This document shows, piece after piece, positions 1-64,000 of a DNA stretch of 64,000 bases (positions within the stretch are counted from its first letter, which is position 1; each line of letters begins with the position of its first letter). Source of the stretch: Halobacteriovorax sp. HLS (GTDB lineage: Bacteria; Bdellovibrionota; Bacteriovoracia; Bacteriovoracales; Bacteriovoracaceae). Both the position numbers and the translations under genes were made by a program. Under the pieces are notes generated by a model that saw only the letters and a program-made list of their open reading frames with translations, made no database searches and had not been told where the DNA came from. The stretch covers positions 1 through 64,000 of the forward strand of contig NZ_QOCL01000001.1 of NCBI RefSeq assembly GCF_004006665.1, given 5' to 3'.

Positions 1-47
1 TCTAGTTTTGGTAATAGTAAAAATTTAGTAAGCTCATTACTGGGCAT
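1..47 (-). CDS. N-terminal fragment of an unknown gene running off the left edge
   Basis: An ATG at 47-45 on the minus strand opens a frame with no stop for the 15 codons available (MPSNELTKFLLLPKL). It is preceded by AAAGGA seven bases upstream, a good ribosome binding site. Too little is present to assign a family. The good start signal makes a real gene more likely than chance, but the call rests on 47 bases. Confidence 0.4.
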   Translation of the reverse strand, partial: MPSNELTKFLLLPKL

Positions 48-252
48 GAATAATTCCTTTGTTACTAATTAGTTGTGGTAAACCAATTATAAACGATTGA
101 ATTTTCATGCCTGTTCTTTAGACTTGTGACGCAGAGAAAACACCATTAAGTGTGTTCATCCTTAAATTATTCTTAGTTTGGTAAGTACTTCTATTTTTTT
201 AACGGAGAATGGAGTCGCGATATTGTTGGGTATATAAAGTAGCGATTCTAAC

Positions 253-2805
253 CTAAGCGCTCTTCTTACTTCTATTTAAGTAAGTATTAACGTAATTAAG
301 GATATCTTCTTTGGCAGCTTCAGGCAGATCAATAAACATCAGCCCTATACCTTTTGGTCTTGATTCGGAAACATTCATAATCTGAGCAACACAATTAAAT
401 GGTCTATCTATTGCTCCAGCAGGAAAGAGCACTCTTCCCTTATTCTTTACTTTTAAGTCATCACTCTTTACATTTGAGAGTTCGATAAATATTCCACCGG
501 AGCTGATACTAGTACAGTATCCCTTAAACTCATTTCCACCCATCTCAAAAGTTATTAACTCATAATAAGGAACTCGGACAGAGTTTCTCTTAATAAAGAA
601 TCTACGATTCTCATCTTCACCGTGAGTGAAAACTCTTGTGGATAGTTCAAAAATATCTGCACAATTCTTAAACCCGTCCCCGGCCTTCTTTACTCTCGTT
701 GTAGGAGTAATCTCCCCTTTTTCTTTCATATCGTAAACAACTGAGAAAGGATGTGGACCTGACTTCATTCCATCTTCAAACTGAACAGTCCAGATCGCAT
801 CATTTTCAACTTCGTAAGAGTCTCCAATCAATCTATTAAGCTCATCTTGACTAGAGCTAGAGTCATCTTCAGAGCTACTCTTTACAGACTCGAGTTCAAT
901 TTTACTTTCTGACTCTTTTATCTGTTCTAAGTTCTTAGCAAGCTCAAGAGCACGCTTCTTTTCCTTTTCCGCTTGTGACTTATAATCAAGCATCTGGTTA
1001 ACAAGCTCATCAACCTCTTTTTGCGATTGAACAAGTCCAACTTGTTTTTCATCAGCAAGAGAGCTTAATTTTGAGCTTTGGGCCTGAATCTTCTGTATGG
1101 CCTTATTATTCTTTTCAAATAATTTCTTATACTCATCTTTATATGCACTAGAGCGCTTTTCAAGCTCCTCTATTTGAGCGATTAATTTTTGATTTATATT
1201 CTTATATTCTTTAATCTCACCTTGCTGAGCTTCAACTCTCTTAGCAAGATCCATTCTCTGTTCAGAAAGTTTCTTAATTTGAGCGCCTAACAGCTCCTTT
1301 TCTTTCACATAATTTCTATTAAGAGTTCTTAATTTCTCAACTTCTAGATTATCAATCTCAGTAATTGTGTTCGTAGAACCAGATTGCTGATCATTAATAA
1401 GGTTCTTTATCTTGTCATCTTTAAAAGCAAGCATTTGCTCATAATTTTCTACAGACTTTTCAAATCGATCTTTGAGTTCAATAAATTTCGCATCATTTTT
1501 CACAGCATCAGTAGTCGGTCTTGAAACTGTGTTAATTAAAGCATCGGACTTCTCATAAGACTTTTCTAACTCAGATTCTAGAGAACTAATTCGTGCTTTA
1601 AGTTCACGCTTGTCATTTCCAAGTTCACTAATCTTTACTTGATACCTGCGCTCTAAATCAGTAACTTTTTCTCTATAAAGTTCTTTATCTTCACCGCAAG
1701 AGGATGAGAAAGTAGCAATTTTATCCTTATAGAAGTCCTCTTTTTCAAGGAGCTCGCTCTTAAGTGTATTAATCTTCTTATTTAAAGAGATATCTTTTGC
1801 AGCAAGCTCTTTATCAAAATCTGCTACTTTCTTTTTAAGGTAGCTGTCTTTTTCATCTAATTCAGCATTTAAAAATTCTATTTTCTTATTTAGTTTTTCA
1901 ATCTCAAGTTCAGAAGAACCATTTCCAACTGGGCCTTGAATAAAGTAACTAAATGCTTGTTCAAGAACTTTGTCCTTAATTGTATCTTTTTCTTTATGAG
2001 AGTTTTGATTATTGAATACATCTTTTAGGTCTTGATATTTTTCTTTTTCTACTCTGAGTGCAAACTTTAAGGATTCAATTTTATAAAGTAAAGACTGAAC
2101 TTGCATCTTTGATTTAGATGATTCTTCTATATTCTCTTTAAAGTCTTGCCTGTATTGTTCTAACTCTCTATTTGATTTATCAACAGTATCGTTAAGCTCT
2201 ACTTCTTTTTGCAAGAGTTCATTTTCAAGAGCATTAACTCTATGTTCACTTTTTTGAATATTTGATTTTAACTCATAAAGTAAGTTCTCTAAATCGCCAT
2301 TCAATTCTTTGTTCACTTGATTTTCGGAATCTAGTTTAGAAATCACTTCATTAAGCTCAACGATAGTACTTTCTAGTTGCATTCTTTCTTTATTATTTTT
2401 AACCGAATCATCAGAGTTCTCTAATTGTTCTTTTCGAGACTGAATCTTATTTAAATGATTTAGCAAGTAAAGATAATCACCATTACTAACATCGTAACTA
2501 AAGTCTTCAGGTAGTTTATGTGGTGGAATAAATGTAGGTTCATCAAAATTTTCAGAAGCAGAAAATTTGTATCCCGTGTGAACAAGAACATCAATTGCTC
2601 TTACTTGGATCCATTGCTTCTTTCTTAACTCGAAGACGTACGAGTTCGCCTGTAGAGTCTTTGACTCTAAAAGAGAAACAATCTCAAAGATATCCAACAT
2701 CTTTAAGACTTTATTGTCTGTCTGAATTAAGTAAAATTTTGCGATATACTCCTCCAAATAGTATGATCTCAATGTATTTATCGGTATTTGGCACGAGAAA
2801 CTCAA
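253..2805 (-). CDS. GYF_2 / long coiled-coil / GYF_2 / PilZ domain protein
   Basis: About 850 residues in the longest frame. In order: a GYF_2-like domain (about 21-75, starting KFYLIQ and ending near RKKQWIQV), a very long charged coiled coil (about 110-640), a second GYF_2 domain (about 669-728, with the GP motif in MKSGPHPF), and a C-terminal PilZ domain (about 734-845). PilZ domains bind cyclic di-GMP through RxxxR plus [D/N]xSxxG. Here RNSVR is present, but the second motif reads SISSGG, so the D/N position is Ser and binding is uncertain. No signal peptide or membrane segment is visible. The start is unclear: the longest frame opens on TTG with no ribosome site, whereas GGAGGAG lies inside it at 2755-2749, just before the natural domain start. 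A cytoplasmic c-di-GMP-responsive scaffold is an inference from the architecture. Confidence 0.85.
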   Translation of the reverse strand: MSFSCQIPINTLRSYYLEEYIAKFYLIQTDNKVLKMLDIFEIVSLLESKTLQANSYVFELRKKQWIQVRAIDVLVHTGYKFSASENFDEPTFIPPHKLPEDFSYDVSNGDYLYLLNHLNKIQSRKEQLENSDDSVKNNKERMQLESTIVELNEVISKLDSENQVNKELNGDLENLLYELKSNIQKSEHRVNALENELLQKEVELNDTVDKSNRELEQYRQDFKENIEESSKSKMQVQSLLYKIESLKFALRVEKEKYQDLKDVFNNQNSHKEKDTIKDKVLEQAFSYFIQGPVGNGSSELEIEKLNKKIEFLNAELDEKDSYLKKKVADFDKELAAKDISLNKKINTLKSELLEKEDFYKDKIATFSSSCGEDKELYREKVTDLERRYQVKISELGNDKRELKARISSLESELEKSYEKSDALINTVSRPTTDAVKNDAKFIELKDRFEKSVENYEQMLAFKDDKIKNLINDQQSGSTNTITEIDNLEVEKLRTLNRNYVKEKELLGAQIKKLSEQRMDLAKRVEAQQGEIKEYKNINQKLIAQIEELEKRSSAYKDEYKKLFEKNNKAIQKIQAQSSKLSSLADEKQVGLVQSQKEVDELVNQMLDYKSQAEKEKKRALELAKNLEQIKESESKIELESVKSSSEDDSSSSQDELNRLIGDSYEVENDAIWTVQFEDGMKSGPHPFSVVYDMKEKGEITPTTRVKKAGDGFKNCADIFELSTRVFTHGEDENRRFFIKRNSVRVPYYELITFEMGGNEFKGYCTSISSGGIFIELSNVKSDDLKVKNKGRVLFPAGAIDRPFNCVAQIMNVSESRPKGIGLMFIDLPEAAKEDILNYVNTYLNRSKKSA

Positions 2806-2874
2806 TAGATCGCGTGAAAGTTAATTGCTCAGATAAGTCTCCCAAGCGACCGAAATCATAGGAATCTTTAATTT

Positions 2875-3867
2875 ATGAACAAAAATAACTCATTTTTTTT
2901 ACAAATTAATAAGCTTAAAGATAAAGAATTTAACGAATTCTGTGACCAATACTTCAATTTTTTACCATCCAAAATCGAGGCCCAGCTTCGCCCCTCAATT
3001 GATCAAAGCTCGACTTATGCTGGAGAGAAATTAGAAGATTCTGCACTGAGCACAAGTTGGTATGACTATTATAAAATGATTCTCTTACTTGAAGATAATA
3101 GAAAAACAATGGTTGATCTTGGAAGTGCATATTCAAAAGGGTCTATTCTCTGTCATGCTCTTGGATTACAATCAATTAGTTCAATTGAAGTTATAGAACA
3201 AAGAGTTGCTTACTCTAAAGGAATTTTAAAAGAATTATCACTAGAGAATAGTTTAATACATCACGAGAATGCACTAACTATGGACCTCTCTCAGTATGAT
3301 ATTTACTTTATCTATCAGCCCGTATCTAATTTCTTAACGTCTCTCTTGGATAAGATTTGCCTTAATACTAAAAAAGTTATCTGGGCAATCGAGTCTCACG
3401 GAGATCTTATTTCCAGACTTGAGCTAGACACACGACTTGAAAATGAATCTAAATTAATGGATTTAAATTCACCAAGACATCTTCCCTATTTATTTCAATT
3501 TCATATCTGTCATAGTAATAGTAATCAATTAGTCGATATGGAAAGAAGATTATTTGAAGCAAAGTATATTACAATTGAAACTGATCTTTATCGATTTGGA
3601 AAAATTAGATGGTGTGTAAAGGTAAAAAACATAGACATAGATTATTTAAATAATGTTCAAAATATCATAATTAATGAGAAGAGATTTTCAGGTCTTGACT
3701 TACAAAACAAGATAATTGAAATAAATCCAACATTAAGTGAACAACAAATATATTATCTAGATCAGGAATATCTTACTTTTGAAGGCAAAGAGCAAAAAAT
3801 ACTTAAACATATTCTTTACCCTAAGAATTATGTAGAGCTACTTAGCTCAGGCCTTGTAAAGACCTAA
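2875..3867 (+). CDS. Class I SAM-dependent methyltransferase-like protein
   Basis: 330 residues. The centre looks like a Rossmann-fold methyltransferase: motif I at residues 80-89 (VDLGSAYSKG), an acidic residue ending strand 2 (E105 in SSIEV), and a motif IV-like YDIYFIYQP near 141-149. The N-terminal 60 residues and the last 120 match nothing I recognise, and the substrate cannot be told. The gene is divergent from the GYF/PilZ gene, leaving at most 129 bases for both promoters. Its last four bases overlap the end of the convergent coiled-coil gene. AGGA lies 11 bases before the ATG, which is rather far for a ribosome site. It may be a methyltransferase with a non-standard role, or a catalytically inactive relative. 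Confidence 0.7.
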   Translation: MNKNNSFFLQINKLKDKEFNEFCDQYFNFLPSKIEAQLRPSIDQSSTYAGEKLEDSALSTSWYDYYKMILLLEDNRKTMVDLGSAYSKGSILCHALGLQSISSIEVIEQRVAYSKGILKELSLENSLIHHENALTMDLSQYDIYFIYQPVSNFLTSLLDKICLNTKKVIWAIESHGDLISRLELDTRLENESKLMDLNSPRHLPYLFQFHICHSNSNQLVDMERRLFEAKYITIETDLYRFGKIRWCVKVKNIDIDYLNNVQNIIINEKRFSGLDLQNKIIEINPTLSEQQIYYLDQEYLTFEGKEQKILKHILYPKNYVELLSSGLVKT

Positions 3868-6575
3868 GCCGCCTTTTTCTTTCTATAGTTTTGAAGAAGA
3901 GTAACATTCTCTTTTAAAGTACTTACTTCATCTTTTAAATTTTCAATAACTCTATTCTTTTCGTTAATTTCTGAAAACTTTCTAGAGTTCTTTACTGATA
4001 ATTCATCAATTAAAGACAAATACTTATCTTTAGTCTGACTCAGTTCCTTTAAAATCATGATCTGTTGCTCATGGTCCTCTTTCAAGTTTCGAGATTGACC
4101 AGTAAGTCCACCATAGGCCTTCTTCGCCTCATCGAGTTGCTCTCTTTTAAGCGCAATCTCATCCCTTATTTTCTTTACATCAATAGTTGAAGTAATGATC
4201 TCTGTATTCGAGTTTTTGAAATGATTTGTGAGACTATCAATTTCATTAGTAAGATCTCTTTCAACTTGTATGAGTTTCTTATGGTCACTTCTTTTCTTTT
4301 CAACAAGAGTTTTCCTAGTCTCAATTTGCTCAACAAGCTTATTCTTTTGAGATTCCAATTCAGCAATAATCTTTGATTCATTTCTAAATTTAGCATCACT
4401 AATAGTAAACTCTTTATTTAGAAGTGTATTCTTTTCAGTGAGCCTTACAAGATCATTTTGTAATTCACTCTTTTGTCTCTCTACTTTAAGTGTATCAGTT
4501 TCGATATTTCTACGTGCAACATAGAGCCGCTCATTTTCTTGCGTAAGCTCTTCTTTTTTATTCTTAGTTGCAATTAGTTCTTCTTCTAGCTGAGTTTTAA
4601 ACGCTTGAATTTCTTCAATTCTTTGATTAACTTCTCTTACATCTCTTTCACAGTTAGTAACGATCTCCTTCTCACTATAAAGAGAAGAATCTAAACTAGA
4701 AACTTGCCCAGTTGCCTTAACAACTTGTTCCTCAAGAGCTAATTTCTCATCTAATAAGGAAATCTTTCTATTCTTCAGTTCTGTAATATTTTGTGTTCTC
4801 AGAGTAATTTTATTTGTTAAATTAACAAGATGGTCTTCTGAGGTAGTAATATAAGTACTAAGCTCTCTCTTTTTAGATATAAGTCCTTTGAGTTCGTAAA
4901 CTTTCTTTGCTAGCTCTGACTCTGTCTTCGCTAATAGTGTTCCAAGGTCTTCTTTCTTTGTTTTTAGTTGAGCGACACTATTACTCTGTCTCAAGAAGTC
5001 AGCATCAGCTTTTGATAATTCATCTACCCTTTGCTCATAAGTCGCTGAGTGACGATGAATATCAACTCTTAGTGCTGAGATTTTCTCTAAACTGATCTCT
5101 CTTTGTTCAGTAGCATTAGATATTCTATTTTCAAGAGATAAGTTCTCTTTTTTCAAGTCTTCTAATTGCTCCCTAAATGCCTTGATCTCAGCTTGGTAGT
5201 TCTTCGTATCAAAATTAAGTCCACTAAGTCGTCTCTCAAGAGCTGTGCTATGCACTTTTAGCTCTTCAATCTCACCTAGGATGACTTCACTATCTCTTTC
5301 ATACTCGTAGTTACTTGTCTCTAAAGAAGCTATTTTTGACTTTTTAATCTCAAAAACTTTCTGTAACTTTTCGATTTCTCTTTTTCTATTTATAGATAAT
5401 TCTTTTAGAGAACTATTTTTGCTGGCCTCTAAATTACATTTTTCCTGTAATCTAGAAATTTTTGAATCATAATTAGAAATAAGTTCTGTCTTAGATTCTA
5501 ATTCAGCCTCGAGTTCTAATCTTGTCTGATCAAGACCAATATAGAGAGATTCATATTCTTGGTACTCAGAAGCAAGTTTCTTACGACTCTCACTTAAGCT
5601 AATACTCTTATTTTCTAAAAGCGAGATATTTTCTCTTATTGATAAACTCTTCTCTTTGAGTTTGACCAGATTTTCTTTTTCACATTCAAGCTCTAGCTCA
5701 AGTGTTATGACTTCTTGGGAGAGACTTTCTTTCTTCTTAGCAAGCTGTAAAATCTCTTCATTTAATAATTCATTTTCATTATTCTGATTTGATATTTGTT
5801 TATTCTTAAATTCTATATCATTTCTAACTGAAGAAATGGTCTCTTTATTTACAATAATTTTCTTTTTTAAATCCTCAATAAGACCTTGATTGGCACTCAT
5901 TAATGAGATCAGATCATTTCTATCTCTATGAGCACTAGCAAGACTTTGTGCCACTTCACTAGCATTTTTAGAAATATTCTTTAGTGTTTCATCTAAATGA
6001 TCTCTAGTACCTTCAAGACGAACAAGTTCATTGGTAATACTATCATTCTCAATAGTGAGATCGATACTCTCGCTCTTGCTCTTCTCAATCTGTGAAGTAA
6101 GCTCACTTATTTCTCTTTTGATAGAAGTTAGCTTTTCTCTAACCTCAACATTCTTATCTTTTTCAATGTCGATTGTATTTTTTAGCTCTATACCTTTTTC
6201 TTGCAACTCAGTAATTGATTTTTTTGACTCAATAAAGATATCCAAGTCACTCTTTCTAGATTTCTTTAGATTCTTAATCTCTGAACTATCTTCTGATATT
6301 GATCTTCTAACTATATTGCGATCATTTTCTTGATTTTTCTCAAACTCTTTTTCTATAGAGCTCTGCTCTTTAACTTCAACTTCTTCAACAACAAGATTTT
6401 CAAATTTTTCTTTATTAAATTTAGGTGGAACGAGAGAAATAGGACAAGTATTTTGAACTTCTTTAACTCCTTCTATAACTGGAGGATAAATATCTCTTTG
6501 GATATCGGCTAGACTTTCATCTGAAGCTGATAGTTCTTTGAGCTTATTTTTTAAATTAAATTTACTATTACTCAT
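3864..6575 (-). CDS. Large coiled-coil protein of unknown function
   Basis: 903 residues, almost entirely Lys/Glu/Ser/Leu-rich heptad-type coiled coil from about residue 75 to the end, with no tryptophan. The N-terminal 70 residues are less regular and hold a proline-bearing stretch (DIYPPVIEG and SLVPPKF). There is no signal peptide, membrane segment or catalytic motif. The start is set at 6575 because AGAGGA lies five bases before that ATG; the ATG 15 bases further up has no ribosome site. The family cannot be told from sequence, since SMC, crescentin/FilP and tail-fibre-like proteins all give such composition. An SMC role is excluded because no Walker motifs are present. A cytoskeletal or scaffold role is an inference from the coiled coil and from the neighbouring GYF/PilZ coiled-coil gene. 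Confidence 0.8.
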   Translation of the reverse strand: MSNSKFNLKNKLKELSASDESLADIQRDIYPPVIEGVKEVQNTCPISLVPPKFNKEKFENLVVEEVEVKEQSSIEKEFEKNQENDRNIVRRSISEDSSEIKNLKKSRKSDLDIFIESKKSITELQEKGIELKNTIDIEKDKNVEVREKLTSIKREISELTSQIEKSKSESIDLTIENDSITNELVRLEGTRDHLDETLKNISKNASEVAQSLASAHRDRNDLISLMSANQGLIEDLKKKIIVNKETISSVRNDIEFKNKQISNQNNENELLNEEILQLAKKKESLSQEVITLELELECEKENLVKLKEKSLSIRENISLLENKSISLSESRKKLASEYQEYESLYIGLDQTRLELEAELESKTELISNYDSKISRLQEKCNLEASKNSSLKELSINRKREIEKLQKVFEIKKSKIASLETSNYEYERDSEVILGEIEELKVHSTALERRLSGLNFDTKNYQAEIKAFREQLEDLKKENLSLENRISNATEQREISLEKISALRVDIHRHSATYEQRVDELSKADADFLRQSNSVAQLKTKKEDLGTLLAKTESELAKKVYELKGLISKKRELSTYITTSEDHLVNLTNKITLRTQNITELKNRKISLLDEKLALEEQVVKATGQVSSLDSSLYSEKEIVTNCERDVREVNQRIEEIQAFKTQLEEELIATKNKKEELTQENERLYVARRNIETDTLKVERQKSELQNDLVRLTEKNTLLNKEFTISDAKFRNESKIIAELESQKNKLVEQIETRKTLVEKKRSDHKKLIQVERDLTNEIDSLTNHFKNSNTEIITSTIDVKKIRDEIALKREQLDEAKKAYGGLTGQSRNLKEDHEQQIMILKELSQTKDKYLSLIDELSVKNSRKFSEINEKNRVIENLKDEVSTLKENVTLLQNYRKKKAA

Positions 6576-6681
6576 ATTGTCCTCTGACATAAACTAATTC
6601 AGTTAGCTTATCGAGAAAAATGAGAGAAATTTTGAATAATGAAAGGGATTATTACTTGAGAGGATAATTTTTCCGACTAGA

Positions 6682-6702
6682 GGCCGAGATAATCTCTCGG
6701 CC
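6682..6702 (-). terminator. Hairpin after lpdA, without a clear U tract
   Basis: A perfect 8-bp stem (GGCCGAGA/TCTCGGCC) with a 5-base loop starts 9 bases beyond the lpdA stop. On the minus strand it is followed by TCTAGTC, not a T run. It may act as a weak terminator or as an RNA-stabilising 3' end for the sucA-sucB-lpdA transcript. Confidence 0.5.
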
Positions 6703-6710
6703 ATTCAAGT

Positions 6711-8114
6711 CTATATGTGAAGAGCTCTGTCTTCAGTTGCCGCGAGGCAAGCTTCTTTAAAGCTTTCTGTATAAGTCGGATGAGCATGACAAATACGAGC
6801 TATATCTTCTGCAGATGCACGATACTCCATTGCCACAACGGCTTCTCCGATGAGATCAGCACAACGAGGCCCTATCATATGAACACCAAGAATCTCATCC
6901 GTCTCCTTATGCGCAAGTACTTTAATAAGTCCATCAGACTCATTCCCTGCTCTAGCACGACCAGAAGCCTTAAAAGGAAACGAACCTTTTTTATATGGTA
7001 CTTTATTCGCTTTTAATTGCTCTTCAGTTTGTCCAACACTTGATACTTCTGGCCAAGTATAGACAACCCCTGGAATAAGATCGTAGTTTAGATGAGGTTT
7101 TTGGCCTGCCAATAGTTCAGCAACATAAACACCTTCCTCTTCCGCCTTATGTGCTAGCATTACACCTTTAGTAACATCTCCAATTGCGAAAATATTATCA
7201 ACATTTGTTCTTAAATGTTCATCTGTAATCACTTGTCCACGATCGCTTATGGCCACTCCTGCATTTTCCAGACCTAGACCGTCTGTAAATGGTCTTCTTC
7301 CTACTGCAACAAGGCAGTAATCAGCATCAAGTTCAACTACACTTTGATCTTTATTCTTAGTCGCAGTGATTTTAACATTCTTTCCTTTGGCCTCAACAGC
7401 TGTTACACCATGACCAGTTAGAAACTCCATGCCCTGCTTCTTTAAAACTCTTTGTAAATTCTTACCTAAATCACCATCCATCATACCAATGATAGTATCC
7501 GCATACTCAACCACTGAAACTTTAGATCCTAAACGCAGAAAAACTTGTCCCATTTCTAGACCAATAACTCCTCCACCAATTACCACTAAGTGCTTAGGAA
7601 CTTCTTCTAACTTTAAAGCTTCTGTTGAAGTAATCACTCTTTTCTTGTCGATATTAATAAAAGGAAGACTAGAGGGCTTTGAACCTGTGGCAAGAACTAT
7701 ATTTTTAGTCTTTATCTCTTCTTGCCCTGACTCACCCTTGATAATAACTGTATTCTTATCTTTTAGAGAGCCATGACCTTTAAAAACTTCAATCTTATTT
7801 TTCTTCATAAGAAAATCAATTCCACCGCAAGTGTCAGCAACAACTTTAGCAACTCTTGCACCCATTTTCTTAATATCAAGCTTTATTTTTCCAGTATCAA
7901 TACCGTGATCAACAAAGTGATGAGAGGCATCGTAGAATCTCTCACTAGACTCTAGCCATGCTTTTGAAGGAATACATCCAACATTAAGGCAAGTTCCACC
8001 TAAAGTGTTATATTTCTCAATAATGGCCGTCTTAAAACCTAATTGTGCCATTCTTATTGCACAAACATATCCGCCAGGTCCTGAGCCAATTATAGTAACA
8101 TCAAATTCTTTCAT
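6711..8114 (-). CDS. lpdA: Dihydrolipoyl dehydrogenase (E3)
   Basis: 467 residues, full length. This FAD flavoenzyme reoxidises the dihydrolipoyl group of 2-oxo acid dehydrogenase complexes and passes electrons to NAD+. Visible motifs: N-terminal FAD-binding GSGPGG (residues 10-15), the redox-active disulfide in GGTCLNVGC (C42 and C47), the NAD-binding VIGGGVIGLEMG near 178-190, and the C-terminal His-Glu pair in HAHPTYTE. It is the third gene of sucA-sucB-lpdA, starting 19 bases after sucB, with AGGAG five bases before its ATG. Its position in the operon assigns it to 2-oxoglutarate dehydrogenase, though E3 is often shared with pyruvate dehydrogenase. Confidence 0.97.
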   Translation of the reverse strand: MKEFDVTIIGSGPGGYVCAIRMAQLGFKTAIIEKYNTLGGTCLNVGCIPSKAWLESSERFYDASHHFVDHGIDTGKIKLDIKKMGARVAKVVADTCGGIDFLMKKNKIEVFKGHGSLKDKNTVIIKGESGQEEIKTKNIVLATGSKPSSLPFINIDKKRVITSTEALKLEEVPKHLVVIGGGVIGLEMGQVFLRLGSKVSVVEYADTIIGMMDGDLGKNLQRVLKKQGMEFLTGHGVTAVEAKGKNVKITATKNKDQSVVELDADYCLVAVGRRPFTDGLGLENAGVAISDRGQVITDEHLRTNVDNIFAIGDVTKGVMLAHKAEEEGVYVAELLAGQKPHLNYDLIPGVVYTWPEVSSVGQTEEQLKANKVPYKKGSFPFKASGRARAGNESDGLIKVLAHKETDEILGVHMIGPRCADLIGEAVVAMEYRASAEDIARICHAHPTYTESFKEACLAATEDRALHI

Positions 8115-8133
8115 TCTAACTCCTAAAACTCTA

Positions 8134-9354
8134 TTAGATATCTAGTAACATTCTTGAAGGATCTTCAATGAGCTCTTTTACAGTTTTTAAGAACGTCACT
8201 GATTCTTTTCCATCTACAATTCTATGATCATAAGACAGCGCCAAGTACATCACAGGATGAATAACAACTTCACCATTGATTGCGACAGGTCTTTCAACAA
8301 TATTGTGCATTCCTAAGATAGCTGATTGTGGAATATTTATAATTGGAGTTGATAACATTGATCCAAATACCCCACCATTAGTAATAGTGAAAGTACCACC
8401 AGACATTTCATCAACAGTCAGTTTTCCATCTCTCCCCTTAAGAGCAAGACGTCTAATTTCTTTTTCTATTTGCGCTAAAGACATACTCTCTGCATTCTCT
8501 ACAACTGGAACAACAAGCCCTTTTGGAGTAGAAACGGCAATTCCAACATCTGCATAATCATGATAAACAATAGAGTCACCATCAATCTGAGCATTTACCC
8601 CAGGAACTTCCTTAAGGGCCATTGTTACGGCCTTAGTAAAGAAAGACATAAATCCTAATCCGATGTCATGCTTTTCTTTAAAGGCTTCTTTATACTTATT
8701 TCTTAACTCCATTACATAGAACATATCAACTTCATTGAAAGTCGTAAGCATTGCTGTAGAGTTCTTTGCTTCCGTTAAACGTGCAGCAATCGTTTTTCTA
8801 AGACGAGTCATTTTTTCAACTCTCTTATTTCTACTTACACCACCTGAGAGTTCAACTTTACTCATTTCCTGTGCTGGGGCAGAAGCTGCTTTAGCAGGTG
8901 CAGAGCTTGCTCCAAGAGCATCAGTTTTCGTTATACGTCCATCCTTTCCACTGCCTGAAACAGAAGAAGCATCAACACCTTTTTCATCTAAAATTTTCTT
9001 CGCAGCAGGAGAAGGATAATTCTTATCTCCACCACTGGCGGCATTTGTCGCAGCAGGTACCGCCTCAGTAGCTGGTGCGGACTCTTGTGCTTTTGGAGTA
9101 TCTCCTGCCGGAGCAGCAGCACTTGTATCTAATGTCGCAATCACGGCACCAATTTCAAGGTCTGTCCCCTCTTCTACTGTTATTTTAAGAACCCCGCTTG
9201 ATTCGGCCGGAAGCTCAACTGTTGCTTTATCTGACTCTATCTCACAAAGGATATCACCCTCTTCAACGTAGTCACCATCTGCTTTTACCCAAGCAGCTAG
9301 AGTAACTTCTGTAATTGATTCTCCAATACTTGGAATTTTTATTTCAATACTCAT
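8134..9354 (-). CDS. sucB: 2-oxoglutarate dehydrogenase E2, dihydrolipoyllysine succinyltransferase
   Basis: 406 residues. The core subunit transfers succinyl from lipoyl to CoA. Domains: lipoyl domain 1-75 with the lipoylated lysine K43 in ESDKATVEL; an Ala/Pro-rich linker; a peripheral subunit-binding domain near 115-150 (SPAAKKIL...[10 protein letters not shown]); and the catalytic domain ending in SYDHRIVDG with H377 and D381. The start is ATG at 9354, preceded by AAGGG. A TTG seven codons upstream lies inside the end of sucA and is not needed. Only 10 bases separate it from sucA. The sequence and neighbours fit SucB rather than the pyruvate E2. Confidence 0.96.
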
Positions 9355-9364
9355 AATTAAACCC

Positions 9365-12097
9365 TTATTTGGCAAAAGCCTTATCTAAAATTACTTCTTG
9401 TTCTTTATTATGTACTGCTGCATATCCTGTAGCAGGAGATGCACTTGATTTTCTAGAGATACAAGTTAGATCACTAAACATCTCTCTCCATCTCATTAAG
9501 AAAGTCCACGCCCCCATATTCATCGGCTCTTCTTGTACCCACACTTGCTTAGCACCTTTATACTTCTTTAAGACTTTTTCAAGTTGCTTAACAGGAAGTG
9601 GATAAAGTTGTTCAAGTCTAACGATGGCGACGTCTTTTCTCTTATCATTTTGCTGCTTTTCAAGTAGATCGTAATAAACCTTTCCTGAACATAGCAGAAC
9701 TTTTTTAACATCTTTAGCTTTAACCCAAGAGTCATCAATAATCTCCTGCAATCCACCTTTAGAAAAATCATCAACGGATGAAACACATAGAGGATGTCTA
9801 AGTAGAGACTTAGGAGTAAACACGATTAGTGGCTTTCTAAACTCCCATTTCAACTGTCTTCTCAGAGCGTGAAACATATTTGCAGGCGTTGTAAAATTAC
9901 AAACAACCATATTATTTTCTGCACATAATTGTAGGTATCTCTCTGGTCGACACGAAGAATGCTCAGGTCCTGAACCTTCATATCCATGAGGAAGAAGCAT
10001 GACAATATTACTCATTCTCTGCCACTTACTCTCACCTGCTGAGATAAACTGATCTAAAACAATTTGAGCACCATTTGAAAAGTCACCAAATTGTGCTTCC
10101 CAAATATTCAGCGCTCTTGGAGTTGCTTGAGAGTAACCATATTCAAATGCTAATACTGCATACTCTGAAAGTAATGAGTTATATATACTTATCTTACCTT
10201 TAGCATTTTCAATGTGAGCAAGTCCGCAGTGAGCAGAGTTAGTCTTCTCATCAAAAACCTTTGCATGTCTATGAGAGAAAGTTCCTCTAATTACATCTTG
10301 ACCAGTAAAACGAATATTAGCATCTTCTGAGAGCAAAGTTCCATAAGCAAGAAGTTCAGCTAAGGCCCAGTCTATCTTGTCGGCCTTAAACATAGCAGGT
10401 CTACTATCAAGAATCTTCTGTGCCTTTCTTAATGTTTTAAAACCCTCTGGTGTAGAAGATACGGCCTTGAGAACTTTTTCTAAATTTGCTTTAGAAACTT
10501 TAGTTGCAGGTGAAGACTCAAAGTCTTCATCTTTAGCCCATCTAAGATTTTTCCATTCTTTATGAGGTCCGCTAGACTTCTTAGGAAGTGCATCTTGTTT
10601 AACATTATTAAATCTATCGGCCAAAAGAGACTTAAACTTATCTTGCATCTCTTTAGCCAGTTCCTTATTTAAAGACCCACTTTCAAGAAGTCTCTCTAAG
10701 TATAACTCTCTTGGATTTTTAACTTTCGCAATCAAACCGTACAAGTGAGGCTGAGTATACTTAGGCTCATCACCTTCATTGTGACCATGCTTACGGTAGC
10801 AAACCATATCTATAAAAATATCTTTTTTAAATTTCTGTCTAAACTCAACAGCAAACTCACATGCATAAACAACATGCTCAGGGTAATCACCGTTAACGTG
10901 AATAATTGGAATATCTAATGTTTTTGCAACAGAAGTAGAATAGTTAGAAGATCTTGCGTCAGTAAAATCAGTTGTAAAACCGATTTGATTATTTATAACA
11001 AAGTGAATTGTCCCACCAGTTCTATAAGCAGGAAGTTCTGACATCTGAAGAGTTTCATAAACAATCCCTTGTCCAGCAACGGCCGCGTCTCCGTGAATAA
11101 CGACAGGGATAACTTTTGACTCATCAGATTCATATGCGATATCAACCTGGGCCCTAGTGTAACCAGTAACCACAGGAGAAACTGTCTCAAGATGCGAAGG
11201 GTTAGGAAGAATTTTTAAAGTAATATCTTTGCCGCAAGTTGACTCTTTAACAGATGTAAATCCCATATGGTATTTAACATCCCCATCACCCATTCCTTGC
11301 TTTTGCTCTAAAGAGCTCCCTTCAAATTCAGAAAATACATACTCATAAGTCTTACCAATAATATTTGTAAGAACATTAAGACGACCTCTATGGGCCATTC
11401 CAAAAACAACCTCTTTAGCACCAAGCTCACTCGATCTATTTATTATCGCATCAAGACCTGGAATAGTAGATTCTCCACCTTCTAGTGAAAATCTTTTTTG
11501 TCCTGTGTACTTCGTTTGTAAAAAGTTTTCGAAAACATTAGCTTCGTTTAACTTTTCCAATATTCTCTTTTTCTTCTCAATTGGATAATCTACAACTAGA
11601 GAGCCAGTCTCAAACTTCTCTCTTACCCAACGTCTAATCTCTGTGTCATTACTGTGCATATACTCGATGCCCATCTTCCCACAATATAGACTCTCCATTT
11701 TATGGATAATATCTTTTAGCTTGCATGGACCAAGACCCACAAAGTCTCCACAAATGAAAACCTCTTCTAAGTCTTTCGCATTAAGGTCATATTCTGAAAG
11801 ACCAATCTGAGCATTACGATCTCTTCTTTTACGAATAGGGTTCGTATCTGAAAGTAAGTGCCCTCTCGCTCTATACGATTGGATCAGTCTAAAAACATTA
11901 AACTCTTTTCGTAGTCTCGATTCATCGAAGTCTCCTCCTCCACCTGGAGTAGCTCCTGCGGCAAATTCAAAACCTTCGAAAAACTTTTGCCAAGACTCAT
12001 CAACAGAGGTTGGCTCTTGTTTGTAATCATCGTAAAGATTGTCAATAAATGAAATGTCTGAAGCAGACAGATGTGTGAAGTCAATTGGGTTAGCCAT
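9365..12097 (-). CDS. sucA: 2-oxoglutarate dehydrogenase E1 component
   Basis: 910 residues, close to the family's usual 930. This thiamine diphosphate enzyme decarboxylates 2-oxoglutarate and succinylates the lipoyl group of SucB. Recognisable segments are the N-terminal E2-binding tail (ending [12 protein letters not shown]), [31 protein letters not shown] in the cofactor-binding half, and the C-terminal transketolase-type half ([28 protein letters not shown]). It is the first gene of sucA-sucB-lpdA. The 136-base gap upstream is very AT-rich and must hold the promoter, though no clean consensus stands out. Weak GGAT precedes the ATG. Confidence 0.97.
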
Positions 12098-12233
12098 AAT
12101 TAAAATCCGTTTTTTTTACCCGAGAATTTTTATCAAAATTTATAATTTTATTAATATATTACTATGTTAGCAGTTCGTGAAGTTTCTTTTTCAAAAGGGC
12201 AAATACTATCCCTTAACAAAAGAAAACCTAAAA

Positions 12234-12470
12234 TCAGCTGATGCTAAGTTTAACACTTGAGTCTTTTACTTCAAGCTTTACACAGTCTTCTTTGTGCTCT
12301 GAAGTCTTGTCGCACTCGTCCTTTTTATCGCAAAACGAACAATCCTCGCCCATCAGCTTTCCTAGACCACCACAAGAACCTTTTAGCTTTCTATTGCTAA
12401 AGATCACCCCAACTGCCATTCCTGCAATCGCCGCCATCATTACAATTAACGACACTAAAAACATTTTCAT
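12234..12470 (-). CDS. nqrM: Na+-NQR maturation protein NqrM
   Basis: 78 residues. One N-terminal membrane helix (about 3-24) is followed by GSCGGLG (C33) and further cysteines at 44, 47, 53 and 63, the pattern of the NqrM (DUF539) family. Family knowledge: NqrM is needed to assemble Na+-NQR, probably by delivering iron to the cysteine-ligated centre between NqrD and NqrE. The gene lies 8 bases after apbE, with AGGTGA ahead of its ATG, so the two are co-transcribed. In many bacteria apbE and nqrM sit at the end of the nqr operon; here they are about 7 kb away from nqrF. Confidence 0.9.
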   Translation of the reverse strand: MKMFLVSLIVMMAAIAGMAVGVIFSNRKLKGSCGGLGKLMGEDCSFCDKKDECDKTSEHKEDCVKLEVKDSSVKLSIS

Positions 12471-12478
12471 AAGTTCAC

Positions 12479-13492
12479 CTATAAATTTAATTTTCTAAAT
12501 TCTGTGGTCTGTGCAACAGCAAAAGTACTCATAGAATCTAGTTTATATATAAAGTATGCTGCTATATTTAATTTTTCCGCAATTTCAAATCCCTTCTCAT
12601 AACCCATGGCCATAAGAGCTGTGGCCCAAGCATCAGCATTCATACAGGACTTACTATCAACGACACTAACACTGGCAAGGGTGTGAGAAACAGGCCTTCC
12701 AGTTCTATAATCAATAGTGTGAGAGTAAGTCTTATTCTTCTGTTTGAAAAAATTTCTATAGTTTCCACTTGTGGCCATGGCATGAGAGTTAAGATTAACA
12801 AGTCGTTGATATGAATTCTTGCCCTCTTTTTGCGATGGTGATTCTATCGCAATCACCCAAGGTTTACCTGCCTTTGAGCCTCTCGTTCTTACTTCTCCAC
12901 CAATTTCAACCATGTAATTATTGATTCCCTTACTCTCAAGTAAAGTAGCAATCTTATCAACACCATAACCCTTGGCCAAAGAAGAAAGGTCTACATAAAC
13001 TGAACCAATACTCTTTTTCCAAGCTTGCTTTTTTAAATCTACTTCAAGCTTATCTAGCCCAACGCTTCTGAGCTTCTTTTCGATTTCGATATCACTCGGA
13101 ACCTGACGCTGACCACTTGGTCCAAAGCCCCATAAGTTCACAAGTGGACCTATGGTTGGGTCGTAGACCCCATCAGTCTCCCTTCCAACCTTGAGAGCGT
13201 GATCTACAACTAGGAGCAACTCTTTTGAAGCTCCTACCCACTCTGTACTAGCACTAGAGTTAAACAGAGAAATTTCTGAATCTGCAATATAAGTAGACAT
13301 GATCTTATTAAGAGAAATAAGTGTACGATCTGTAGCGAGTTTCAACTCAGCACTATGATCTTTACCACTAAAACTGTACTTAATATGATAAGTGGTTCCC
13401 ATGGTCTTACCTTCATATTTCAACAACTTAGGTTCATTGGAACAAGAAATAAAGCACACAAGGGCCCATAGGATTAACAGATTAACTTTCAT
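12479..13492 (-). CDS. apbE: FAD:protein FMN transferase, lipoprotein
   Basis: 337 residues. The signal peptide has a lipobox (FISC, C17), so it is a periplasm-facing lipoprotein. ApbE cleaves FAD and attaches FMN to a threonine of NqrB and NqrC. Family motifs are visible: YEGKTMGTTYHIKY near the start, STYIADSEISLFN, VYDPTIGPLVNLWGFG, DLSSLAKGYGVD, and the late VSVVDSKSCMNADAWATALMAMG. It heads an apbE-nqrM pair. Its substrates are encoded at 23005-24981. No strong ribosome site is seen before the ATG. Confidence 0.95.
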   Translation of the reverse strand: MKVNLLILWALVCFISCSNEPKLLKYEGKTMGTTYHIKYSFSGKDHSAELKLATDRTLISLNKIMSTYIADSEISLFNSSASTEWVGASKELLLVVDHALKVGRETDGVYDPTIGPLVNLWGFGPSGQRQVPSDIEIEKKLRSVGLDKLEVDLKKQAWKKSIGSVYVDLSSLAKGYGVDKIATLLESKGINNYMVEIGGEVRTRGSKAGKPWVIAIESPSQKEGKNSYQRLVNLNSHAMATSGNYRNFFKQKNKTYSHTIDYRTGRPVSHTLASVSVVDSKSCMNADAWATALMAMGYEKGFEIAEKLNIAAYFIYKLDSMSTFAVAQTTEFRKLNL

Positions 13493-13614
13493 ATTTGCTT
13501 ATTATCAAATTTCTGACTGTTTAGCTATGTAAAATCAAGATTTAAAGAATATACAGAAAAGGATTTGTATAAATAAAAAATATGTGGTCTAACATGATAA
13601 CGCGGAGAAAACTA

Positions 13615-15111
13615 ATGACGAATGTGGATAATCAAGAAAAGTTATTATTCTTTCTAAATCACCTTGAAGAGTATGTTTTCGAACTTGATCGAAATGGTAA
13701 AGTCATTTTTGTAAGTAAGCACTTTGATGATTCAATACTAAAGATCACTGGCTCTTCTCTACATCGCCACCTTCCACCCGAGTCACAACTAGAATTCTTT
13801 AAGGCGCTAGATCAATCCTCGACATCTCTTAAGCAAACGAATTTTAACTTTCAAAAAGGATTGTGCCACTACAATATGGCCTTGATTCCAATTCTAGACT
13901 CAGACCATATTCTATGTGTCGTAAGAAATATTACTGAGCTATTCAAGCTACAAGAAAATGCACTCAAAGATGAAGCAAGACTCTTAGACGCAGCAGTATT
14001 AAATAAGATATCATTTTGGGAATATGAATTTAAAAATAGCCAGTTCCACACATCCGTTGAATTAAATCGAATATTAGACTTACCTGAAAACTTCAAGATA
14101 CCTTCGGATGATATTCTAAAGTTCATCTCAGCATCGACCTATGCTCAGTATTTAGTTAAATTTGAAGAATGTATCCGGGAAGGAAGTTTTGAGCTCAGCC
14201 ATGAAGTCACAACTTATAAGAACGAGATCAGATATCTAAAAGTTGTTGGTCGAGTTATTAAAGACAATAAAGGTGTACCTTTATCGATTGTTGGCTCTGC
14301 CCTTGATATAACAGATCAGAAAAAAGAGGTTGAAAGCAGATGTGAACTAGATAAAATGGCATCAATTGGAAAATTAGCAGGTAGTATTGGTCACGAAATT
14401 AACAATCCTTTGGCTATCATTTCTGGCTTCTCTCAAAAACTCATGAGGCTTTCAAATGAAAATAATATAGATCCAGAAAAGATTAAATACTATGCTAAGA
14501 AAATTGAAGATACGACATATAGAGTGAAGAAAATTGTAGATTCATTATCAAAAGTTTCAAGAAATACGCGAGACGAAAATGATCTTAAACAAATAGCTCT
14601 TTCTACTGTTATCGAAGACGCATTAATCTTATGTCAAGAAAAGTTTAAATCTGAAGGAATTAGAATACTATCCAATCATTTAACCAAAGATATTGCACTA
14701 CAAACTAATCCAATTGAAATAACACAAATCTTTCTAAACTTACTAACAAATGCCTATGATGCAATCTATGATTTAGATGAAAGATGGGTAAAGATAATCA
14801 TAGAAGATAATTATGATTCAGTTTTGATAAGAGTTATCGACTCTGGAAAAGGGATCAGTAACGAGCTAAGTAAGAAAATTCTTGAACCTTTCTTTACGAC
14901 GAAGCCGATAGGAAAAGGTACAGGACTAGGCCTAAGTATTAGTCGTAATATCATTGAAAAGAATAATGGCTCTATTGAAATCTCTACCTACAAGGGCAAT
15001 ACAAGTTTTGAAATAATACTCCCAACAAAGCAAGCAGAACTAAATGAGGTGTTGCTTACAGGAGGTTACATTCCTTCACGTGAACCAAATTTTGAACCTA
15101 GGATTCAGTAA
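13615..15111 (+). CDS. PAS-domain sensor histidine kinase
   Basis: 498 residues, no membrane segment, so cytoplasmic. A PAS domain occupies about residues 10-110 (VFELDRNGKVIFVS...VVRNITELF) and a second PAS/PAC-like domain about 125-235 (ending VGSALDITDQKK). The kinase core follows: phosphoacceptor H260 in GSIGHEINNPLAIISG (NtrB-like), N box near NLLTNAYDAI, and ATP-lid motifs DSGKGIS, FFTTKPIGKGTGLGLS. The start is ATG 13615, with GGAG seven bases upstream; the ATG 33 bases earlier lacks a ribosome site. No receiver is fused. Its 3' end overlaps the convergent ChpT-like gene by 14 bases. Confidence 0.93.
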   Translation: MTNVDNQEKLLFFLNHLEEYVFELDRNGKVIFVSKHFDDSILKITGSSLHRHLPPESQLEFFKALDQSSTSLKQTNFNFQKGLCHYNMALIPILDSDHILCVVRNITELFKLQENALKDEARLLDAAVLNKISFWEYEFKNSQFHTSVELNRILDLPENFKIPSDDILKFISASTYAQYLVKFEECIREGSFELSHEVTTYKNEIRYLKVVGRVIKDNKGVPLSIVGSALDITDQKKEVESRCELDKMASIGKLAGSIGHEINNPLAIISGFSQKLMRLSNENNIDPEKIKYYAKKIEDTTYRVKKIVDSLSKVSRNTRDENDLKQIALSTVIEDALILCQEKFKSEGIRILSNHLTKDIALQTNPIEITQIFLNLLTNAYDAIYDLDERWVKIIIEDNYDSVLIRVIDSGKGISNELSKKILEPFFTTKPIGKGTGLGLSISRNIIEKNNGSIEISTYKGNTSFEIILPTKQAELNEVLLTGGYIPSREPNFEPRIQ

Positions 15112-15718
15112 GAATTACGGCCAAGAGTCCATCTCTATACTCGACTTTTCCACCAATCCTAAGTGCGGCTTTATTATGTTCATCGATTTGAACTTCACTT
15201 AGCTTAAAATTACATTCTATAGTTAAGTACGAACTTGAGTCTTTCTCAACTTTCTTAACAATAACTTCTTCATTATTTATTGCTGAAAAAACGTTTTTAA
15301 AAAGTGGTTTAAGAACATTCTTAAAGAAATACTCTTCATCTACTGTTATCTCATCATCCTCAGAAAGAACACTAAGAGTAAGATCATTCATCAGTATTTC
15401 CTGACCAAGGTAGAAAGATAGAAAGCTCTTTACTTTTTTTAGCGTTATTTTATTCTTAGTTCCAAGCTCTACAAATTCATCTCGCGCCTTCTTGTAATTA
15501 TCAATATACTCAATAACTCTATCGAGAGATTCTTCTATACTTTCAAGAGACTCTTTATAATTTGGACTCTTAGCTTCAAGGGCCTTTTGAACTTCAAAGA
15601 AAGCGATCGTAACTGGACTAGATAAATCATGTATTGTTTTAGAAAGAAGCTTGGTTCTTTCTTCGAGAAGAGTTCTTAATTGTTTATTCTCTTGTTTTAA
15701 TTTCTCTATATCATTCAA
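15098..15718 (-). CDS. ChpT-like histidine phosphotransferase / kinase-derived DHp protein
   Basis: 206 residues. After a short coiled coil (1-22) comes KTIHDLSSPVTIAF with H30, which resembles the HDLxSPV box of ChpT-type phosphotransferases (a DHp helix pair plus a degenerate ATPase-like domain). The C-terminal half lacks the N, G1 and G2 boxes of an ATP-binding kinase domain, so autophosphorylation is not expected. Total length is near that of ChpT (about 220). An alternative is a decayed histidine kinase. AGGAG lies 10 bases before the ATG. It overlaps the end of the PAS kinase gene tail to tail and lies 19 bases beyond the end of the M48 protease gene's start region on the same strand. 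Confidence 0.6.
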   Translation of the reverse strand: MNDIEKLKQENKQLRTLLEERTKLLSKTIHDLSSPVTIAFFEVQKALEAKSPNYKESLESIEESLDRVIEYIDNYKKARDEFVELGTKNKITLKKVKSFLSFYLGQEILMNDLTLSVLSEDDEITVDEEYFFKNVLKPLFKNVFSAINNEEVIVKKVEKDSSSYLTIECNFKLSEVQIDEHNKAALRIGGKVEYRDGLLAVILTES

Positions 15719-15737
15719 ATTACGCTCCTATGTGCAC

Positions 15738-16541
15738 CTACTCTTCCAATGAAAAAACGGTTATTTCATTCTTTTCATCTTTATATTTCTTCGCCTGTTG
15801 TTCAAAAAGATCTATTCTCTCTTGTGTCGCAGGATGACCTGATAGAAATTTTGCTATACTAGGATATTTATTCTCGATTTTTTCAACATTTCTAAAAAAG
15901 GTCAAGGCCCCGTCAAGATGACCATATCTGTTAATCATTAGTTCTATTGCATATTGATCAGCTTCCGTTTCATGATCTCTAGAAACTTTCATCATTCCTA
16001 GGAAAAAAACTTTTTCAATTAAGTCTTTCATTGATGGTGTAACAAAATTAAGAATAGAAATAGTAATTATAGGACCAATTCCCTGAAGGTGATGCCTCAT
16101 TTTATAGTGCCCTAATTCATGAGCAAGGACTAGTGCCAAAGAGTTTTCGGTTTCGATATTTCGAAGCAACTCATCGTAAATTGTAATTCTTCCCCCAATG
16201 GATGCCATAGCATTTTGATCTTTAGAAGAGACAATTCTTATTTGGAACTTCTTCTGTTTCATATCAGAGACTTCGATTAAGGAATTTAATAAAGATTGAA
16301 TATTCTCTTCTTTCTTAGATTGCTTATAGTTCAAATTAAACATATTAAACATCTTATTATGAAGAGTTGACTCTAGTGGATCACTGAAAGAATTAATAAT
16401 TACAGACGATAGGATACTTATAGTAAAAACAGTAATTAAAATAATAAGTACTGTGCCAAAAAGGTATTTAAAAAAACCAACGAGATCATTTCCCTCAGAG
16501 ATATTATTGTCTCTTTCAGTATTTGCAGGATTATACTTCAT
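15738..16541 (-). CDS. M48-family zinc metalloprotease, membrane anchored
   Basis: 267 residues. One membrane segment at about 24-46 is followed by a periplasmic or cytoplasmic zinc peptidase domain with HELGH (H141, E142, H145) and the third ligand in ETEADQYA (E193). The C-terminal SGHPATQERI is also typical of M48 enzymes. Family members (HtpX, BepA/YfgC, LoiP) do protein quality control at the envelope. The gene starts inside the end of the YbjQ-like gene upstream (11-base overlap), so the M48 protease and the two YbjQ-family proteins form one operon. The substrate is unknown. Confidence 0.9.
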   Translation of the reverse strand: MKYNPANTERDNNISEGNDLVGFFKYLFGTVLIILITVFTISILSSVIINSFSDPLESTLHNKMFNMFNLNYKQSKKEENIQSLLNSLIEVSDMKQKKFQIRIVSSKDQNAMASIGGRITIYDELLRNIETENSLALVLAHELGHYKMRHHLQGIGPIITISILNFVTPSMKDLIEKVFFLGMMKVSRDHETEADQYAIELMINRYGHLDGALTFFRNVEKIENKYPSIAKFLSGHPATQERIDLFEQQAKKYKDEKNEITVFSLEE

Positions 16542-16983
16542 TTACTTTTATGGCCGTTCCATATGCTAAGACTTCAACGCTTCCGACCCCTTTATTCTGC
16601 GTTCCTTTTGAAATTGATGATGTTTCAACCTTCACATTAAGAATCATAGAATAACCCTTAGCATCTTTTTTCATTCTAAGTAGAGCTTCTCTACGAGCTC
16701 TATCAACTAAAGACTCATAACTTCTAAGACGTCCACCAAAGAGAGATTGAATTCCTGCATACATTAACTTGAAATAATCTATTGAAACAACTGTACTACC
16801 CATAACTAATTTTTGATCTTGAATTAAATCATTTGAAATAGGAGGACTCTTAAAACTAACTGCTACAGTATTACGATACTTTTTCTCTCTTGTTCTAATG
16901 GACTTATAGTGCTTTTTCTCATTAGAGATTCCAAAGAAATAACCAAGACCAAGCAGAACAGAGAATACAACTAATTGTTCCAA
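16531..16983 (-). CDS. YbjQ/UPF0145-family protein with N-terminal membrane helix
   Basis: 150 residues. A short hydrophobic helix (1-19) and a basic linker precede a YbjQ-type domain (about 50-148): LVMGSTVVSIDYFKLMYAGIQ, LFGGRLRSYESLVDRAR and a C-terminal VEVLAYGTAIKV. YbjQ domains form pentameric rings and are annotated as putative heavy-metal binding, without a proven function. The start is TTG, with AAGG nine bases upstream. It begins right after the shorter paralogue and overlaps the M48 protease gene. The pair looks like a duplication in which one copy gained a membrane anchor. Confidence 0.8.
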   Translation of the reverse strand: MEQLVVFSVLLGLGYFFGISNEKKHYKSIRTREKKYRNTVAVSFKSPPISNDLIQDQKLVMGSTVVSIDYFKLMYAGIQSLFGGRLRSYESLVDRARREALLRMKKDAKGYSMILNVKVETSSISKGTQNKGVGSVEVLAYGTAIKVNEV

Positions 16984-16984
16984 A

Positions 16985-17299
16985 CTATTCTACCTTAACT
17001 GCTGTACCATAGCAGTATAACTCAGCGGCCCCTTGGGCCACAGATGAAGTTGAAAAACGAATATTGACGATAGCATTTGCACCTACCTCTTTAGCAGATT
17101 CAATCATTCGATTCATAGCTTCTGCTCTTGATTCTTGCAACAATTCACTATAGCCCTTCAACTCTCCCCCAACAATATTCTTTAAACCCGCCATAAAGTC
17201 ACGCCCAATATGCTTTGCTCTAACGGTAGAGCCTGTGACTAAACCATAATACTCAGTTATGTTTTTTCCTGGAATAGTTTCAATATTAGAAATAAGCAT
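16985..17299 (-). CDS. YbjQ/UPF0145-family protein
   Basis: 104 residues, the usual YbjQ length. Motifs: ISNIETIPGKNI, YYGLVTGSTVRAKHIG, GGELKGYSELLQESRAEAMNRM, VGANAIVNIRF and ELYCYGTAVKV. The N-terminal 19-mer that binds neighbouring subunits in YbjQ rings is present here, unlike in the membrane-anchored copy downstream. AAGGAG precedes the ATG. It is the first gene of the YbjQ-YbjQ-M48 operon. The molecular role of the family is not known. Confidence 0.88.
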   Translation of the reverse strand: MLISNIETIPGKNITEYYGLVTGSTVRAKHIGRDFMAGLKNIVGGELKGYSELLQESRAEAMNRMIESAKEVGANAIVNIRFSTSSVAQGAAELYCYGTAVKVE

Positions 17300-17381
17300 T
17301 AGAACTCCTTAAATATGTAATAAAAGGATATAGAACTTTTGAGAGAGAGAATAGATAGAAATTATTGCATTAAAAGTAAAA

Positions 17382-17401
17382 GGCCTACTAAAATGTAGGC
17401 C
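17382..17401 (-). terminator. Terminator of the secreted-protein gene at 17420-18130
   Basis: A 7-bp perfect stem (GGCCTAC/GTAGGCC) with a 6-base loop is followed on the minus strand by TTTTACTTTTA. It lies 19 bases past the stop of the gene at 17420. Confidence 0.7.
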
Positions 17402-17419
17402 AAAATTGGGTTCTTAGTC

Positions 17420-18130
17420 TTAGTCACATTCAATTGGTTGAAAATGTTTCTCCATTGGTATTCTTCTTTTGAACGAACTCTTAGGATTAGCAACAAAGCC
17501 AACTTTACTCATATTGATGTCTAAGTAACCATCACAATTATCTTCAGTATCTAGCGACATCATTCCAAAAGCGAGTTCTTCAATTTTATTATCTTCATGA
17601 ATTATTTTCTTTTTTCCAAAAGAGAACTTACAAAGAGAAAGAGTGACGTTATAACCAATAATCTTTCTTCCATTTTGAACTCTTTCTACCATTAGGATAT
17701 CTCCTTCGTAGCTCTTACCAAGAAAAGGTCTCTTAGAACTAGACTCTCCTTTCTTGCCTTCATTTGGTAAATTCATCATAAATACCATGCCCGCGGCCTC
17801 TATATCAGAGTTCATAGGATCAGCAGCGACAAAGTAAGTTTGATTCTCTTTTAACCTTCCTTTAAATTTCATATCACTTTCACCAAAGAATTCTCCACAT
17901 TGATGCTTCTGCTTCATTGCTTCGAATAAGGCCATATTCCCTACTTCTTTAGGTAGAACAGATTTAATTTTTGTTAATGACTTAGATAATTCGTCTGATG
18001 AATTCTCAAGTTCACTTTCACAATTTGCACAATCAACAGAAGCTATTTCTCGACTATTTTCAAAGAAAATATTTTGGCTTAAAGAAACAAAAGAGATTGC
18101 TAGCAAGAGCATAAGTTTTAAAGAATTCAT
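17420..18130 (-). CDS. Secreted protein of unknown function
   Basis: 236 residues. The start is ATG 18130, with TTGGAG seven bases upstream. A signal peptide covers about 1-19 (SLKLMLLLAISFVSLSQ). The mature part has a CxxC near its N-terminus (DCANCESE) and further cysteines in HQCGEF, SLCKFS, DNCDGY and IECD, so disulfides in the periplasm or outside are likely. No known domain is recognised. It stands alone between terminators. The 141-base upstream gap contains a possible promoter but no clear consensus. Confidence 0.75.
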   Translation of the reverse strand: MNSLKLMLLLAISFVSLSQNIFFENSREIASVDCANCESELENSSDELSKSLTKIKSVLPKEVGNMALFEAMKQKHQCGEFFGESDMKFKGRLKENQTYFVAADPMNSDIEAAGMVFMMNLPNEGKKGESSSKRPFLGKSYEGDILMVERVQNGRKIIGYNVTLSLCKFSFGKKKIIHEDNKIEELAFGMMSLDTEDNCDGYLDINMSKVGFVANPKSSFKRRIPMEKHFQPIECD

Positions 18131-18283
18131 AATTAACTCCAATTTGTATTTGATTACTAATAAGCAAGATGAATACCAAGTCTACATTAGGAATTTTGAG
18201 CACTTACAGGCCAAATAAATGTTCTATATATGACAGTGACTAAACTTTAGACATAATGAATTTATTTCTCACTTTTGCTAAGA

Positions 18284-19210
18284 CTAAAAGAAGTAAGTCG
18301 CGATAATTGATAATTCATCACTTAGAAAGTAATTGTGTAGCAGACCTGCAGAGAGGTCATTTCTAAAGTTATACTGAAAGGCCAAGAATTGATTCTTCTT
18401 TTCTTCTTCTTGTGTATTTATAACACCCTCTCCTAAATTCACTTCAGGTAAAGGACCATTTTCAATCCTTACCCCAAAAGAAAAGGTCGTTTTCTTATAT
18501 ACAAGTGAGCTAGAAAATATTTCTATTTTATCCGTATAATTTGTTCGATTATCAAAAACGGTATAATCAATATTAAATATTCCAAGACTTAAACCAACTG
18601 AGTAAGAGTCAACTATAAATACAATAGGAGTTGAAACTCCTCTCCCACTATCAATATCTATACCTTCATCTTTATACTTAGAATAAGCAAAATTTAGGGG
18701 TCCTAAACTAGCAGATAAGGCCCCTCCAAAATGGAAATTACCTGAGCTACTAATATATTTTGAAACAGCTCCTATATTCAAAGAGAAAAGCTTACTACTT
18801 TTCTTACTTAACAGTGAGAGACCAGCACCAAAGGTGTACTTTTCAAAATCATAACTTTGCAAGGCAACTTTTCTATCAACATATGAGTAGTATTCTTCTT
18901 TAGAACTATTTCCAAAGAAAGTATCATCAGTATTAGAACTAGAAGCACCACCTCCTACTCTTCCATTACCTGAAACGATACTTAAATCCAATCCACTCCA
19001 AACAATTCCTTCTACTCCAAAGCCTTCCACAGAGCCAAGAGATGATGGCGAAGAAAATGATCGACTAGAGCTAGGTTGACTAGAACCAATACTAGAATTG
19101 ATACTACTTCCATTATCACAGCTATTAAAAGAAAAGTACTTACACGGGTCATATGCTGCAAAAGAGCAAAAACTATATATAGAGAATATAAAGAGACTAA
19201 GAAACTTCAC
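18284..19210 (-). CDS. Outer-membrane beta-barrel-like protein, serine-rich N-terminus
   Basis: 308 residues. A signal peptide (1-18, ending CSFAA) is followed by a cysteine-bearing segment, a serine-rich low-complexity stretch (about 36-60), and then alternating amphipathic strands up to a final phenylalanine (IIATYFF). Many short Gly/Ser/Tyr-rich strands separated by charged turns and a C-terminal aromatic residue are the hallmark of outer-membrane barrels. The family is not recognised. The frame opens on GTG. The stated class is inferred from pattern only. Confidence 0.7.
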   Translation of the reverse strand: MKFLSLFIFSIYSFCSFAAYDPCKYFSFNSCDNGSSINSSIGSSQPSSSRSFSSPSSLGSVEGFGVEGIVWSGLDLSIVSGNGRVGGGASSSNTDDTFFGNSSKEEYYSYVDRKVALQSYDFEKYTFGAGLSLLSKKSSKLFSLNIGAVSKYISSSGNFHFGGALSASLGPLNFAYSKYKDEGIDIDSGRGVSTPIVFIVDSYSVGLSLGIFNIDYTVFDNRTNYTDKIEIFSSSLVYKKTTFSFGVRIENGPLPEVNLGEGVINTQEEEKKNQFLAFQYNFRNDLSAGLLHNYFLSDELSIIATYFF

Positions 19211-19264
19211 TATCTAATTATACAGAAGTTTACTTAGTTGTCTTTAGAGAAAAAAGAGACTTAG

Positions 19265-20470
19265 CTAAAAGCGCTTTCTCTTAGGCTTTTTCTTCTTCTT
19301 AGAATGAGGGTCCTGACTCGAAAGCTCGGCAAAGAATGGATGATCATTAATAACCGGTATACTCTCTCCAATCTTTTTTTCAATACTCGCGAGTAGTTTA
19401 ACTTCAGATGACACACAAAAGGAAATTGCAATCCCTGCTCCTCCTGCCCTTGCTGTTCGCCCTATTCGATGAACATAATTACTAACCTCTTCAGGAAGAG
19501 CGTAATTAATAACATGAGTAATTCCCGAAATATCAATTCCTCTGGCGGCAACATCTGTAGCGACCAACAAGCGGAACTCTCCAGACTTAAAAGACTCTAG
19601 AACAATCTCTCTTTGACGTTGGGATTTATTACTATGAATTGAGTCACAACTAATTCCATGTTTCAGTAATTCTTCCACTAAAATATCTGCTCCAATTTTA
19701 GTCTTACAAAAGAGGAGAACTTTTGAGAGTTCCTCATTCTCAAGTAAATGAAGAAGTAAGTTTAATTTATCCTTTTTGACTAAAGTATAAAGACGTTGCT
19801 CAATCTTTTTTACAACAGTCGACTCAATGTCAACCTTCACCTTAACTGGATCTCGCAATAAATCTTTAGAGAGTTTCTCAATGGTTTTTGGCATTGTGGC
19901 CGAGAACATTAGCGTCTGCTTTTTTATTGGAAGATGAGAAATGATAATATTCACATCATGTAAAAAACCCATATCTAACATCATATCCGCTTCATCTAAA
20001 ACGAAAGTTTCAACTTCATCTAAACTCAATGTATTAGATTCTATAAGATCAATAAGTCGACCTGGAGTTGCCACTAAGATATCGACTCCCTCCCTTAGCA
20101 TTTCAACTTGATTAGCTCTTCTAGAACCTCCAAACACGACCAGAGAGCTAACGCCTTCTAAACTACCTATGTCTTGAATAAACTGCTCAATTTGGGAGGC
20201 AAGTTCACGAGTAGGAGTTAAAATAAGGGCCCTAACATGATGCCTAGAAACCTCCACAGGTCTTCTAATTATTTTATCAATAATCGGAAGACAAAAAGCT
20301 GCTGTCTTACCTGAGCCAGTCTTGGCTATACCTAATAGATCGCGCCCCTCTAGTAGAGGAGGAATTGCTTTTAGTTGAATTGGAGACGGTTTTACAAAAC
20401 CAGCATCTTCGATTGCTTCTAAAACAGAAGGAAGTAGCTTAAGTGAGTCAAATTTCTTGGAGTCTTTCAT
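19265..20470 (-). CDS. DEAD-box ATP-dependent RNA helicase (RhlE type)
   Basis: 401 residues. Helicase motifs in order: Q motif PSPIQLKAIP, motif I AKTGSGKT, PTRELA, TPGRLID, DEAD, SAT, the C-domain VATDVAARGID and HRIGRTARAG, and a basic tail (KKKKKPKRKRF) for RNA binding. RhlE-like enzymes remodel structured RNA in ribosome assembly and RNA decay, often important in the cold. Its ATG lies 16 bases beyond the T tract of the nqr terminator, leaving almost no room for its own promoter, so it may be expressed by read-through. AAGAGA precedes the start. Confidence 0.93.
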   Translation of the reverse strand: MKDSKKFDSLKLLPSVLEAIEDAGFVKPSPIQLKAIPPLLEGRDLLGIAKTGSGKTAAFCLPIIDKIIRRPVEVSRHHVRALILTPTRELASQIEQFIQDIGSLEGVSSLVVFGGSRRANQVEMLREGVDILVATPGRLIDLIESNTLSLDEVETFVLDEADMMLDMGFLHDVNIIISHLPIKKQTLMFSATMPKTIEKLSKDLLRDPVKVKVDIESTVVKKIEQRLYTLVKKDKLNLLLHLLENEELSKVLLFCKTKIGADILVEELLKHGISCDSIHSNKSQRQREIVLESFKSGEFRLLVATDVAARGIDISGITHVINYALPEEVSNYVHRIGRTARAGGAGIAISFCVSSEVKLLASIEKKIGESIPVINDHPFFAELSSQDPHSKKKKKPKRKRF

Positions 20471-20485
20471 TACGTTCTCTTAAAC

Positions 20486-20509
20486 AAAAAAGGGCCGCTA
20501 TAGCGGCCC
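20486..20509 (-). terminator. Strong rho-independent terminator of the nqr operon
   Basis: A perfect 18-base palindrome (GGGCCGCTATAGCGGCCC, 20492-20509) is followed on the minus strand by six T. It lies 18 bases after the nqrF stop and 16 bases before the helicase start. Confidence 0.9.
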
Positions 20510-20527
20510 TTTACGATTAAAACTTTA

Positions 20528-21754
20528 TTATCCACCAAAGTCATCAAGCATAATATCTTCTCTTTCAACCCCAAGGTCAAGGAGCATGTCAATTACACAA
20601 GCATTCATAATTGGAGGACCACAAAGGTAGTACTCACAATCTTCTGGTGCTGGATGATCTTTTAGGTATTCATCATGTAATACTTGATGAATAAATCCTT
20701 TATAACCTTCCCAATTATCTTCTGGAAGTGCATCTGAAAGAGCACAATGCCACTTGAAGTTTTCATTTTCGGCCTGTAGACCGTCAAAGTCCTCAACATA
20801 GAACATTTCTCTCTTAGAACGAGCTCCATACCAGAAAGTAATCTTACGATCTGTCTTAAGTCTTTTGAGCTGATCAAATAAGTGCGAACGCATTGGCGCC
20901 ATACCTGCACCACCACCAACAAAGACCATCTCTTTTTTCGTATCACGAGCAAAGAATTCTCCAAATGGTCCAGAGATTGTTACCTTATCGCCTGGCTTAC
21001 AACCAAAGATATAAGATGACATCTTACCTGGAGGAGTTCCTTTAGGAGCTCTTGGAGGTGGAGAAGCAATACGAACGTTCAGCATTATCATCCCTTCTTC
21101 TTCAGGATAGTTTGCCATTGAGTACGCTCTAATAGTCTCATCAGGAACAGTTGAGATATTATCCCAAACTTTGAAAGTATCCCAATCACCTCTGTACTCT
21201 TCTTCAATATCGAAGTCTTTATAATCAATTGTTAAACCTGGAGGTCTTTCAATTTGAATAAATCCACCAGCTCTAAAAGGAACTGACTCACCTTCTGGAA
21301 GATCGAGAACAAATTCTTTAATAAAAGTCGCAACGTTATGGTTAGACCTAACTGTACATTCCCACTTCTTAACACCAAAAACTTCATCCTCTACTTCGAT
21401 GTCCATATCTTCTTTAATTGAGACCTGACACGCTAGACGACAACCATCTTTAGCTTCTCTCTTTGTAATGTGAGAAAGTTCTGTTTCGAGAATCTCTCCC
21501 CCACCTTTATGTACATGAACTTTACATTGTCCACATGTTCCACCACCACCACAGGCAGATGAAACAAAAAGTTTCTGATCAGCTAGGGCGTTAAGTAGCT
21601 TCCCACCAGCAGGGATCTCAACTGTTTTTTCACCGTTTATCGATAGCTTGATATTTCCACTACTAACTAGTTTAGACTTTGCAAAAAGAATAACTAGCAC
21701 AAGTGCCAAGACTACGACGGTAAACATTAATACGCCTAAAATAATTTCATTCAT
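20528..21754 (-). CDS. nqrF: Na+-NQR subunit F, NADH dehydrogenase reductase
   Basis: 408 residues. NqrF takes electrons from NADH. One membrane helix (about 5-25) is followed by a ferredoxin domain with cysteines C68, C74, C77 and C109, spaced as in the known family [2Fe-2S] site. Then come FAD-binding ([11 protein letters not shown]) and NADH-binding regions ([30 protein letters not shown]). It is the last gene of nqrABCDEF, 18 bases after nqrE, and is followed by a strong terminator. Confidence 0.97.
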
Positions 21755-21772
21755 AATTATTCCTATATCCTA

Positions 21773-22384
21773 TTAAAGTTGAATACCAGAGAATGAAAGG
21801 AAACCTAGTGCCATTAAACCAACAGTAATGAAGGTAATCCCTAGTCCTTTTAATCCATCAGGTACGTCGCTATATCTCATTTTTTCTCTAATTCCTGCTA
21901 GAGCTGCAATTGCTAGGGCCCAACCAATACCTGAACCTAAACCGTAAACAACACTTTCAGAGAAATTATAATCTCTCTCAACCATAAATAGTGATCCACC
22001 CATGATCGCACAGTTAACTGTAATCAGTGGTAAGAAGATCCCTAGCGCAGTATAAAGAGCTGGAAAAAATTTATCTAAAGTCATCTCTAGGATCTGAACC
22101 ATCGCTGCGATAACTCCGATATAAGAAATAAGACCTAGAAAAGATAGATCTACACCCTCTATACCAGCCCATTGAAGAGCATTATCCTTTAAAAGATAAG
22201 TATAAAGAAGGTTGTTAATTGGAACTGTAATTGTTTGAACAACAACAACCGCTACCCCTAAACCGAGGGAAGTTTTAACTTTCTTAGATACTGCTAAGAA
22301 AGTACACATACCTAGGAAGAAAGATAGAGCTAAGTTTTCAACAAAAATAGATTTAATAAATAAACTTAAATAATGTTCTAACAT
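21773..22384 (-). CDS. nqrE: Na+-NQR subunit E
   Basis: 203 residues, six membrane helices. With NqrD it forms a symmetric membrane pair related to RnfA/RnfE that is thought to carry an iron centre ligated by cysteines in half-helices. The matching cysteines are visible in [11 protein letters not shown] and TVNCAIMGG. The ATG follows the nqrD stop directly, with AAGGAG eight bases before it. Confidence 0.97.
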
Positions 22385-23005
22385 CTAGTTCTCCTTTTCC
22401 ACTTGATCAGTTTTCCAAGTTCTAAGGGCCCAGATAAATAGACCAATTAGGAAAAATGCACTTGGAGCAAGTAGCGCCATACCATTAGTTTGGTAGAATC
22501 CACCATTTCCAACTGTTGGAAGAATTGTGTATCCAAGAAGTTTTCCACTTCCTAGTAATTCTCTAAAAAATGCAACAAATAATAAAACAACACTATACCC
22601 AATCCCGTTTCCAAGACCGTCTACAAAAGACATAATAGGTGTATTCTTCATTGCATATGCTTCAGCACGCCCCATAACGATACAGTTTGTAATAATTAGC
22701 CCGATGTATACAGACATAGACTTAGCTACATCATAAACGAAGGCCTTTAAAAGCTGATCTGTTACAATAACGAGTGACGCAATAACAGTCATCATTACGA
22801 TGATACGAATACTAGAAGGAACATGGTTTCTAATAATAGAAACAAAGAATCCTGAAAATGCTGTAACTAAAGTCACGGCTAAACACATTACAAATGCAGT
22901 CTCTAATTTTGTAGTAACAGCAAGTGCAGAACAAATCCCAAGGATCTGTAGTGCAATTGGGTTATCTTCAAATAGAGGTTTAAAGAAAGTTTTCTTAAGG
23001 CTCAT
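22385..23005 (-). CDS. nqrD: Na+-NQR subunit D
   Basis: 206 residues, six membrane helices, partner of NqrE. The conserved cysteines are in [13 protein letters not shown] and [15 protein letters not shown], the places that hold the intramembrane iron-sulfur or iron site in the family. Its ATG overlaps the nqrC stop (TAATG), indicating translational coupling. Confidence 0.97.
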
Positions 23006-23766
23006 TATTGAATCCCCCCATCTCTGAACTTCGCTAAGAATGGACCAAATCCATTTTCACCAAGCCAGTACTTAATAGTTCCAGAAACACCATTTGCAGT
23101 AAGAGTTGCTCCAGAGAGACCATCAATTTCAGTCTCAGTCTTTGCAGCACCCTTAACAACTTTTAATACTGGCTCGAAGTTCTCATCAAGAATCTTCTTT
23201 CCGGTCCAACTCGCTTTCCAAGTAGGATTATCAATCTCACCACCAAGACCAGGAGTCTCGCCGTGAGCATAGTAACCGATACCTTTAACTGTAGTTGTTG
23301 ATGGCTCTAATACTAGAAAACCATACATTGTAGACCAAAGCCCTTTTCCATGAACCGGAAGAACGATCATTTTCGTTTCTCCTGCTTCTTTTACCAAGTA
23401 GGCTTTCGCGATCTTTGCTCTCATCTTAATACCGCCAAAATCATCAGCAGATTCAATCATTAAGTTTTGCTTAGGATCTTTTGCTGCTTTCTTTTGGTCG
23501 TAATTTTCAATATCACCTTCAACAATATCACCTGTTGCAAGATCAACTAATAATGGAGTTACATTTGAATACGCAGAGTCAATCTCCTCTTTCGTTGCAG
23601 TAGAGTTAACCATACCTGCAGCAACTAGAAGATTCTTCTTAACGTCAAGTTTCTTATTGGCCTCTTGAAGTGGCTTTAACTTTACTGCTGCACCAGATAC
23701 GAGAACTGAACAAACAATACAAAGAAGGAAAGCGACTAGAAGCGTTTTACCTGTTTCACCTTTCAT
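23005..23766 (-). CDS. nqrC: Na+-NQR subunit C, covalent FMN carrier
   Basis: 253 residues. One N-terminal membrane helix (about 8-27) precedes a periplasmic FMN-binding domain. The flavinylation box SGATLT lies at 218-223, so T223 is the expected ApbE target. [10 protein letters not shown] is also typical. Strong AAGGAG before the ATG; 9 bases separate it from nqrB. Confidence 0.97.
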
Positions 23767-23775
23767 AACTTCTCC

Positions 23776-24981
23776 TTATGCCTTGATACGAGCTTGTCTT
23801 CTCTTGATATCACCATTAACAACAAACCAGTCGATTAGTGGTGCAAAACAATTTGAGAAAAGAATCGCAAGCATTACACCTTCCGGGAATGCTGGGTTAA
23901 TAACACGAACAAGGATAGCCATTAGACCAATGAGGGCCCCATAGAAATATTGTCCTTTAAAAGTCATAGCGGCAGAAACAGGATCAGTTGCCATAAAGAC
24001 AAGACCAAAAGCAAATCCACCAAGCACGATGTGCCAGTGAGGAGGAAGAGCAAACATTGGGTTTGTATCTGAACCAATTACATTTAGCATAAATGCAAAT
24101 GCCATAGCTGAAATAAGCATAGAGAGCATAATTCTCCAAGAACCAATTCCAGAAACAATAAGGATGATCGCTCCTAGTAAACAAGCAAGAGTTGAAGTCT
24201 CACCCATTGAACCAGGCATAAATCCATAGAATGCATCCATCCAAGAAGTTGTAATAGCACTTACACCACCAGTTGCAGCTTGACCAAGAGCTGTTGCTCC
24301 AGTGAAACCATCAACGGCCGTCCAAACTGCATCACCTGAGATTTCTCCAGGATAAGCAAAGAATAGAAATGCTCTAGCTGTAAGAGCTGGGTTTAAAAAG
24401 TTCTTCCCAGTTCCACCAAATACTTCCTTTCCAAATACAACACCAAAAGAGATCCCTACAGCAACCTGCCATAGAGGAATTGTTGGAGGTAAAATAAGTG
24501 GAAATAAAAGTCCTGTTACTAGGAAACCTTCATTAATTTCATGCTTTCTAACCGTTGCAAAGATAACTTCCCAGAAACCACCAGCAATATTCGTCACCAA
24601 AAAGACTGGCAGTAAAAATAGTAGTCCATAAACAAAGTTTGAAATGCAATTTGCTGGATCAAAACCAAGACCTAAAGTGGCCATGATCATGCCTCTCCAA
24701 GAATCTACAGATGTAATCCCATTAGCAGCTAGTGCTAAATTTGCTTGTAATCCAGTATTGTATGCACCCATAAGCAAACAGAATGTCAGGGCCATTGCAA
24801 CTGTTGTCATTGTTCTTTTTAGATCAATACCATCACGTACGTGAACAGAACCTCTGCTCACTTCACCAGGAGTATAAATAAAAGTGTCTATCATTTCATA
24901 CATTGGATAGAACTTTTCTAATTTACCACCTTTAACGAAGTGATGATGTTGAGAATCTAGAAAACCTCTTAAAGCCTTCAT
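23776..24981 (-). CDS. nqrB: Na+-NQR subunit B, covalent FMN carrier
   Basis: 401 residues, ten-helix membrane subunit that binds quinone and riboflavin and carries Na+. The flavinylation motif DGFTGAT ends at T230, the expected FMN-phosphoester threonine. [17 protein letters not shown] is the conserved segment before it. The ATG directly follows the nqrA stop, with AAGGAAGG upstream. Confidence 0.97.
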
Positions 24982-26322
24982 TTAACCTTCCTTCTCAATA
25001 GTAGTTAAATTCTCTCTTAGAATTGGACCGAAGTCCTTCTTTCCAACACTAGCAAAAGTACATAGTGCTAAATCTTCTTCATCTAACTCAAGGCAACCAA
25101 GTTGTTGTGCTAGATCAGTGTCTCTAGTAAGTAGAGATCTAATCAGTTGAGTTGGAAGAACATCAAGAGGAACAAGTTTTTCATACATTCCTACTGGAAC
25201 CATTGCTCTTAAAGAACCATGAGTAGTTGTATTCATATCAAATCTCTTAGAAGACCCAAATAGAGAAGAAACAAAAGTTCTCTTTATAGAAAACTTATTA
25301 AGTCCTGGCATTTGCCAACCTAAGAACTCTCTCTCTCTTCCTTCAGCAAGAATCGAAACTTGATTATGGTAACGTCCTAAGTAAAGAAATGAATCCTCTA
25401 CTTTACGTCCATTTAAAACAGAACCAGAAATAATTCTTAATTCTCCATCACCAGTTTCACTAGCAACTAAATCAAGAATATGAGCACCCATTGTTGTTGT
25501 TAAAAGTCTTGGGTTCTTCGCCTTTGGTCCTGCAACAGAGATAACTCTGTCAGTCCAAAGTTTTCCTGTTGTAAATAATTTACCAACAGCAATTACGTCT
25601 TGGTAATTTGCGTGCCATACAGCTTTATCTGCATGAACAGGACTTAGAAAATGAATATGAGTTCCAACTAATCCAGCAGGATGAGGACCAGAGAATTCTT
25701 CAGTAACAACATTTGCTGGAGCCTGGACCTTTGATCCAGCCGCTTTACAAACATAAGTCTTTCCTTCTGTTAATTTAGAAAGAACTTCGACACCTGTTTT
25801 AAAGTCATCAGCGTACTGTCCAATAACTTGGTCTGGGTTTGCAGCTAAAGGATTGGTATCCATTGCATTGATAAATACTGCGCTTGGCTTATCAGAAAGA
25901 AGTGCAACCTTAGAAAAAGGTCTCATTCTTAAAGCTGTCCATAGTCCAGACTCAACTAGAAGATTCTTTACATCATCAAAAGTAAGCTCACTTACATTCT
26001 TTGACTTAAAGCTTGAAAATTCTAATTGATCGTGACCTGAAACTTCAATCACAATAGTTTGAAACGCTCTTTTTGCGCCTCTGTTAATCTCTACAACCTT
26101 TCCATTTGCCGGAGAAGTGTAAAGAAGCCCTTCGTTCTTCTTGCATTCAAAAAGAACTTGTCCAATTTTAACAGTGTCACCAATCTGAACCTTCATAGAA
26201 GGTTTCATCCCAACATAGTCAGGACCTGTGATCGCAACTCTCTTAACTTGTGGACCAGCTTCGATTGTCTGCTTAGGAGCTCCACTAATAGGAACATCTA
26301 AACCTTTCTTAATACGAATCAT
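24982..26322 (-). CDS. nqrA: Na+-NQR subunit A
   Basis: 446 residues, cytoplasmic subunit. Conserved segments visible include the start ([17 protein letters not shown]), [20 protein letters not shown], the [15 protein letters not shown] loop, [14 protein letters not shown] and the C-terminal [15 protein letters not shown]. First gene of nqrABCDEF; all intergenic spacings are 19 bases or less, so this is one transcript. The 281-base gap upstream should hold the promoter, and a 10-base palindrome sits 15 bases before the ATG. Confidence 0.97.
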
Positions 26323-26336
26323 AGTAATACTAATCC

Positions 26337-26346
26337 CGTTTAAACG
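26337..26346. promoter_or_regulatory. 10-base palindrome upstream of nqrA
   Basis: CGTTTAAACG is a perfect palindrome 15 bases before the nqrA start, in the expected 5' untranslated region. A TATAAA-like -10 lies further upstream. It could be an operator half, a small hairpin, or chance; no second copy was seen. Confidence 0.25.
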
Positions 26347-26488
26347 TTAATATGTTTATTTCATTACAAAAATATAAATTTACTTATGCTGTTTATACTA
26401 AAGATATCGCAATATGTAACTAGTTCATAATAAAGAAATAAGTATTTTAATGCGACACATAGCGCCTAAATAATAACTTAAGATATTG

Positions 26489-26551
26489 ATGAAAAAGAAA
26501 AAGAACTATGAAGAAATGAAAACTCCAAAGTCCTTTATTAGAGGGGCCTAG
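26489..26551 (+). CDS. Possible 20-residue leader-type ORF
   Basis: ATG to TAG encodes a 20-residue basic peptide that begins MKKKKNYEEM and ends SFIRGA. It lies in the 281-base gap between nqrA and the YchJ-like gene, and its last codons enter the hairpin at 26531-26572. The ribosome site is weak (TTAAGA). It could be a leader peptide, a remnant of a larger gene, or chance. Confidence 0.2.
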   Translation: MKKKKNYEEMKTPKSFIRGA

Positions 26552-26572
26552 AAACTAAAACCCCTCAAAGGA
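26531..26572. other. Long two-part hairpin
   Basis: Inverted repeat TCCTTT/AAAGGA (26531-26536 and 26567-26572) encloses GAGGGG/CCCCTC (26541-26546 and 26561-26566), with a small inner TAG/CTA pairing. A 4-base bulge is on one side only. It lies 31 bases past the YchJ-like stop, so on the minus strand it could be that gene's terminator, but no T run follows. Its other possible role is with the 20-residue ORF it overlaps. Confidence 0.5.
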
Positions 26573-26603
26573 ATCTACGCAACTTTTGATTCGTTACATA
26601 ATT

Positions 26604-27083
26604 TTATAGACAACACTTCTTATGTTTCTTTCCACTACCACATGGACATGGGTCATTTCTACCGACCTTAGGTCCAGCTCGCTTTACTTGATCTCTAATG
26701 ACATCACCTTCAACAAAGTACCAATCACCATCTTCCTTGGCAAAGCTAGACCTTTCGTGGTGAACAACTTCCTTATCTCCAACAACATATGTTGCTTTAA
26801 ACTCAACAATCCCCTGCTCATCTTGTTCAAGACCAGCTTCAGTGTCGATAATATCAATATTTTTCCAATCACTTTCTTTAGACCAAATCTCAATCTCATC
26901 TCTATTGAGCTGATCTCTGCTAGCGCTATCTTGAGTTGAAATTAAATAATCAATTTGCTCTTTTGCAAAAGCACAATATCTTGATCTCATTAGCTGCTCT
27001 GCAGTTTTCGCCTTTGAGGCTCCCTTATGTAATGGTTCACAACAATCTGAATAATCTTTTCCTACTCCACAAGGACAACTCAT
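26604..27083 (-). CDS. YchJ/UPF0225-family SEC-C motif protein
   Basis: 159 residues. A SEC-C-like zinc motif starts the protein ([13 protein letters not shown]) and a classical SEC-C motif ends it ([18 protein letters not shown]). Between them is a small NTF2-like domain ([17 protein letters not shown]...). This is the YchJ layout. The zinc motif resembles that of SecA, but the family's function is not established. GGAGAG precedes the ATG. Stands alone. Confidence 0.9.
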
Positions 27084-27163
27084 AATAATTCTCTCCTAAA
27101 TAACAGACTAGCTTTGTTATTTTAAATTTCTAATACTTCATTTTTATATACCGAAAAAGTTTT

Positions 27164-28639
27164 ATGCAAAAGGAAAAAAACTATTTAGATAAACTTAGAC
27201 TGACTCACTTGGCCAAGAATAATATAAATTCTATGGTTGGCCTAACCATCTCAACTATACTTATTTTTATCATTCTATTAGATCACTTACCACGAACTTT
27301 AGGTTTAAGTTACCTTACAATTTCTTTAGCACAATCTTTGGGACGTCTATATTACTATGCTAATTTTCTTAAAAAATTAAAATCTGTAGAAGAAGTTAAC
27401 GAGAAAAGAACGGAACTAATTTTCGCAATTCTCTCTACTCTTTCGGCCTTAACATATAGCTGTTTTTCTATTTCCTTCTTTTCATACTTAAGCCAAATTC
27501 ATCAGCTCTTTCTATTGGTCATCGCTACAGGTATGGTTGCAATAACTTTTAACTCAAACGCTTCTTCTTCAAAAGTTTTTGTTCCCTACTCTATTTTTAC
27601 ACTGCTTCCTTTCTTTATTTGGTATGCTCTTCAATTCACAACGCCTGAGAGCTATATATCAGTTTTCATCATTATCTTCTGTGTCATTATTATTAAATCT
27701 TCTAAGTCAGTGAATCACTATATCGTTACAGCATTTGAGGCCCGACAAAATAATGAACACTTATTGTTAAACCTTAAAAAGCGTAAGAAAGCTCTAGAGG
27801 ATACGAATCAGAGTTTAAAAAAACATATTGATGATAATGAGAAGCTCAAAAAGAAGTTAATCGAGCAAGAAAGTTTGGCCGCAGTAAGTGTACTCTCTTC
27901 AGGCTTGGCCCATGAAATACGAAACCCACTTAATATTATCATTAACTCCTCTGCTATTTTAAAGGAAATTATTGAAGAGTTAGATACTAAGAAAGTTAAC
28001 TTCGAACAAGATGATAACTTTGATATAGAAGAAGCTATGCAAGATGCTAAAACAAGTATCGAGTATATCCTAGCAGAAGGTCACAAGGCCAACACGATAG
28101 TCTCTCAACTGATTTCAACATCTGCTGGTCATAAGAAATCTAATAGTGAACGTTTCAGTATTAATGAGCTAATAGAAGAAGTCGCCTTAACCATTGAGAT
28201 TGCCATGAAGAGTAAGTTTCTTGAAGCTAACGCATCCGTTAGCGTCAGCCTAAGTCCACTTGCCGACGAATACCATGGTCACAAGAGTGAACTAGGGAAA
28301 GTTCTATACAACACTCTCTACAACTCAATTGAATCACTTCAAGAAAAATATGAAAATGATCCGACTCACTTTTCTCCAGTGATAAAAATCAATAGCGAAA
28401 TCAAAGACGACTCAATAGAGATAGAATTATATGATAATGGAATAGGTGTAAAAGAAGAAAACCTCTCAAAGGTCTTCACTCCCTTTTACACAACCAAGCC
28501 TACAAATAAAGCGACAGGTCTAGGAATGAGTTCATCTTATGAAATTATAAATAATCTCTATAAGGGAAGTATGAAATTAGAATCCAAACAAGGCCAATTT
28601 GCAAAAGTTATTATAACCCTGCCCTTAGAATCGAAATAG
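27164..28639 (+). CDS. Membrane sensor histidine kinase
   Basis: 491 residues. Six hydrophobic helices cover about residues 22-178 with no large periplasmic loop, like intramembrane-sensing kinases. A coiled coil (about 195-238) leads to the kinase core: H250 in GLAHEIRNPLNIIINS, N-box-like LYNTLYNSIESL, DNGIGV, FTPFYTTKPTNKATGLGMS. No receiver is fused, and no response regulator is adjacent. The start lacks a clear ribosome site. The end overlaps a convergent methyltransferase gene by 15 bases. Confidence 0.92.
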   Translation: MQKEKNYLDKLRLTHLAKNNINSMVGLTISTILIFIILLDHLPRTLGLSYLTISLAQSLGRLYYYANFLKKLKSVEEVNEKRTELIFAILSTLSALTYSCFSISFFSYLSQIHQLFLLVIATGMVAITFNSNASSSKVFVPYSIFTLLPFFIWYALQFTTPESYISVFIIIFCVIIIKSSKSVNHYIVTAFEARQNNEHLLLNLKKRKKALEDTNQSLKKHIDDNEKLKKKLIEQESLAAVSVLSSGLAHEIRNPLNIIINSSAILKEIIEELDTKKVNFEQDDNFDIEEAMQDAKTSIEYILAEGHKANTIVSQLISTSAGHKKSNSERFSINELIEEVALTIEIAMKSKFLEANASVSVSLSPLADEYHGHKSELGKVLYNTLYNSIESLQEKYENDPTHFSPVIKINSEIKDDSIEIELYDNGIGVKEENLSKVFTPFYTTKPTNKATGLGMSSSYEIINNLYKGSMKLESKQGQFAKVIITLPLESK

Positions 28640-29284
28640 TAAGTCAGTAAAGAAGGTATCTTCCTCTTTAAAGAACTCTTTACTCTCTAAAACTCTTGTT
28701 GAAACGAAGGTAAAGCTCTTCTTTAATTCTCGCTGATACCAGCTCCTAGATCTTCTTATCGCATACTCATCTTTAAATTCTAGGTCTTCGATCTGGCGAT
28801 TAAGCTCTTTATCAGTCGGAACAGAGAAATAGAGATACTTTACTCGTTTTGCCAAAATTGGAATAACAGCTCTCACCTCTTCATCACTTAGGTATTGAAA
28901 AACTGAAGTGCAAATACCAAGATCAAAGTGCTTAGAAAACTTAGGGTTTTCGCACCAGCTTACAAGGTCTGTATTAATTAGGTTTAGTTTTGTCGACTCA
29001 ACAGGTGAAATACCTCTTTTTAGAACTAACTCGAAAGGATACTTCGAAGGCTCAATTCCCATTGCTCTATAAGGAATAAACTCCTTTAATGTTGCCTGCA
29101 ATAAATGTCCTAATCCAAAGCCTAAATCGACGATACTACTTATATCAATAAAATCTAAATCAAATAATGCCTTCATATACTTAGCATGATTTTCAGCATT
29201 ACCTATTCCATCCATTTCATCAGGATTGGAGTAATTTACATCCCAATACTCTTTAGAAAATCCATCTTTTCCAACTTCTTTCAA
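28625..29284 (-). CDS. SAM-dependent methyltransferase
   Basis: 219 residues if started at TTG 29284, which overlaps the MATE stop codon by two bases and has GGGG seven bases upstream. The longer frame would extend 78 bases into the MATE gene without need. Motif I is VDLGFGLGHLL, followed by the acidic MGIEPSKYPFE, NTDLVSW and the motif IV region DLGICTSVFQYLSDEEV, which reads like a class I small-molecule methyltransferase. Substrate unknown. It is the last gene of a channel, 4-helix protein, MATE, methyltransferase operon. The 3' end overlaps the kinase gene tail to tail. Confidence 0.85.
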   Translation of the reverse strand: MKEVGKDGFSKEYWDVNYSNPDEMDGIGNAENHAKYMKALFDLDFIDISSIVDLGFGLGHLLQATLKEFIPYRAMGIEPSKYPFELVLKRGISPVESTKLNLINTDLVSWCENPKFSKHFDLGICTSVFQYLSDEEVRAVIPILAKRVKYLYFSVPTDKELNRQIEDLEFKDEYAIRRSRSWYQRELKKSFTFVSTRVLESKEFFKEEDTFFTDLLFRF

Positions 29285-30588
29285 TTCAAATCCCCTATTG
29301 ACTTTGTACCAAAATACCCCATAAATAAACGATAGACTCCCAATGAGATCATACCTAACCATATGGCGACAAAACTATTATAATAAATAGAAAAAAGAAT
29401 AAACGGTAAGTATGAGACAAAGAAAGCAATAAACATTTGCTTGCGAAGAAAACTGAATCTCTCAAGGCCAAATAATAATCCATCATAGATATATGAAACA
29501 GCAAGTAGCATTTGAGATAAAGCTATATAAGGCCAAACTGTTCTTATCTGAGCAAATACGAGTTCGTCATTAGAAAAGATATTCCACAGCTGATCAGAAA
29601 ATACAAAGTAGATCAATGTAAAAGAAAGGCCAATTACAGCGGACAATAGAAGAATCTGCTTTTTAAGATCTTGATACTTACTTTCGCTGCCTTCTCCTTT
29701 GAATTTTGCTGCCATGATATTCGCAGTTATCGCAACTCCATCAATCAAAAAGGAGGAGATAAGCCATAATTCAAGTATAATTTGATGAGCAGCAAGCCCT
29801 TCAGCACCAAGTCTCGAGGCACATTTAGTACTTAGGAAAAAGCAACTTGTTAAAATCATCGAGCGACAAAACATATTAAAAGAGTTCTTTCCAAAATGAA
29901 TCCACTGAGCTTTATTGAGTCGAGCTTCAAAGAATTTCTCTCTAATGAATTCCTCTCTAAAAATTAAAGCTAAACCTATGATCATTGATAATAGTCCGGC
30001 CAAAACGGTTCCCCATGCTACAGAAGAAATTCCAAGTTCTGTGAAATTTAATAAGTACCAAGAACTAGAAATATTCACGATGGTTGTAAGAAAAATGAGA
30101 TAAAAGCTCTCCTTAACTCTGGAAAGACCTCTGAGAATAGAAATTGAAGTAAAAGAAATAATTAAAAATGTTTGCCCTAAAAGACGAATATTAAAATAAT
30201 CTTCAACCAGAGGGAGCAGTTCATCGGTAGCACCAGTGAATAGAAAAAGTGGAATTCTAAAGATATACAATCCAATACTTGAGAGTACACCAATAATAAA
30301 AGAAAGTAGTAAGGCCACCTTTATTTTTTGAACAACAATATTGTGATCATTACGAGCAAAAGACTCACTTACGGCTTGAGTTGAAGTATGAATGAGAAAG
30401 TTAAAAACCCATGTAAAAGAGCTTAGAAGAATCACCCCAATAGAGAGTGCTGCTAGCCAGTGTGTATCCCTATTGCCTATTAGGGCCGAGTCAACCACAC
30501 CAGAGATAGGCTCTAGTAATGAGCCCAAGATACTAGGAATAGAAAAAAAGAAAAGCCCACCAAAAGTGAGCTCGACTTTATCCTTCAC
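29281..30588 (-). CDS. MATE-family efflux transporter
   Basis: 435 residues, about 12 membrane helices. Typical MATE features: SIPSILGSLLEPISGVVDSALIGN at the N-terminus, a matching second half beginning at AQWIHFGKNSFNMFCRS, and GLAAHQIILELW. MATE proteins export cationic drugs or metabolites by Na+ or H+ antiport; Na+ would suit an organism with Na+-NQR, but the coupling ion cannot be read here. It overlaps the preceding gene by one base (TAATG). Confidence 0.9.
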   Translation of the reverse strand: MKDKVELTFGGLFFFSIPSILGSLLEPISGVVDSALIGNRDTHWLAALSIGVILLSSFTWVFNFLIHTSTQAVSESFARNDHNIVVQKIKVALLLSFIIGVLSSIGLYIFRIPLFLFTGATDELLPLVEDYFNIRLLGQTFLIISFTSISILRGLSRVKESFYLIFLTTIVNISSSWYLLNFTELGISSVAWGTVLAGLLSMIIGLALIFREEFIREKFFEARLNKAQWIHFGKNSFNMFCRSMILTSCFFLSTKCASRLGAEGLAAHQIILELWLISSFLIDGVAITANIMAAKFKGEGSESKYQDLKKQILLLSAVIGLSFTLIYFVFSDQLWNIFSNDELVFAQIRTVWPYIALSQMLLAVSYIYDGLLFGLERFSFLRKQMFIAFFVSYLPFILFSIYYNSFVAIWLGMISLGVYRLFMGYFGTKSIGDLN

Positions 30589-30938
30589 TAGAAAGGCTTA
30601 TTTACAGCAATATATGTTGCAAGGAAGAATAGGAAGATATATCCCCAAAATAGTTTAGGCTTTAAAGAAGCCGACAATCTCTTGGCAAAAACTGGTCCTG
30701 TAATTGAGATAATTAGCCAGATTACGATCTTAGCAACAACCCATGCAGGAAATCCATCGCCATGACTATTTCCTAATCTAGCAAGTAATCCCATACCTGC
30801 AACAAGAATTAGAAAACTTGAGATACCTGAAACAATTTTAATATGCTTAGGTTGAGTTGAGTAATAACCAATTGCAAGTCCAGCAACTGTAACGATGATA
30901 GCAAGTACGTGAAGTACCTTATAAACTTCATAAGACAT
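30588..30938 (-). CDS. Small four-helix membrane protein (SirB/HemJ-like)
   Basis: 116 residues with four predicted membrane helices. The first helix carries YKVLHVLAII, a histidine placed as in SirB-type and HemJ-type proteins. Function in this family is poorly known, and my match rests on topology and the N-terminal histidine only. Directly adjacent to the K+ channel gene and overlapping the MATE gene, so part of one operon. Confidence 0.65.
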   Translation of the reverse strand: MSYEVYKVLHVLAIIVTVAGLAIGYYSTQPKHIKIVSGISSFLILVAGMGLLARLGNSHGDGFPAWVVAKIVIWLIISITGPVFAKRLSASLKPKLFWGYIFLFFLATYIAVNKPF

Positions 30939-31424
30939 TTAATTTTCCTTTTTTTGTTTATCTTTCTTAAATTGTTTTTCTAATCTATTTAAAGTATTTC
31001 TAATTTCTTCAATAGAGAGCTCGAGATTCTCTTCATCTTGCTCAATATTTCTCATTCCAGATCGGATATGCCTAACTTCACCTTTTAGCCTTCCAATATC
31101 TCTTCCTAGAAGAGCATTTGCAAAAAGTGCCGTATAAGTAGCAAATATTCCAGTCCCTAAGAGCATAAGGAAGATACCGATAATCTTACCAAAGTAAGTC
31201 ATAGGTACAATATCCCCATAGCCAACAGTTGTTACAGTAGCAAAGGCCCACCATACAGCATCTAAATACTCAGTCATTAATGGATTAACATCAGTTTCTA
31301 AGTGAAAAACTACAGTAGAAAAAACAATAATTACAGTGTTTCCTAGAATTGTTAAAGCAATAAATTCTTTCGAGCTAATTAGTTGAATTAGTCTTGAATG
31401 GATCGAAATTCTCTTTCTGGACAC
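30939..31424 (-). CDS. Two-helix potassium channel
   Basis: 161 residues. Two membrane helices flank a pore loop with the selectivity filter TVGYGDIV (KcsA/Kch type). A basic N-terminus and a C-terminal coiled coil (about 115-155, IRSGMRNIEQDEEN...) probably aid tetramer formation. No RCK nucleotide-binding domain is present. First gene of the channel/SirB-like/MATE/methyltransferase operon. Only 44 bases separate it from the divergent gene at 31469. Confidence 0.92.
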   Translation of the reverse strand: MSRKRISIHSRLIQLISSKEFIALTILGNTVIIVFSTVVFHLETDVNPLMTEYLDAVWWAFATVTTVGYGDIVPMTYFGKIIGIFLMLLGTGIFATYTALFANALLGRDIGRLKGEVRHIRSGMRNIEQDEENLELSIEEIRNTLNRLEKQFKKDKQKKEN

Positions 31425-31468
31425 AATTACACTCTTTTATTATTTTAAAACTAAGCTAGAATAATAGT

Positions 31469-32209
31469 ATGAGTAACTCCGACAATGCAAAAAGAAAAGG
31501 AACTAAGATATATCGCGGCGCATACAAGTTTATGCGAAATGGTAATGTCTATTCCGAAGAAACGTTTGAAGTCTTCAAAGAAAAGAATGACTCTGGGATG
31601 CTCTTTTCGTCTCAGCTGATTTCTAGAGTATCAACCGGAGAGCTTCTAAATATTACAGTTGATTACAAAATTAACAAAGACTATCTACCGACTATGGTTA
31701 TGGTTAATAAAGTACTTGGTAATGAGAATGTTGTTGAAACCTATGTATTCAATAGCAAAAGAAATATTATTACCTACTCATTTGAAAATAGTAAAGGCAG
31801 CAAATCGGTAGAGCTTAACACTTCGCCAAAATTCTATATATCTACACCATCCATTGCAACCGCTATGCTCTATCTCAGATCTAAGAAGTTCGATGGAACT
31901 GGAAAGAATTACTTCAATGTTCTTTCTAGTTCAAACCAATGGACATTTGAAGAAGATCCTACTTTTAATTCTATAGCAGTTGAGAGGCTTACCCTAACTA
32001 GCGAGAACCGAAATGTAGAAGGTGCTTCAGTGCAAGGGGTCGAATACAAAATTGAACAGCATATTGAAGCAGACGACCAGGGTCCTTCTCCTTCAATAAA
32101 ATGTTTTGTCAGCCAGCACGTCACCATCCCCTATTTCCTAGACGATGGTGCGGGAACAAAGATTGAAGTTAAATATCTAAACGATCTCTCAGAAAGAGAT
32201 CTAGACTAA
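31469..32209 (+). CDS. Conserved-looking protein of unknown function
   Basis: 246 residues. No signal peptide or membrane helix. The composition and alternating pattern suggest a beta-sheet protein (KIYRGAYKFMRNG, LLNITVDYKINKD, SFENSKGSKSVEL). No family recognised. Divergent from the K+ channel gene and convergent with the small gene at 32216. No strong ribosome site. Confidence 0.7.
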   Translation: MSNSDNAKRKGTKIYRGAYKFMRNGNVYSEETFEVFKEKNDSGMLFSSQLISRVSTGELLNITVDYKINKDYLPTMVMVNKVLGNENVVETYVFNSKRNIITYSFENSKGSKSVELNTSPKFYISTPSIATAMLYLRSKKFDGTGKNYFNVLSSSNQWTFEEDPTFNSIAVERLTLTSENRNVEGASVQGVEYKIEQHIEADDQGPSPSIKCFVSQHVTIPYFLDDGAGTKIEVKYLNDLSERDLD

Positions 32210-32215
32210 GTTTAA

Positions 32216-32410
32216 CTACAGCTTACACTTTAAGTAGAACTTAATATTTGAAAAGCCCTCTGCTCCAAACCATTCAACATATTGACAATAAATTGCTTTA
32301 TGTAGGGCCGTATCTTGATAATCGTAGAGTAATTCCTCACCAAGTGGCGTTGAAATAAAAGGAATAATTATTAAGAACATTACAATAATAGTTAAAGGTA
32401 TTTTTATCAT
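32216..32410 (-). CDS. Small membrane or secreted protein
   Basis: 64 residues. A hydrophobic N-terminal segment (about 3-22) is followed by a 40-residue tail with two cysteines (IYCQYVEW, YLKCKL). It begins 7 bases after the DinG stop with GTGAGA ahead of the ATG, so it may be co-transcribed with dinG. Not recognised; short, hence uncertain. Confidence 0.5.
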   Translation of the reverse strand: MIKIPLTIIVMFLIIIPFISTPLGEELLYDYQDTALHKAIYCQYVEWFGAEGFSNIKFYLKCKL

Positions 32411-32417
32411 TTCAATC

Positions 32418-35309
32418 TCACTTTATTACGAAATCTCTAATCCCATCACAGGCATCATTTAAGTTAGTTCTCTGAAGTTTATAAGGTTCCATTAACTTTA
32501 ATAACTTCTCCATAGTACGACCCTTCCAATTTCTTATTCTCGAGTCTACAACTATAACTCCTCCGATATCACTTTCTGTTCGAAGTAGTCTACCTAATTT
32601 TTGATGGAGGGAGCGTGTTCTATGAGCAAGATAGTAATCGGTAAATTCATTACCAAGATTAGATTCATAGAAATCTCTTCTGTCTTGAATGACGAGGTCC
32701 ATTCTTAAATCAGGAATTTTATCTACAAAAACAAATTGAAGCGCATCTCCTGGAATATCAATACCTTCACCAAAAGACTCCATTCCAAGTAGTATTCCAG
32801 AGGTCGAGTTCTTAAAGTCTTCAACAACATTATTTCCCATTCCCTGTATAAAGAGCGGTAACTCTCCTTCAAACTTCTCCAAAAGAATTTCTCTAGCGAC
32901 TTCAAATCGAGATCTGGCCGAAAAGAGGAGTAAACTTCTACCACCCAAGTCACGAATAAGCTTAGATATTTTCTCCAGAGTTTGTGGCACAAAGTTCTGA
33001 TCCCAGATTGGTAAAGTGTCATCACAAAGATAAACTTTTGTCTTATTTTCATAGTCAAAAGTTGGAGGTAAGAAGAAACCTCCCTTAAATCTTTTTTCAG
33101 GAGATAGGTATGAATACCCTGTGGCCCACTCAATCCCCTTAGCACCCTGATCACCTTTTGCATTTCCTAAGGTCGCACTGGTGAAAACAACAGAGTCAGA
33201 AATTTCTAAAAGCCCATCGTGAAGAACCTTGCCAACATTTACCGGAGAGGCACTCACACAAAATCCCCTATCTCCATGATACTTTATTGAACGTGTATAG
33301 CCCGGTTTCATTTGAGGTTCACCCAGAGCAATCTCTAAAGCTTTTTGTATATCTTCAAGGCCTCCCACAAATTTTTCAAAACGAGTAAAGGCCACAATTT
33401 GATTCTCATCAGTCAACTCTTTAACATCCCATCTTGAGTGGTATGGAAGTAGAAATAAGTTGAGATCACTAATAATAAATCTAATTGAATCCAGATGATT
33501 AAAAATTGCTAGGGATAATTCATCACCCCTTTTCTTATCAACCATTGGTGATTCATTCCAGAAAATATCCGTATACTTAGGACGCTTTTTAAAAAAGCTC
33601 TCTACAATGGTAGGAAGTCCCTGCAGATGATCGGCCAAGCTTTGCTGAGCGTCTTGCGCTCGCGCCCTAATTTGAGTGATTACAGCAGTGCTCTCCCCTT
33701 CAACTTTTTCATTTTGTGCTAGGAGATAAAAAAGAGAACCAATCCCCTGAGAATGAACTAATGTCTTATTCAAAGAAAAGAGATCATCTTGTGTCACTTC
33801 GAAAGTGAAAGCACTTGTAGTCTCACCTTCAACTTTATGTGCTTCATCTACTACAACATACTGTGGTCGTGGAAAGCTTCTAGGCCATGAGAACATCAGA
33901 GCATGATTTCCAACAATGATATCAGCGTCCTTGGCCTCTCTTAAACCTTTTATATATGAGCAATCACTTTTAAACGGACAACTCTGTCCTGTGCATGACC
34001 TAAAGTCTACTGTTACGTCCTTTTCTTTAGATTCAAACTCTTTAAACTTCATCTTTATGACAAAGGGAAGATCCCCTCTTGTAATTTGGTCATCTACATG
34101 TGCTCTAGAGTTATGAAAGAAAACAAGATCGAAGAACATATCCGTAAATTTTGCTTCAAAATCCTTGGTGCCTGTAAGTAAGTCCTCCTCCTCAATCGAC
34201 TGGCGAAAGAGAAGTTCACACAAATGATTACCAGAGCCGACCAACTGGCGAACCTTTAATTCAGAATCATCTAGTCCAAGCAATTTTCTAAGTTGCGGAA
34301 CATCTTTAGAGACGGCCTGATGCTGAAGTGTTTTTGTTCCAGTTGCGACGAGTACCTGCTTTTGTTCTTGCAGAGAAAATAATGTCGCAGGAATCATATA
34401 ACCTAAGGTTTTTCCAGTTCCTGTTGGGGCTTGAACCAAAGAGTGAACTTTATTCTTAAAAGACTGCCCCACTTTTAAGGCCAATGTTTCCTGTGACTCT
34501 CGGTATCTATAAAATGGCGTTTTCTTCTTTATTGAGTCCACATCTCGGAAAATCGACTTTAAATTTTCACCACTAAAGTCTAGGGAGAAAAGTTTCTCAC
34601 CTGCTTCAACTTTTTCATTAACTGGGTGAAGAGCATCCCATGCTATCGAGATATGTTTTTCTAAGTCTAACTCAACAGTTTTCGCAAGAGACTCCAACTC
34701 TTCATCTTCGAGACAGAAAAAATTGTAATACCAATAATCTGTAAGGTTATACTTTTTAAAGAGGTTTTCCGCAGTCATAGTAAGGGTTCTGTCCCTACGA
34801 ACAACACCAACGGTTATTAGCATAACTTTTAGAAGATCGACTGAGTCCTGAAAACCTCTATGTTCTTCATGATCAGCAATACCCCAATCACAGATAAAGT
34901 TCTCAAGCTTTAAAGAAGACATTTGAGGGAACATTAGAGATAGAAAGAATAAGCTATCTTCATAGGTTTCTCTTCCAGTCCCATCGTCTATTTTATTGAA
35001 ATGCTCAGCTAAGAATGATTTTTCAAAGCCTGCATTGTGAGCAATTAAATGGTGTCCAAATAATTCCATCACCTCAGGCTCAACTTGCTTCCAACTGGGG
35101 GCATTTTTTAACATTTTAGAATCAATACCAGTTAGCTTCTTTATGAATTGAGAGAGATTTCCCTCATATTGAACAAGTGAACTGTAGCTTCTCACTAACT
35201 CGACCCCATCGAACTGTAGGAAACCTACATCTATGATCTGATCGTAACTAGGGTCAATTCCTGTTGTTTCAATATCTATTACGGCCCATTTTCCTAGAGG
35301 GTGTGTCAT
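32418..35309 (-). CDS. dinG: DinG-family helicase with N-terminal DEDDh exonuclease domain
   Basis: 963 residues. The exonuclease domain (about 5-165) has DIETTG, then AHNAGFE where the ExoII aspartate is glutamate, and HRGFQDSVD. The XPD-like superfamily 2 helicase follows: APTGTGKT (Walker A), a [4Fe-4S] cluster set with one cysteine in GSGNHLC and three in CTGQSCPFKSDC (spacing as in E. coli DinG), DEAH, and a C-terminal GMESFGEGID and QKLGRLLR. It unwinds DNA with 5'-3' polarity, probably at R-loops and replication blocks. GGAGA precedes the ATG. The Asp to Glu change makes nuclease activity uncertain. Confidence 0.93.
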   Translation of the reverse strand: MTHPLGKWAVIDIETTGIDPSYDQIIDVGFLQFDGVELVRSYSSLVQYEGNLSQFIKKLTGIDSKMLKNAPSWKQVEPEVMELFGHHLIAHNAGFEKSFLAEHFNKIDDGTGRETYEDSLFFLSLMFPQMSSLKLENFICDWGIADHEEHRGFQDSVDLLKVMLITVGVVRRDRTLTMTAENLFKKYNLTDYWYYNFFCLEDEELESLAKTVELDLEKHISIAWDALHPVNEKVEAGEKLFSLDFSGENLKSIFRDVDSIKKKTPFYRYRESQETLALKVGQSFKNKVHSLVQAPTGTGKTLGYMIPATLFSLQEQKQVLVATGTKTLQHQAVSKDVPQLRKLLGLDDSELKVRQLVGSGNHLCELLFRQSIEEEDLLTGTKDFEAKFTDMFFDLVFFHNSRAHVDDQITRGDLPFVIKMKFKEFESKEKDVTVDFRSCTGQSCPFKSDCSYIKGLREAKDADIIVGNHALMFSWPRSFPRPQYVVVDEAHKVEGETTSAFTFEVTQDDLFSLNKTLVHSQGIGSLFYLLAQNEKVEGESTAVITQIRARAQDAQQSLADHLQGLPTIVESFFKKRPKYTDIFWNESPMVDKKRGDELSLAIFNHLDSIRFIISDLNLFLLPYHSRWDVKELTDENQIVAFTRFEKFVGGLEDIQKALEIALGEPQMKPGYTRSIKYHGDRGFCVSASPVNVGKVLHDGLLEISDSVVFTSATLGNAKGDQGAKGIEWATGYSYLSPEKRFKGGFFLPPTFDYENKTKVYLCDDTLPIWDQNFVPQTLEKISKLIRDLGGRSLLLFSARSRFEVAREILLEKFEGELPLFIQGMGNNVVEDFKNSTSGILLGMESFGEGIDIPGDALQFVFVDKIPDLRMDLVIQDRRDFYESNLGNEFTDYYLAHRTRSLHQKLGRLLRTESDIGGVIVVDSRIRNWKGRTMEKLLKLMEPYKLQRTNLNDACDGIRDFVIK

Positions 35310-35407
35310 TAATAGTCTCCAAAAAATAATCTAAACTTAAAGTGTGTTGTATTGGCAATATCCTATTTTTATTCTAATCTGGTAAGCTAATATGACAAGG
35401 ATTCCCT

Positions 35408-35791
35408 ATGAGCTCGGCAGTTATTTTTCAAATACAGTCATTTTTAATCATGTCTCTTATGATCTTAGGTGTTTATCACAGAAAAGATAGAAAGAAGCAT
35501 GTTAAAATAATGTCTAGCGCAATAATTTGGGATGTCCTACTCATACTTCAAATTGAACTCACGCGAAGCGCAATTGTTAAGGCCTCCAAGGTTATGACAA
35601 ATCCTTTGCTACTTAAAGTTCACCTCTTCTTTGCGATTGGCTCCGTCATACTGTATGTACTTATGGTGTTATCAGGTAGAAAGCTTCTCAAAGGAGATAA
35701 TTCTGTTAGACAAAAGCACAAATGGTTGGGAAGAACGACTTTATTTTTTAGAATAATGACATTCATTACTAGCTTTTGGGCAGCATCATAA
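35408..35791 (+). CDS. Small membrane protein, DUF420-like
   Basis: 127 residues, four hydrophobic helices. Histidines occur near helix ends (RKKHVKIMSS, LLKVHLFF, RQKHKWLGRT), reminiscent of DUF420/cytochrome b561-like membrane proteins, but the match is loose. AAGGA precedes the ATG. It lies 15 bases before bolA on the same strand, so it may start that operon. Confidence 0.65.
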   Translation: MSSAVIFQIQSFLIMSLMILGVYHRKDRKKHVKIMSSAIIWDVLLILQIELTRSAIVKASKVMTNPLLLKVHLFFAIGSVILYVLMVLSGRKLLKGDNSVRQKHKWLGRTTLFFRIMTFITSFWAAS

Positions 35792-35806
35792 GAAAGGAAA
35801 AATAAA

Positions 35807-36061
35807 ATGGATTTTCAATTACTAGTAGAGCTTATTCAATCAAATATTGAAGATGCTAAAGTTCAAGTAACTGACCTAACTGGAACAAAAGATCACCTGG
35901 GTCTCTTAGTTGTAAGTGACGCCTTTGAAGGTAAAATGCTTATAGCTCAACATCAAATGATAATGGATATTTTAAAAGAAAAGCTTAAACAAGAAATACA
36001 TGCAGTACAAATAAAGACCATGACTCATGCTCAGGCCAATGAGCGTGGAATTGAAATATAA
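35807..36061 (+). CDS. BolA-family protein
   Basis: 84 residues. BolA fold signature: LVVSDAFEGKMLIAQHQMIMDILKE and the C-terminal AVQIKTMTHAQ. BolA proteins pair with CGFS glutaredoxins to hold or move [2Fe-2S] clusters; the next gene is such a glutaredoxin. By length and ending it is closer to IbaG/BolA2 than to the longer E. coli BolA. AAAGG precedes the ATG. Confidence 0.92.
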   Translation: MDFQLLVELIQSNIEDAKVQVTDLTGTKDHLGLLVVSDAFEGKMLIAQHQMIMDILKEKLKQEIHAVQIKTMTHAQANERGIEI

Positions 36062-36084
36062 TATAACTTACAGGAGTTAATACG

Positions 36085-36477
36085 ATGAGTGATAATAACC
36101 CATTCAATATTCTAGGTTCAGACAAAGTTCCTCAAGAAGGTGGAACACAGGTTCAAGAAGAAAATGCGCAAGGACAACTTAATGACAGAATTAATGCATT
36201 AATCAAATCTAGCGATATTTTCGTATTTATGAAAGGAAATGCTTCAATGCCACAATGTGGTTTTTCGGCAAACACTGTAGCAATACTAGATTCATTAAAT
36301 GTTAAGTATAATACTTTTGATATTCTTTCTGATCAGGATATCAGACAAGGTGTTAAGGAATTTTCTAACTGGCCAACTTACCCACAGATTTACCTAAAAG
36401 GACAACTTCTTGGTGGGAATGATATTCTAACTGAAATGTATCACTCAGGTGAACTAGCTACAGTACTTGGGGCTTAA
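36085..36477 (+). CDS. grxD: Monothiol glutaredoxin (Grx4 type)
   Basis: 130 residues. An extra N-terminal 30 residues (rich in Asn, Gln, Glu) precede a standard glutaredoxin domain with the CGFS active site (C58 in MPQCGFS), FSNWPTYPQIYLKG and LLGGNDILTEM. CGFS glutaredoxins bind a glutathione-ligated [2Fe-2S] cluster, alone or with BolA. CAGGAG is seven bases before the ATG. Sits between bolA and a small unknown gene with no gap. Confidence 0.95.
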   Translation: MSDNNPFNILGSDKVPQEGGTQVQEENAQGQLNDRINALIKSSDIFVFMKGNASMPQCGFSANTVAILDSLNVKYNTFDILSDQDIRQGVKEFSNWPTYPQIYLKGQLLGGNDILTEMYHSGELATVLGA

Positions 36478-36684
36478 GTGAAGAATTTGGACGATATTTC
36501 TGAGTGGACTCCTAAGAAACTTAGAACACTTAGAAATAATTTAAATAATAGGCTAAGCTCATTTAAAGCATCTGCCGACAATGCTAAACCATTGCAGCAG
36601 AGTCATATGTTGTATGGAATGGATGAGCAAGAGTGCTCAGAACTTTTAAAGAAAGTTACGACACTTCTAAAAAACGCTAAATAA
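36478..36684 (+). CDS. Small helical protein of unknown function after grxD
   Basis: 68 residues. Starts on GTG directly after the grxD stop, with GGGG upstream. Predicted to be mostly helical, one cysteine (QECSELL). No family recognised. Tight placement at the end of the bolA-grxD operon, followed by a good terminator, argues it is real and linked to BolA/glutaredoxin function. Confidence 0.7.
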   Translation: MKNLDDISEWTPKKLRTLRNNLNNRLSSFKASADNAKPLQQSHMLYGMDEQECSELLKKVTTLLKNAK

Positions 36685-36685
36685 G

Positions 36686-36713
36686 AAAAAGGCCTAATTC
36701 ATTAGGCCTTTTT
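36686..36713. terminator. Bidirectional terminator between the bolA operon and yebC
   Basis: A 13-bp perfect inverted repeat, AAAAAGGCCTAAT and its complement, with a 2-base centre. A runs on one side and T runs on the other allow termination on both strands. It lies between the stops of two convergent genes. Confidence 0.92.
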
Positions 36714-36721
36714 TATACTAA

Positions 36722-37465
36722 CTAATTTTCTTCTTCATCTTCTATTTCGATATTATGATAGACCTTTTGTACGTCATCATTATCTTCAAGAACATCGATT
36801 AGTTTATTAAAAGTTACGAGATCTTCAGCTGAAAGTGTTTTAGTTGTTGTAGGAAGCCTCTGTAATCCAGCCTCTTGTGCCTCAATTTCAAGCTCAGCTA
36901 ACTTAGCTGACACAGAACCAAAGTCTTCCATTGCCGTTGTTACAACAGTGTACTGCTCGTCATCGAAGTCAACATCTTCTGCACCACCGTCAATGACTTC
37001 TAACATAAAGTCATCTTCACTCATTTTAATTTGTTCTTTCTCAATAAGAAAAACACCTTTATGGTCAAAAATAAATTGCAGACAACCGTCCTTTCCAAGG
37101 GAGCCATTATACTTATTAAAAGCGGCCCTAACTGAAGAGACTGTTCTCGTATTATTATCAGTGGCCGTCTCTATAAAAACGGCTGAACCATCAGGGCCAT
37201 AGCCTTCAAAAGTTGATTCAACATAATCCTCGCCACCTTCTCCAGACGCTTTCTTAATGGCCCGATCAATTGTATCTTTTGGCAAGTTTTGACCGCGAGC
37301 ATTTTGAAGAGCAAGCCTAAGTCTTGGATTTGCATCAGGGTCTGGTCCAGAGCCTTTTACTGCAACTGTAATTTCTTTTATAAGTTTAGTGAAGATCTTA
37401 CCGCGTTTCTTGTCTTGAGCACCTTTACGGTGTCTAATATTGGCCCATTTACTATGACCTGCCAT
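36722..37465 (-). CDS. yebC: YebC/PmpR-family protein
   Basis: 247 residues from ATG 37465, with AAAGGAG seven bases upstream. Hallmarks: AGHSKWANIRHRKGAQD, NPRLRLALQNARGQNLPKDTI, FEGYGPDGSAVFIE and CLQFIFDHKG. The family is described as a transcription regulator (PmpR) and more recently as easing ribosome stalling at proline stretches. Five extra codons upstream in the frame are not needed. Confidence 0.96.
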   Translation of the reverse strand: MAGHSKWANIRHRKGAQDKKRGKIFTKLIKEITVAVKGSGPDPDANPRLRLALQNARGQNLPKDTIDRAIKKASGEGGEDYVESTFEGYGPDGSAVFIETATDNNTRTVSSVRAAFNKYNGSLGKDGCLQFIFDHKGVFLIEKEQIKMSEDDFMLEVIDGGAEDVDFDDEQYTVVTTAMEDFGSVSAKLAELEIEAQEAGLQRLPTTTKTLSAEDLVTFNKLIDVLEDNDDVQKVYHNIEIEDEEEN

Positions 37466-37531
37466 AATAGCTCCTTTCATTTTAAAGAATGATTCTAACA
37501 GAGCTTTTACAAAACGAAAATACTTAGGAAT

Positions 37532-37921
37532 TTACTTTCTAGGAGAGAGATTAAGGTCTAATTCAATTTCATTTATCAGATCATCAAGATCAAATGGTTT
37601 AGAAAAGAATTTCTTAGCACCAGCGTTTAGTGCATCTTGAATAGAGATATCTGCCTGACCTGATACAAAGAAGAATTCTGGACGATCTTTCATATCAATC
37701 AATTGGACGGCATCTAATACGGCCATTCCGTTGCCATTAGGCATTTTATAATCTGAAACAATAATATCAATCGGCTTAGAACGAATAAGTTCAATTGCGT
37801 CATTTCCACACTCTGCAGTGAGTGTCTTATAACCATAATAGATAAACTCTTCTTCCATTAATTCTAGGATATCAGGCTCATCATCTACTATTAAAACTGT
37901 GATATTATTTCGTTCTTGCAT
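37532..37921 (-). CDS. Single-domain response regulator (receiver)
   Basis: 129 residues, a CheY-like receiver only: acidic pair in VDDEP, phosphoacceptor D57 in IIVSDYKMP, switch Ser in FVSGQ, and the lysine in FSKPFD. No output domain. It sits 13 bases after the CFI-box gene and before yebC on the same strand. No kinase is adjacent; it could take phosphate from a kinase or the ChpT-like protein elsewhere in the window. Confidence 0.93.
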   Translation of the reverse strand: MQERNNITVLIVDDEPDILELMEEEFIYYGYKTLTAECGNDAIELIRSKPIDIIVSDYKMPNGNGMAVLDAVQLIDMKDRPEFFFVSGQADISIQDALNAGAKKFFSKPFDLDDLINEIELDLNLSPRK

Positions 37922-37934
37922 AAGTAAACTTATT

Positions 37935-39188
37935 TTACTTAATTATCTGACTTTTGGAAACACTTAACTTAAGAAATCTTACGAGAAGAATAAAAGCAAA
38001 AAGATAGACGCCATAATTCAAGATAAAATAAAGAAAAAATGCCGCAAGGCGTATGGATGCTTGTAAGACAGGATGTTCTAGAATAAATGGGACGTATTTT
38101 GGAGCTGTGGCATAGTAGTAATCAACCAATAATCTGCCAACTCTATATTTCATAAGGTAGCTATCTCTGATATAGCGGAAGTAATCTAAGACATAGTGCT
38201 GCTTCATGAACCCGGCCGAAATAAAGTAGCATTGGTTCTTCTCCAAAAATTCAGCAATAGATAAAGGCTGGGCCTCTAAAGTATCTGCAAAGAATGTGAA
38301 AAATCCAAACTTATCTCTTACTGCAATTGTAGTATGATAAGTCCTTTCGTTTGTTAGGTTTTTTAAATCAAAGTAGCCACTCGTATTCACTGGTATCTCA
38401 TCATCAGTTGTCAAAAGCTCTTTGGACGAATTTAAATCAGAGAATTTTGGCGAACCAGACTGAGTAACTGTATTATCATAGGCTACAACATCTCTAAAAT
38501 AGGTCTGTATTGAAGGTACTGTATAAGTATATCTAAGTCTCTTATCCCCGATCGTTGCTTGAGTGAGCACAGGTTGGATAGAAGGTGCAGAAGTGTAAAC
38601 CGCGCCACTAATTTTCAATTCAATAAAGATACCATCAGTTCCAGATGTAGGATCAGGAAGGTCTGTATCTATTCCAGACTCAGATAAAAAGAGATAAAGA
38701 GTCGTAGTTTTAACTGAAGTTAGTGTCGTACAATCAACTAGGGCCGAAGCACAAATCGTACTCATTGAAAAACTCGAAACCACACCATCACAAGTTGACG
38801 AACCGCCACAGCCAACACTCGATCTTCCAACATAAATATAATCTGTCCCAGATGGGTCATCAGCGTAAAGAGTTGGGTAGACGGTATTGCCAGTAGAGTT
38901 AACAATATTAATCGTTATATTCAGCGGCGAGCTAGAAGCCGCTGTCGGTAAAGAAGTTCCGAGAATATGATTATCTGTTTGAGTTGTACCCCCACTGATA
39001 GGTACATAGAGCTTTAATGGAGCACTGGTACTAGTCCCATCGCCGCCTATCGTATTGTAAACATCATAAATATTAGCAATATTAACAAGAGGTGTCGTGG
39101 TGTCAGATAATCTAACAGTACTAGCAAAGCTGATAGTAGCGAAAAGAAATAGTATTAATAGAGCAAGTATTTTTTGAGTTTTAAACAT
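37935..39188 (-). CDS. Secreted protein with CFI-box C-terminal domain
   Basis: 417 residues. Signal peptide about 1-22. The middle (25-320) is Ser/Thr-rich and beta-like, with a CGGSSTC pair and a fibronectin-like end (VNTSGYFDLKNLTNERTYHTTIAVRD). The C-terminal about 75 residues match the CFI-box pattern: CYFISAGF, then a helix with FRYIRDSYLMKYRVGRLLVDYYYATAPKYV in which arginine, glycine and tyrosine spacing is typical, then HPVLQASIRL, a membrane helix and a basic tail. CFI-box domains occur as a C-terminal anchor or sorting-like module in exported proteins; their role is unproven. Confidence 0.8.
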   Translation of the reverse strand: MFKTQKILALLILFLFATISFASTVRLSDTTTPLVNIANIYDVYNTIGGDGTSTSAPLKLYVPISGGTTQTDNHILGTSLPTAASSSPLNITINIVNSTGNTVYPTLYADDPSGTDYIYVGRSSVGCGGSSTCDGVVSSFSMSTICASALVDCTTLTSVKTTTLYLFLSESGIDTDLPDPTSGTDGIFIELKISGAVYTSAPSIQPVLTQATIGDKRLRYTYTVPSIQTYFRDVVAYDNTVTQSGSPKFSDLNSSKELLTTDDEIPVNTSGYFDLKNLTNERTYHTTIAVRDKFGFFTFFADTLEAQPLSIAEFLEKNQCYFISAGFMKQHYVLDYFRYIRDSYLMKYRVGRLLVDYYYATAPKYVPFILEHPVLQASIRLAAFFLYFILNYGVYLFAFILLVRFLKLSVSKSQIIK

Positions 39189-39273
39189 CTTAATTATTAT
39201 CTCAATAATTAACGAGAATCGTCAAATTAATTGAACTTGTCAGCATAAGCTAAGCATGGAATATTTCTAAGTT

Positions 39274-39774
39274 ATGAAACATTATTTAATCCTGTTAACT
39301 ATTCTTTGTTTAACTGCCTGCATTGGACCCGAAGAGGCGAAAGATAAGTCCTTGGTTGTCTCATCAATGGCCGATGGAGTTGAAAAGCAATTTCCACAAA
39401 TTAAACACCTTCCAATTGAAGAGTTTTTAAAGCTAGAAAAAGCCAGTTATGTGCTAGTAGATGTTCGCTCCCCTAATGAGTTAAAAACAAGCACTCTACC
39501 AAACTCTATTACTAAGGCCGAGTTTGAAGCTAATATTGACCAATATAAGAATAAATTAGTCGTGAGCTATTGCACCATTGGTTACAGAAGTTCAAAGTAT
39601 GCTATCCATCTTCAAAATAAAGGCTTTAAAGCAGTAAACTTAAAAGAGAGTATTCTTGGCTGGGTTATGAAGGGACAAAAGGTTTACAGTAAAGACATAG
39701 AAACGAATAAAGTTCACGTTTATAGTGACGCTTGGAATTTACTTCCTAAAGGATACATAGGAGTCTACAAATAG
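39274..39774 (+). CDS. Rhodanese-domain lipoprotein
   Basis: 166 residues. A signal peptide with lipobox LTAC (C16) precedes a rhodanese fold (about 45-140): VLVDVRSPNEL, then the active-site cysteine C100 in VVSYCTIGYRS, and LKGSILGW-like LKESILGWVMKG. Rhodaneses transfer or bind sulfur; as a lipoprotein this one works in the periplasm. Its stop codon TAG overlaps the apparent ATA start of the next gene, and its last codons hold that gene's ribosome site. Confidence 0.9.
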   Translation: MKHYLILLTILCLTACIGPEEAKDKSLVVSSMADGVEKQFPQIKHLPIEEFLKLEKASYVLVDVRSPNELKTSTLPNSITKAEFEANIDQYKNKLVVSYCTIGYRSSKYAIHLQNKGFKAVNLKESILGWVMKGQKVYSKDIETNKVHVYSDAWNLLPKGYIGVYK

Positions 39775-40628
39775 AAGCTCTAGTTAATATTAATGGATTA
39801 ATTACAACTGCTGAACAAGCGAAGATCTCTGTTTTTGATCGTGGTTTTCTCTATGGAGACTCAATCTATGAAGTCACTCAAACCTTTAATAAGAAAATTT
39901 TTAAACTTGAAGAGCACTTAGATAGGCTGTGGTTTAGTGCAAGTAAACTAGGTATGCCAATAACTCTTTCTAGAGAAGAAATAACTCTACAAATACAAAG
40001 GGTGGTAGATGCCACTGATGCTCAGAATATCTATATAAGAATTGTTCTCACTCGAGGAGAAGGAGAAATAGGACTCGACCCTGCTCTTGCAACCAATAAT
40101 AACCTAATTATTATTACTAAAGCTTTAGCAGCGAACCCTACGTGGTGGTATGAGAAAGGAGTGCATATGGTTGTTGCACAAATTCTTAGAAATTCAGTAA
40201 ATGCCGTGGACCCAAATATTAAGTCAGGAAATTACTTGAATAATGTTCTCGCCATAAGTGAGGCCAAGAACAAGGGCGCATTTGACGCTATTATGTTAAA
40301 TGCTAAAGGACAAATAACTGAAGCAACCACTTCCAATATTTGGATTGTCAAAGACAATATCTTATTCACTCCTCCAATTGAGACTGGTCTGCTTGGAGGG
40401 ATTACACGAAAGTCACTTATTGAAATAGCAAGAGACCATGGTTACGTCGTCAAAGAGGAAAACTTCAATGCCGATCAGTTAAAGGCTGCTGATGAATGCT
40501 TTTTAACAAGTACTACTAAGATGATTGTACCGATTACAAAAATCGATAACGAATTCATTGCTAATGGGCAACCTGGAACGACAACACAGAAGTTACTTAA
40601 ACTCTACAAAGAAACATTTGGAATATAA
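39771..40628 (+). CDS. Class IV PLP aminotransferase (D-amino acid or branched-chain type), ATA start
   Basis: 285 residues. Essential N-terminal family segments (VNINGL, AKISVFDRGFLYGDSIYEV) lie upstream of the first ATG at 39954, and the frame has no ATG, GTG or TTG between the stop at 39747 and these segments. TAGGAG followed by seven bases points to ATA at 39771 as the start, overlapping the previous stop as ATAG. PLP lysine is K151 in IKSGNYLNNV; E184 in QITEATTSNIW is the usual partner. The family includes D-alanine transaminase, branched-chain transaminase and aminodeoxychorismate lyase; length fits the first best, but I cannot settle it. Confidence 0.88.
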   Translation: MEALVNINGLITTAEQAKISVFDRGFLYGDSIYEVTQTFNKKIFKLEEHLDRLWFSASKLGMPITLSREEITLQIQRVVDATDAQNIYIRIVLTRGEGEIGLDPALATNNNLIIITKALAANPTWWYEKGVHMVVAQILRNSVNAVDPNIKSGNYLNNVLAISEAKNKGAFDAIMLNAKGQITEATTSNIWIVKDNILFTPPIETGLLGGITRKSLIEIARDHGYVVKEENFNADQLKAADECFLTSTTKMIVPITKIDNEFIANGQPGTTTQKLLKLYKETFGI

Positions 40629-41276
40629 ATGGAATCAGAAACTCAGAAAAAGACGAATCGCTTAATTGAAATCCTACGTGAAGGAAAATACCGACGTGAT
40701 AGGGCCCCATTGATCATTTTCATAATACTATTTATGATCTCTGCCTTAACTTATATGAAGTTTCAAATGCGTGAAAAAGAAAATCAAAAATACTTTATTT
40801 CAAGAGGAAGCTACTTCGATATAAAAGATATTCAAAAGGCAAAAGAGTTAAATATTGACCTAGCTCAACTAGGAGAACAAAGAAATCATATTCTCTATTA
40901 TATTTTTACAGAACTCTATGATTTAGAAGTGCTGAATCAACTTCAAAAAAGTGGAATTAATTTCTTTGCAACTAATATAAAGTCTTACAACGCTCTTGAA
41001 CAAGTACTGATGTACTCTACTTTAGGACCATCTTCTATTAATATCATCTCAAAAAATATCGCCACTCTAGTTGAGCTAAAGCTAGAAATTAAAGAGGCCA
41101 CAATTCGAGAGCTATCTAAGAAGTGTGAGCAGTATGCGATGAGTTGTGTAAATATGGCCATATATTTCAAGATTATAAAACAGGAAGAACATACAAAGAG
41201 CTATGCTAAAAGAGCATGCTACCAATCAGAAAAGTCAAAATATTGCGAAGTCGTCAAAGACTATATAAAGGAATAA
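40629..41276 (+). CDS. Single-span membrane protein of unknown function
   Basis: 215 residues. A basic N-terminus, one membrane helix (about 27-43), then a helical domain with paired cysteines near the end (KKCEQYAMSCV, RACYQSEKSKYCE), a spacing seen in Sel1-like or other helical-repeat proteins. No family is certain. The ATG follows the aminotransferase stop directly (TAAATG), so it is in the same operon. Confidence 0.7.
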   Translation: MESETQKKTNRLIEILREGKYRRDRAPLIIFIILFMISALTYMKFQMREKENQKYFISRGSYFDIKDIQKAKELNIDLAQLGEQRNHILYYIFTELYDLEVLNQLQKSGINFFATNIKSYNALEQVLMYSTLGPSSINIISKNIATLVELKLEIKEATIRELSKKCEQYAMSCVNMAIYFKIIKQEEHTKSYAKRACYQSEKSKYCEVVKDYIKE

Positions 41277-41278
41277 AT

Positions 41279-43033
41279 ATGTTACAGCAAAAGAACACTC
41301 AACAGTTATCAAGAGAAGAGCTCAAACATGTACTAAGCGTTGCTCGAGGAGATGGTGAGATTGATATTCTCATAAAGAATGTAAAGATTCTTGATCTTGT
41401 TAACGGAGAAGTTAATGAAAGCGCTATTGCAATTGCAGGAAAGACAATTGCAGGAACTGGTCTGGAGTATTTAGATCAAAAAGCGAAGCGAATAATTGAT
41501 GCTAAAGGGGCAACTGCTGTTCCTGGTTTTATAGATGGTCACCTACATATTGAATCCTCAATGATGCATCCTTTTGAATTTGAAAGACTGACTCTTCCCC
41601 TTGGAACGACCACAGCGATTTGTGACCCTCATGAAATAACAAATGTTATGGGTGATAAAGGGTTTAGCTGGTTTTTACGTTGTAGTGAACTTATGAATCA
41701 AAACCTATTTGTACAAGTTAGCTCATGCGTCCCTGCCCTACCTGGCTTCGAAACGAATGGAGGGCCATTCCCGCTAGAGAAAATGAAAAAGTATAAAGAG
41801 CATAAGAATGTTCTAGGTCTTGCCGAAATGATGAATTTTCCCGGCGTTATTAATGCTTTCGATGATGTTCTAGATAAAGTAGAAGAGTTCCAAGAACTTA
41901 ACTTAGATGGACACTGCCCCCTATTACAAGGAAAGGAGCTTAACGCATATATCGCAGCAGGGATTCAAAATTGCCATGAGACCATCACTCAAGAAGAGGG
42001 AAAAGAAAAGCTCTCTAAAGGAATGTCTCTTATTATAAGAGAAGGAAGTGTTGCCAAAAACTTAAAAACACTGGCCCCTCTAGTAAATGACTTTAACTCT
42101 TGCCAATGTCTACTTTGTACAGACGATAGAAACCCGTATGAAATCTTTAATGAAGGACATATCAATTACCTTATAAAGAAAATGATTAATGAGATAGGAA
42201 TAGCTCCTCATGTTGCTTATCGACTAAGTTCATTTTCTGCAGCTAAACACTTTGGTCTCAAGAGATTGGGACTCATTGCTCCTGGACGCCAGGCAGATAT
42301 TGTACTCATTCAAGACTTAAAGAAAGTAGATATTCAAGATGTGTTCATGAAAGGTGTTCCTGTTAAGGAGTTAAATCTTCCAGACCAAATTCAGCAAAAG
42401 CTGGATCAATCGGCTCCTCCAATCGAAAATACGATGAAAAGAGCTCCACTTAGTGCAGAAGAAATAAAGTTCAATATCACTGCAGGAACATATAACGTAA
42501 TCGAAATTGTTAAAGATGAAATCATTACTAATCATTTAAAAATAAAGCATGATGGAAAGAGTTTTGACTCAGATGATATTAGGCTTATTTCTGTAATTGA
42601 AAGATATGGAAAAAATATTAAACCTGCTCTAGGACTTGTAAAAGGTTCTGGGCTTAAATCTGGAGCAATAGCTTCCTCTGTCGCTCATGACTCTCACAAT
42701 ATAATTGTTATCGGAGAGAATGAGGAACAAATGACCATAGCAGCTAATAAGCTTATCGAAATGGGTGGTGGTTTCTGTGTTGTGGACAATAATAAAGTTA
42801 CAGCAAGTCTAGCTCTACCTATCGCAGGCCTTCTAAGTCTTGAAAATGCTGAAGTCATTACAGAAGGTATTATTGAACTTAAAAAGGCATGTCAGGATAT
42901 TGGAGTTCACTTAAATGAGCCATTTATCCAAATGGCATTCTTAGCGCTTCCGGTTATCCCAAGCCTAAAGATCACAGACAAAGGACTTGTAGATGTTACG
43001 AAGTTTGAATTTATAAACTTAAAAGATGATTAA
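41279..43033 (+). CDS. ade: Adenine deaminase
   Basis: 584 residues from ATG 41279, with AAAGGA seven bases upstream; the frame runs 63 bases further into the previous gene, which is not needed. Amidohydrolase fold with metal-binding PGFIDGHLHIESSM, GTTTAICDPHEI, LDGHCPLL and LLCTDDRNP, and the C-terminal AdeC domain (LGLVKGSGLKSGAIASSVAHDSHN contains the typical ASSVAHDSHN). It deaminates adenine to hypoxanthine in purine salvage. An 8-base overlap with the next gene suggests coupling. Confidence 0.95.
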   Translation: MLQQKNTQQLSREELKHVLSVARGDGEIDILIKNVKILDLVNGEVNESAIAIAGKTIAGTGLEYLDQKAKRIIDAKGATAVPGFIDGHLHIESSMMHPFEFERLTLPLGTTTAICDPHEITNVMGDKGFSWFLRCSELMNQNLFVQVSSCVPALPGFETNGGPFPLEKMKKYKEHKNVLGLAEMMNFPGVINAFDDVLDKVEEFQELNLDGHCPLLQGKELNAYIAAGIQNCHETITQEEGKEKLSKGMSLIIREGSVAKNLKTLAPLVNDFNSCQCLLCTDDRNPYEIFNEGHINYLIKKMINEIGIAPHVAYRLSSFSAAKHFGLKRLGLIAPGRQADIVLIQDLKKVDIQDVFMKGVPVKELNLPDQIQQKLDQSAPPIENTMKRAPLSAEEIKFNITAGTYNVIEIVKDEIITNHLKIKHDGKSFDSDDIRLISVIERYGKNIKPALGLVKGSGLKSGAIASSVAHDSHNIIVIGENEEQMTIAANKLIEMGGGFCVVDNNKVTASLALPIAGLLSLENAEVITEGIIELKKACQDIGVHLNEPFIQMAFLALPVIPSLKITDKGLVDVTKFEFINLKDD

Positions 43034-43514
43034 AAGAATAACTCCTAAGACAGTTTTAAAGTATATCCGCTGGTGGCCACCTTTGCTCGCCAGTGGAATA
43101 GCCGTTGAATCTTTTAATGATGATTTGAGTATTGTTACCGTTAGAATGAAACAACACTTTTTTAATACGAACTATGTTGGCTCTCACTACGGCGGCTCTA
43201 TCTTTAGCATGACTGATCCTTTTTGTATGTTCATGCTGCTACATAAACTTAAAAAAGATCATATTATCTGGGATCAGGGCGCAAGTATTGAGTTTGTAAA
43301 TCCGGCCAAAGGCACTATTCGCGCGACTTTTAAAATTAGTGATGAAAGAGTTAGAGAAATAGAACAAAATTGTCTTAATAACTTTAGCCATCGACCAATT
43401 TTTGATGTTGAGGTTATAGATGAAAATGGACAAGTAGTTGCGAGAGTGAATAAAACTCTCTACATTCGAAGAAAAGATGCAAAGAAGAGATTTCCTAAGA
43501 AAGTAAATACCTAA
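43026..43514 (+). CDS. DUF4442 hotdog-fold, thioesterase-like protein
   Basis: 162 residues. DUF4442 features: RWWPPLLASGIAVE, NTNYVGSHYGGSIFSMTDPFCMFML and WDQGASIEFVNPAKG. The hotdog fold suggests acyl-CoA or related thioesterase activity, but no member's substrate tells us about this one. Starts 8 bases inside ade. Followed by a hairpin terminator. Confidence 0.85.
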   Translation: MIKRITPKTVLKYIRWWPPLLASGIAVESFNDDLSIVTVRMKQHFFNTNYVGSHYGGSIFSMTDPFCMFMLLHKLKKDHIIWDQGASIEFVNPAKGTIRATFKISDERVREIEQNCLNNFSHRPIFDVEVIDENGQVVARVNKTLYIRRKDAKKRFPKKVNT

Positions 43515-43538
43515 GCAGATCAACCTTGATTGATCTGC
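43515..43538. terminator. Hairpin between convergent genes
   Basis: A 9-bp stem (GCAGATCAA/TTGATCTGC) with a 6-base loop immediately follows the DUF4442 stop. It is followed by an AT-rich tail without a clean T run. It may serve both converging genes. Confidence 0.65.
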
Positions 43539-43552
43539 CTAAATTAATTTAA

Positions 43553-44074
43553 TTATTGTAATTTTTCATTTAAAAAGTGTAAGAGAAGCTCTTCTTTATC
43601 CATTTTTAATTTGTGATCCTTTAAGTACTTACTCAGCTTCTCTTCTAACAATCTTGCTGAAGCTAATTTCCTAATTTCTTCTTTTTCTTCATGACTAAAG
43701 CCTTTAGTCATAACGAATGAAAAAATATCTTTAATATCAACTTCATTTCCGAGGTCTTCAATTGTTGCCATAACAAGTTCGGCCTCTTCTGTTTCAGTCT
43801 TAGAAAAATTTATTGTATATTTTCTTATAACCTTGTGCTCCTGAGGAGTATCCATTACTTTTGTGGCCTTAGCAGCTTTAGTAGTCTTCTTAACCTTCTT
43901 TGGTGCTGCTTTTTTAAAAGGAGCAATCATTTTTAAACCTTGCTTTTCAACATCTTCCATGTCGTCATCTAAAACTGTTTGAGAAAACTCAAAATTACCG
44001 TCCTCATCCATTCCAATGATTCCGATGGCCTCTAAATTTTGTTTGGTTTCAGTATTTATAGATTGAAAGTTCAT
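43553..44074 (-). CDS. Lysine-rich protein of unknown function
   Basis: 173 residues from ATG 44074 (AAGGAG five bases upstream). A short N-terminal acidic part, a basic Ala/Lys-rich linker (about 54-76, FKKAAPKKVKKTTKAAK), and a helical C-terminal domain of about 95 residues rich in Glu and Lys. The linker resembles histone H1-like or nucleic-acid-binding tails, but no family is recognised. Stands alone between terminator and another unknown gene. Confidence 0.7.
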   Translation of the reverse strand: MNFQSINTETKQNLEAIGIIGMDEDGNFEFSQTVLDDDMEDVEKQGLKMIAPFKKAAPKKVKKTTKAAKATKVMDTPQEHKVIRKYTINFSKTETEEAELVMATIEDLGNEVDIKDIFSFVMTKGFSHEEKEEIRKLASARLLEEKLSKYLKDHKLKMDKEELLLHFLNEKLQ

Positions 44075-44143
44075 AGACACTCCTTGTCTTAGAAAGAATT
44101 AAAAAATTGTTAATGATTTATTTTAACAGGAGTAGGAAAAATT

Positions 44144-44524
44144 TCAATTATTAATAGAGACATCAAAAGATAATTTAATATCTACATGAGTTATCGCGGC
44201 CAATATTTTTTCCACATGTATTGTAGCTTCATCACTCCAGTGTAAATTATCACTAGAATAAAAGACTGCAACCTCGTGACAAACTAAGTCGCCAAACTTC
44301 TTTTCAAATGAAGAAGCTTCAACTTTCAAAATCTTACATATACTTTTTAAAGCTTTTAAAAACTCTTCTTCATCAGACTCATCTAAGTGAAACCCGTAAG
44401 TCACACAGACATTAGAGTCTGACTTCTCTAATAAGTTCTGTACAGGAAAGGTATCAAGCAACTCGTCGCTGATACCTTCTAAACCGAGATGTGTTGTGAG
44501 TAATTGTTTCTGTATATTCATCAT
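44144..44524 (-). CDS. Protein of unknown function
   Basis: 126 residues, acidic, no signal peptide or membrane helix. GGAAAG lies ahead of two adjacent ATG codons, so the first residue is uncertain by one. Not recognised. Transcribed divergently from rpsD across a 267-base gap that holds the rpsD promoter and leader. Confidence 0.65.
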   Translation of the reverse strand: MMNIQKQLLTTHLGLEGISDELLDTFPVQNLLEKSDSNVCVTYGFHLDESDEEEFLKALKSICKILKVEASSFEKKFGDLVCHEVAVFYSSDNLHWSDEATIHVEKILAAITHVDIKLSFDVSINN

Positions 44525-44667
44525 CTAAAGACTTTCCTTCGCACTATATTCTATACAATATATTGAGTTTATTCAGCTAGAAAAACTTCTTCATTCAAAA
44601 AATAAGTTTTCACGAGGTAAGTATCTGTTTTTATATAAAGCTTTTTGGTAAATATCTGAAATGTTAA

Positions 44668-44696
44668 TTGACAACTAAGAGTAGATTGGATAAAAA
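44668..44696 (+). promoter_or_regulatory. Sigma-70-type promoter of rpsD
   Basis: A perfect -35 TTGACA (44668-44673), a 17-base spacer and a -10-like TAAAAA (44691-44696). Transcription should start near 44702, about 90 bases before the rpsD ATG and right at the beginning of the leader stem. Confidence 0.6.
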
Positions 44697-44701
44697 CATC
44701 G

Positions 44702-44791
44702 AACACGTATCCCAGAAAATGACGCAGGGTCTTAAACTTAAGATGTGATACGTGAAGGCCATGTGCCCTCGTCAATAATAAGGAGTCTGAT
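44702..44791 (+). ncRNA. Structured rpsD leader, candidate S4 autoregulation element
   Basis: An outer 8-bp perfect stem CACGTATC/GATACGTG (44704-44711 and 44747-44754) encloses a 6-bp hairpin TCTTAA/TTAAGA (44730-44735 and 44738-44743). The 37 bases after it, up to the ATG, contain AAGGAG. S4 represses its own operon in several bacteria by binding a leader pseudoknot; the leaders differ in structure between phyla. That this is an S4 target is an inference from position and structure. Confidence 0.5.
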
Positions 44792-45418
44792 ATGGCAAAA
44801 GCAACTACGGGAAAATCTCGTTTTAAAATTCAAAGAGCTCTAGGGCTTGAACTTCCAGGTCTTGGTAAAGCTGGAGCACTAGAAAGAAGGCCATACGGTC
44901 CAGGTGTTCACGGAAACAGAAGAAAGAAAGTTTCTGACTATGCTGTTCGTCTTAAAGAAAAGCAAAAATTAGTTTACCACTACGGACTACGTGAAAAACA
45001 ACTAGTTAGTTATGTTAAGCAAGCTAAGAAAATTAAAACAAGAGCATGGATGGATACACTTATCCTTAACCTAGAGTCTAGACTTAACAATGTTATCTTT
45101 AGATTAAACTGGGCACCATCAATGGCTGCAGCTTCTCAAATGGTTGCTCACGGTCAAGTTCTTGTAAATGGTAAGAAAGTTGATAAGTCTTCATTCGTAG
45201 TTAAAAAAGGTGATGTACTTACTCTATCTGACAAAGGTTATGCGAATCAAATTTATAAAGGTTCTGTAGAGTCTCCAAGAATGGCAACTGTTCCAGCATG
45301 TTTCAATATTGAAGCAGATAAGAAGAAAGCAACTATGATTGATGCTCCTCTTACTTCTGACATTCCATTCGAATTCGAGCAACAGCTTGTGATCGAATAT
45401 TACTGGAAAGTAAAATAA
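44792..45418 (+). CDS. rpsD: Small-subunit ribosomal protein S4
   Basis: 208 residues, normal length. Visible: RRPYGPGVHGNRRKKVSDYAVRLKEKQKL and the S4 RNA-binding domain (LESRLNNVIFRLNWAPSMAAASQMVAHGQVLVNGKKV). The N-terminus lacks the zinc cysteines of the C+ form. The gene is alone, not in an alpha operon with rpoA and rplQ, with its own promoter, structured leader, strong ribosome site (AAGGAG) and terminator. Confidence 0.98.
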   Translation: MAKATTGKSRFKIQRALGLELPGLGKAGALERRPYGPGVHGNRRKKVSDYAVRLKEKQKLVYHYGLREKQLVSYVKQAKKIKTRAWMDTLILNLESRLNNVIFRLNWAPSMAAASQMVAHGQVLVNGKKVDKSSFVVKKGDVLTLSDKGYANQIYKGSVESPRMATVPACFNIEADKKKATMIDAPLTSDIPFEFEQQLVIEYYWKVK

Positions 45419-45445
45419 TTTATAATTCAATTTATAGATATAATT

Positions 45446-45473
45446 AAGGCTCCTTTTAGGAGCCTTTTTTTTT
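45446..45473 (+). terminator. Rho-independent terminator of rpsD
   Basis: AAGGCTCCT, a 3-base loop, AGGAGCCTT and then a T run to 45473. It lies 28 bases after the rpsD stop. Confidence 0.95.
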
Positions 45474-45475
45474 GC

Positions 45476-46297
45476 CTATTGAGGATCACCTTTATTGAGA
45501 CGTGTCTTGGGTAGTAAGATTGAATGAGGCTTAACCGTAACTTTCTCACCTACAATCACATCTCCCATAATCGAGGCCTTCAGCCCTACCGTAGCTCCCT
45601 TCTTTATAACAACAGGAGCAATAACTAGAAATCCCCCCTGTGCATAATGAGCAAAGAGAGTGGCAGAACCACCGATAGTAACATTATCTTCAAGAGTAAT
45701 TAGACAAGGGTCAGAAATATTGCTGGTATTGATCATTACTCCCTTACCTACTTTCATTCCCATCATCTTATAAAAGAGAACATTTAGTGGCGTTGGAGTC
45801 ACAAGATCTAAGAAGGTATATCTAACAAGTTGAACTAGAGCATTGTGATAGTACCAAGGCAGTGACTTCAAAGAGTACCAATTCCCTCTCCATGGTTCTA
45901 ATTTTAAAAATAAGATTTTATTAAACATCGGGACAACAAAAATAATGCTCACTCCGTAGAGGAAGTATCCCATTCCGATGGCCATAGACATTAAAAATGA
46001 ATGTCCTAGTAAATTAAAGTCATGCGAGAATTGATACACACTAGAAACTAGCAAGTATGCAGGAGTTATCGCAAGGCCTAAAGAAGTAATGCAGACGATA
46101 GTGATTGGGGCCATACTGAGTATGAAAGCAAGGCCTTTAAAGGATCTTAGTAAAGACTCAATAATTCCAGCAACTCCTTTTAACTCGGAACGATTAGATT
46201 TTAAATCTACTCTTGATGATTTCTTAGGTGAGCTCGTGTCTTGAAGATGTGGAGTATCTTCAAGGTCTTGGTGGTCTTCATTCTTATGTTTTTTCAT
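45476..46297 (-). CDS. Membrane-anchored left-handed beta-helix acyltransferase-like protein
   Basis: 273 residues. A charged N-terminus (1-40), two or three membrane helices (about 55-125), then a hexapeptide-repeat left-handed beta helix (about 178-265): GKGVMINTSNISDPCLITLEDNVTIGG and GATVGLKASIMGDVIVGEKV split across turns. Such domains usually carry acetyl or acyl transfer to sugars or amino acids. Substrate unknown. Last gene of the rarD operon. Confidence 0.8.
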   Translation of the reverse strand: MKKHKNEDHQDLEDTPHLQDTSSPKKSSRVDLKSNRSELKGVAGIIESLLRSFKGLAFILSMAPITIVCITSLGLAITPAYLLVSSVYQFSHDFNLLGHSFLMSMAIGMGYFLYGVSIIFVVPMFNKILFLKLEPWRGNWYSLKSLPWYYHNALVQLVRYTFLDLVTPTPLNVLFYKMMGMKVGKGVMINTSNISDPCLITLEDNVTIGGSATLFAHYAQGGFLVIAPVVIKKGATVGLKASIMGDVIVGEKVTVKPHSILLPKTRLNKGDPQ

Positions 46298-46325
46298 AGG
46301 AATAATTATACCATAATTTAGATTT

Positions 46326-47156
46326 TTATCGCTTTCTTAATTTCGTAGAGCTAAGACTTTTAAACTCATGATCTCCTAGAAAAATCACATTAAGCTGTGG
46401 GTTGTGCTCCTTAGCTTGTACTGTTACTGCTTCAAGACTCTCTAAAGAGTGATCTCTAGATAGTACATAAATATTTGATAAATTTAATAAGAGCTCTTCA
46501 ATGTCAATCCATTTGAACAAAGCTTTATAATTGTCATCTCCCATTAAAAATGAGCAATCAGTAGATACGAGTCTTCGAATCCAGTGGGAAGTGGGATTTG
46601 GTTGCTCGAGACCAAAAAAACCTGGAAAGATACTATAATTCGTTTTTTCAAATTTACGGCAAATCTCTAGATAACTCTTATAATAACATCTTGCTAAGCT
46701 TCTGTCTTTCCAAGGGCTACTATCAGGTACAATTACAATATTTTTGGCAGGGCACTTTCTTAAACATTCACTATGACCTTCATGCCATGGATTAAATGTT
46801 CCACCATAAAAAGTAATTTCTTCTTTATTAAAGTGACCTTTCTTAAATAAACTTGGAATAGTTAGGTGGCCTTCATCAAATAGTCCCCACAATTTACCTA
46901 AGGCCTCACAGACAATAGCGCCATCACTACCTTCAAATTCTTCAATCGCTATTAAATCAAGCCATTGATAATCAGAGTGTTTAATCTTTGTTTTTGAAGT
47001 CGCATAAAAGCACTTAAGTCCTTGCCTCTCAGATAGTGGTATCATTTCCTCATGTGCAATAGAAGGTAGGGCGATAGAACTAGATTTGGAATCTTTTTTA
47101 ACAAGAATCTCTAGAGACTTTTCACTTTGATATAAAAGCACGAGTTTATGTTTCAA
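46326..47156 (-). CDS. Nucleotidyltransferase-like protein (NadD-type domain) with unknown N-terminal domain
   Basis: 276 residues. The C-terminal part (about 113-276) looks like an adenylyl/cytidylyltransferase: GGTFNPWHEGH (H125, H128), DSSPWKDR, HWIRRLVSTDCSFLMGDDN, and a final SLSSTKLRKR resembling the ISSTxIR motif. This is like NaMN adenylyltransferase. The first 110 residues include EGSDGAIVCEALGKLW, like a CinA C-terminal domain, but the match is loose. The start is TTG with GGAGAG ahead. Overlaps rarD by 11 bases. Function is uncertain; canonical nadD may be elsewhere. Confidence 0.75.
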   Translation of the reverse strand: MKHKLVLLYQSEKSLEILVKKDSKSSSIALPSIAHEEMIPLSERQGLKCFYATSKTKIKHSDYQWLDLIAIEEFEGSDGAIVCEALGKLWGLFDEGHLTIPSLFKKGHFNKEEITFYGGTFNPWHEGHSECLRKCPAKNIVIVPDSSPWKDRSLARCYYKSYLEICRKFEKTNYSIFPGFFGLEQPNPTSHWIRRLVSTDCSFLMGDDNYKALFKWIDIEELLLNLSNIYVLSRDHSLESLEAVTVQAKEHNPQLNVIFLGDHEFKSLSSTKLRKR

Positions 47157-48039
47157 TTAACTCTCCTCTTTTATTTCTTGAATTAAATTGAAGAAGGTCA
47201 GTCGTATAAATAATTAGCGCAATCCAAATAAAGAAAAAGGCGAATAAGTGTGTTTGGGAAAAGTTTTCGCCGTAGAAGAAAACAGCAAGAATAAATTGTA
47301 ATGACGGGGCAATATATTGTAAAAGTCCAATTGAAGTGAGAGGTATTTTCTTAACCGCCATATTAAAAGCAAGCAAGGGAGTCAAAGTCACAATTCCAGC
47401 AAGCATGGCCATAAATTTTTCGTAATGACCAATATCAAAGAAAACAACTCTTCCTAGATTGAAGCGATATAATAAAAGAAGGCCGACAGGGATTAGGCAA
47501 AAACACATTTCGAAGAAGAGTCCTTCAAGGGATGGTATTCCTATCTTCTTTCTGATGAGACCATAAAGTCCAAAGCTACTTGCTAGGACAATAGAGATCT
47601 CGGGTCTGCCTACTCCATTTGTAAGGAGAATAATAAGTCCAATAGTGGCCAAGAAGACGGCGACCTTCTGCTTAGCTCTAAGTTGTTCCTTTAAAATAAA
47701 GACCCCTAAAGCGACATTGACTAAAGGGTTTATAAAATAGCCTATGCTTGCTTCAAGCACATGCCCATTGCCAACGGCCCATACAAAAACAAACCAATTA
47801 ACAAAAATAAGGATTGAGGTTGAAAGTAGACCAATACGTTTAGCTTTAGTATCGAGACAACTCTTAAGCTTCTGAGTAGGCCATTTAAAAGAAAATATTA
47901 TTAGTAATGTGAGAATGCCCCATATGATTCTGTGACCGAGGAGCTCATAAGAGTCAATACTACTTAACTCTTTCCAGTAAATAGCAACAACGCCCCAAAA
48001 AGAGAAAGCAAAAATACCTTGTATATAACCTTTATTCAT
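47146..48039 (-). CDS. rarD: RarD-family permease (EamA superfamily)
   Basis: 297 residues with ten membrane helices. Typical RarD start (NKGYIQGIFAFSFWGVVAIYWKEL) and repeat end (IGLLQYIAPSLQFILAVFFYGE). Members export or import small metabolites; the substrate of RarD is not established. First gene of an operon with the nucleotidyltransferase-like and acyltransferase-like genes. AAGGAG is not visible directly before the ATG. Confidence 0.92.
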   Translation of the reverse strand: MNKGYIQGIFAFSFWGVVAIYWKELSSIDSYELLGHRIIWGILTLLIIFSFKWPTQKLKSCLDTKAKRIGLLSTSILIFVNWFVFVWAVGNGHVLEASIGYFINPLVNVALGVFILKEQLRAKQKVAVFLATIGLIILLTNGVGRPEISIVLASSFGLYGLIRKKIGIPSLEGLFFEMCFCLIPVGLLLLYRFNLGRVVFFDIGHYEKFMAMLAGIVTLTPLLAFNMAVKKIPLTSIGLLQYIAPSLQFILAVFFYGENFSQTHLFAFFFIWIALIIYTTDLLQFNSRNKRGELIET

Positions 48040-48148
48040 AAGGAGTTTATACCAAGTTTCCTCCTACAATGTCATCAAGGACTAGTTCACAATATTTTGT
48101 TTACAATCTGGCCGAGCATGCTAACTTATAACATGACTAGGAAGTAAG

Positions 48149-48493
48149 ATGAGATTCAAAACACAGGTCGAAAATATTGATCTAACAATTGAGATTTACA
48201 AAGACCCTGACTACAAGGCAACCAATCCACTCGCAAGATTCTCCATGCAAGACCTTGATGAACTTAAAGAAGGAACAGTCCATATTTACTCTTTAACCGT
48301 CCTTAGCACAAAGGGTGATGAAACAATGTCCCACTACACTACCGGAATCTTGCTAAGTGCTGACGAATCGGACATTCAAGATGAGCTGCAGGAGATATTA
48401 GAGGACTTTGGTATTGTAGATCACGTCCTAAAACACTGGGAGCTCAATAATTCTAGTAACTTAAGACCGTCTTGGGCATTGACACCTGAGTAA
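48149..48493 (+). CDS. Small acidic protein of unknown function
   Basis: 114 residues, soluble, acidic, with an alternating pattern of strands (FKTQVENIDLTIEIY, VHIYSLTVLSTKGDE) and a helix near the end. AGGA precedes the ATG. Divergent from rarD. No family recognised. Confidence 0.7.
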   Translation: MRFKTQVENIDLTIEIYKDPDYKATNPLARFSMQDLDELKEGTVHIYSLTVLSTKGDETMSHYTTGILLSADESDIQDELQEILEDFGIVDHVLKHWELNNSSNLRPSWALTPE

Positions 48494-48567
48494 AAATTAC
48501 ATTTTCCCTACATCGCTAGGCCGCTGTACTCTATATTTATATGAATACTAATAATTAAAAGGTTCAT

Positions 48568-50025
48568 ATGAATTTCATGAAATTACTTATCCTATTTCTA
48601 CTGTGCTTTAGAGTCTCTGCTACTGAATTTCAAAAATTTGAGAAACATCTCGAATATATAAGAACTCATAACTACTCGAGTATTAATAAGAAGCATTTCG
48701 CAATTTATCAGCACACCCTAAATCTAGGAAGTTACTCCCTAGACTATTTAAATACGAGACAAAATGGGAATGGACTCTTTCTTGAGCTAATTAAAGAGAG
48801 CTGGAGAAGTTATATTAAAATAACAAAAGAGCTTCAAGCGGATCACAATTTACTAAAAGTTAGTGAGTTAACTGGTGAACAGGCCTTGAACCAATTATTC
48901 ATTATTGAGAGAACACAATCTCTATACAATACATATATGGATAATAAGCAAACGAGGGTTATTCTTAAAGATCAATCATTAGTACTAGAAAATAAGCTGA
49001 AATCCTTTTTAGAAACTACACTAAGTTCAAAGGTAAGAGATCGCATAAACTCTATCATCAAAATTGTTGAGAGAAATGAAGTTGAAAATAAATTCGAATC
49101 AATTATTTTTACGAAGTACAGTAATAAAGAAGCTCTAAATTCATTTGCAAATCTTGATGCTCACGTCAGTGACTTCTTTAGCAGGCTCTTAACAATATCA
49201 ACGAACTCATTGAGCTATTCATTTGGAGCAATAGCTGGCCCTATTGAATGGGGAGATGGTGGACAACTAAGAAATGATCGAGCAGCTATAGATAAAATCT
49301 ACCAGGAATTGAAACCATTAGATATTATCTTTGAGAAAAAAGCCTATAAGCTTACAGACTACACAATTCCGGGATACTGGGGACATAATGCAGTTTGGCT
49401 AGGAACTAAAGAGCAATTAATTGAATTAGGAATTTGGGAAAGCAAGGAGCTTGACCCCTTCAGAGATAGAATCGAAAATGGTCAATCGATTTTCGAAATG
49501 AGAAAATGGGGTATAACTTTTGCTAATTATGAAAAGTGGATAAATATGGATGCCTACGCCTCTATAAGAGTAAAAGGGATCTTAGAAAAATCTAAAGAAG
49601 ATTTGCTTAAAATCTTTAGAATTTTTGGCGAGCAGATGGATAAGTCCTATGACTTTGGATTTAATGCTGATACATCATTTAAAATAACTTGCTCAGAAGT
49701 AATATACTTGGCCTATGGTGACTATAATTGGCCTACAGAGAGAATTTTTGGAAGAAATACTATTAGTCCAAATGGTATGGCCGAGGCTATTTTTTATAAG
49801 AACTCCCCTTATCAATTTGTCTCTTACGTTACAGGAGATGAAGATAAAGGAGCGACATTTCACTCAAAGGAATACTTTGCAAATCTTATGGGTTTTAATG
49901 CTAAAAAAGATGGTTCTTTTAAAAAGAGATATAACGAGTGCAGACTAAAATACAAGAGGATTAGAAGAGGTTCTATAAAACTTATCAATCATTGTATTAA
50001 GAAAGAAAAATATCTTTCTCTATAA
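48568..50025 (+). CDS. Secreted YiiX/NlpC-P60-like cysteine hydrolase
   Basis: 485 residues. Signal peptide about 1-18 (KLLILFLLCFRVSA). A helical N-terminal region of about 220 residues leads to a YiiX-type permuted NlpC/P60 domain: LKPLDIIFEK, then H273 in GYWGHNAVWLG and C375 in KITCSEVIYLA, in the order expected for a permuted papain-like fold. Such enzymes cut peptide bonds in peptidoglycan or act as lipid amidases/thioesterases. The N-terminal region is much larger than in YiiX itself. Target unknown; AAAGG before the ATG. Confidence 0.82.
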   Translation: MNFMKLLILFLLCFRVSATEFQKFEKHLEYIRTHNYSSINKKHFAIYQHTLNLGSYSLDYLNTRQNGNGLFLELIKESWRSYIKITKELQADHNLLKVSELTGEQALNQLFIIERTQSLYNTYMDNKQTRVILKDQSLVLENKLKSFLETTLSSKVRDRINSIIKIVERNEVENKFESIIFTKYSNKEALNSFANLDAHVSDFFSRLLTISTNSLSYSFGAIAGPIEWGDGGQLRNDRAAIDKIYQELKPLDIIFEKKAYKLTDYTIPGYWGHNAVWLGTKEQLIELGIWESKELDPFRDRIENGQSIFEMRKWGITFANYEKWINMDAYASIRVKGILEKSKEDLLKIFRIFGEQMDKSYDFGFNADTSFKITCSEVIYLAYGDYNWPTERIFGRNTISPNGMAEAIFYKNSPYQFVSYVTGDEDKGATFHSKEYFANLMGFNAKKDGSFKKRYNECRLKYKRIRRGSIKLINHCIKKEKYLSL

Positions 50026-50047
50026 AAAAAGGACTCGAAAGAGTCCT
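50024..50047 (-). terminator. Terminator of the lipoprotein gene at 50052
   Basis: AGGACTC/GAGTCCT stem with a GAAA loop (in mRNA sense on minus TTTC), followed on the minus strand by seven T. It overlaps the stop codon of the convergent hydrolase gene. Confidence 0.85.
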
Positions 50048-50051
50048 TGAA

Positions 50052-50642
50052 TTAAAAACAACGACCTTCGTACTCGTATACTTTTTGATAATATCTTTCA
50101 TCACCATCAAAGTCTGCGACAATAGTTTCTGAGCCCGGAACAAGAAAAGAAACCTCTAGATATTTAGAAATAATATCATAGTGGAACTGAACATCTTTCC
50201 ATCCATTACGTCTACGATACTGAGTTCTACATACCCTTCTTCCATTAGCATCAACTTCACAAACTGTGTATGGTTCATCCCAAGTACAAGATTCTCTATC
50301 TCTTATAGTATCACCGTGCTCAACTTCAGTTCTTATATCACCTGCAATATCATAAGGCTGATTAACTTGAGCACTAGTTAAGTTAATCTGTCCATTATCA
50401 GTTGGGATCTTTACACCTCTAGGGATTTTAAACTCGTAAGTTATTCCTTCAACAATAAGTCTTATTCTCTTTTTTGACTTTAACTTAACTTTGGACTCGA
50501 GATAACTACCTTGTTCAATAACGACAGTTTTTCCCTTTGAGTCTTTTAAACTGATATTATCTAATGCTGAAAAATTTCCCGTAAGAGTGTCACAAGAAGT
50601 AAATAGAGCTAAAGCTGAAATAAGAATTAATAATTTTTTCAT
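50052..50642 (-). CDS. Lipoprotein of unknown function
   Basis: 196 residues. A signal peptide with lipobox FTSC (C17). The mature part is beta-rich; a cysteine pair with conserved-looking surroundings (RESCTWDEPYTVCEVD, RRVCRTQYRRR) and a final cysteine (EGRCF) suggest disulfides. No family recognised. Its start overlaps the end of the upstream secreted-protein gene by 4 bases, so the two are coupled. Confidence 0.8.
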   Translation of the reverse strand: MKKLLILISALALFTSCDTLTGNFSALDNISLKDSKGKTVVIEQGSYLESKVKLKSKKRIRLIVEGITYEFKIPRGVKIPTDNGQINLTSAQVNQPYDIAGDIRTEVEHGDTIRDRESCTWDEPYTVCEVDANGRRVCRTQYRRRNGWKDVQFHYDIISKYLEVSFLVPGSETIVADFDGDERYYQKVYEYEGRCF

Positions 50643-51010
50643 TGATGTGCTCTTCTGATAATAGCATTACAGCTAGCTGAAATAGTTGGGCCATTATTTA
50701 AAGGTCCTGTGAAGATCTGTGAAGAAAACTCACCGACTCTGCAATTATATCTACAATCGAACCTTCTCGTTGCAAGCAGAGCTCTACCATTTGGCCCACG
50801 ATACCAAATATTATATGTATAATTAATAACTCGAATTGGCCTTCTTGCATCATTCCAGATTTCACACTGAAGTGTAGGTCCATAGTGAACAATTCCTTCG
50901 ACTAGATCATTACGAGTTGGAGGATGACCTGGGTGTTCTTCTTGGCCTGCAAATAGACTCAATGAAGATAGTGTCGCCATAATAAACACTAATAGTTTTA
51001 AAGATTGCAT
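50639..51010 (-). CDS. Small secreted protein of unknown function
   Basis: 123 residues from ATG 51010, with AAGGGAG seven bases upstream. Signal peptide about 1-21 (ending SLFAG). A His/Pro-rich mature N-terminus (QEEHPGHPPTR) and four cysteines (LQCEIW, FDCRYNCRV, ISASCNA), hence likely disulfides. First gene of a two-gene operon with the lipoprotein downstream. Not recognised. Confidence 0.75.
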   Translation of the reverse strand: MQSLKLLVFIMATLSSLSLFAGQEEHPGHPPTRNDLVEGIVHYGPTLQCEIWNDARRPIRVINYTYNIWYRGPNGRALLATRRFDCRYNCRVGEFSSQIFTGPLNNGPTISASCNAIIRRAHQ

Positions 51011-51093
51011 TATCAAACTCCCTTTTGATTTAAATGAATATCTTTAATTATTGTAATTTTATTGGAATAAGCAAATGAAAAAAAACTGTAAAA

Positions 51094-51116
51094 GCCTCAC
51101 TTTTGATAAGTGAGGC
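51094..51116 (-). terminator. Terminator of the small lipoprotein gene at 51127
   Basis: A 9-bp stem (GCCTCACTT/AAGTGAGGC) with a 5-base loop, followed on the minus strand by TTTTACAGTTTTTTTT. It lies 10 bases after the stop. Confidence 0.85.
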
Positions 51117-51126
51117 ATGAATATAT

Positions 51127-51393
51127 TTACTGACACTGTCCTTTATGCATGAATCTCTCTTTCATCTTCGAAGCATCTTTTTTACTATACCAATGCTTAC
51201 CGTAGGCCTTTCCATTCACTGAAAGCCTATACCAAGACTTATTTCTTGGATGACTCTCTAGAACACATGATGGTGACTGACTCGAAGCAATTTCTCTTTG
51301 TGCCAGTGCATGTGAATTTGCTGCAATCTCAGTCTTGGTCGCACATGATGCAAATAACATTGATATAAACGTTAGTGTTACTAATTTATTCAT
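51127..51393 (-). CDS. Small cysteine-paired lipoprotein (HWYxKKDA family, copy 1)
   Basis: 88 residues. Signal peptide with lipobox FASC (C17), a short Ser/Gln-rich linker, and a 45-residue module between C43 and C87 that contains CVLESH, VNGK and HWYSKKDA. The same module recurs in the lipoprotein at 54385, with C-to-HWY spacing 24 versus 23 and HWY-to-C spacing 20 in both. GGGGAGA precedes the ATG. Unknown function; likely one disulfide in the periplasm. Confidence 0.75.
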   Translation of the reverse strand: MNKLVTLTFISMLFASCATKTEIAANSHALAQREIASSQSPSCVLESHPRNKSWYRLSVNGKAYGKHWYSKKDASKMKERFMHKGQCQ

Positions 51394-51595
51394 TATCTCC
51401 CCAATGTTTTAGCGCAATTAGCATATCGGTAAGACAATCTAAATGCTTGAGTCAAAAACTCACCTAACAACCATAAGTCACTGAAATGTTTAAGAAAAAA
51501 GATCAAGATGACATAAAATAACCTATTTTTTCGTGACCTTTTTAATATTTTCAAGTACATATATAAATACAAATATTTATTTCGGAGAAAACTCG

Positions 51596-51826
51596 ATGAG
51601 TGAACAGACTAAAATTTATAAAACTTCAATTGTTCCTGAAAATGGACATCTTGTGTTAGCGAGAAAGAATGAGACGATAGCTACTTCTCTTCAAATTGAA
51701 ATTGTTCACATTGCTATTTTCGCACTGGTTTTGTTTTGTATGTTTATCGGTATCTGGAAGGCCGCTGGGAAAGCAGAAAGAGATGCTGAAAACAAGGCAA
51801 GTGCATCAGGTCTAAATCATAAATAA
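51596..51826 (+). CDS. Small single-span membrane protein
   Basis: 76 residues from ATG 51596, with CGGAG nine bases upstream. A polar N-terminus of about 32 residues, one membrane helix (about 33-52), and a charged Ala/Lys tail. Not recognised. The stop is directly adjacent to the convergent dtd stop. The 202-base gap upstream contains no other feature I can name. Confidence 0.65.
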   Translation: MSEQTKIYKTSIVPENGHLVLARKNETIATSLQIEIVHIAIFALVLFCMFIGIWKAAGKAERDAENKASASGLNHK

Positions 51827-52261
51827 TTAAAAATCTAGATGAAATGTAACAGGGCCATCATTTGTAATGGAAACTTCCATTAGTTCACCGAAGGCCCCAG
51901 TCTCTACAGTAACACTTTGCTTCAACCTTTCACAGAACTCTATAAATAACTTCTCGGCCATATCAGGTGCCATAGAATTATCAAAACTAGGTCTATTGCC
52001 TTTTTTTCCATTCCAAGAGAGTGTAAATTGACTAATTGCTAGAACTTCTCCGCTTGATTCAATTATATTCTTATTCATCTTTAAATTTTCATCTGGAAAG
52101 ATTCTAAGGGCCAAAATTTTCTCAATAGATTTATCAAGAACTATTTCTGTATCGTCTTTTTCAAAACAAACTAAGAGCACAAGCCCATTTTTTATTGAAC
52201 CTACGACAGAGTCGCCTACTTTTACAGAAGATGCTTTTGATCTTTGAACAACAATCTTCAA
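51827..52261 (-). CDS. dtd: D-aminoacyl-tRNA deacylase
   Basis: 144 residues. DTD fold with KIVVQRSKASSVKV at the start, LAISQFTLSWNGKKGNRPSFDNSM (SQFTL motif) and the C-terminal NDGPVTFHLDF (GP motif plus strand). It removes D-amino acids from tRNA. The start is TTG, two bases after the FHA gene stop. No ATG is available close by. Confidence 0.93.
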   Translation of the reverse strand: MKIVVQRSKASSVKVGDSVVGSIKNGLVLLVCFEKDDTEIVLDKSIEKILALRIFPDENLKMNKNIIESSGEVLAISQFTLSWNGKKGNRPSFDNSMAPDMAEKLFIEFCERLKQSVTVETGAFGELMEVSITNDGPVTFHLDF

Positions 52262-52263
52262 GG

Positions 52264-53223
52264 TTATGCGGCCTTATTCTTCTTAGGACCGCCAAGAGCT
52301 AGAGAATAATTTTCTTGAAGTTTTTTATAATTTTCTTTTGCTTGCTCATACTCGTTTTTAATTGCTTCTTTTTTCTGCTCTATGGACATGGAGTTCTTCG
52401 AGTCGATTTCAGCTTTGAGCTCTTTTTCTTGCTCTTCGAAACTTTTTAAGTCATCAAAAACTATATGTAAGTGTTTGGTTTGCAAAATACTTTGATTAAT
52501 TATGGCAATTTGCTTATTCCAACTTTCTATCTTTTGCTTAGCCTCATTAATAGACTCATTTAATTCACTTATAGAGAATTCAAAATTTTGTAGATCTTTT
52601 TCGATAACCTCTTTATTGTCATACTTGGCGATACTTAATTGCTCTTTTGAATTTAAAATCTTATCTGTTAGTTCATCATAACTTTTCTTAAGACTATTTA
52701 AATCATCCCCTTCTTCTACAAGAAGTGCCATCTGTTTTTCGAGTTCATCAATTTTAGCTTTAGCACTTTTAAGTTCAGAAACCTTAGTCTTCTTTTGGCC
52801 TCCCAAAGAAACTCCACCTACAACTTCAAGGGAACTAGACTTAAAAAGATCGTCTGCGCAATCGGCAGTTGAACTTATCTGTAAAGTTGAGGTCACTTCA
52901 GGAACACTAAAGTCATCAATAGCTTCATAGAAGAAAATAAATTTCTGATCTCCAAACTTTAGATGATCTTTTATTGAAATTTTTGTCTCGATTTTTGCTT
53001 CAAGAACTTCACCATTTAACTTAGTCTTATTAGAAGATTCTAGGTCAGTGACATAGACTTCATTGGCCTTAATAGATACCTTAAAGTGCATACCACTAAC
53101 TCTATGATCTACAACAGAAATGTCACAGTCTTTATTTCGACCTACAACCATTCCGTCAACTAGCTCTGTTACTGATTTCTTCTTTGTATCGTAAAAAAAT
53201 GGGACATCACCTGACACTTTCAT
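52264..53223 (-). CDS. FHA domain / coiled-coil protein
   Basis: 319 residues. An FHA domain (about 10-105) has the usual GRNKDCDI, RVSGMHFKV and SSNKTKLNG, which bind phosphothreonine. A linker and a long coiled coil (about 145-310) follow. No catalytic part. AGGAGA precedes the ATG. Such proteins act as phospho-dependent scaffolds; a Ser/Thr kinase partner is not present in this window. Immediately upstream of dtd. Confidence 0.9.
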   Translation of the reverse strand: MKVSGDVPFFYDTKKKSVTELVDGMVVGRNKDCDISVVDHRVSGMHFKVSIKANEVYVTDLESSNKTKLNGEVLEAKIETKISIKDHLKFGDQKFIFFYEAIDDFSVPEVTSTLQISSTADCADDLFKSSSLEVVGGVSLGGQKKTKVSELKSAKAKIDELEKQMALLVEEGDDLNSLKKSYDELTDKILNSKEQLSIAKYDNKEVIEKDLQNFEFSISELNESINEAKQKIESWNKQIAIINQSILQTKHLHIVFDDLKSFEEQEKELKAEIDSKNSMSIEQKKEAIKNEYEQAKENYKKLQENYSLALGGPKKNKAA

Positions 53224-53408
53224 TCTCCTAATAATATTCTTACAAATATTATCGGATAAATGAGTATGAAATATTAATTAAATCTATAACTTATTAAAAA
53301 AGCGTGTCTTTTTTTAAAAATAGGCGAAAGAATTTCGTGGCTATATACGTAATAGATTTTTAATATTTTCTAGGTAGAATACAGATAAACAAAAAGAATG
53401 GAGATCAC

Positions 53409-54395
53409 GTGAGCTTTGCTATTAAGAGTTTATTATTACTTGTATTTGCGTCTCATATATTTGCGGCGACTGGACCTATAGGCAGTGTTACGAAGTTAAA
53501 GGGAGAGATCTCTCTAACCCGAAATCAAGAAATAAAGACTGTGAATAAACAATCTGAAATATTTGAAAAAGATATCATAGAAACTTCTAAGAGCTCATTT
53601 ATTAAAATACTATTTAAAGATAAGACTACTCTCCTAATTGGTCCAACAAGTAAAATCATTGTTGAAAAGTTTCCTGCGAGTACGGCCGGAATCATTAACT
53701 TGATGAAAGGAAGCTTTAGAGTAAAAGTTAATAAGAAAGTCCCGAATGAAGACTCGATATTATTTAAAACGAATCAAGTGAGTCTTGCCATAAGAGGTAC
53801 CGAGTTTTTGACGAATACTTATTTAGTAAAAGCAAAGAGCGTCACTGACACTGCACTATTAGAGGGTGTCATAGACACAACAGTTACTAATATCAAACCA
53901 TTCACCCTTGAGGCTGGACAAGTTTTCAATACCTCTCAATTGGCAGCTGGTGGAGCTCTAGGTGAACTTAGTCAAGAACAGCTAGAGCTTTTATTAAAAA
54001 ATGAAGATTTATTTCTTCCAAAGATTCAAAATTTAGACGGTAGTTTTAATGATATTAATGACTCCATTAAATCAATCAGTAGTCAGCTCTCCCCCCCTAC
54101 AAGTATATTACCGGCTACGGCCTTGGCGGGCGCTGCGCTCGGAGTACTCTTAACTAGTGATAATGAACAAAAGAAAAAAACTGAGACTCCCATCCCAACA
54201 AAAGTTTCCAAGAAAGATGAAGAGCTTGATCTCAAAAAACTTCCTTGGAGTATCAGAGATGCGATTCTAAAGGATAAAGAGTACAAGAAAGAGAATATTT
54301 GTTTCTATTGGTTTTTTAAGAGGATTCCAGGTGGAGGTGAAGAAGAGCTCTTTAGAAGAGAGAGAGATTGTGAGGAGTATGAATATGAATTATAA
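53409..54395 (+). CDS. Secreted FecR-domain protein
   Basis: 328 residues. The start is GTG with TGGAG upstream. Signal peptide about 1-19 (ending IFAA). A FecR domain spans about 45-150: FEKDIIETSKSSFIKILFKDKTTLLIGP and the hallmark VSLAIRGTEFL. The C-terminal half is low-complexity with a hydrophobic Ala-rich stretch near 240 and an acidic end. In this phylum FecR proteins are often stand-alone exported proteins rather than sigma-factor regulators. The last 11 bases overlap the next gene. Confidence 0.88.
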   Translation: MSFAIKSLLLLVFASHIFAATGPIGSVTKLKGEISLTRNQEIKTVNKQSEIFEKDIIETSKSSFIKILFKDKTTLLIGPTSKIIVEKFPASTAGIINLMKGSFRVKVNKKVPNEDSILFKTNQVSLAIRGTEFLTNTYLVKAKSVTDTALLEGVIDTTVTNIKPFTLEAGQVFNTSQLAAGGALGELSQEQLELLLKNEDLFLPKIQNLDGSFNDINDSIKSISSQLSPPTSILPATALAGAALGVLLTSDNEQKKKTETPIPTKVSKKDEELDLKKLPWSIRDAILKDKEYKKENICFYWFFKRIPGGGEEELFRRERDCEEYEYEL

Positions 54396-54627
54396 GAATC
54401 TAGCAATTTTAATTATGCTTGCCATAGTTACCAGCTGTGGTAGTGCGAAGTTTGTACCAACAACTGATAAATGTTCTTTAGAAAAGCATTGGAAAGAAGC
54501 AATCTATCAAGTAAGAATTAATGATGAAAAGATAAACACTCACTGGTATTTAAAAAAAGATGCTAAAGAAATTATGAAATCATTAGCATCTAAGAATAAA
54601 TGTATGTCACAAGATATTACTGAATAA
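54385..54627 (+). CDS. Small cysteine-paired lipoprotein (HWYxKKDA family, copy 2)
   Basis: 80 residues from ATG 54385, chosen because GAGGAG lies seven bases before it, whereas the ATG at 54379 is only one base from it. Lipobox VTSC (C18). C30 to C73 holds CSLEKH, IND and HWYLKKDA, matching the lipoprotein at 51127. It overlaps the FecR gene by 11 bases, so it is translated with it. Its 3' end overlaps a convergent lipoprotein gene by 11 bases. Confidence 0.72.
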   Translation: MNYKNLAILIMLAIVTSCGSAKFVPTTDKCSLEKHWKEAIYQVRINDEKINTHWYLKKDAKEIMKSLASKNKCMSQDITE

Positions 54628-55384
54628 AGATAGAATTGATGGAGAGAACATTTTTCTCTTCACCACCAAAAGCTTGTCCATCACTTGTACTAAAGTTATA
54701 AGAAGTCTTCAAATGCCACGCCGTTGGAGGAACCTCAGAAGCAAAAGTTACGCTAAAGTCACCACTTATAGAGTTTGCAAACTTATCTACTTTAATATTT
54801 TTTAAGTTCAAACCAGACACGGCCTCAATATCAGCTTCTATATAGTAAGTTAGATTCCATGTGATTAGTCCATTCACTAAGGCCTTAGTCATTCTAACAG
54901 GCCTAATCGTATCAAAGGGCATTGGTGAGTTTTCATCCCCTAATTGGTCAAGGTATAATAAAATAGTAGGAGTGATATAAAGCCCTAGAGCATCTCCAGT
55001 AGATGAGTGGTTCGCTCTTAGGTTACATACTCCTGGTTCTTCAGTAGAATTTTCACCAAGTGTAAAATTAATAAGCTCTCTACTTATATCAAATGTCTCG
55101 GCCTCTCTATTCCATATGGTTGTATAAATAATTGAATCATAAATATAGTGACAAATAAGATCAGAGTTATGAGACTCTTCAATTTCACCTTCAGGATAGA
55201 TGACAACATCTTTTTGGTTTCTTGTTGTTGGTTGCCAGTTTTCCCAAGAAGCAGATAGCTCGCTACGTAAAGTATTAATATCTTCCAAGTTTTCAACAAA
55301 GGCAATTGGAGGGTTTTCAGCAGCTGAGTCCCCTTTGCAAGAAACTACAAGTATAGATAAGCATAGAATGAGTAAGAACTTCAT
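54617..55384 (-). CDS. Lipoprotein of unknown function
   Basis: 255 residues. Signal peptide with lipobox VVSC (C16). The rest looks beta-rich with no membrane helix: WNREAETFDISRELI, LITWNLTYYIEADIE and SNSISGDFSV-like strands. No family recognised. The ribosome site AAAGAGGA before the ATG is part of a perfect 10-bp inverted repeat that would mask it in the mRNA. Confidence 0.78.
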   Translation of the reverse strand: MKFLLILCLSILVVSCKGDSAAENPPIAFVENLEDINTLRSELSASWENWQPTTRNQKDVVIYPEGEIEESHNSDLICHYIYDSIIYTTIWNREAETFDISRELINFTLGENSTEEPGVCNLRANHSSTGDALGLYITPTILLYLDQLGDENSPMPFDTIRPVRMTKALVNGLITWNLTYYIEADIEAVSGLNLKNIKVDKFANSISGDFSVTFASEVPPTAWHLKTSYNFSTSDGQAFGGEEKNVLSINSIFIQ

Positions 55385-55385
55385 A

Positions 55386-55432
55386 AATCCTCTTTAGTTA
55401 AATAAGAAAGTTTAACGCTATCAAAGAGGATT
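55386..55432 (-). promoter_or_regulatory. 5'UTR hairpin masking the ribosome site of the lipoprotein at 54617
   Basis: In mRNA sense: AATCCTCTTT (55432-55423), a 27-base spacer, then AAAGAGGATT (55395-55386) ending one base before the AUG. Inside the spacer GTTAAA/TTTAAC forms a second 6-bp stem with an 8-base loop. The ribosome site AGAGGA is wholly within the 10-bp outer stem. This is the layout of an RNA thermometer, riboswitch-type or protein-controlled translational switch. There is no U run, so it is not a terminator. Confidence 0.6.
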
Positions 55433-55475
55433 CTAATTTTAAAGTAATTATTTTTATAGACCTGTATACTGAGAG

Positions 55476-56537
55476 TTATATTTTAATCAACGAACTCTGC
55501 GACGCATCAACAGTAAAGCTAATACTCTTTTTAAGAGAGCTAACCTCCGAGTTTGCAACAATCATTCTAAATTTCTCAATACCACCGACCTGTAGCCAAG
55601 CTTCATGAAAGGCACCAAGATGAGTCAAACGCTTAATTTTACCTCTTAAAGGCGATTGTTGATCAATATGAACATTTTCTGGTCTAATCAACATATACGC
55701 GAAGTCTCCTACTCTAAGGCCGCTCTCCACGTTTAGAATAGGAAATATACCTAGCTTATTTTCATGAATAAAATGCTCATCAGTTTTATCAATAATCTTT
55801 CCTGCCATGAGATTAACACTACCAGAAAACTTGGCCACCCAAGCGTCTACTGGTTTTAGATAAATATCTCGAGCTGTAGAGAACTGCTTAACTCGACCTT
55901 CGTTGAGAACAAGTATTTTATCAGAATGTGAAAAGGCATCCTCTAGGTCATGGGTAACAATAAGAGCTGAAATACTTCTTTCCCTTAATATTTCAACTAA
56001 CTCTTCTTTTAATTCATTTCTGAGGACTTTATCAAGATTAGCAAAAGGTTCATCTAAGATGAGAAGCCTTGGTTGTGTAACTAAGGCCTTAGCCATTTCA
56101 ACTCTCCCCTTCTGTCCGGTAGAGAGTTCATGAGGAAATTTTTCGTCTTTATATTGAAGGCCGAACACCTCAATCATATCTCTTATTCTATGGTGGCGCT
56201 TTTCCTCATTCTCCTCATCTAGATTCTTTCCAATATTTTGGAAAACACTAAGTGTTGAATCGAGAGATAGTTCCTGTGGAACATAGGAGATTTTCTTTAA
56301 CAAATCTGTATTCTTCTCTTGCGTACTTACTAGTCGCTTGTCTAGGAAAGTAACTTCTCCTTTTTCAAACTCCAGTAGTCCTGCGATAATTTTTACGATA
56401 GTACTTTTTCCCGTTCCACTAGGGCCAATGATACTAATAATCTCATTCTTCTTCACTTCAAAACTAATGTGATCCACAACAGCAATAGACTTCGTGTCAT
56501 AACTTTTGAAAATATTGTCGACTTTAAGAAATGTCAT
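55476..56537 (-). CDS. ABC transporter ATP-binding protein, PotA/CysA type
   Basis: 353 residues. Walker A GPSGTGKST (about 38-46), Q-loop SYVPQEL, signature LSTGQKGRVEMAK, Walker B LLILDEPFANLD, H-loop VTHDLEDAF, then a TOBE-type domain (about 240-353). This matches importer ATPases for spermidine, iron, sulfate or molybdate. No permease or binding-protein gene is adjacent, so its partner is elsewhere. The ATG overlaps the ybaK stop (ATGA). The substrate cannot be inferred. Confidence 0.92.
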   Translation of the reverse strand: MTFLKVDNIFKSYDTKSIAVVDHISFEVKKNEIISIIGPSGTGKSTIVKIIAGLLEFEKGEVTFLDKRLVSTQEKNTDLLKKISYVPQELSLDSTLSVFQNIGKNLDEENEEKRHHRIRDMIEVFGLQYKDEKFPHELSTGQKGRVEMAKALVTQPRLLILDEPFANLDKVLRNELKEELVEILRERSISALIVTHDLEDAFSHSDKILVLNEGRVKQFSTARDIYLKPVDAWVAKFSGSVNLMAGKIIDKTDEHFIHENKLGIFPILNVESGLRVGDFAYMLIRPENVHIDQQSPLRGKIKRLTHLGAFHEAWLQVGGIEKFRMIVANSEVSSLKKSISFTVDASQSSLIKI

Positions 56538-57010
56538 AAATTATCTGTCCTCGAAAATTCACAGAATTGACCATCTACAACTTTGAGATAATCCTCAGTC
56601 TTTAATATAATTGAAGTTGTTAATAGACCAGCATTAAAAGCAATTTTATCGTTTGCTTTAATAGACTCATCAATAAATAAATCGAAATCTTGAACAGGTC
56701 TTCCCAAAGGAGGAAGAGCACCCTTTTCAACACTACACAGATCCATTAACTCCCCAGCTGTTGCAAACCTTAGCTTACTAGAGTTTAGAATCTTTCTAAC
56801 CTTATTCGAGTCAACTTGAAGCTTAGCAGAAATCACGAAAAGTTTGAAGCCCACCTTATCTTTAAAAAGAAGAGTCTTCCCACCAATGGCAAGATCTTCT
56901 CCGCGAAGTCTAGCAGAGTCTTCACAAGTGCTCGCAGCTTCATGCTCTCGAATTGTAAACGGAATCGAATTTTGCTTAAGAAATTGAATTATACGGGCCT
57001 TGAGTTCCAT
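56534..57010 (-). CDS. YbaK/EbsC-family aminoacyl-tRNA deacylase
   Basis: 158 residues from ATG 57010. YbaK-type domain: PFTIREHEAASTCEDSARLRG, KTLLFKDKVGFKLFVISA with the substrate lysine, and the loop KGALPPLGRP. Members remove wrongly attached amino acids from tRNA (Cys or Ala from tRNA-Pro). There is no good ribosome site before this ATG; a TTG six codons upstream sits in a 7-bp stem (TTTACAC/GTGTAAA at 57020-57046). In an operon with the ABC ATPase downstream. Confidence 0.88.
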   Translation of the reverse strand: MELKARIIQFLKQNSIPFTIREHEAASTCEDSARLRGEDLAIGGKTLLFKDKVGFKLFVISAKLQVDSNKVRKILNSSKLRFATAGELMDLCSVEKGALPPLGRPVQDFDLFIDESIKANDKIAFNAGLLTTSIILKTEDYLKVVDGQFCEFSRTDNL

Positions 57011-57049
57011 GGAGATTTTTTTACACAAGTCCCTCGAAAGTGTAAAGAG

Positions 57050-57604
57050 TCAGTCTAAGTTGAGATCAAAATCAATTGATCCTTTGATGAAGCTCTCTCC
57101 TACAGAAGTATAACGTTCTTTGGAGATTGAATTAACAAATTCGAAAACTTGTTCAATAGTTTCTTCTCTAACATTCTCATCTTGTAAAAATAGTTTTATT
57201 TGATTAAACATTGTTCTTTTAAATTGAATAAAGTTCTTTACTCTTAAAAGGCAGATCTTTAACTGATCTTCACTAAAAGGCTTTTCAAAGAAATCAAAAG
57301 CCCCGAGCCTCATAGTATTAACAAGAGTTTCACGATCACCAAAAGCTGAGATCATAATGATAATTGGCTCTTTCTTTATCTGACGAGTGTACCTAATGAG
57401 ATCAACTCCATTCATTCTGGGCATCTTCATATCTGTAAGTACTAAATCTGGTCCATGCTCTTTGATTAAATCAACTGCCTCTAAACCATCCGCAGCAAAG
57501 AAGAATTCAATATTTTCTCCTTCGAAAACACTACTTACTTCGTTCTCAAGAATCTCTCTAATTTCCGTTTCATCATCTGCAATTAATACTTTAAAAGTTT
57601 CCAT
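57050..57604 (-). CDS. Response regulator with receiver and short helical tail
   Basis: 184 residues from ATG 57604 (AAAGGA six bases upstream). Receiver (1-125) with ADDE at 9-12, phosphoacceptor D58 in LVLTDMKMP, ISAFGD and the lysine in FEKPF. The last 60 residues are helical and carry no recognised DNA-binding or enzyme domain. First gene of a receiver-ybaK-ABC string. The cognate kinase is not adjacent. Confidence 0.92.
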   Translation of the reverse strand: METFKVLIADDETEIREILENEVSSVFEGENIEFFFAADGLEAVDLIKEHGPDLVLTDMKMPRMNGVDLIRYTRQIKKEPIIIMISAFGDRETLVNTMRLGAFDFFEKPFSEDQLKICLLRVKNFIQFKRTMFNQIKLFLQDENVREETIEQVFEFVNSISKERYTSVGESFIKGSIDFDLNLD

Positions 57605-57690
57605 GGCCATTCCTTTATTTTCATTTAACTTTTCGGTCTAGTAATTAGAATAGCTTATTCAAGTTTACATAAAGATTTATCGCTTAGAGT

Positions 57691-57719
57691 TTGACAGTTT
57701 TCCTAAAAAATTGAATATA
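57691..57719 (+). promoter_or_regulatory. Probable sigma-70-type promoter of menB
   Basis: TTGACA (57691-57696), a 17-base spacer and AATATA (57714-57719), with an overlapping TATATA. It is 25 bases before the menB ATG. Confidence 0.55.
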
Positions 57720-57743
57720 TAGAGCTACAATCTAGGAGTATTT

Positions 57744-58637
57744 ATGGTTTCTGATATATTTGACCCGACATTATGGACTGAAGTTGAAGGCTTTAACTTC
57801 AAAGACATCACTTATCACCGAGCAAAAGGGCAAGGTACAGTGAGAATAGCATTTAATCGACCTGAGGTTAGAAATGCATTTAGACCACAAACGGTAGATG
57901 AACTATACCAGGCCCTAGATCATTCTAGAATGACATCTGATGTCGGAACAGTACTTATCACAGGAAATGGTCCTTCTCCTAAAGATGGCGGCTGGGCATT
58001 TTGTGCAGGAGGGGACCAGAGAATACGTGGAAAAGATGGTTACCAATACGTCGGAGACGAAGGACAGAAAGATCCTGCGAGACTTGGCAGACTGCATATC
58101 CTTGAAGTTCAAAGGTTAATTCGCTTTATGCCAAAGGTAGTAATTGCTGTTGTTCCAGGTTGGGCCGTTGGTGGAGGTCATTCGCTCCATGTTGTTTGCG
58201 ATATGACTATTGCCAGTGAAGAGCACGCAGTATTCAAACAAACAGACCCAGACGTAGGAAGCTTTGATTCAGGCTACGGTTCGGCCTACCTCGCTAGACA
58301 GTGTGGACAAAAACGTGCCCGCGAAATCTTCTTTCTAGGTCTAAACTACTCTGCACAAGAGGCCTTTGATATGGGAATGATAAATAAGGTCGTGCCTCAC
58401 AAAGACTTGGAGAAAGTGGCGCTTGAGTGGGGAGCTTTAATTAACTCTAAATCTCCAACGGCAATGAGAATGTTAAAGTTTGGCTTCAACTTACTCGATG
58501 ACGGCCTAGTTGGTCAGCAACTATTTGCTGGAGAGGCCACAAGACTTGCTTATGGAACTGAAGAGGCCAAAGAAGGACGTGATGCTTTTCTAGAAAAAAG
58601 AGATCAGGACTTCTCTAGCTTTCCATACCACTTCTAG
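57744..58637 (+). CDS. menB: 1,4-dihydroxy-2-naphthoyl-CoA synthase
   Basis: 297 residues. A crotonase-fold enzyme of menaquinone synthesis that closes the second ring on o-succinylbenzoyl-CoA. MenB features: FCAGGDQRIRG, VVPGWAVGGGHSLHVVCD, KQTDPDVGSFDSGYGSAYLARQCG, and the C-terminal EAKEGRDAFLEKRDQDFS. AGGAG precedes the ATG. It stands alone with its own promoter, so the other men genes are elsewhere. It implies menaquinone as the quinone for Na+-NQR. Confidence 0.96.
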   Translation: MVSDIFDPTLWTEVEGFNFKDITYHRAKGQGTVRIAFNRPEVRNAFRPQTVDELYQALDHSRMTSDVGTVLITGNGPSPKDGGWAFCAGGDQRIRGKDGYQYVGDEGQKDPARLGRLHILEVQRLIRFMPKVVIAVVPGWAVGGGHSLHVVCDMTIASEEHAVFKQTDPDVGSFDSGYGSAYLARQCGQKRAREIFFLGLNYSAQEAFDMGMINKVVPHKDLEKVALEWGALINSKSPTAMRMLKFGFNLLDDGLVGQQLFAGEATRLAYGTEEAKEGRDAFLEKRDQDFSSFPYHF

Positions 58638-58654
58638 TGTAGGTATATTTTATT

Positions 58655-58682
58655 TTGACACACTGACTCAGTGTAATAATTA
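58655..58682 (+). promoter_or_regulatory. Promoter with a palindromic operator, serine protease gene
   Basis: TTGACA (58655-58660), a 16-base spacer and TAATTA (58677-58682). The spacer holds ACACTGACTCAGTGT (58660-58674), a perfect inverted repeat with 6-base arms and a 3-base centre. A site between -35 and -10 is the classical place for a repressor. The regulator is not identified. Confidence 0.6.
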
Positions 58683-58691
58683 TCTCCTCGT

Positions 58692-58725
58692 GGCCTAAAC
58701 GTCTAATTTTAATTAGTTTTAGGCC
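58692..58725 (+). promoter_or_regulatory. Hairpin filling the 5'UTR of the serine protease gene
   Basis: GGCCTAAA/TTTAGGCC (8 bp) encloses CTAATT/AATTAG (6 bp); the last paired base touches the ATG at 58726. The expected transcript starts near 58690, so almost the whole leader is the hairpin. No free ribosome site is present; the only AGG is in the stem. It may control translation or protect the 5' end. It is unlikely to be a menB terminator since no T run follows. Confidence 0.55.
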
Positions 58726-59610
58726 ATGAAAATTCTCACCATAGCTATTGGCCTAACTCTTTCTATCCACGCCCAGTCGTCTGATCGTTTCAAGGTTATT
58801 TATGGTGAAGATGATAGATTTGAGCCCTATGAAGTCGAAAATGGTGCTCTTCAAAATGCATCAAAGGCCGTGGCCGCAATTATTTCAAATTACTCACTAG
58901 TTACATATCCAGATAGTTATGAATTGGCCGCCATAGACTACGGAGACTCAGCGAGGTTTTGCGAAGGTGTACCATACAGAGGTCAGCCTAAGGCCGCACG
59001 CTGCTCTTCGTTTTTAATCGGCAAAGATATTGTTGTTACAGCTGGACACTGCCTAAAGACACAATGGGACTGTCAAACGAGCTCATTTGTCTTTGACTTT
59101 AGATCCGACCTATTAGGTGAGAAATTTGAACCAATGAATAGATACAGAATAAAGAAAACAAATGTCTATGGTTGTGAAGAAATCCTAGAGAGAAAACTCA
59201 ATTCTCAAACAAAAGAAGATTGGGCAATAATAAAATTAAAGAGACCCGTCACTGACCGTGAGTTTCTACAGACTAGAAAATTTGGAAAAGTTACCACAAG
59301 AGAGAAACTAGCATTAATTGGCTTTCCTTCAGGTATCCCAATGAAAATTGCGACAAATGGGAAACTTAGAAAGGATGATCATGAAAACTTCTTCGTCGCT
59401 GAGATCGATGCTTTTCATGTTAACTCAGGATCTCCTGTCATAAATGAAATTACAATGGATGTAGAAGGAATTCTAGTCCGTGGAGAGAAAGATTATCAAC
59501 ACAATGGTTTCTGCGAAGATCTGAAGATTTGCGAATCAGGAAGGTGCAGAGGAGAAGACGTAACTAAAATACTTACTCTTCCTATCTCTAAATATATTCA
59601 GCAAAATTAA
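58726..59610 (+). CDS. Secreted trypsin-like serine protease, V8/glutamyl-endopeptidase type
   Basis: 294 residues. Signal peptide about 1-17. Catalytic triad visible: H108 in VVTAGHC, D165 in KEDWAIIKL and S234 in VNSGSP. The NSGSP surround, rather than GDSGGP, is typical of V8-like glutamyl endopeptidases. Several cysteines (C79, C93, C109, C116, C150 and four near the end) suggest disulfides. A secreted protease may help digest prey or environmental protein (inference). Its start lies against a hairpin and a promoter with an operator. Confidence 0.9.
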   Translation: MKILTIAIGLTLSIHAQSSDRFKVIYGEDDRFEPYEVENGALQNASKAVAAIISNYSLVTYPDSYELAAIDYGDSARFCEGVPYRGQPKAARCSSFLIGKDIVVTAGHCLKTQWDCQTSSFVFDFRSDLLGEKFEPMNRYRIKKTNVYGCEEILERKLNSQTKEDWAIIKLKRPVTDREFLQTRKFGKVTTREKLALIGFPSGIPMKIATNGKLRKDDHENFFVAEIDAFHVNSGSPVINEITMDVEGILVRGEKDYQHNGFCEDLKICESGRCRGEDVTKILTLPISKYIQQN

Positions 59611-59611
59611 G

Positions 59612-59944
59612 TTATAAGAAAAACTCTACGCTATTTGAAAATTTGATCTGCTGAAAGTTTCTTGTCGTCACTTCATGATTATCTATCTTAACAAAGTCTC
59701 CGAGCTTATTTAGAGCAGTTGCACTTGCTCCCCAAGAGTTTAGTTCGCTCAAAGACAGAAGATCATTACAGAGCTTTTCTACTTCACTTTCTTCACCAAT
59801 CACACTAAAGGTAACTCTTTTGAGATTTAAACGATCATTAGTAGCTCCGGCCTCAAGAGATCTATTGTGGCACGCTCTTATGAGAGTTTTTCTAAACATT
59901 ACACCCTGCACTTTTCCAAAAATTTCAAATGAAGCTTCAATCAT
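59612..59944 (-). CDS. Acylphosphatase-like protein
   Basis: 110 residues from ATG 59944, with AAAGG about ten bases upstream. The first half matches acylphosphatase: GKVQGVMFR with R18 and N36 in AGATN, the spacing of the catalytic Arg/Asn pair. It would hydrolyse acyl phosphates. The C-terminal 30 residues are less typical, and an 11-residue upstream extension is not needed. The stop is one base from the protease stop. Confidence 0.8.
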   Translation of the reverse strand: MIEASFEIFGKVQGVMFRKTLIRACHNRSLEAGATNDRLNLKRVTFSVIGEESEVEKLCNDLLSLSELNSWGASATALNKLGDFVKIDNHEVTTRNFQQIKFSNSVEFFL

Positions 59945-59992
59945 ATTCAAATTACCTTTACGAAGTTTTCTAATCATTGCAATAATAATCCC

Positions 59993-60676
59993 ATGAAATT
60001 ATCTAAATTAAAATTGAATTCAAGTTGGACTAAATTTCTCAAACAAGAATTTAATAAAGAATATATGAAAGAGCTTGAGGTTTTTCTTAATCATCAAATA
60101 AAAGCAGGTAAGACGATTTATCCCAAAGAGGAAAATATCTTCGCAGCTCTTAATGCAACACCACTAGATAAAGTAAAAGTTGTTATACTTGGACAAGACC
60201 CTTACCACGGAGAGAATCAGGCCCATGGGCTTAGCTTTTCTGTAAATAAAGGAGTGAAAATACCACCTTCACTTCGAAATATTTACCAAGAGCTCCACGA
60301 CGACCTTTCTATTCCTATAGCAAATCATGGGAACTTAGAAAATTGGGCAAAGGGTGGAGTTCTCCTTCTCAATAATGTTTTAACTGTTGAGAAAGCTAAT
60401 GCAGGCTCTCATCAGAAAAAAGGTTGGGAAATCTTCACTGACAAAATCATCAAAGTCATTAATGAGCAAAGAAGTGATATTGTTTTTCTCCTCTGGGGAG
60501 CTCCAGCTCAAAAAAAGGCAAAGAAGGTTGATTCAAAAAAGCACTTTATTCTAACCTCTCCTCACCCATCACCACTTTCTTCATATCGAGGGTGGTTTGG
60601 ATCTAAGCATTTTTCAAAATGTAACACCTACTTAAAATCCAAAGGAATGCCTGAAGTTGATTGGTCCACTAATTAG
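59993..60676 (+). CDS. ung: Uracil-DNA glycosylase
   Basis: 227 residues. Family 1 UDG: GQDPYHGENQAHGLSFSV with the water-activating Asp, LLLNNVLTVE, and the C-terminal HPSPLSSYRGWFGSKHFS with the catalytic His. Removes uracil from DNA. No ribosome site is evident before the ATG. The 3' end overlaps the HtpX-like gene by 8 bases. Confidence 0.97.
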   Translation: MKLSKLKLNSSWTKFLKQEFNKEYMKELEVFLNHQIKAGKTIYPKEENIFAALNATPLDKVKVVILGQDPYHGENQAHGLSFSVNKGVKIPPSLRNIYQELHDDLSIPIANHGNLENWAKGGVLLLNNVLTVEKANAGSHQKKGWEIFTDKIIKVINEQRSDIVFLLWGAPAQKKAKKVDSKKHFILTSPHPSPLSSYRGWFGSKHFSKCNTYLKSKGMPEVDWSTN

Positions 60677-61523
60677 GCGCTGCCAATTTATTTAGACGCT
60701 TAATTCTTCTAATAGGACTTGGATGAGTATCGAGCCAGTGATCACGATGATGAGTTTTATGAATAAAGAATTGTTTCATTCGACTTTTTTGAAATTTGTT
60801 AATTTTCAAAAGAGCACTTGCTAAAGCTTCAGGCTCTTCTGTTAGTTCTACCGCGCAGAGGTCTGCTTTTAATTCAGTATTTCTCATAAAGGCCAAGGCC
60901 AAAAGTTGAATTAAGTTAGGACATAGAAGAACAAATAAAATGAGAATACCTGAAAATTGAACACGACCAGTTAAAATTAAAGGTAGAGATAAAATAAGAA
61001 TGATATTTACACTAAAGCTTATAAAGCTACTCATTGAATAAGCGATGTGAATGACTTTTAAGACCTTATGGTCTCTATTTCTTATATGTGATACCTCATG
61101 GGCCAAGACTCCTCTAAGTTCAGCATGACTTAGGGTTCTCAGTAGACCTTCACTAATTCCAATTCCCGCTGAATCATCTTCTCCAACTGCCAGAGCATTT
61201 GGAACTTCACCTGGAATCAGATACAGCTCTGGTACATGATCTAAATGAGAGAGGTAGGAAAGCTCTCGTATGATTTCATACACCTGTGGATATTTGTATT
61301 GTTCAAGTTCAACCGCTCCAAAAGAAGAAAGAGCGACAGTCTTACTAAGCTTTATAACTGTAGAAATAATAATAGGTGCGCCAATAAATATGAGAGCAAA
61401 AATAAAGTTCTTAAAGAAAATTAACCCTAAGAAACCCATAATTAACGCAAGGGCTAAGAGGTAGAGTAACTTCTGTCTATATAGATTTTCTAAATAAAAT
61501 TTGAACTTTTCTTTGTTTAACAA
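60669..61523 (-). CDS. HtpX-like M48 membrane metalloprotease
   Basis: 284 residues from TTG 61523, the best start because GAGG lies five bases upstream; the frame continues 42 bases further without a ribosome site. Two N-terminal membrane helices (about 18-37 and 40-60) and two more near 155-180 and 190-212. The peptidase motif HEVSH (H142, E143, H146) and third ligand in NTELKAD (E217) are present. HtpX degrades misfolded membrane proteins. It is the window's second M48 gene, distinct from the one at 15738. Confidence 0.9.
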   Translation of the reverse strand: MLNKEKFKFYLENLYRQKLLYLLALALIMGFLGLIFFKNFIFALIFIGAPIIISTVIKLSKTVALSSFGAVELEQYKYPQVYEIIRELSYLSHLDHVPELYLIPGEVPNALAVGEDDSAGIGISEGLLRTLSHAELRGVLAHEVSHIRNRDHKVLKVIHIAYSMSSFISFSVNIILILSLPLILTGRVQFSGILILFVLLCPNLIQLLALAFMRNTELKADLCAVELTEEPEALASALLKINKFQKSRMKQFFIHKTHHRDHWLDTHPSPIRRIKRLNKLAAPN

Positions 61524-61586
61524 TAAGACCTCTAACTTTAAAATTTTTCTTTGCCTAATCGACAAAGTCTTTCGTATTATCTCACA

Positions 61587-62579
61587 ATGATTAAGACAAA
61601 TAAATTAAAGAAGAGCTTTAAAAGCTATAAGAAATCTCCAGGGTTTCTTGGTTCGATAAAATCCCTATATTCAAGAGATTATGTGATCAAGGATGCTGTC
61701 TCAAACTTTGATCTAGATATTCCAAAAGGCCAAATTGTCGGACTACTTGGTCCAAATGGTGCAGGTAAAACGACACTGATGAAAATGTTTACGGGCATTA
61801 TCGTACCTAGCTCAGGGGAGTTAAATGTCTTAGGCCATGATCCATCTCAAAGAGACAAAGAGTTTAGAAAGAAAATTGCTCTTGTGATGGGACAAAAGTC
61901 TCAACTTTGGTGGGATATTCCTGCAATGGACTCTTTTCATTTATTACAGAAGTACTATGAAATTCCAAAGCTAGAATTCGATAAGAAAATTGAACATATG
62001 AGTAAGCTCCTTGGCGTGACAGAACTCCTCCATATACATGTTAGAAAGCTGTCTCTAGGAGAGAGAATGAAGATGGAGCTCATGGCATCACTACTACATT
62101 CTCCAGAAGTCATTTTTTTAGATGAGCCTACTATTGGTCTTGATTTAGTTGCTCAAGAAAATATCAGGGCCTTTATTAAGGATTATCACCGAAAGAACAA
62201 CTGCACTATTATTTTAACTTCGCACTATATGACTGATGTTAACGATCTTTGCTCAAGAATTGTTCTCATTCTTGGTGGAAAGAAGGCCTATGACGGTAAA
62301 ATTGAAGATTTTGAAAAGATATTAGGTACTGAAAAAAGAGTTTCATTTCAATTCAACGATAGTATTTCAAATGAGCAGAAAGAATTTCTAGCAAAGTATA
62401 AGTCCAGTTGGATATCAGATCATAGTGTTGAACTACTGATTGCCGAAGAAGAGCTTAGAGAAGTGAGTGCCAAGATCATATCTCAATATCCAGTCAGTGA
62501 ATTCAACACCGATATTTTACCTATTGAAAAAGTAATGAAAAGTCTAATGAACAACCCTGAGATACTTTGCAATGAATAA
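61587..62579 (+). CDS. ABC-2 exporter ATP-binding protein
   Basis: 330 residues from ATG 61587; the frame extends 36 bases upstream but has no start signal there. Walker A GPNGAGKTT, signature LSLGERMKMEL, Walker B VIFLDEPTIGLD, H-loop TSHYM. An N-terminal extension and the C-terminal domain fit the ABC-2 subfamily (COG4586-type) that works with two different permeases. Overlaps the first permease by 8 bases. The substrate is unknown. Confidence 0.93.
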   Translation: MIKTNKLKKSFKSYKKSPGFLGSIKSLYSRDYVIKDAVSNFDLDIPKGQIVGLLGPNGAGKTTLMKMFTGIIVPSSGELNVLGHDPSQRDKEFRKKIALVMGQKSQLWWDIPAMDSFHLLQKYYEIPKLEFDKKIEHMSKLLGVTELLHIHVRKLSLGERMKMELMASLLHSPEVIFLDEPTIGLDLVAQENIRAFIKDYHRKNNCTIILTSHYMTDVNDLCSRIVLILGGKKAYDGKIEDFEKILGTEKRVSFQFNDSISNEQKEFLAKYKSSWISDHSVELLIAEEELREVSAKIISQYPVSEFNTDILPIEKVMKSLMNNPEILCNE

Positions 62580-63369
62580 TTTCTCAAAGTGGATTCAGAC
62601 AATGAAAATAAGCTGGTCACAGTTAACAGCTTATAGACTCAATTTCTTTTTGCAAGTAATTGGACCTTCTATTGTATTCTTCTTCATCAAGTATAATTTA
62701 TGGTCGTCCATTTATGCTGGAGATCAAGAACAACTCATTAGTGGATACAACTTCAAACAAATGATTACTTATCACTCATGGAACTTAATTGTTTCATTAA
62801 TTGCGGGAGGATATGCCTCTCATAATCTTGCTGAAGATATAAGATTAGGTCGAATATCGAGTTATCTCATCTATCCTTTTAACTTTTGGGAATTTCACAC
62901 CGCTTCATTCTTATCATTTCAATTACTGCAAACCTTTATATCATTTGTGACAATTGGTATGATTGCTCTAATAGGGATAATAGAGCTACCTTCATTTAGT
63001 TTCCTATTCCAAGGATATGTATTTTGTTTTATCGTAAGTCTCATGTGGTTTACACTCCAGTACCTAACAGGGATCCTATCCTTTTGGTTAGAAGAAACAT
63101 GGATTTTACGAGTTATTCTTCAAATTACAGCGGCATTTCTTTCTGGAGCAATTCTACCTCTAGAGTTGTACCCTAAGTGGTTCGTTGATATTTTAAACTA
63201 CACACCTTTTCCTTACTTGAGCTACTACCCTATTAAAGTTTTTACAGGGGAATTTTCACTATTTAGTTCGGCTCCATTAGTCATAATAGGCTGGATGGCA
63301 ATCTTTATATTAATAAATAAATTCATCTGGAATCGTGGAATGAAGCTTTATACTGCGGCAGGAATGTAA
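62572..63369 (+). CDS. ABC-2 exporter permease, first subunit
   Basis: 265 residues, six membrane helices, starting SKWIQTMKISWSQLTAYRLNFFL. The pattern NLAEDIRLGRISSYLIYPFNFW and GAILPLELYPKWFVDILNYTPFPYL is that of the ABC-2 permease family paired with two-permease exporters (COG4587 type). The stop overlaps the start of the second permease (TAATG). Confidence 0.9.
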   Translation: MNNFSKWIQTMKISWSQLTAYRLNFFLQVIGPSIVFFFIKYNLWSSIYAGDQEQLISGYNFKQMITYHSWNLIVSLIAGGYASHNLAEDIRLGRISSYLIYPFNFWEFHTASFLSFQLLQTFISFVTIGMIALIGIIELPSFSFLFQGYVFCFIVSLMWFTLQYLTGILSFWLEETWILRVILQITAAFLSGAILPLELYPKWFVDILNYTPFPYLSYYPIKVFTGEFSLFSSAPLVIIGWMAIFILINKFIWNRGMKLYTAAGM

Positions 63370-64000
63370 TGAAGACAATTTCTCATTATTTAAAAGTCTA
63401 TAGACTATTTGTTTCCACAAGCTTTTCCATGGCGACAAGCTTTAGACTTAATTTCTTTTTATTAATACTTATGGATTTGTTCTTTTACTTTTCAACATTA
63501 GCGACCGTCTCAATAATATATGACCACGTACAAACTATAGGGCCTTGGTCTAAAGAACAACTCATGTTCTTTACTTCATTCATGCTCTGTGTAGATCATC
63601 TACATATGACTTTATTGAGTGAAAGTTTCTGGGTCTTTTCCAGAGATTTAAAAATAGGTAATATCGATTTTGTCCTACTTAAGCCAATTAGTTCAATTTT
63701 TACTATTTTCTTTAGATACGTACGACCTTCTAGCCTGTGTAATATTTTTGTTATCTGGGCCTGTGTTATTTACTACGGTAGACAAATAGATTTAACGATA
63801 CTTGCCTGGATAGCACTGCCTCTTCTAGTCATACTTTCCTTTATACTTTTAGCTATACTAGAAATTATCATTTCAACTAGTATGTTTTGGATGACAGAAG
63901 GAATGGGGATAAATTTTTTAAGAATGCAAATGCAAAATCTAAGTCGTTGGCCTGACTTTATCTATTCTAAACTCTCTAGAAGAGTGCTTAAGTTTGCTAT
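63369..64000 (+). CDS. ABC-2 exporter permease, second subunit, cut by the window end
   Basis: ATG 63369 overlaps the previous stop. The frame is open for 210 codons to the window end. It begins MKTISHYLKVYRLFV and has several membrane helices, with DLKIGNIDFVLLKPISSIF resembling the equivalent loop of the first permease (LGRISSYLIYPF). This matches the second permease of the same exporter (COG3694 type). Some 50-60 residues are expected beyond the edge. Confidence 0.88.
   Translation, partial: MKTISHYLKVYRLFVSTSFSMATSFRLNFFLLILMDLFFYFSTLATVSIIYDHVQTIGPWSKEQLMFFTSFMLCVDHLHMTLLSESFWVFSRDLKIGNIDFVLLKPISSIFTIFFRYVRPSSLCNIFVIWACVIYYGRQIDLTILAWIALPLLVILSFILLAILEIIISTSMFWMTEGMGINFLRMQMQNLSRWPDFIYSKLSRRVLKFA

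Follow-up and report, generated by a model that had tools for sequence, protein, structure and literature searches.

Ribosome site of a Halobacteriovorax lipoprotein gene, most likely hidden only in messages from the neighbouring gene

Long early transcripts of phage T4 gene e are reported to fold, whereby lysozyme is cut about 100-fold; transcripts from the late promoters do not contain the 5' portion of this fold (PMC3014915). In the T4 gene e sequence itself, we found that the anti-SD arm overlaps a TATAAATA late promoter, which is the same layout as that predicted for the gene described here. The cost of opening the SD of gene e falls from 14.7 kcal/mol with an 80-nt leader to 5.0-3.8 kcal/mol for assumed starts at -24 to -18. 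Measured in the way used for our genes, its longest perfect stem in the SD region has 6 bp. In the transposase leaders of IS10 and IS50, the ribosome site is likewise hidden in transcripts that enter from outside.

We analysed a stretch of 64,000 nucleotides (the window) in which a perfect inverted repeat covers the ribosome site of a putative lipoprotein gene. Our preferred reading of the hairpin, in which we place middling confidence, is that it masks read-through messages as in T4 gene e.

The hairpin and its gene

The repeat is read on the minus strand. Its 5' (anti-SD) arm, AATCCTCTTT (55432-55423), and its 3' arm, AAAGAGGATT (55395-55386), are complementary at 10 of 10 positions across a spacer of 27 nt. 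The 3' arm holds the SD AGAGGA (55393-55388), and a single base (55385) separates the end of this arm at 55386 from the ATG (55384-55382) of a 255-aa lipoprotein gene. An initial annotation of this DNA had described exact complements 27 bases apart, the second of them being the ribosome site and ending one base before the AUG, and both descriptions are borne out. The further 6-bp stem that it placed inside the loop also appears in the predicted fold (GTTAAA/TTTAAC, 55416-55411 paired with 55402-55397, with an 8-nt loop), which consists of the 10-bp stem, one G-U pair and this inner stem.

Folded as 81 nt, the hairpin has a predicted free energy of -15.2 kcal/mol (z -3.36), and none of 200 shuffles was equally stable. 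With longer flanks (136 nt), z is merely -0.96; therefore, the local stem is unusual and the whole leader is not. By pairing probability, the SD of this gene is the least accessible among 292 starts. By opening cost it ranks 32nd of 777 and hence is not extreme, as about 4% of 1012 starts in the genome have an SD-opening cost of at least 11.8 kcal/mol. The unusual feature of this leader is the long perfect repeat, rather than the cost of opening its SD.

The exact repeat occurs a single time in the 3.84-Mb genome, and the leader DNA has no further match across five same-genus genomes, its own included. The initial annotation had suggested a search for the same leader before other genes; no exact copies are present in these genomes. 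Other SD repeats of at least 10 bp do occur in this genome. Rfam 15 covariance models gave no match in the window at the gathering score. Around the hairpin, with E up to 10, there were only two Rfam matches, both to 14-bit microRNA models. An intrinsic terminator at the repeat was considered and rejected: the stem is followed by ATTTATG and the site is absent from the terminator scan. Since no T-tract follows it, the stem is not a terminator.

The reading frame behind the repeat (54617-55384, minus strand) encodes a putative lipoprotein of 255 aa that begins MKFLLILCLSILVVSC and contains VVSC, which we take to be a lipobox. The protein matches no Pfam family above its cut-off, and a sequence search for relatives of solved structure found none. 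Upstream and co-directional lies a gene for an ABC transporter ATPase with a TOBE domain (55476-56537, minus strand), which is the supposed source of read-through. The two are separated by 91 bp of intergenic DNA (55385-55475), and the scan found no terminator-like site on the minus strand within this gap.

The lipoprotein gene is present in 3 of 129 family genomes, its own included. The orthologue in G002 (same genus) has 47% identity and the same neighbours, and that in G020 (another genus of the family) has 36% identity. The perfect repeat is missing in both of these orthologues, the only two found among the 129 family genomes; their longest perfect SD stems are 6 and 5 bp. In the G002 leader, folding pairs GGA within a weak A-U/G-U stem, with an unpaired probability of 0.10-0.22 and a cost of 7.0 kcal/mol for opening; in the G020 leader, the SD is part of a weak stem of 14 pairs, for which the corresponding values are 0.005-0.06 and 6.5 kcal/mol. 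In neither is SD pairing better than in shuffled sequence (z -0.11 and -0.14). Judged by these comparisons, the perfect repeat at this gene is not conserved. The two orthologues offer no compensatory changes, to which the initial annotation had looked for confirmation. Covariation is uninformative because there are only two orthologues, both without the repeat.

The gene has a presence/absence pattern within the genus. It is absent from the corresponding place in G001, G003 and G004 (same genus), where the ABC and convergent small lipoprotein genes adjoin directly (L033-L035). In G013, where the lipoprotein gene was not found, a similar repeat, CCTCTTTGAAAG ... AACTAAAGAGGAG, stands before an ATG (G013:C4:120762-120813).

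Repeats over the SD in the genome and family

We surveyed 776 gene starts in 1.264 Mb for repeats whose 3' arm falls within 20 bases upstream of the start, calling lipoproteins, starts and SDs by crude rules and swapping leaders between genes as a chance control. Repeats of at least 10 bp were found at the SD of 8/776 starts versus 0.7-1.0 expected, and repeats of at least 9 bp at 14 versus 3.1-3.7 expected. At a control offset (-60 to -41) there was no such excess at 10 bp or more (2/776 versus 1.4 expected), and the count at 9 bp or more was 9/776 versus 5.1 expected. The 3' arms of repeats of at least 10 bp concentrate at -30 to -6. When the upstream parts of 292 SD-bearing starts in the first 464 kb were shuffled, only 0.12 starts were left with an SD-covering stem of at least 10 bp, in keeping with the judgement in the initial annotation that such a match at the ribosome site has a low probability of arising by chance.

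In a fresh 400-kb part of this genome, repeats of at least 10 bp were found at 2/236 starts versus 0.28 expected, with no excess at 8 bp or more (4 versus 4.9 expected). The related genome G003 had such a repeat of at least 10 bp at 1/233 starts versus 0.28 expected, and none was seen among the starts surveyed in G001 and G041. Because SD repeats exceed chance, the hairpin before the lipoprotein gene belongs to a small class that shows most clearly in this genome and whose arms and loops (3-49 nt) vary from gene to gene. Lipoprotein starts are enriched among the non-terminator repeats of at least 9 bp (5/14 versus 40/637). They account for 5/8 of the repeats of at least 10 bp in the first set (P 4e-5) and for none of the three found in G003 and the fresh 400-kb part. 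A bias of the class towards exported proteins is not significant (6/14 versus 184/643, P 0.19).

Two of the eight repeats of at least 10 bp resemble terminators. These have 14-bp terminator-like stems (G000:C1:459135 and 147881 (-)) whose 3' arm and T-run run straight into the next called start codon, so that the SD-like word lies inside the terminator. Elsewhere in the genome, a perfect 12-bp SD-hiding repeat precedes a gene for a 593-aa lipoprotein (G000:C1:149712 (-), loci L015/L076) and is not present as such in four same-genus orthologues. A perfect 13-bp SD repeat stands before another lipoprotein gene (G000:C3:63291 (-)), with TAGTATAAG at the edge of its loop.

We also searched the 129 family genomes for the pattern TTCTCCT..AGGAGAA..ATG, counting by hand and using a shuffled arm and the reversed pattern as controls. 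The pattern gave 113 rows, or 85 after removal of 28 two-strand rows, versus 57 for the shuffled arm and 43 for the reversed pattern. In 79 of the 82 rows outside this genome (two duplicates and one overlooked row are left out), stems extend inward by 0.77 pairs versus 0.26 by chance. Since the family rows outnumber those of the shuffled arm and their stems are longer than chance, the excess of SD repeats may extend beyond this genome. It should also be noted that close divergent genes are a trap for searches of this kind: they yield SD/anti-SD pairs trivially because the SD of the neighbour reads as an anti-SD on the opposite strand, and 28/113 rows match both strands.

SD opening and predicted promoter placement

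We computed the cost of opening the SD and ATG for transcripts with different starts. For starts at 55475-55434 it is 11.55-11.81 kcal/mol at 37 C, and for starts at 55426-55418 it is 4.45-4.59 kcal/mol at the same temperature. By the genome-wide measure, the cost drops from 11.98 kcal/mol with an 80-nt leader to 5.66 kcal/mol for starts at 55424 or 55422; the genome median is 5.65 kcal/mol (1012 starts). In the full leader, the probability that the SD is unpaired is 0.0001, 0.0002 and 0.005 at 37, 42 and 70 C, respectively. These models support the view that the ribosome site would be buried if the whole leader were present. To that extent, the translational switch proposed in the initial annotation stands in silico (P unpaired about 1e-4 at 37 C), but its suggestion of a thermometer is unsupported and the leader has no Rfam family.

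A -10-like hexamer, TAGAAT (55435-55430, minus strand), shares three bases with the beginning of the 5' arm; the other seven bases of the arm come next, and then G at 55422. It was picked out with a -10 score matrix. The start predicted from it, at about 55424-55421, coincides with the end of the arm, and its -35 match is poor (3/6). The initial annotation had held that a transcript start downstream of 55423 would speak against a switch, and the start predicted from this hexamer is about there. Alternative -10-like hexamers are TAAAAT (55441-55436) and TATAAA (55458-55453), and a start from TATAAA would keep the hairpin whole.

In the mechanism we propose, RNA running in from the ABC gene would have both arms, fold and bury the SD, and the lipoprotein would then go untranslated from this read-through RNA. 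The gene's own promoter would have TAGAAT as its -10, with seven bases of the 5' arm still to come. RNA from this promoter would begin at or just after the arm end, leaving an SD of ordinary accessibility. Because only read-through RNA would carry the 5' arm, the origin of the message would decide whether it is translated. The ribosome site is thus most likely hidden only in messages from the neighbouring gene. The analysis shows the repeat, its surplus over chance, the modelled opening and closing and the existence of a class in this genome, and from these we infer the promoter, its start, the read-through and the consequence for translation.

Across the class, a -10-like hexamer is often found between the arms or where the 5' arm begins. 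To place promoters relative to the arms, we used 657 starts preceded by non-coding sequence of at least 40 bp, taken from the first set and the fresh 400 kb of this genome alone and excluding the terminator-like 147881 and 459135. For 14/14 repeats of at least 9 bp, the start predicted from the best -10 falls between the arms (loop-matched expectation 4.7, P 5e-8), in a test run on the same genome from which the idea was formed. Chance repeats in chimeric leaders have the start between the arms in 283/546 cases, and shorter stems are near baseline (4/12 at 8 bp, 16/33 at 7 bp and 65/137 at 6 bp). With a plain match-count score, 9.0/14 starts fall between the arms versus 4.2 expected, and with an extended -10 score 8.0/14 versus 4.4 expected. 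The result of a genome-trained EM model of the -10 went against the idea (combined P 0.98), but this model had drifted to coding bias, scored TATAAT below zero and was dropped. In five genes (55384, 76140, 39861, 190138 and 222809), the distance from the -10 to the end of the 5' arm is 6-8 nt.

Earlier tests of the -10, with other genomes included, placed 14/16 inside, and 16/18 versus 5.4 expected. In the independent sets, this placement is seen in 2/2 repeats of the fresh 400 kb, 2/2 in G003, 0/1 in G001 and 0/1 in G041, which makes 2/4 outside this genome. Among 29 family loci it is seen in 12, and among those with stems of at least 9 bp and an ORF of at least 60 aa in 5/10, both being raw counts without an expected value. 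Other genomes thus lend the placement little backing. The upstream gene is co-directional for 12/14 class members versus 328/637 others (P 0.009). For 13/14 class members there is no terminator-like site upstream, which says little because 148/163 control genes also have none.

Taking the class as a whole, promoters nested in SD-hiding repeats might be a form of chromosomal insulation in this bacterium, and perhaps in the family, whereby about 2% of the starts with such non-coding DNA upstream (14/657), lipoproteins above all, would be translated only from own-promoter messages. We put this forward tentatively and regard it as somewhat doubtful.

Alternative explanations and known systems

One alternative is a regulated switch, in which the whole hairpin would be part of the gene's own mRNA and would be opened by a small RNA, a protein or a ligand. 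With a start at 55434 or upstream, the SD would be unpaired with a probability of about 1e-4, and therefore an opener would be needed; the enrichment of lipoprotein starts in the class also favours regulation of this kind. However, neither an Rfam match nor covariation was found, the two orthologues found being without the repeat, and the arms and loops of the class differ between genes, so we consider a switch unlikely. An RNA thermometer, for which the position of the SD within the stem would be suitable, was rejected and is highly improbable, as the stem is predicted to stay closed to beyond 70 C and shows no melting in the living range.

About as unlikely as the switch is a repeat without function, born of chance or mutation and tolerated since its 5' arm lies outside the main mRNA. 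Such an origin would alone account for a -10 between the arms, and it fits the lack of conservation between species at both genes examined (this one and 149712), but tolerance yields no excess, and repeats of at least 10 bp number 8 versus about 1 at the SD with no excess at the control offset. Finally, the repeat could be an element of another sort, such as an operator dyad, a 3'-end stabiliser of the ABC mRNA or a constitutive damper of translation. It starts 43 nt past the ABC stop codon and could shield the 3' end of that mRNA, but arm sequences and loop lengths differ within the class, unlike those of one shared operator, and the repeat has no T-tract and hence is no terminator; we rate this sort of element as quite unlikely.

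Genes separated by 50-100 bp with no terminator between them can be expected to receive read-through. If the hairpin is indeed a read-through mask, a promoter nested in an SD-hiding repeat isolates a gene without a terminator, and translation reads where the message originated. In the open-licence literature searched, we found no account of masks of this kind forming a set on a chromosome, and no Bdellovibrio start-site map was among the literature matches listed. Such a set would help in reading 5' ends and expression from sequence.

The focal leader shares an SD within a stem with SD-sequestering thermometers and riboswitches; unlike them, it is not predicted to melt at any temperature of the living range, matches no Rfam family and has no conserved sensor that we could see. 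IS10 and IS50 differ in being mobile elements with terminal repeats, while the genes described here are ordinary chromosomal ones. The predicted arrangement resembles that of T4 gene e (lysozyme) and I-TevI, in which the SD is reported to be buried in long transcripts and the promoter to be embedded in the DNA encoding the stem's 5' strand (PMC3014915). Gene e belongs to a phage, is served by late promoters and has a reported 100-fold effect, whereas the present repeat is on a bacterial chromosome and combines a predicted sigma-70-like -10 with a perfect 10-bp stem. A nested-promoter mask is documented for T4 gene e.
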